Position numbers and translations under genes: made by a program
Shown here: positions 1 through 12,552 of the stretch, piece by piece
How the letters are laid out: each line of letters starts with the position of its first letter
Numbering within the stretch: position 1 is the first letter of the stretch
Notes under the pieces: model-generated
The model's input: only the letters and a program-made list of their open reading frames with translations
The model's database searches: none
Told to the model about the DNA's origin: nothing
Assembly: GCF_000955955.1 (NCBI RefSeq)
Contig: NZ_JYJG01000275.1
Coordinates: 1 to 12,552, forward strand
Source of the DNA: Lentzea aerocolonigenes
GTDB taxonomy: Bacteria > Actinomycetota > Actinomycetes > Mycobacteriales > Pseudonocardiaceae
Direction: 5' to 3'
Length of the DNA stretch: 12,552 bases

Positions 1-306
1 CCTCTCGGGCTGGTGCTGCGGTCGCCGTTCGCGTCACTCGCGGCGGTGGGGTCGCACCACTACCCGTGGCTGCCGGTGAAGATGTTGTTGCGGGACAAGT
101 ACCCGGTGCTCGACCGGGTGTCCTCTGTGGATGTTCCCATCACGGTCATCCTCGGGACCAAGGACTCGGTCGTGCCCGCGGCGCAGAGCCGTGAGGTCGC
201 CACGGCCGGTCATGCGCGGTTGATCGAGATCTCGGGAGCCGACCACAACGACGAGGCGCTGTGCTCGGGTCCGCAGGTGATCGACGCGGTGCTGTCAGTC
301 CGTTGA
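1..306 (+). CDS. Alpha/beta hydrolase, Bem46-like (5' partial)
   Basis: This is the C-terminal 101 residues of a protein that begins before the window; the frame is open from base 1 and stops with TGA at 304-306. Two blocks are typical of alpha/beta-fold hydrolases. An Asp-bearing strand end, VILGTKDSVVP, matches the catalytic acid position, and GADHND supplies the catalytic His near the C-terminus. The SPFASL...HHYPWLPV...LLRDKYP stretch resembles the Bem46/ABHD13-type hydrolases. The nucleophile elbow lies upstream and cannot be checked. The substrate is unknown; members are usually soluble or membrane-anchored esterase-like proteins. Its last 12 bp overlap the 3' end of the convergent lacI-type gene. 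Family assignment is fairly safe, function is not. Confidence 0.8.
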   Translation, partial: PLGLVLRSPFASLAAVGSHHYPWLPVKMLLRDKYPVLDRVSSVDVPITVILGTKDSVVPAAQSREVATAGHARLIEISGADHNDEALCSGPQVIDAVLSVR

Positions 307-1329
307 CGGCCTGATCTCGCCGGAGCCTCGCTGGACGAGGGCGGCGGGGACGACGGCGTGCACGGGTGGCGAGGTGTCGCCGTCGATGCGGGCGAAGACG
401 AGCTCGGCGGCTTTGCGGCCGATGCCGGGGACGTCCTGGCGCACGACGGTGATGCCGGGTTCGAGCATGTCGGCGAGCGGGAAGTCGTCGAACCCGATGA
501 GCGCCGTGTGGTGGTGCAGGCCGCGGGCGCGCAGGACTCTCATGGCGCCGACGGTGACGAGGTTCTGCGCGGTGAACAGCGCGGTCGGCGGGCGTTCGAG
601 GTCCAGGAGTTCGGTGGCCGCGGTTTCGGCGAGGTCCGCGCCGTGCAGGCCGGTGCGGACGAGTTCGTCGCGCAGGGTGAGTCCGGCCTGGGCGAGGCCT
701 TCGAGGTAGCCGGTGTAGCGCTCCTGGCTGGTCCACAACGTGCGGCGGTCGCCGAGGAACGCGATGTCGCGGTGGCCGAGTGAGGCGAGTTGCAGGACGG
801 CGTCGCGGGAGCTGTCGCGGTTGGTGGTGGTGACGCAGTCGGTGCCGCCGAAGGTGGGCGGCCGGTCGACGAGCACCATCGGGGTGCCGCGTTCGCGTTC
901 CTGCTGCAACGCGTCCTGGTGGCCGCCGGCGGCCATGACGACGACGCCGTCGACACGGCGCGCCGAGAGGGACACGAGCAGTTCGCTCTGCAGTGTGCGG
1001 TCGTCCTCGCTGCTGCCGGCGAGGACGAGGACGCCGTTGTGGCGGGCGCGGTCCTCGACGGCGCGCAGCAGGGCGGAGTCGAACGGGTTGGAGAGGTCCT
1101 CGAACAGCACGCCGATGGTGGCGCTGCGGCGGTCGGAGCGGCGCAGGCTGCTGGCGGTGAGGTTGGGCCGGTAGCCGAGGCTGCGGGCGGCGGCGCGCAC
1201 GCGTTCGACGACTTCGGGCCCGGCGCCGGGCAGGTCGTTGATGACGCGGGAGACGGTCTTGGTGCTGACCTTCGCGAGCGCGGCGACGTCGCGCATCGTG
1301 GGTTCGCGTCTTTCGCCTGCTTGATCCAT
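295..1329 (-). CDS. LacI-family transcriptional repressor
   Basis: A 344-aa LacI/GalR regulator of usual family length. Residues 12-35 (MRDVAALAKVSTKTVSRVIN) form the N-terminal helix-turn-helix, followed by the hinge helix region (NLTASSLRRS). The remainder is a periplasmic-binding-like effector domain starting at IGVLFEDLSNPF and containing the IGFDDFPLADMLEPGITVVRQD block typical of the second lobe. I chose ATG at 1329 because a GGGGTGG stretch precedes it; GTG at 1335 and ATG at 1296 are alternatives. It is divergent from the frcBCA-like importer, and two matching palindromes lie between them, so it probably represses both itself and the importer and is released by the imported sugar or a derivative. 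The regulatory link and the ligand are inferred; the family is certain. Confidence 0.95.
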   Translation of the reverse strand: MDQAGERREPTMRDVAALAKVSTKTVSRVINDLPGAGPEVVERVRAAARSLGYRPNLTASSLRRSDRRSATIGVLFEDLSNPFDSALLRAVEDRARHNGVLVLAGSSEDDRTLQSELLVSLSARRVDGVVVMAAGGHQDALQQERERGTPMVLVDRPPTFGGTDCVTTTNRDSSRDAVLQLASLGHRDIAFLGDRRTLWTSQERYTGYLEGLAQAGLTLRDELVRTGLHGADLAETAATELLDLERPPTALFTAQNLVTVGAMRVLRARGLHHHTALIGFDDFPLADMLEPGITVVRQDVPGIGRKAAELVFARIDGDTSPPVHAVVPAALVQRGSGEIRPSTD

Positions 1330-1391
1330 GTCCACCCACCCCGGGTAACGCTTGTGTAACGGCCAGTTGTGGCGCCTTCTCCGGGAAAGCT

Positions 1392-1409
1392 AGCGTCAAC
1401 GATGACGTA
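1392..1409. promoter_or_regulatory. Operator O1 (imperfect LacI-type palindrome)
   Basis: The half-site GCGTCAAC at 1393-1400 faces GATGACGT at 1401-1408 around a central CG, a near copy of the perfect palindrome at 1460-1477 with one change in each half. A centre of the AACG/CGTT type is usual for LacI/GalR operators. It lies 63 bp upstream of the lacI-type start codon and is the better candidate for autoregulation. Recognition by the adjacent LacI protein is inferred. Confidence 0.7.
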
Positions 1410-1429
1410 ATGGAATCCCCTCTTTACCC

Positions 1430-1462
1430 GTAACCGTGACCGGTGTTTGCCCGGTCGGTTAC
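1430..1462. promoter_or_regulatory. Bulged inverted repeat upstream of frcB
   Basis: Left arm GTAACC-GT-GACCGG (1430-1443) pairs with CCGGTC-GGTTAC (1451-1462): twelve base pairs with a two-base bulge and a 7-nt loop TGTTTGC. Its right arm runs into the operator at 1460-1477. It may be a leader RNA hairpin, if transcription starts upstream, or a DNA site for a second regulator. The structure is seen directly; the role is not known. Confidence 0.45.
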
Positions 1463-1477
1463 GTCAACGTTGACGTA
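1460..1477. promoter_or_regulatory. Operator O2 (perfect 18-bp palindrome)
   Basis: TACGTCAAC at 1460-1468 and GTTGACGTA at 1469-1477 are exact reverse complements with a central CG, typical of LacI-family operators. The site ends one base before the AGGAGGAG ribosome-binding sequence of frcB, so a bound repressor would block initiation or early elongation of the importer transcript. The centre-to-centre distance to O1 is 68 bp, about 6.5 helical turns, which fits separate control of two promoters better than simple same-face looping. Confidence 0.85.
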
Positions 1478-1486
1478 GGAGGAGTC

Positions 1487-2503
1487 ATGTCGCGCAGAGC
1501 GTTCGGGCTGACGGCGGCGGCGGTGCTGGCGCTGGTCGCGGCGGCGTGCGGGAACGGCGGTTCGTCGGGCGGCGGCACTCTGGTCGGGCTGGTGACGAAG
1601 ACGGACACGAACCCGTTCTTCGTGAAGATGAAGGAGGGCGCGCAGCAGGCGGCGTCGTCGTCGGGTGCGACGGTGCAGTCGTTCGCGGGCAAGCAGGACG
1701 GTGACAACCAGACGCAGGTGGACGCGATCGAGAACCTGATCGCCTCTGGTGCGAAGGGCATCCTGATCACGCCGTCGGACTCGAAGGCGATCGTGCCGTC
1801 GGTGGACAAGGCGCGGGCGGCGGGTCTGCTGGTGATCGCGCTGGACACGCAGCTGGAACCCGCTTCGGCCGCCGATGCGACGTTCGCGACGGACAACTTC
1901 AAGGCGGGGTTGCTGATCGGGGCGTGGGCGAAGGCGAAGTTCGCGTCGACGGGCAAGCAGGCGAAGATCGCGTTGCTGGACCTGAACCCGAACCAGGTGT
2001 CGGTGGACGTGCAGCGCGACCAGGGGTTCCTGCAGGGCTTCGGTGTGGACGTGAAGGACAAGAACCGGATCGGCGACGAGTCGGATCCGCGGATCGTGGG
2101 TCACGACGTGACCAACGGTGATCCGTCCGGTGGGCGCACGGCGATGGAGAACCTGCTGCAGAAGGATCCGGGCGTCAACCTGGTCTACACGATCAACGAG
2201 CCCGCGGCCGCCGGTGCGTACGAGGCGTTGAAGGCGGCGGGCAAGGAGAAGGACGTCGTGATCGTGTCGGTCGACGGCGGCTGTCCCGGCGTGAACAACG
2301 TGAAGGCCGGGGTCATCGGGGCGACGTCGCAGCAGTACCCGTTGAAGATGGCGCAGCTCGGTGTGGAGGCGGTGGCGAAGTTCGCCAAGGACGGCTCGAA
2401 GCCGTCGGACACCGACACCGGGGTCACGTTGATCACCGATCAGCCGGCCGCGGGCGTGGAGTCGAAGGACTCGGCGTTCGGCCTGCAGAACTGCTGGGGC
2501 TGA
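1487..2503 (+). CDS. frcB: Sugar ABC transporter substrate-binding lipoprotein, FrcB-like
   Basis: A 338-aa periplasmic-binding-protein family member, the extracellular receptor of a sugar importer. MSRRAFG followed by a hydrophobic stretch and VAAAC places the lipidated Cys at residue 21, so it should be anchored to the outer face of the membrane. The mature part carries [61 protein letters not shown] and [12 protein letters not shown] and ends CWG. From memory these closely match Sinorhizobium FrcB, the fructose/mannose/ribose receptor. ATG 1487 is chosen because AGGAGGAG sits just upstream; the in-frame GTG at 1436 would put the hairpin and operator inside the gene and spoil the signal peptide. 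First gene of an operon with frcC and frcA. The exact sugar is inferred by similarity. Confidence 0.9.
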
Positions 2504-2507
2504 GAAG

Positions 2508-3509
2508 ATGACCGCAGTCGTGGAGGAGCGGGATCAGTCCCTGCTGACGCGGGTGCAGCACCTGTTGCACGCGCAGGCCACGATCGGCCCCGCGGTGGTG
2601 CTGCTGGCGTCGGTGATCGTGTTCGCGCTGTTGTCGGAGCGGTTCCTGACTCCGGGCAACATCTCGCTGATCCTGCAGCAGGTCGCCGTGGTCGGCACCT
2701 TGGCCGTGGGGCAGACGATCGTGATCCTGACGGCGGGGATCGACCTGTCGTGCGGGGCGATCATGGTGCTGACGTCGATCGTGATGGCGAAGGTCGCGGC
2801 CGAGACCGGCCTGCCGGGGTTGCCGGCGCTGCTGCTGGGGTTCTTGGTGGGCACGCTGTGCGGGCTGCTCAACGGGTTCCTGGTGACGCGGTTGAAGTTG
2901 CCGCCGTTCATCGTGACGCTGGGGACGTTGAACGTGTTCTTCGCGTTGAACCTCTGGTACTCGCACAGTGCGACGATCCGCGGCACGGATATGCCGTCGT
3001 TGCTGTTGTTCACGGGGCAGACGTTCACCGTCGGCGGCACGAGGATCACCTACGGCTCGATCATGCTGGTGCTGCTGGTGGCGGCGATGGCGTTCGTGCT
3101 GAAGAACACCGCGTGGGGCCGGCACGTCTACTCCACGGGTGACGACCTGGAGGCGTCGCGCCTGTCCGGTATCCGCACGGCGCGGGTGCTGCTGTCGGTG
3201 TACGCGACGGCGGGGCTGATCTACGCGGTGGCGGCGTGGACGTTGATCGGCCGGATCGCGTCGGCGTCGCCGCAGGCCGGGCAGACCGACAACCTGGACT
3301 CGATCACGGCGGTCGTGATCGGCGGGACGTCGTTGTTCGGTGGCCGTGGCGCGGTGGTGGGATCGTTGCTGGGTGCCTTGATCGTCGGGGTGTTCCGCAA
3401 CGGGCTGGCTCTCGCGGGTGTGGACGTGCTGTGGCAGACGATGGCGGTGGGTGTGCTGATCATCGTGGCGGTGTCGCTGGACCAGTGGATCAGGAAGGTG
3501 AAGGCATGA
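2508..3509 (+). CDS. frcC: Sugar ABC transporter permease, FrcC-like
   Basis: A 333-aa integral membrane permease of the BPD_transp_2 (ribose/fructose-type) family that forms the channel through which the FrcB-delivered sugar passes. Many hydrophobic segments run from about residue 27 to the C-terminus. Family landmarks are AGIDLSCGAI (76-85), LPPFIVTLGT (131-140) and GGTSLFGGRGAVVGSLLGAL near the C-terminal end. The short cytoplasmic N-terminus before residue 25 and the total length are normal. It starts 4 bp after frcB stops and its stop overlaps the frcA start (ATGA), so the three are translated from one message. The start context GAGAAG is weak, consistent with translational coupling to frcB. 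Confidence 0.92.
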   Translation: MTAVVEERDQSLLTRVQHLLHAQATIGPAVVLLASVIVFALLSERFLTPGNISLILQQVAVVGTLAVGQTIVILTAGIDLSCGAIMVLTSIVMAKVAAETGLPGLPALLLGFLVGTLCGLLNGFLVTRLKLPPFIVTLGTLNVFFALNLWYSHSATIRGTDMPSLLLFTGQTFTVGGTRITYGSIMLVLLVAAMAFVLKNTAWGRHVYSTGDDLEASRLSGIRTARVLLSVYATAGLIYAVAAWTLIGRIASASPQAGQTDNLDSITAVVIGGTSLFGGRGAVVGSLLGALIVGVFRNGLALAGVDVLWQTMAVGVLIIVAVSLDQWIRKVKA

Positions 3510-4270
3510 CCCCCGTCCTGCAGGCCACCGGTCTGGTGAAGCGCTACGGCAAGGTCACCGCTCTCGCCGGAGCGGACCTGGAGTTGCTGCCGGGTGAGAT
3601 CCTGGCGGTGATCGGGGACAACGGTGCGGGCAAGTCGTCGCTGATCAAGGCCCTGTCCGGGGCGGTGATCCCGGACGAGGGCTCGATCTTCGTCGATGGT
3701 GCCGAGGTGTCGTTCTCGTCGCCGTTGGACGCGCGGCGTGCGGGCATCGAGACGGTGCACCAGTCGTTGGCGGTGTCGCCGTCGCTGGACATCGCGGCGA
3801 ACCTGTTCCTCGGGCGTGAGCGGCGTCGTCCTGGTGTGCTGGGTTCGGTGTTCCGGATGCTGGATCGCGCCGGGATGCGGGACGAGGCGCGTCGTCAGCT
3901 CGACGCGCTGGGGATCATGACGATCCAGAATCCGGGCCAGGCGGTGGAGACGTTGTCCGGTGGTCAGCGTCAGGCCGTGGCGGTGGCGCGGGCGGCGGCG
4001 TTCGGCAGCCGGGTCGTGATCATGGACGAACCGACTGCCGCGCTGGGCGTGCGGGAGTCGCGTGCCGTGCTGGACCTGATCCTGCAGGTGCGGGAGAAGG
4101 GGCTGCCGGTGATCCTGATCAGCCACAACATGCCGCACGTGTTCGAGGTGGCGGATCGCATCCACATCCAGCGCCTCGGTCGCCGCAAGGCCGTGGTGGA
4201 TCCGAAGTCGGTGTCGATGTCGGACGCGGTGGCGATCATGACCGGCGCGATGGAGCCTCCAGGGGTCTAG
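3506..4270 (+). CDS. frcA: Sugar ABC transporter ATP-binding protein, FrcA-like
   Basis: A 254-aa cytoplasmic ATPase that powers the importer. Walker A is GDNGAGKS (37-44), Q-loop Gln is in VHQS (86), the signature is LSGGQRQ (150-156), Walker B is VVIMDEP (170-176) and the switch His is in LISHN (207). It has a single nucleotide-binding domain, as in FrcA, rather than the fused double domain of RbsA/XylG types, so two copies should work per transporter. It begins within the frcC stop (ATGA). The ATPase has no downstream sugar kinase; its TAG stop shares the CTAG tetramer with the stop of the convergent SnoaL-like gene. Confidence 0.92.
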   Translation: MTPVLQATGLVKRYGKVTALAGADLELLPGEILAVIGDNGAGKSSLIKALSGAVIPDEGSIFVDGAEVSFSSPLDARRAGIETVHQSLAVSPSLDIAANLFLGRERRRPGVLGSVFRMLDRAGMRDEARRQLDALGIMTIQNPGQAVETLSGGQRQAVAVARAAAFGSRVVIMDEPTAALGVRESRAVLDLILQVREKGLPVILISHNMPHVFEVADRIHIQRLGRRKAVVDPKSVSMSDAVAIMTGAMEPPGV

Positions 4271-4608
4271 CTGACGCCGAAGGGGTTGTCGATCACGTAC
4301 CGCCACCGGCCGTCCGCGCCTCTGCGTGCGACGTCGGTGGCGGTGCCTGTCACGTCGCCGATGGTCCAGTCGACGATGAGCAGCGCGATGCCGTCGTGTT
4401 CGTAGACGTGCCTCGGGTGGACGCTGATCGGCAGTCCGAGGTCGAGAAACCGCTGGTTGGCGGCTTGTCGTTCGGTGGTGGTGACGGTTCGGCCGGGCTC
4501 CGGCACGAACAGGCCGTGCGGTTCGTAGACGGCGTCGACGGCGTCGGCGTCCTTGGCGTTGAACGCTGCGGCGAACGCGTGGGCCACACTGACGGGGTGG
4601 ATGCTCAT
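4267..4608 (-). CDS. SnoaL/NTF2-like domain protein
   Basis: A 113-aa protein with the small cone-shaped NTF2-like fold expected from its sequence. The N-terminal helices VAHAFAAAFNAKDADAVDAVYEP are followed by the GLFVPEPG turn, alternating strands (IALLIVDWTIG) and the end WRYVIDNPFGVS, which is typical of SnoaL/DUF4440-type proteins. Such proteins are either small isomerases/cyclases or ligand-binding proteins, and no catalytic residue here settles which. ATG 4608 is chosen because the NTF2-like domain begins immediately after it; extending upstream would overlap the HxlR gene. It is divergent from the HxlR regulator, which probably controls it through the inverted repeat at 4636-4653. The substrate is unknown. 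Confidence 0.8.
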   Translation of the reverse strand: MSIHPVSVAHAFAAAFNAKDADAVDAVYEPHGLFVPEPGRTVTTTERQAANQRFLDLGLPISVHPRHVYEHDGIALLIVDWTIGDVTGTATDVARRGADGRWRYVIDNPFGVS

Positions 4609-4635
4609 GTGGCCAGCGTTGCGTTCGCTGAAGTG

Positions 4636-4653
4636 GGTCACCAAACGGTGACC
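4636..4653. promoter_or_regulatory. 7-4-7 inverted repeat, candidate HxlR operator
   Basis: GGTCACC (4636-4642), AAAC, GGTGACC (4647-4653) is a perfect inverted repeat in the 39-bp gap between the divergent SnoaL-like and HxlR genes, running into the first codons of the HxlR gene. HxlR-family dimers bind inverted repeats near their own promoter, so this is the natural candidate. Binding is inferred. Confidence 0.55.
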
Positions 4654-4980
4654 TGGGACCGTCCGGCCGAGGACTGCCCGGTCGAGGTCGCTCTGGCGGC
4701 TGTGTCCGGCCGCTGGGCGACGCTGGTGCTGCGGAACCTGCTGCACGGCCCGCAGTCGTTCTCGTCGTTGCGCGCCTCGCTGCCGTCGTTGAGCGCGAAG
4801 GTGCTGACCGAGCGCCTGGACTCGTTGGTGGCGCAGGGTTTGGTGTCGTGCACCCGCTCCCGCGGTTTCCCGGTACGAACGTCCTACGCGGTGACGGCGC
4901 GCGGTTCGTTGTTGCGGCCGTTGCTGGTGGAGCTGTACCGGACGGGTGAGGCGCTACTGGGCGAGGTCGCGCAGGACTGA
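4648..4980 (+). CDS. HxlR-family winged-helix regulator
   Basis: A 110-aa DNA-binding protein, the usual HxlR length. The conserved Cys-Pro entry (C10, CPVEVALAAVSGRWATLVLRN) is followed by the winged helix: LLHGPQSFSSLRASLPSLSAKVLTERL and the wing ending in SYAVTARG (79-86). The conserved Cys10 is the residue used as a redox or electrophile sensor in some family members such as YodB; whether it does so here is unknown. GTG 4648 gives the standard short N-terminus; in-frame GTG codons at 4633 and 4609 are alternatives, and none has a clear Shine-Dalgarno sequence. Its last 27 bp overlap the 3' end of the convergent 174-aa gene. Confidence 0.88.
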   Translation: MTWDRPAEDCPVEVALAAVSGRWATLVLRNLLHGPQSFSSLRASLPSLSAKVLTERLDSLVAQGLVSCTRSRGFPVRTSYAVTARGSLLRPLLVELYRTGEALLGEVAQD

Positions 4981-5478
4981 CTCCAGGGGCGCGATGATGT
5001 TGCGAGAGCCCATCAGTTCCTCCGACACGAGCACCCTGTCGCGGGTGAGGCGGCGCCAGAACAGTCCTTCGACGGGGATCTGGATCACCTCGAGCTTGAA
5101 GGCGGGCCGGTGGCCCAGCTCCAGTTCGAGCTCGGTGACCACTTCGTGCAGCAGGCTCGAGAACGTCCTCGCGGAGCTGCGTCCGGCTTCCGCCGGCCGC
5201 AGCCCGCTCCACCGCGTGTAGGCCTGCCGCAGCCCTTCCGGAAGGCCGACCGGGTCGCGGCCGAAGCCGGTCTCGGTGCAGTCGCGCCACCAGCGGTCCC
5301 AGTCCTGGACGAGCTCAGGCGGGATCAGCGCTCCGGTCAGGCGTGGGACCGGTGGGGTCAGGCGCGGTATCGAGTCGGCGGTCGGGGTGCTGATGCCGAG
5401 CGCGTCTCTCGTGTACAGGGCGAAGTCGCCGATGTCGTTGGTCGAGATCACCCAGGTGGAATCCCCGGAGAGGTTCAT
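4954..5478 (-). CDS. Conserved-looking hypothetical protein downstream of hrpA
   Basis: A 174-aa protein I do not recognise. It has no signal peptide, membrane segment or familiar motif. It looks soluble: an N-terminal STWVISTNDIGDFALYTRDAL segment, a Pro-rich middle (RLTPPVPRLTG), a Trp-rich DWDRWWRDC stretch, then alternating hydrophobic segments (LEVIQIPVEGLFWRRL) and an amphipathic C-terminal end (NIIAPLESVLRDLAQ). ATG 5478 lies 18 bp after the hrpA stop on the same strand, so it is probably co-transcribed with hrpA. A GGAG sits unusually close to this ATG, so the start is less certain. Coding is supported by frame length and codon bias; its 3' end overlaps the HxlR gene by 27 bp. Confidence 0.75.
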   Translation of the reverse strand: MNLSGDSTWVISTNDIGDFALYTRDALGISTPTADSIPRLTPPVPRLTGALIPPELVQDWDRWWRDCTETGFGRDPVGLPEGLRQAYTRWSGLRPAEAGRSSARTFSSLLHEVVTELELELGHRPAFKLEVIQIPVEGLFWRRLTRDRVLVSEELMGSRNIIAPLESVLRDLAQ

Positions 5479-5496
5479 GCTCCACGGTAGCCGTCG

Positions 5497-8400
5497 TTAC
5501 AAGGGCACGGCGTCCAATGCCTTGTAGATGCGCTTGTCGCTGACCGTGTACCGGGTCGGGATGGTCTGGGCGAAGTACGACAGCCGCAGTTCCTCGATCA
5601 TCCACCGGATCTCGTCGAGTTCGGGCGCGGGTTCGTCGGCCGGCGTCTGGGCACGGAGTTCCCGGTACTCGGCGTGGACCTGGTGCACCTTGTCGGTCCA
5701 GTCGAGGTCGCGGCGCGGGTTCTCGGGCAGCTTCTCGATCCGCCGGGAGATCCCCTTCAGGTACCTCACCAGATCCGGCAGCCGGTCGTAGCCGGTGTGG
5801 GTGACGAATCCCTTGTACACCAGCGAATTCAGGTGTGCGCGGATGTCGGCTGCCGAGTCCGGCGCGCCCTTGAGCCCGGACAGCTTCAGCTCGGCCTCGT
5901 GCGCGGCCTCCAGCACCTTGCGCACTTCCTGCACGACGACCCAGGTGGTGTCGTTCAACGCCGCCTGGACCTTCTTCAGCTGCGCGGCGTAGGACTTCGC
6001 GTCCCAGGCGGGTTCGCCCATGAGCCGGTCGACGGCGGCCATGATGCAGTCGGCCAGCAGTTGCGCGACGCCGCCGTGCGGGTTGCGGGTGAGCGCGAGC
6101 TTGGCGGCGTTGTCGAGGTGGCGCTGCAGGTGCTTGACGGGTGAGTTGATGCCCATCAGCAGAAGCCGGCGTACGCCGCGTCGGTGCGCATACGCCTGAC
6201 GTCCCGGGGTGTCGAGGACCTTGATCGCGACGGCCGAGCTCTGGTCCACCAGCGACGGATACGCCGTCACCGTGATGCCGGACTGGCGTTGCTCGATGGT
6301 GCGCGGCAGCGAGTCGAAGTCCCAGGTGGTGAGCCCGGTCCGTTCGAGGTGCCCGGCGGCCTGGCTGAGTGATTCGCGGACCTCGTCGCGCAGCTTCTCC
6401 TTGAGCGCGGCGATGTCCTTGCCCTCGGCGAGGGTGCGGTTCTGCTCGTCGACGACCTGGAAGGTGAGCTTCAGGTGGTCGGGGACGGCGTCGAACTGCC
6501 AGTCCTCGCGGTGCACGGTGACGCCGGTCAGCGCTTTGAGCTCACGTTCGATGCCGTGCAGGAGACTGGTGTCCTCGGGCTTGATGCGGGCGAGGACGGC
6601 GGTGGCGACGTCGGGGACGGGCACGAAGTTGCGGCGGATCTGCTTGGGCAGCGAGCGGATCAACGCGACGACGAGCTCGTGGCGCAGGCCGGGGATCTGC
6701 CAGGAGAAGGCGTCGTCGTCCAAAGTGGTCAGTGCGTCCAAAGTGGTCAGTGCCGGGAGCGGCAGCTGGACGGTGATGCCGTCGTTCTTGGTGCCGGGTT
6801 CGAAGTGGTAGCTCAGCGGCAGCGTGAGCTCGCCCTGGCGCCACTGGTCGGGGTAGGCGTCGGGACTGACGTCGGCGCGGTCGTTGACCAGCATGTCCTT
6901 GGAGAAGGTGAGCAGGTTCTTGTTCTTCTGCTTCTTCCACCAGGAGTCGAAGTGCCGGGCGGAGACGACCTCCGGGGCGACGCGCTGGTCGTAGAACTCG
7001 TAGAGCGTCTCCTCGTCGACGACGATGTCGCGGCGGCGCGCCCGGTTCTCGAGTTCCTCGACTTCTTCGAGCAGGGCGCGGTTGGTGTGGAAGAACCGGT
7101 GGTGGGTGGTCCACTCCCCCTGCACCAGGGCGTGGCGGATGAACAGCTCACGACTCAGTCCGGGGTCGATGCTGCCGTAGTTGACCTTGCGGCCGGCGAC
7201 GATCGGCACGCCGTAGAGCGTGACCTTCTCCAACGCCACCACCGAGCCGCGCTTGGTCTCCCAATGGGGTTCGGAGTACTGCCGCTTGATCACGTGCTCG
7301 CCGAGGCGTTCAGCCCACTCGGGTTCGATCTTGGCGACGATCCGGCCCCACAGGCGGCTGGTCTCGACGAGCTCGGCCGCCATCACCCACTGCGGTGGTT
7401 TCTTGGCGAGCGCGGAGCCGGGGAAGATCGCGAACTTGGCGTTGCGGGCGCCCAGGAACTCCGTGAGCGGGCGGCGTTTCTCGCCTGGTGCCTGCTTTTT
7501 GAGGATGTCCTTGACGCCGATGTGGCTGAGCAGACCGGACAGCAGGGCGATGTGGATGTTGCGGGGGTCGCCGGGCACCTCGTTGAGTTGCATGCCGATC
7601 TGCTTGGCGACCTGGCGCAGCTGCAGGTAGATGTCCTGCCACTCGCGCACGCGCAGGTAGTTGAGGAACTCGGCCTTGCACCGCTTGCGGAACTGGTTGC
7701 CGGACAGTTCCTTCTGCTGCTCCTTGAGGTACTCCCAGAGGTTGAGGAACGTGACGAAGTCGGATTCGGAGTCCACGAACCTCGCGTGCTGCTGGGTGGC
7801 GGCCTCCTGCTGGTCGGCGGGCCGTTCGCGCGGGTCCTGAATGGACAGCGCCGCGGCGATGATCATGACCTCTTTGAGGCAGCCTGCGGTGTCGGCTTCG
7901 AGCACCATGCGGCCCAGGCGCGGGTCGACCGGCAGCGCGGCGAGCTTGCGGCCGGTCGCGGTGAGCTTCTTCTCGGCGGCGTTGATGGCGCCGAGCTCCT
8001 GCAGCAGGCCGATGCCGTCGTTGATGTTGCGGCTGTCCGGCGGGTCGATGAAGGGGAACTTCGCGACGTCGCCGAGGCCGATGTTGGTCATCTGCAGGAT
8101 GACGCTGGCGAGGTTGGTGCGCAGGATCTCCGCGTCGGTGAACTCCGGCCGTGCCTCGAAGTCGTCCTCGGAGTACAGGCGGATGCAGATGCCTTCGCTG
8201 ACGCGGCCGCAGCGGCCCTTGCGCTGGTTCGCGGACGCCTGGCTGATGGGTTCGATCGGGAGGCGCTGGACCTTGAGGCGGTGGCTGTAGCGGGAGATGC
8301 GGGCGTTGCCGGGGTCGATGACGTACTTGATGCCCGGCACGGTGAGGCTGGTCTCGGCGACGTTGGTCGCGAGCACGATCCTTCTGCCCGCGTGCTTTTG

Positions 8401-9381
8401 GAACACCCGGTGCTGTTCGCCCACGGACAGGCGTGCGTAGAGCGGAAGGATCTCGGTGTTGCGGAGGTCTTCGGCTTTGAGTGCGTCGGCGGTGTCGCGG
8501 ATCTCGCGTTCGCCGGACAGGAACACGAGGACGTCGCCGGGACCTTCGGCCTGCAGTTCGTGGACGGCGTTGATGATGCCCTGGGTCTGGTCGTCCTCTT
8601 CGTCGAGCGGCCGGTAGCGGGTCTCGACGGGGTAGGTGCGGCCGGAGACCTCGATGATCGGGGCGTTGCCGAAGTGGGCGCTGAAGCGTTGCGGGTCGAT
8701 CGTGGCGGAGGTGATCACGATCTTGAGGTCGGGGCGCTGCGGCAGGAGCTGCTTGAGGTAGCCGAGCAGGAAGTCGACGTTGAGGCTGCGTTCGTGGGCC
8801 TCGTCGATGATGATCGTGTCGTATTTGCTGAGGGTCCTGTCGGTCTGGATCTCGGCGAGCAGGATGCCGTCGGTCATGAGCTTGACGAGGGTGTCGTCGC
8901 CGGACTGGTCGGTGAAGCGGACCTTGTAGCCGACGGTGTCGCCGAGCTTGCTGTTCAGCTCTTCCGCGACGCGTTCGGCGACGGTGCGCGCGGCGATCCT
9001 TCTCGGCTGGGTGTGGCCGATCTGGCCGGTGATGCCGCGGCCGAGCTCGAGGCAGATCTTGGGCAGCTGGGTGGTCTTGCCGGAGCCGGTCTCGCCGGCG
9101 ACGATCACGACCTGGTTGTGCGCGATCAGCTCTTTGATGTCGTCCTTGTGCTGGCTGACCGGCAGTTCCTGCGGGTATGTGATCTTGGGGACGGACTCCC
9201 TGCGCAGCGCGACCTTGAGCGCCGCCTCGTCGATCAGGGCGGCGATCTCCTCGGTGATCTTCTTGCGCGCGAGCGGGTCCTTGACCCGGCGTACGCCGTC
9301 GAGGCGCCTGGCGAGCCGGCGTTGATCACGCGGCATGAGCTCGGGCAGGCGTTTGTGCAGTTCAGCGAGCGGGGTGTCCAT
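5497..9381 (-). CDS. hrpA: ATP-dependent RNA helicase HrpA (DEAH box)
   Basis: A full-length 1294-aa HrpA, an NTP-driven 3'-5' RNA helicase; E. coli HrpA has been linked to mRNA processing and to stalled-ribosome rescue. Motifs seen: Walker A GETGSGKT (96-103), TQPRRIAA (motif Ia), DEAH (193-196), SAT (225-227) and motif VI QRKGRCGR (386-393). These are followed by the winged-helix/ratchet and OB-fold region and the long C-terminal DUF3418-type extension characteristic of HrpA. ATG 9381 is used; a TATCCT hexamer at 9391-9396 on this strand could be a -10 that yields a nearly leaderless message. An 18-bp tandem duplication at 6719-6754 repeats the residues ALTTLD in frame. The 174-aa hypothetical follows 18 bp downstream. 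Confidence 0.97.
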   Translation of the reverse strand: MDTPLAELHKRLPELMPRDQRRLARRLDGVRRVKDPLARKKITEEIAALIDEAALKVALRRESVPKITYPQELPVSQHKDDIKELIAHNQVVIVAGETGSGKTTQLPKICLELGRGITGQIGHTQPRRIAARTVAERVAEELNSKLGDTVGYKVRFTDQSGDDTLVKLMTDGILLAEIQTDRTLSKYDTIIIDEAHERSLNVDFLLGYLKQLLPQRPDLKIVITSATIDPQRFSAHFGNAPIIEVSGRTYPVETRYRPLDEEDDQTQGIINAVHELQAEGPGDVLVFLSGEREIRDTADALKAEDLRNTEILPLYARLSVGEQHRVFQKHAGRRIVLATNVAETSLTVPGIKYVIDPGNARISRYSHRLKVQRLPIEPISQASANQRKGRCGRVSEGICIRLYSEDDFEARPEFTDAEILRTNLASVILQMTNIGLGDVAKFPFIDPPDSRNINDGIGLLQELGAINAAEKKLTATGRKLAALPVDPRLGRMVLEADTAGCLKEVMIIAAALSIQDPRERPADQQEAATQQHARFVDSESDFVTFLNLWEYLKEQQKELSGNQFRKRCKAEFLNYLRVREWQDIYLQLRQVAKQIGMQLNEVPGDPRNIHIALLSGLLSHIGVKDILKKQAPGEKRRPLTEFLGARNAKFAIFPGSALAKKPPQWVMAAELVETSRLWGRIVAKIEPEWAERLGEHVIKRQYSEPHWETKRGSVVALEKVTLYGVPIVAGRKVNYGSIDPGLSRELFIRHALVQGEWTTHHRFFHTNRALLEEVEELENRARRRDIVVDEETLYEFYDQRVAPEVVSARHFDSWWKKQKNKNLLTFSKDMLVNDRADVSPDAYPDQWRQGELTLPLSYHFEPGTKNDGITVQLPLPALTTLDALTTLDDDAFSWQIPGLRHELVVALIRSLPKQIRRNFVPVPDVATAVLARIKPEDTSLLHGIERELKALTGVTVHREDWQFDAVPDHLKLTFQVVDEQNRTLAEGKDIAALKEKLRDEVRESLSQAAGHLERTGLTTWDFDSLPRTIEQRQSGITVTAYPSLVDQSSAVAIKVLDTPGRQAYAHRRGVRRLLLMGINSPVKHLQRHLDNAAKLALTRNPHGGVAQLLADCIMAAVDRLMGEPAWDAKSYAAQLKKVQAALNDTTWVVVQEVRKVLEAAHEAELKLSGLKGAPDSAADIRAHLNSLVYKGFVTHTGYDRLPDLVRYLKGISRRIEKLPENPRRDLDWTDKVHQVHAEYRELRAQTPADEPAPELDEIRWMIEELRLSYFAQTIPTRYTVSDKRIYKALDAVPL
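6719..6754 (-). repeat. 18-bp tandem duplication inside hrpA
   Basis: TCCAAAGTGGTCAGTGCG (6719-6736) is followed directly by the same 18 bases with only the last changed (6737-6754). In the protein it doubles ALTTLD to give ALTTLDALTTLDDD just before FSWQIPG. The duplication keeps the frame and falls at a likely loop before the well-conserved W-x-x-P-G-L-R segment. Confidence 0.9.
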
Positions 9382-9605
9382 TTGGGCTCAAGGATAGTCA
9401 GACCTGGCTGGATCCTTCGCGCCAATAACCCCCACGCGCCCTGCCCGCGCGGGGTTCCGGTGCTGCCGGTGGTCGGCGTTCGTTGTGGGTTTCGGTGTGC
9501 GCGCTCGATTGTATGGGTGTTTGTTCGCCTGTTCACCGATAGCGAAGTGATGCTCCGATCGGCGGCCTCCGAAAATTGTCAGACCCCTCCGATAGCGTTG
9601 CGTTC
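9382..9605. other. Divergent intergenic region hrpA / DUF4240 operon
   Basis: A 224-bp gap with no convincing gene. It holds a possible -10 for hrpA (TATCCT on the minus strand, 9391-9396); a GC-rich imperfect hairpin at 9430-9454 (CCCC-A-CGCG, 7-nt loop, CGCG-C-GGGG) without a T-tract; an AT-richer stretch around 9506-9540 with tandem TGTTCGCC/TGTTCACC (9522-9537); and a palindrome CCGATCGG at 9555-9562. The promoter element of the DUF4240 gene follows at 9563-9598. CCGATAGCG occurs twice, at 9536-9544 and 9589-9597, the second copy containing the proposed -10. Confidence 0.6.
9571..9598 (+). promoter_or_regulatory. Promoter element of first DUF4240 gene (RecA-NDp/PafBC-like)
   Basis: TTGTCAGACC (9576-9585) and TAGCGT (9593-9598) stand 11 bp apart counted from TTGTCA, and ATG follows 7 bp after TAGCGT. 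The arrangement resembles the mycobacterial RecA-independent DNA-damage promoter, TTGTCRGTGG-N8-TAnnnT, recognised with the help of PafBC; the GTGG part reads GACC here and the spacing differs by about one base. Almost the same element precedes the next gene at 10210-10237. The distance from the -10 to ATG implies a leaderless transcript. Assignment to PafBC is inference. Confidence 0.6.
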
Positions 9606-10187
9606 ATGGACCTCGATGTCTTCTGGGACCTGGTCGAAAGCTCCGCTACCGCTACCTCTGACCAGCATGAACGCCGCCTGTGGCTGACGTCGCGACTAGC
9701 GGCGCTGCCCCCTGCCGACATTCTCGGTTTCGAGACGTTGTCAAGCGCGTCACGTGGTCGGGTAAACACGTTCTCACACTGGCACGCGGCTTATGTGTTG
9801 TGCGACGGGTTGTGTTCCGCGGAGCAATTCTTCGCGTTCCAGTCGTGGGTGGTGGGGCTGGGCCGGTCGGTGCTGCGCGAGGTCGCGGCGGTGCCGGACG
9901 CGCTGGCCGACGTGCCGGCGGTGCGGACGTTGCTGGCGGTGGGCGCGGACTCGTGGCCGGACAGCGCGTGGCCGTTGTGGGCCGGGCTGGGCCGGGTGTC
10001 GCACGACGCGTTCTTCGAGGCGACCGGTCGGTCGCTGGAGAACGCGTTGAAGGTGCTGGGGTGCGTCCGGGTGACGGACGCGGGCCCGTTCACGGGCGCG
10101 GTGTGGGATCTGGACTCGCCGTTGGAGGCGGCGGTGCGGCTGCCGCGGCTGTGGGAGCTGTCGCAGGGGCTGGAGGAGGCGGCGTGA
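9606..10187 (+). CDS. DUF4240 domain protein A
   Basis: A 193-aa protein of the DUF4240 family, whose function is not known. It shows the family pattern: an N-terminal helix MDLDVFWDLVESS, a HWHAAYVLCDGLCSAEQFFAF core (canonical form W-x-AA-x-V-x-x-GG-x-S-D-D-x-F), SWVVGLGRSVLREVAAVPDALAD, then a variable C-terminal half ending WDLDSPLEAAVRLPRLWEL. It has no signal peptide or membrane segment and is probably cytosolic. ATG 9606 is chosen because it lies 7 bp after the TAGCGT -10-like hexamer and aligns with the start of the neighbouring paralogue; no Shine-Dalgarno is present, in keeping with leaderless translation. The family GG reads CDG here. It is followed after 57 bp by its paralogue, which has its own copy of the promoter. 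Confidence 0.85.
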   Translation: MDLDVFWDLVESSATATSDQHERRLWLTSRLAALPPADILGFETLSSASRGRVNTFSHWHAAYVLCDGLCSAEQFFAFQSWVVGLGRSVLREVAAVPDALADVPAVRTLLAVGADSWPDSAWPLWAGLGRVSHDAFFEATGRSLENALKVLGCVRVTDAGPFTGAVWDLDSPLEAAVRLPRLWELSQGLEEAA

Positions 10188-10209
10188 CCAGGCACGATTC
10201 ACGGCCGCC

Positions 10210-10237
10210 GAAAATTGTCAGACCCCCTCGCTAGCGT
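10210..10237 (+). promoter_or_regulatory. Promoter element of second DUF4240 gene (RecA-NDp/PafBC-like)
   Basis: TTGTCAGACC (10215-10224) and TAGCGT (10232-10237) repeat the element found before the first DUF4240 gene, with identical spacing (11 bp) and an identical 7-bp distance to ATG. The 25-bp block 10202-10226 matches 9563-9587 at 24 positions, higher conservation than the coding regions of the two genes. It sits in the 57-bp gap between the genes, so the second gene can be transcribed independently. Confidence 0.6.
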
Positions 10238-10244
10238 GCTCGTC

Positions 10245-11126
10245 ATGGACCTGAACGCGTTCTGGGCCCTGGTCGAGAGGTCGGCTTCCGAGACCTCCGG
10301 CCAGGACCGGCGGCTGGAGTGGCTGGTGGCCGCTCTGTCGGCTCCGCTGTCCTCTTCGGAGGACGCCGAGTTGCCGATGCGGCTGTCCTCAGCGGCGGCT
10401 CCTTCTCCGGCCTTCTCGTCGGCTCCGCTGTCGTCTTCGGAGGGCGTCGAGCTGCCGATGCGGCTGTCCCCGGAAGCGGCTTCCTCTCCGGCTTTCTCGT
10501 CGGCTCGGCTGTCCTCTTCGGAGGTTGCAGGACCACCGATGCCGTTGTCCCCGGCGACGGTCCCTTCTTCGGCTTCCTCGCCGGAGGACGCCGTGGTGCC
10601 GGGTGCGCTGTCCTCGTCGGCTCGGCTGTCCCCGGTAGCGGCATCGGCCTCCACAACGCCCTCCTCTTCGTCGGAGCGAGCTGTGGAGTTCGCGCTGCGC
10701 CTGGACGAGGTGCGGCGCCGGGTGGACACGTGGACGCACTGGCAGGCGGCGGACGTGATCTGCGGCGGCCTGTGCTCGGACGACGGGTTCTTCTACTTCC
10801 AGGCGTGGCTGGCCGGCCAGGGCCGGGCGGTGTTCGAGTCGGTCGCGGCGTCGCCGGACGCGTTGGCTGATCTGCCGCACGTCCAGTTCTTGGCCTCGCG
10901 TGGTGGCGTGCACGCGTGGGCCGATGACGACTGGCCGGCGTGGGAGGGCCTCGACTACGTGGCGGCCGAGGCGTTCGACGGTGATCTGGAGGCCGTTCTG
11001 GCCTCGCGCGGCTTGCAGGTGCTGGTGTCGCCGGAGCCTGAGGGCGAGCGGTGGGACTTCGCGGATCCGGCGGAGATCTCGGCGCGGGTTCCGCGGTTGG
11101 GTGCGTTGTTCGGGAAGGTGGCGTGA
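10245..11126 (+). CDS. DUF4240 domain protein B with internal repeat insertion
   Basis: A 293-aa paralogue of the preceding protein, 100 residues longer. The N-terminal helix MDLNAFWALVERS and the core WTHWQAADVICGGLCSDDGF, FYFQAWLAGQGRAVFES and ASPDALADLPHVQ are closer to the DUF4240 consensus than those of protein A. Between about residues 32 and 143 lies a Ser/Ala/Pro-rich insertion made of three 27-residue units (32-58, 59-85, 86-112) and a degenerate tail; the domain resumes near SERAVEFALRLDEVRRRV. The insertion is likely disordered. ATG 10245 lies 7 bp after a TAGCGT -10-like hexamer and matches the paralogue's start; no Shine-Dalgarno is seen. Its TGA overlaps the ATG of the next gene. 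Function unknown. Confidence 0.85.
   Translation: MDLNAFWALVERSASETSGQDRRLEWLVAALSAPLSSSEDAELPMRLSSAAAPSPAFSSAPLSSSEGVELPMRLSPEAASSPAFSSARLSSSEVAGPPMPLSPATVPSSASSPEDAVVPGALSSSARLSPVAASASTTPSSSSERAVEFALRLDEVRRRVDTWTHWQAADVICGGLCSDDGFFYFQAWLAGQGRAVFESVAASPDALADLPHVQFLASRGGVHAWADDDWPAWEGLDYVAAEAFDGDLEAVLASRGLQVLVSPEPEGERWDFADPAEISARVPRLGALFGKVA
10338..10580 (+). repeat. Three 81-bp tandem repeats inside DUF4240 gene B
   Basis: Units start at 10338, 10419 and 10500, each with TCGGCTCSGCTGTC. Units 1 and 2 agree at about 70 of 81 positions by hand alignment; unit 3 is more diverged, and a partial fourth copy (TCGGCTCGGCTGTCC) recurs near 10618-10632. Each encodes 27 residues of the form SAPLSSSE..ELPMRLS...SPAFS. 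The unit is a multiple of three, so the frame is kept in every copy number. Confidence 0.92.
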
Positions 11127-11452
11127 TGGACGTGCCGGTGGATGTGGTGCTGTGGCGGGCTCCTGGCCCGGCGTCGTCGGCGGAGGCGGCGGCCCGCTAC
11201 GCCGAGCTGCGGTCCTCGCCGCTGGGCGCGTTCGACCCGCAGGTGGCGGCGTTCGTGCGCGAGTTGCGCCAGACCTCCCCTGATCCGTCGTCGCCGGTGT
11301 CGTGGAACGAGGCGCTGACGGTCGGTTCGGACGCGGTGATCGTGCACGTGGTGTGGCCGGGCCGGCAGCAGGTGCTGGACCTGGTGGCGCTGCTGGCGGC
11401 CCGGCACGGCCTGGCGTGTTACGAGCCGGCGCGCCAGGTGGCGATGTCCTGA
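11126..11452 (+). CDS. Small hypothetical protein coupled to DUF4240 B
   Basis: A 108-aa acidic, soluble-looking protein. Its ATG shares the A of the upstream TGA (TGATG), with a GGGAAGG ribosome-binding stretch, so it is translationally coupled to the DUF4240 gene. It opens MDVPVDVVLWRAP, has a helical middle (AAARYAELRSS, VAAFVRELRQ) and ends with VHVVWPGRQQVLDLVALLAA, RHGLACYEPARQVA. The layout resembles a widespread actinobacterial group of small uncharacterised proteins beginning like SFDLAVWEG and ending HGLVCYDPQ; this is recalled, not searched. Function unknown. Its last 34 bp overlap the convergent deaminase gene. Confidence 0.8.
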   Translation: MDVPVDVVLWRAPGPASSAEAAARYAELRSSPLGAFDPQVAAFVRELRQTSPDPSSPVSWNEALTVGSDAVIVHVVWPGRQQVLDLVALLAARHGLACYEPARQVAMS

Positions 11453-12393
11453 CGCAGCAACGCCTTCGTGTCCCGCGGCGCGAAGGAGGCGTCGACGGCG
11501 CTGGTCGCGATGGCGGCGATCGTGTCGTCGTCGAAGCCGAGCTCGTCGCGCAGCAGCTGGTACTCGCCGGTCAGCGTGGTGCCGGTCGAGGCCGGGATGT
11601 CGGTGCTGAGCGTGACGGTCAGCCCGGCCCGCATGAGTCGTGGCAACGGATGAGAGGAGACGGATTCGACCAGTCCCAGCACGACGTTGGACGAGGGACA
11701 CACCTCCAGCGGCACGGCGCGGTCTCTGAGCAGCGCGACGACCTCCGGATCGTCGAGCGCCCGGAACCCGTGCCCGATCCGGTCAGCGAGCCCCACGGTC
11801 ACGGCCTCGGCGACACTCGGCGCCCCGCAGCACTCCCCGGCGTGGTGCACGAGCCCGATCCCGGCCTCCCGCGCGTCCCGGAACACGGCGGCGAACGGCG
11901 TGAGCGGAAACTCCTCCGCGCCCGCCATCCCGATCGCCACGACCTCCGGGTGCGCGACCGCGAGCCGAAGCGACTCCTGAAACCTCGCGACCGGCCGTTT
12001 CCTGGGGTGGTCCACGATCACACGGCACTCGATGCCGTGGGCGGCCTGTCCTGCGGCGAGCCCGGCCAACACCGCCTCGAGCGGCATGTCCGGATCCCGA
12101 AGCCGTTCCCCGTGCGCAGCCGCGGTGAACGTGACCTCGGCGTACCGGGTCCCCTGCGCTGCTTCCTCGGCGCAGAACTCGTACGCGATCCGGCTGAAGT
12201 CCTCGGCTCGCCGCAGGCAGTCCCGCACGGCCCCGTTGTGCGCCGCGAACTGCCCGAACCCGCTGTACGCCCCGTCGTGCGCCGGCACCTCGACCCCGTG
12301 GTGCTCCGCGAGCTCGGCGACGGTGTCCGCGCGGACCGTGCTCTCCAGGTGCACGTGCAGGTGAGCCTTGGGCAAAGCGGCAAGATCACGCAT
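11419..12393 (-). CDS. Adenosine deaminase-family amidohydrolase
   Basis: A 324-aa cytosolic zinc hydrolase of the adenosine/AMP deaminase superfamily, of usual length. Zn ligands His13 and His15 lie in LHVHLE, His184 and catalytic Glu187 in HHAGE, and the IGHG His is 209. The metal/substrate motif that normally reads T/S-D-D-P is STDIP: Asp265 is kept but the second Asp, which contacts the purine N7 in classical enzymes, is Ile266. It may therefore act on another purine or a related substrate; adenosine deaminase (add) remains the default name. ATG 12393 is chosen because the LPKAHLHVHLE start is typical; TAGCGT 8 bp upstream on this strand suggests a nearly leaderless message. The 3' end overlaps the small plus-strand gene. 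Confidence 0.9.
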   Translation of the reverse strand: MRDLAALPKAHLHVHLESTVRADTVAELAEHHGVEVPAHDGAYSGFGQFAAHNGAVRDCLRRAEDFSRIAYEFCAEEAAQGTRYAEVTFTAAAHGERLRDPDMPLEAVLAGLAAGQAAHGIECRVIVDHPRKRPVARFQESLRLAVAHPEVVAIGMAGAEEFPLTPFAAVFRDAREAGIGLVHHAGECCGAPSVAEAVTVGLADRIGHGFRALDDPEVVALLRDRAVPLEVCPSSNVVLGLVESVSSHPLPRLMRAGLTVTLSTDIPASTGTTLTGEYQLLRDELGFDDDTIAAIATSAVDASFAPRDTKALLRQDIATWRAGS

Positions 12394-12401
12394 GGCCCGC
12401 G

Positions 12402-12407
12402 ACGCTA
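12402..12407 (-). promoter_or_regulatory. -10-like hexamer of the deaminase gene
   Basis: TAGCGT on the minus strand ends 8 bp before the deaminase ATG, the same hexamer as before both DUF4240 genes, but without the TTGTCA element upstream. It fits a leaderless or near-leaderless actinobacterial promoter. No -35 match is seen. Confidence 0.4.
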
Positions 12408-12424
12408 CCCAGCCCCGCCGCCCG

Positions 12425-12447
12425 CGCGCCCTCCTTTTTCGGGCGCG
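12425..12447. other. Inverted repeat upstream of the deaminase gene
   Basis: CGCGCCC (12425-12431) and GGGCGCG (12441-12447) form a perfect 7-bp stem around a 9-nt loop containing five T's. Neither strand has a T-tract after the stem, so it is not a classical terminator. A second perfect 7-bp stem, CGGACGG/CCGTCCG, lies at 12491-12511. No gene is seen between 12394 and the window end. Confidence 0.45.
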
Positions 12448-12552
12448 ACTGTGCCTCGCGCCGTCCTGCCCGGCCAACCGTGGGGTCACTCGGACGGGCG
12501 AACTCCGTCCGGATCCACGCCTGACGCCCTCTAGACGGCTGATTCCAAGGGG

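Follow-up and report, generated by a model that had tools for sequence, protein, structure and literature searches.

The closest described counterpart of the promoters discussed here is the RecA-NDp (or P1) promoter of mycobacteria, for which excerpts of one report give the consensus tTGTCRgtg-8 nt-TannnT, with gtg in lower case (PMC5656591). Excerpts of a second report describe how PafBC adapts sigma-A through contact with a -26 motif, and how single-stranded DNA activates PafBC (PMC11804915). In Streptomyces rimosus the recA promoter is given as TTGTCAGTGGC-N6-TAGggT in a portion of the original report (PMC2375139), and excerpts on Streptomyces coelicolor assign a RecA-NDp promoter and UV-inducibility to the macrodomain gene SCO6735 (PMC5087735; PMC9411070). 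For Streptomyces venezuelae, an initial search suggested that the M. smegmatis motif is not conserved, and the excerpt leaves the existence of the response open (PMC9380542).

The window, by which we mean the whole 12,552-nucleotide stretch of Lentzea aerocolonigenes DNA analysed, contains two DUF4240 genes, each of which probably has its own DNA-damage promoter of the PafBC type. The relevant features are the following.

9572-9575: A-tract ahead of the first gene's -26 element
9576..9585, + strand: putative -26 (PafBC-type) element TTGTCAGACC of the first DUF4240 gene, 95% pairwise identity across 9 Lentzea sequences
9593..9598, + strand: -10 hexamer TAGCGT of the first DUF4240 gene
~9605-9606: predicted transcription start of the first DUF4240 gene, at the ATG (leaderless), from the 7-nt spacing
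9606..10187, + strand: first DUF4240 gene, 193 aa, Pfam PF14024 with E 3.6e-25
10215..10224, + strand: putative -26 element TTGTCAGACC of the second DUF4240 gene, identical in 10/10 sequences
10232..10237, + strand: -10 hexamer TAGCGT of the second DUF4240 gene
10245..11126, + strand: second DUF4240 gene, 293 aa, Pfam PF14024 with E 1.6e-30
11126..11452, + strand: small gene overlapping the second DUF4240 stop (TGATG)

The block at 9563-9587 recurs at 10202-10226 with one mismatch in 25 bp (24/25 bases equal), and in both copies TTGTCA is followed after 11 bp by TAGCGT and after a further 7 bp by ATG, at 9606 and 10245, so that the duplicated element reported in the preliminary description stands. 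The accompanying claim that non-coding identity exceeds coding identity applies to the block only, since the stretch from block to ATG (34/43) is about as similar as the first 60 coding bases (46/60). Both window genes pass the curated PF14024 cut-off of 27 bits, with 89 and 106.3 bits, and their products are paralogues with 45% identity over 137 aa. Given this paralogy, the shared promoter could be a matter of inheritance alone: an ordinary housekeeping promoter, copied in a tandem gene duplication and unconnected to DNA damage. Yet the hexamer-sized stretch from -35 to -30 of the first promoter reads CGAAAA, not TTGACA, and we consider such an origin very unlikely. The TTGTCA of the window lies at about -29 to -24, which fits the model of a PafBC contact at -26. 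Both sites have the TTGTCR core with 11 bp to TAnnnT, as in RecA-NDp promoters; the core is followed by GACC at both, in place of gtg(g), and for this reason we class them as a variant.

Comparison between species also speaks against a housekeeping promoter, because the elements are conserved, unlike the flanks and the 7 nt ahead of the ATG. Relatives of the first DUF4240 gene were found at nine loci, all in Lentzea records, with 53-91% identity. For this gene nine sequences were compared (the window and eight loci; L109, with its different spacing, was excluded). Pairwise identity reaches 95% for TTGTCRGACC and 91% for the -10 hexamer. It falls to 70% for the spacer, 58% for the flank upstream and 42% for the 7 nt ahead of the start codon, and is 83% over the first 60 bases of the coding region. 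For the second gene (the window and nine loci, aligned on the site), the -26 element and the -10 are both 100% identical in the 10 sequences. Its surroundings give 91% for the A-tract (the 6 nt just upstream), 88% for the spacer, 56% for the flank beyond and 57% for the 7 nt after the -10. The constraint that had been read from the window's two copies is thus better supported by this interspecies footprint.

A third DUF4240 copy adjoins a divergent helicase gene in 5/9 loci (L102, L104, L106, L107 and L108), and all five of its promoters have CTGTCRGACC, the same spacing, a TA[GC]CGT -10 and an ATG 6 or 7 nt on. Not every Lentzea genome has DUF4240: a profile search of two further genomes of the genus gave no match in G143 and one, perhaps outside this cluster, in G128. 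The small gene, probably on the same transcript as the second DUF4240 gene, is present in 9/9 Lentzea loci; it has 26 homologues, the named ones in Lentzea except for one record labelled Nocardia. In Lentzea terrae (L101:3852-4417) the second DUF4240 gene has shrunk to its promoter and a ten-codon remnant, with the small downstream gene retained; this hints that the small gene may still be expressed.

Is the motif tied to DNA repair in the rest of the genome? TTGTCRGACC-N7-TAnnnT occurs at 26 sites in 10.25 Mb, and its reversed pattern at none. The TTGTCRGWSS form gives 38 sites against 1 reversed, and TTGTCR-N11-TAnnnT gives 52 against 16, so chance may account for about a third of the hits to this loosest pattern; at least one of the 52 (L021) appears intragenic by eye. 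The CCCC-N5 form first proposed for such a search proved too strict, as the bases after GACC vary. An ATG or GTG stands exactly 7 nt after 11/26 GACC sites (0.017 at random positions), and a frame of at least 60 aa begins 5-10 nt past the -10 at 14/26 GACC sites (random rate 0.115) versus 7/26 other sites. The genome scan suggested in the preliminary description thus gave a positive outcome: matches precede recA, other DNA-repair genes and DUF4240 genes. Seven of the 26 GACC sites lie ahead of repair or replication genes (recA, uvrB, uvrC, sbcD and those for the DNA polymerase III beta clamp, a PD-(D/E)XK nuclease and a DEDD/GIY-YIG exonuclease), and two are those of the window. Such company, recA and uvr genes above all, would not be expected of a housekeeping promoter. 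Its proponents could point to the many targets with no known repair role, for 19/26 GACC sites have no known repair gene downstream. Among the other targets are genes for an AraC regulator, a glyoxalase, an isochorismatase, an nSTAND1 NTPase, a Band 7 protein, an ABC ATPase and a BNR-repeat protein; seven frames have no Pfam match (L003, L008, L015, L025, L026, L027 and L028), of which L003 and L008 are weak gene calls, and three sites are copies of a dispersed repeat (L013, L024 and L029). The wider TTGTCR-N11-TAnnnT set adds, among repair and replication genes, uvrA (71 nt away), a UvrD/Rep helicase gene, ligA, a RecN-like gene and gyrB. It further includes pup, a Pup_ligase-family gene (dop by position), an ARC-type ATPase gene, an SprT/YgjP-like gene and a clgR-like gene that scores below the NCBIfam cut-off.

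The GACC site of the nSTAND1 NTPase gene (L014, contig C198) lies 84 nt ahead of it; this NTPase family is often tied to phage defence. The dispersed repeat, about 60 bp long, carries the damage-promoter motif with a hairpin directly after it, and was seen at L009, L011, L013, L017, L024, L029 and L040. The hairpin reads GCAGGGGT...ACCCCTGC in L011, L013 and L040; in the other copies it is truncated or spelled differently. Three of the sites (L011, L017 and L024) are close to contig ends. The repeat may be a damage-inducible mobile or attenuator element. Near-identical copies of the motif also recur in two genomes of other families (G030 and G050). Of the copies examined, one is 101 nt ahead of a DUF222 gene, with a divergent GACC site as well (L188:3203-4802), another has a near-identical ORF (L189:1339-2947), and another overlaps the called start of an HNH-domain ORF (L190:850-2331).

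GACC is the preferred, although not the exclusive, spelling in Lentzea. It outnumbers GTG[GC] in 24/24 Lentzea genomes (569 vs 222 sites), whereas the bias is opposite in a genus of the same family (g4, six genomes, 23 vs 120) and in one of family f8 (g14, nine genomes, 5 vs 76). Thirty other genomes of the family give 64 GACC against 136 GTG[GC] sites, with 41 of the 64 from G160, G162 and G083. These counts include repeat copies, which in our own genome make up 3/26 GACC and 2/9 GTG[GC] sites. The motif variant had been proposed as possibly lineage-specific; it dominates in Lentzea, but GACC also stands at recA and DUF4240 genes of other genera, including DUF4240 promoters in another order. 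At recA, a relaxed search of 30 genomes found an upstream motif of this type in 27 and none in G004, G150 and G144. The 27 are spelled GACC (11), GTGG (7), GTCC (3), GTAC (2) or otherwise (4), and in 5/11 of the GACC motifs the first or second letter of TTGTC is changed.

It could be argued that the GACC sites form a separate promoter class, served by ClgR, another WYL protein or an alternative sigma factor, with PafBC reading the GTGG sites. Indeed, position 6 co-varies with the spelling in our own genome (A in 21/26 GACC and 0/11 GTG sites, G in 11/11 GTG sites; Fisher p 5e-6). The upstream base triplet is differently biased too, with AAA at 11/26 GACC versus 1/11 GTG sites and TTT at 2/26 versus 4/11. 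Candidate regulators are at hand as well: WYL matches in the genome number 15, among them PafB and PafC, the clgR-like gene stands behind a GTG-type site, and binding of ClgR to the mycobacterial P1 promoter is reported in an excerpt of PMC5656591. Even so, both classes precede nucleotide-excision repair genes and have the spacing and the -10 in common, and the change of recA spelling between lineages, from GACC to GTGG, GTCC or GTAC, favours one regulator tolerating both. On balance a separate class seems improbable to us.

The candidate for this one regulator is encoded in the genome. Adjacent genes for PafB (L066:5397-6362, - strand) and PafC (L066:4420-5400, - strand) lie near pafA, which was named from its sequence by eye. 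Their products match the corresponding chains of 7p5x, an RNAP-PafBC structure from M. smegmatis, with E 2.6e-86 (PafB) and 9.2e-87 (PafC); NCBIfam lists no family for either protein. The resemblance to the RecA-NDp promoter pointed out earlier extends from core and spacing to the genome-wide link with repair genes and to pafBC; in architecture the sites correspond to the RecA-NDp (PafBC) promoter of mycobacteria, with GACC for GTGG. An addition to this explanation, rather than its opposite, would be that the GACC spelling arose from an altered DNA specificity of PafB in the Lentzea lineage. The spelling bias of the 24 Lentzea genomes, reversed in g4 and g14, would suit it, as would the residue after R[MTK]FERDK, a serine in the four Lentzea genomes sampled and in G083. 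However, PafB was detected in 30/30 genomes with both putative recognition-helix arginines invariant, no recognition-helix residue among the 30 proteins tracks GACC use, and the variable residue does not follow the GACC share outside the clade of Lentzea and G083. We hold such a change of specificity to be unlikely. A broader and rather doubtful scenario has two actinobacterial spellings, TTGTCAGACC and TTGTCGGTGG, co-existing and read differently (by two PafBC modes or two regulators), with Lentzea-like lineages having shifted most of the regulon to TTGTCAGACC and DUF4240 having been recruited repeatedly, in at least two orders.

DUF4240 genes also occur beyond the window. Profile matches were found in 12/52 chosen genomes and in 42/246 class-level genomes, 39 of these above the curated cut-off. 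Outside the window there are 74 distinct matches, of which all but the one in G296 were tested; 17/73 have xTGTC-N12-[TC]AnnnT and an in-frame start no more than 13 nt away. This relaxed form was set after some sequences were seen, and the strict form gives 4/73. Each of 11 permuted words scored 0/73, which makes DUF4240 a recurrent predicted target of PafBC; of eight wrong spacings, seven scored 0 and the eighth 1. The 17 genes belong to eight genera and four families, one family being of another order, and two are from Lentzea (L176 and L217). Some DUF4240 genes of other genera thus carry the same promoter type, a further point against an ordinary promoter copied within one locus. The link is recurrent, not universal, as 56/73 genes are without the motif. 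In one genus (g89, family f33) it is present at eight DUF4240 genes, four with TTGTCAGACC and 7/8 with a CAnnnT -10. One example of a motif-bearing gene is L182, with TTGTCGGTGGGCCGGCGTACGGT and a GTG 6 nt further on. In a quick tree of 75 rows (two too-short loci dropped, the window genes and two Lentzea copies added), the motif label needs 12 changes, at least 7 of them forced by well-supported branches, versus a shuffle mean of 18.5, and one 21-row clade, all g89, has no motif. Our own genome holds a third DUF4240 gene away from the window (L217, contig C301), with TTGTCAGACC, a CATCCT -10 and GTG 7 nt on.

What the DUF4240 proteins do is a matter for cautious speculation; we found no paper on them in the literature searched. 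The predicted structure is confident (pLDDT 93) and all-helical, and had no PDB or viral match at E <= 0.001. Six columns are invariant in 67 sequences (A62, W81, G84, G86, P97 and L100); they do not look like a catalytic set, which leads us to the weakly held guess that the protein might be a non-enzymatic helical adaptor used in damage recovery. In the second DUF4240 protein, a Ser/Pro/Ala-rich low-complexity insert is mostly made up of an 81-bp tandem repeat (3.1 copies, 10337-10584); the insert is missing from seven translated Lentzea orthologues of 183-186 aa.

PafBC as the regulator, induction by damage and the leaderless start are all three what we infer from the sequence. DNA damage would produce single-stranded DNA and thereby activate PafBC, which would insert itself between domain 4 of the housekeeping sigma factor and the promoter; its contact with the -26 element (TTGTCAGACC in this case) would replace the one normally made at -35. 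Transcription from TAGCGT would begin at the A of the ATG, giving two leaderless mRNAs, the second also carrying the small overlapping gene. A PafBC-type promoter predicts a role in the damage response for DUF4240, an uncharacterised family, and the motif can be used to search for the PafBC regulon in bacteria other than mycobacteria. GACC with a CAnnnT -10, as at some DUF4240 genes in a genus of another order, bears directly on the question raised for Streptomyces venezuelae. Moreover, one activator reading GTGG and GACC at the same promoter would pose a concrete structural question.

Among known systems, LexA/SOS is likewise a damage response, but its GAAC-N4-GTTC box was not found near the DUF4240 promoters of the window (9400-9640 and 10150-10260); recA of the same genome has one such box upstream as well as a RecA-NDp-type motif. 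SCO6735 is, like the DUF4240 genes, tied to the damage response through a RecA-NDp promoter; its protein family is unrelated to DUF4240, and its induction has been measured, whereas that of the DUF4240 genes is predicted. The Streptomyces rimosus recA promoter resembles the Lentzea sites in core, spacing and -10 type, with GTGGC there and GACCC here. Finally, the mycobacterial RecA-NDp/P1 promoters have in common with the Lentzea sites the TTGTCR core, the 11 bp to TAnnnT and the placement before recA and uvr genes. They differ in the letters after the core, tgg in mycobacteria and ACC in most Lentzea sites of this type, and in Lentzea this promoter type also stands ahead of DUF4240 genes.
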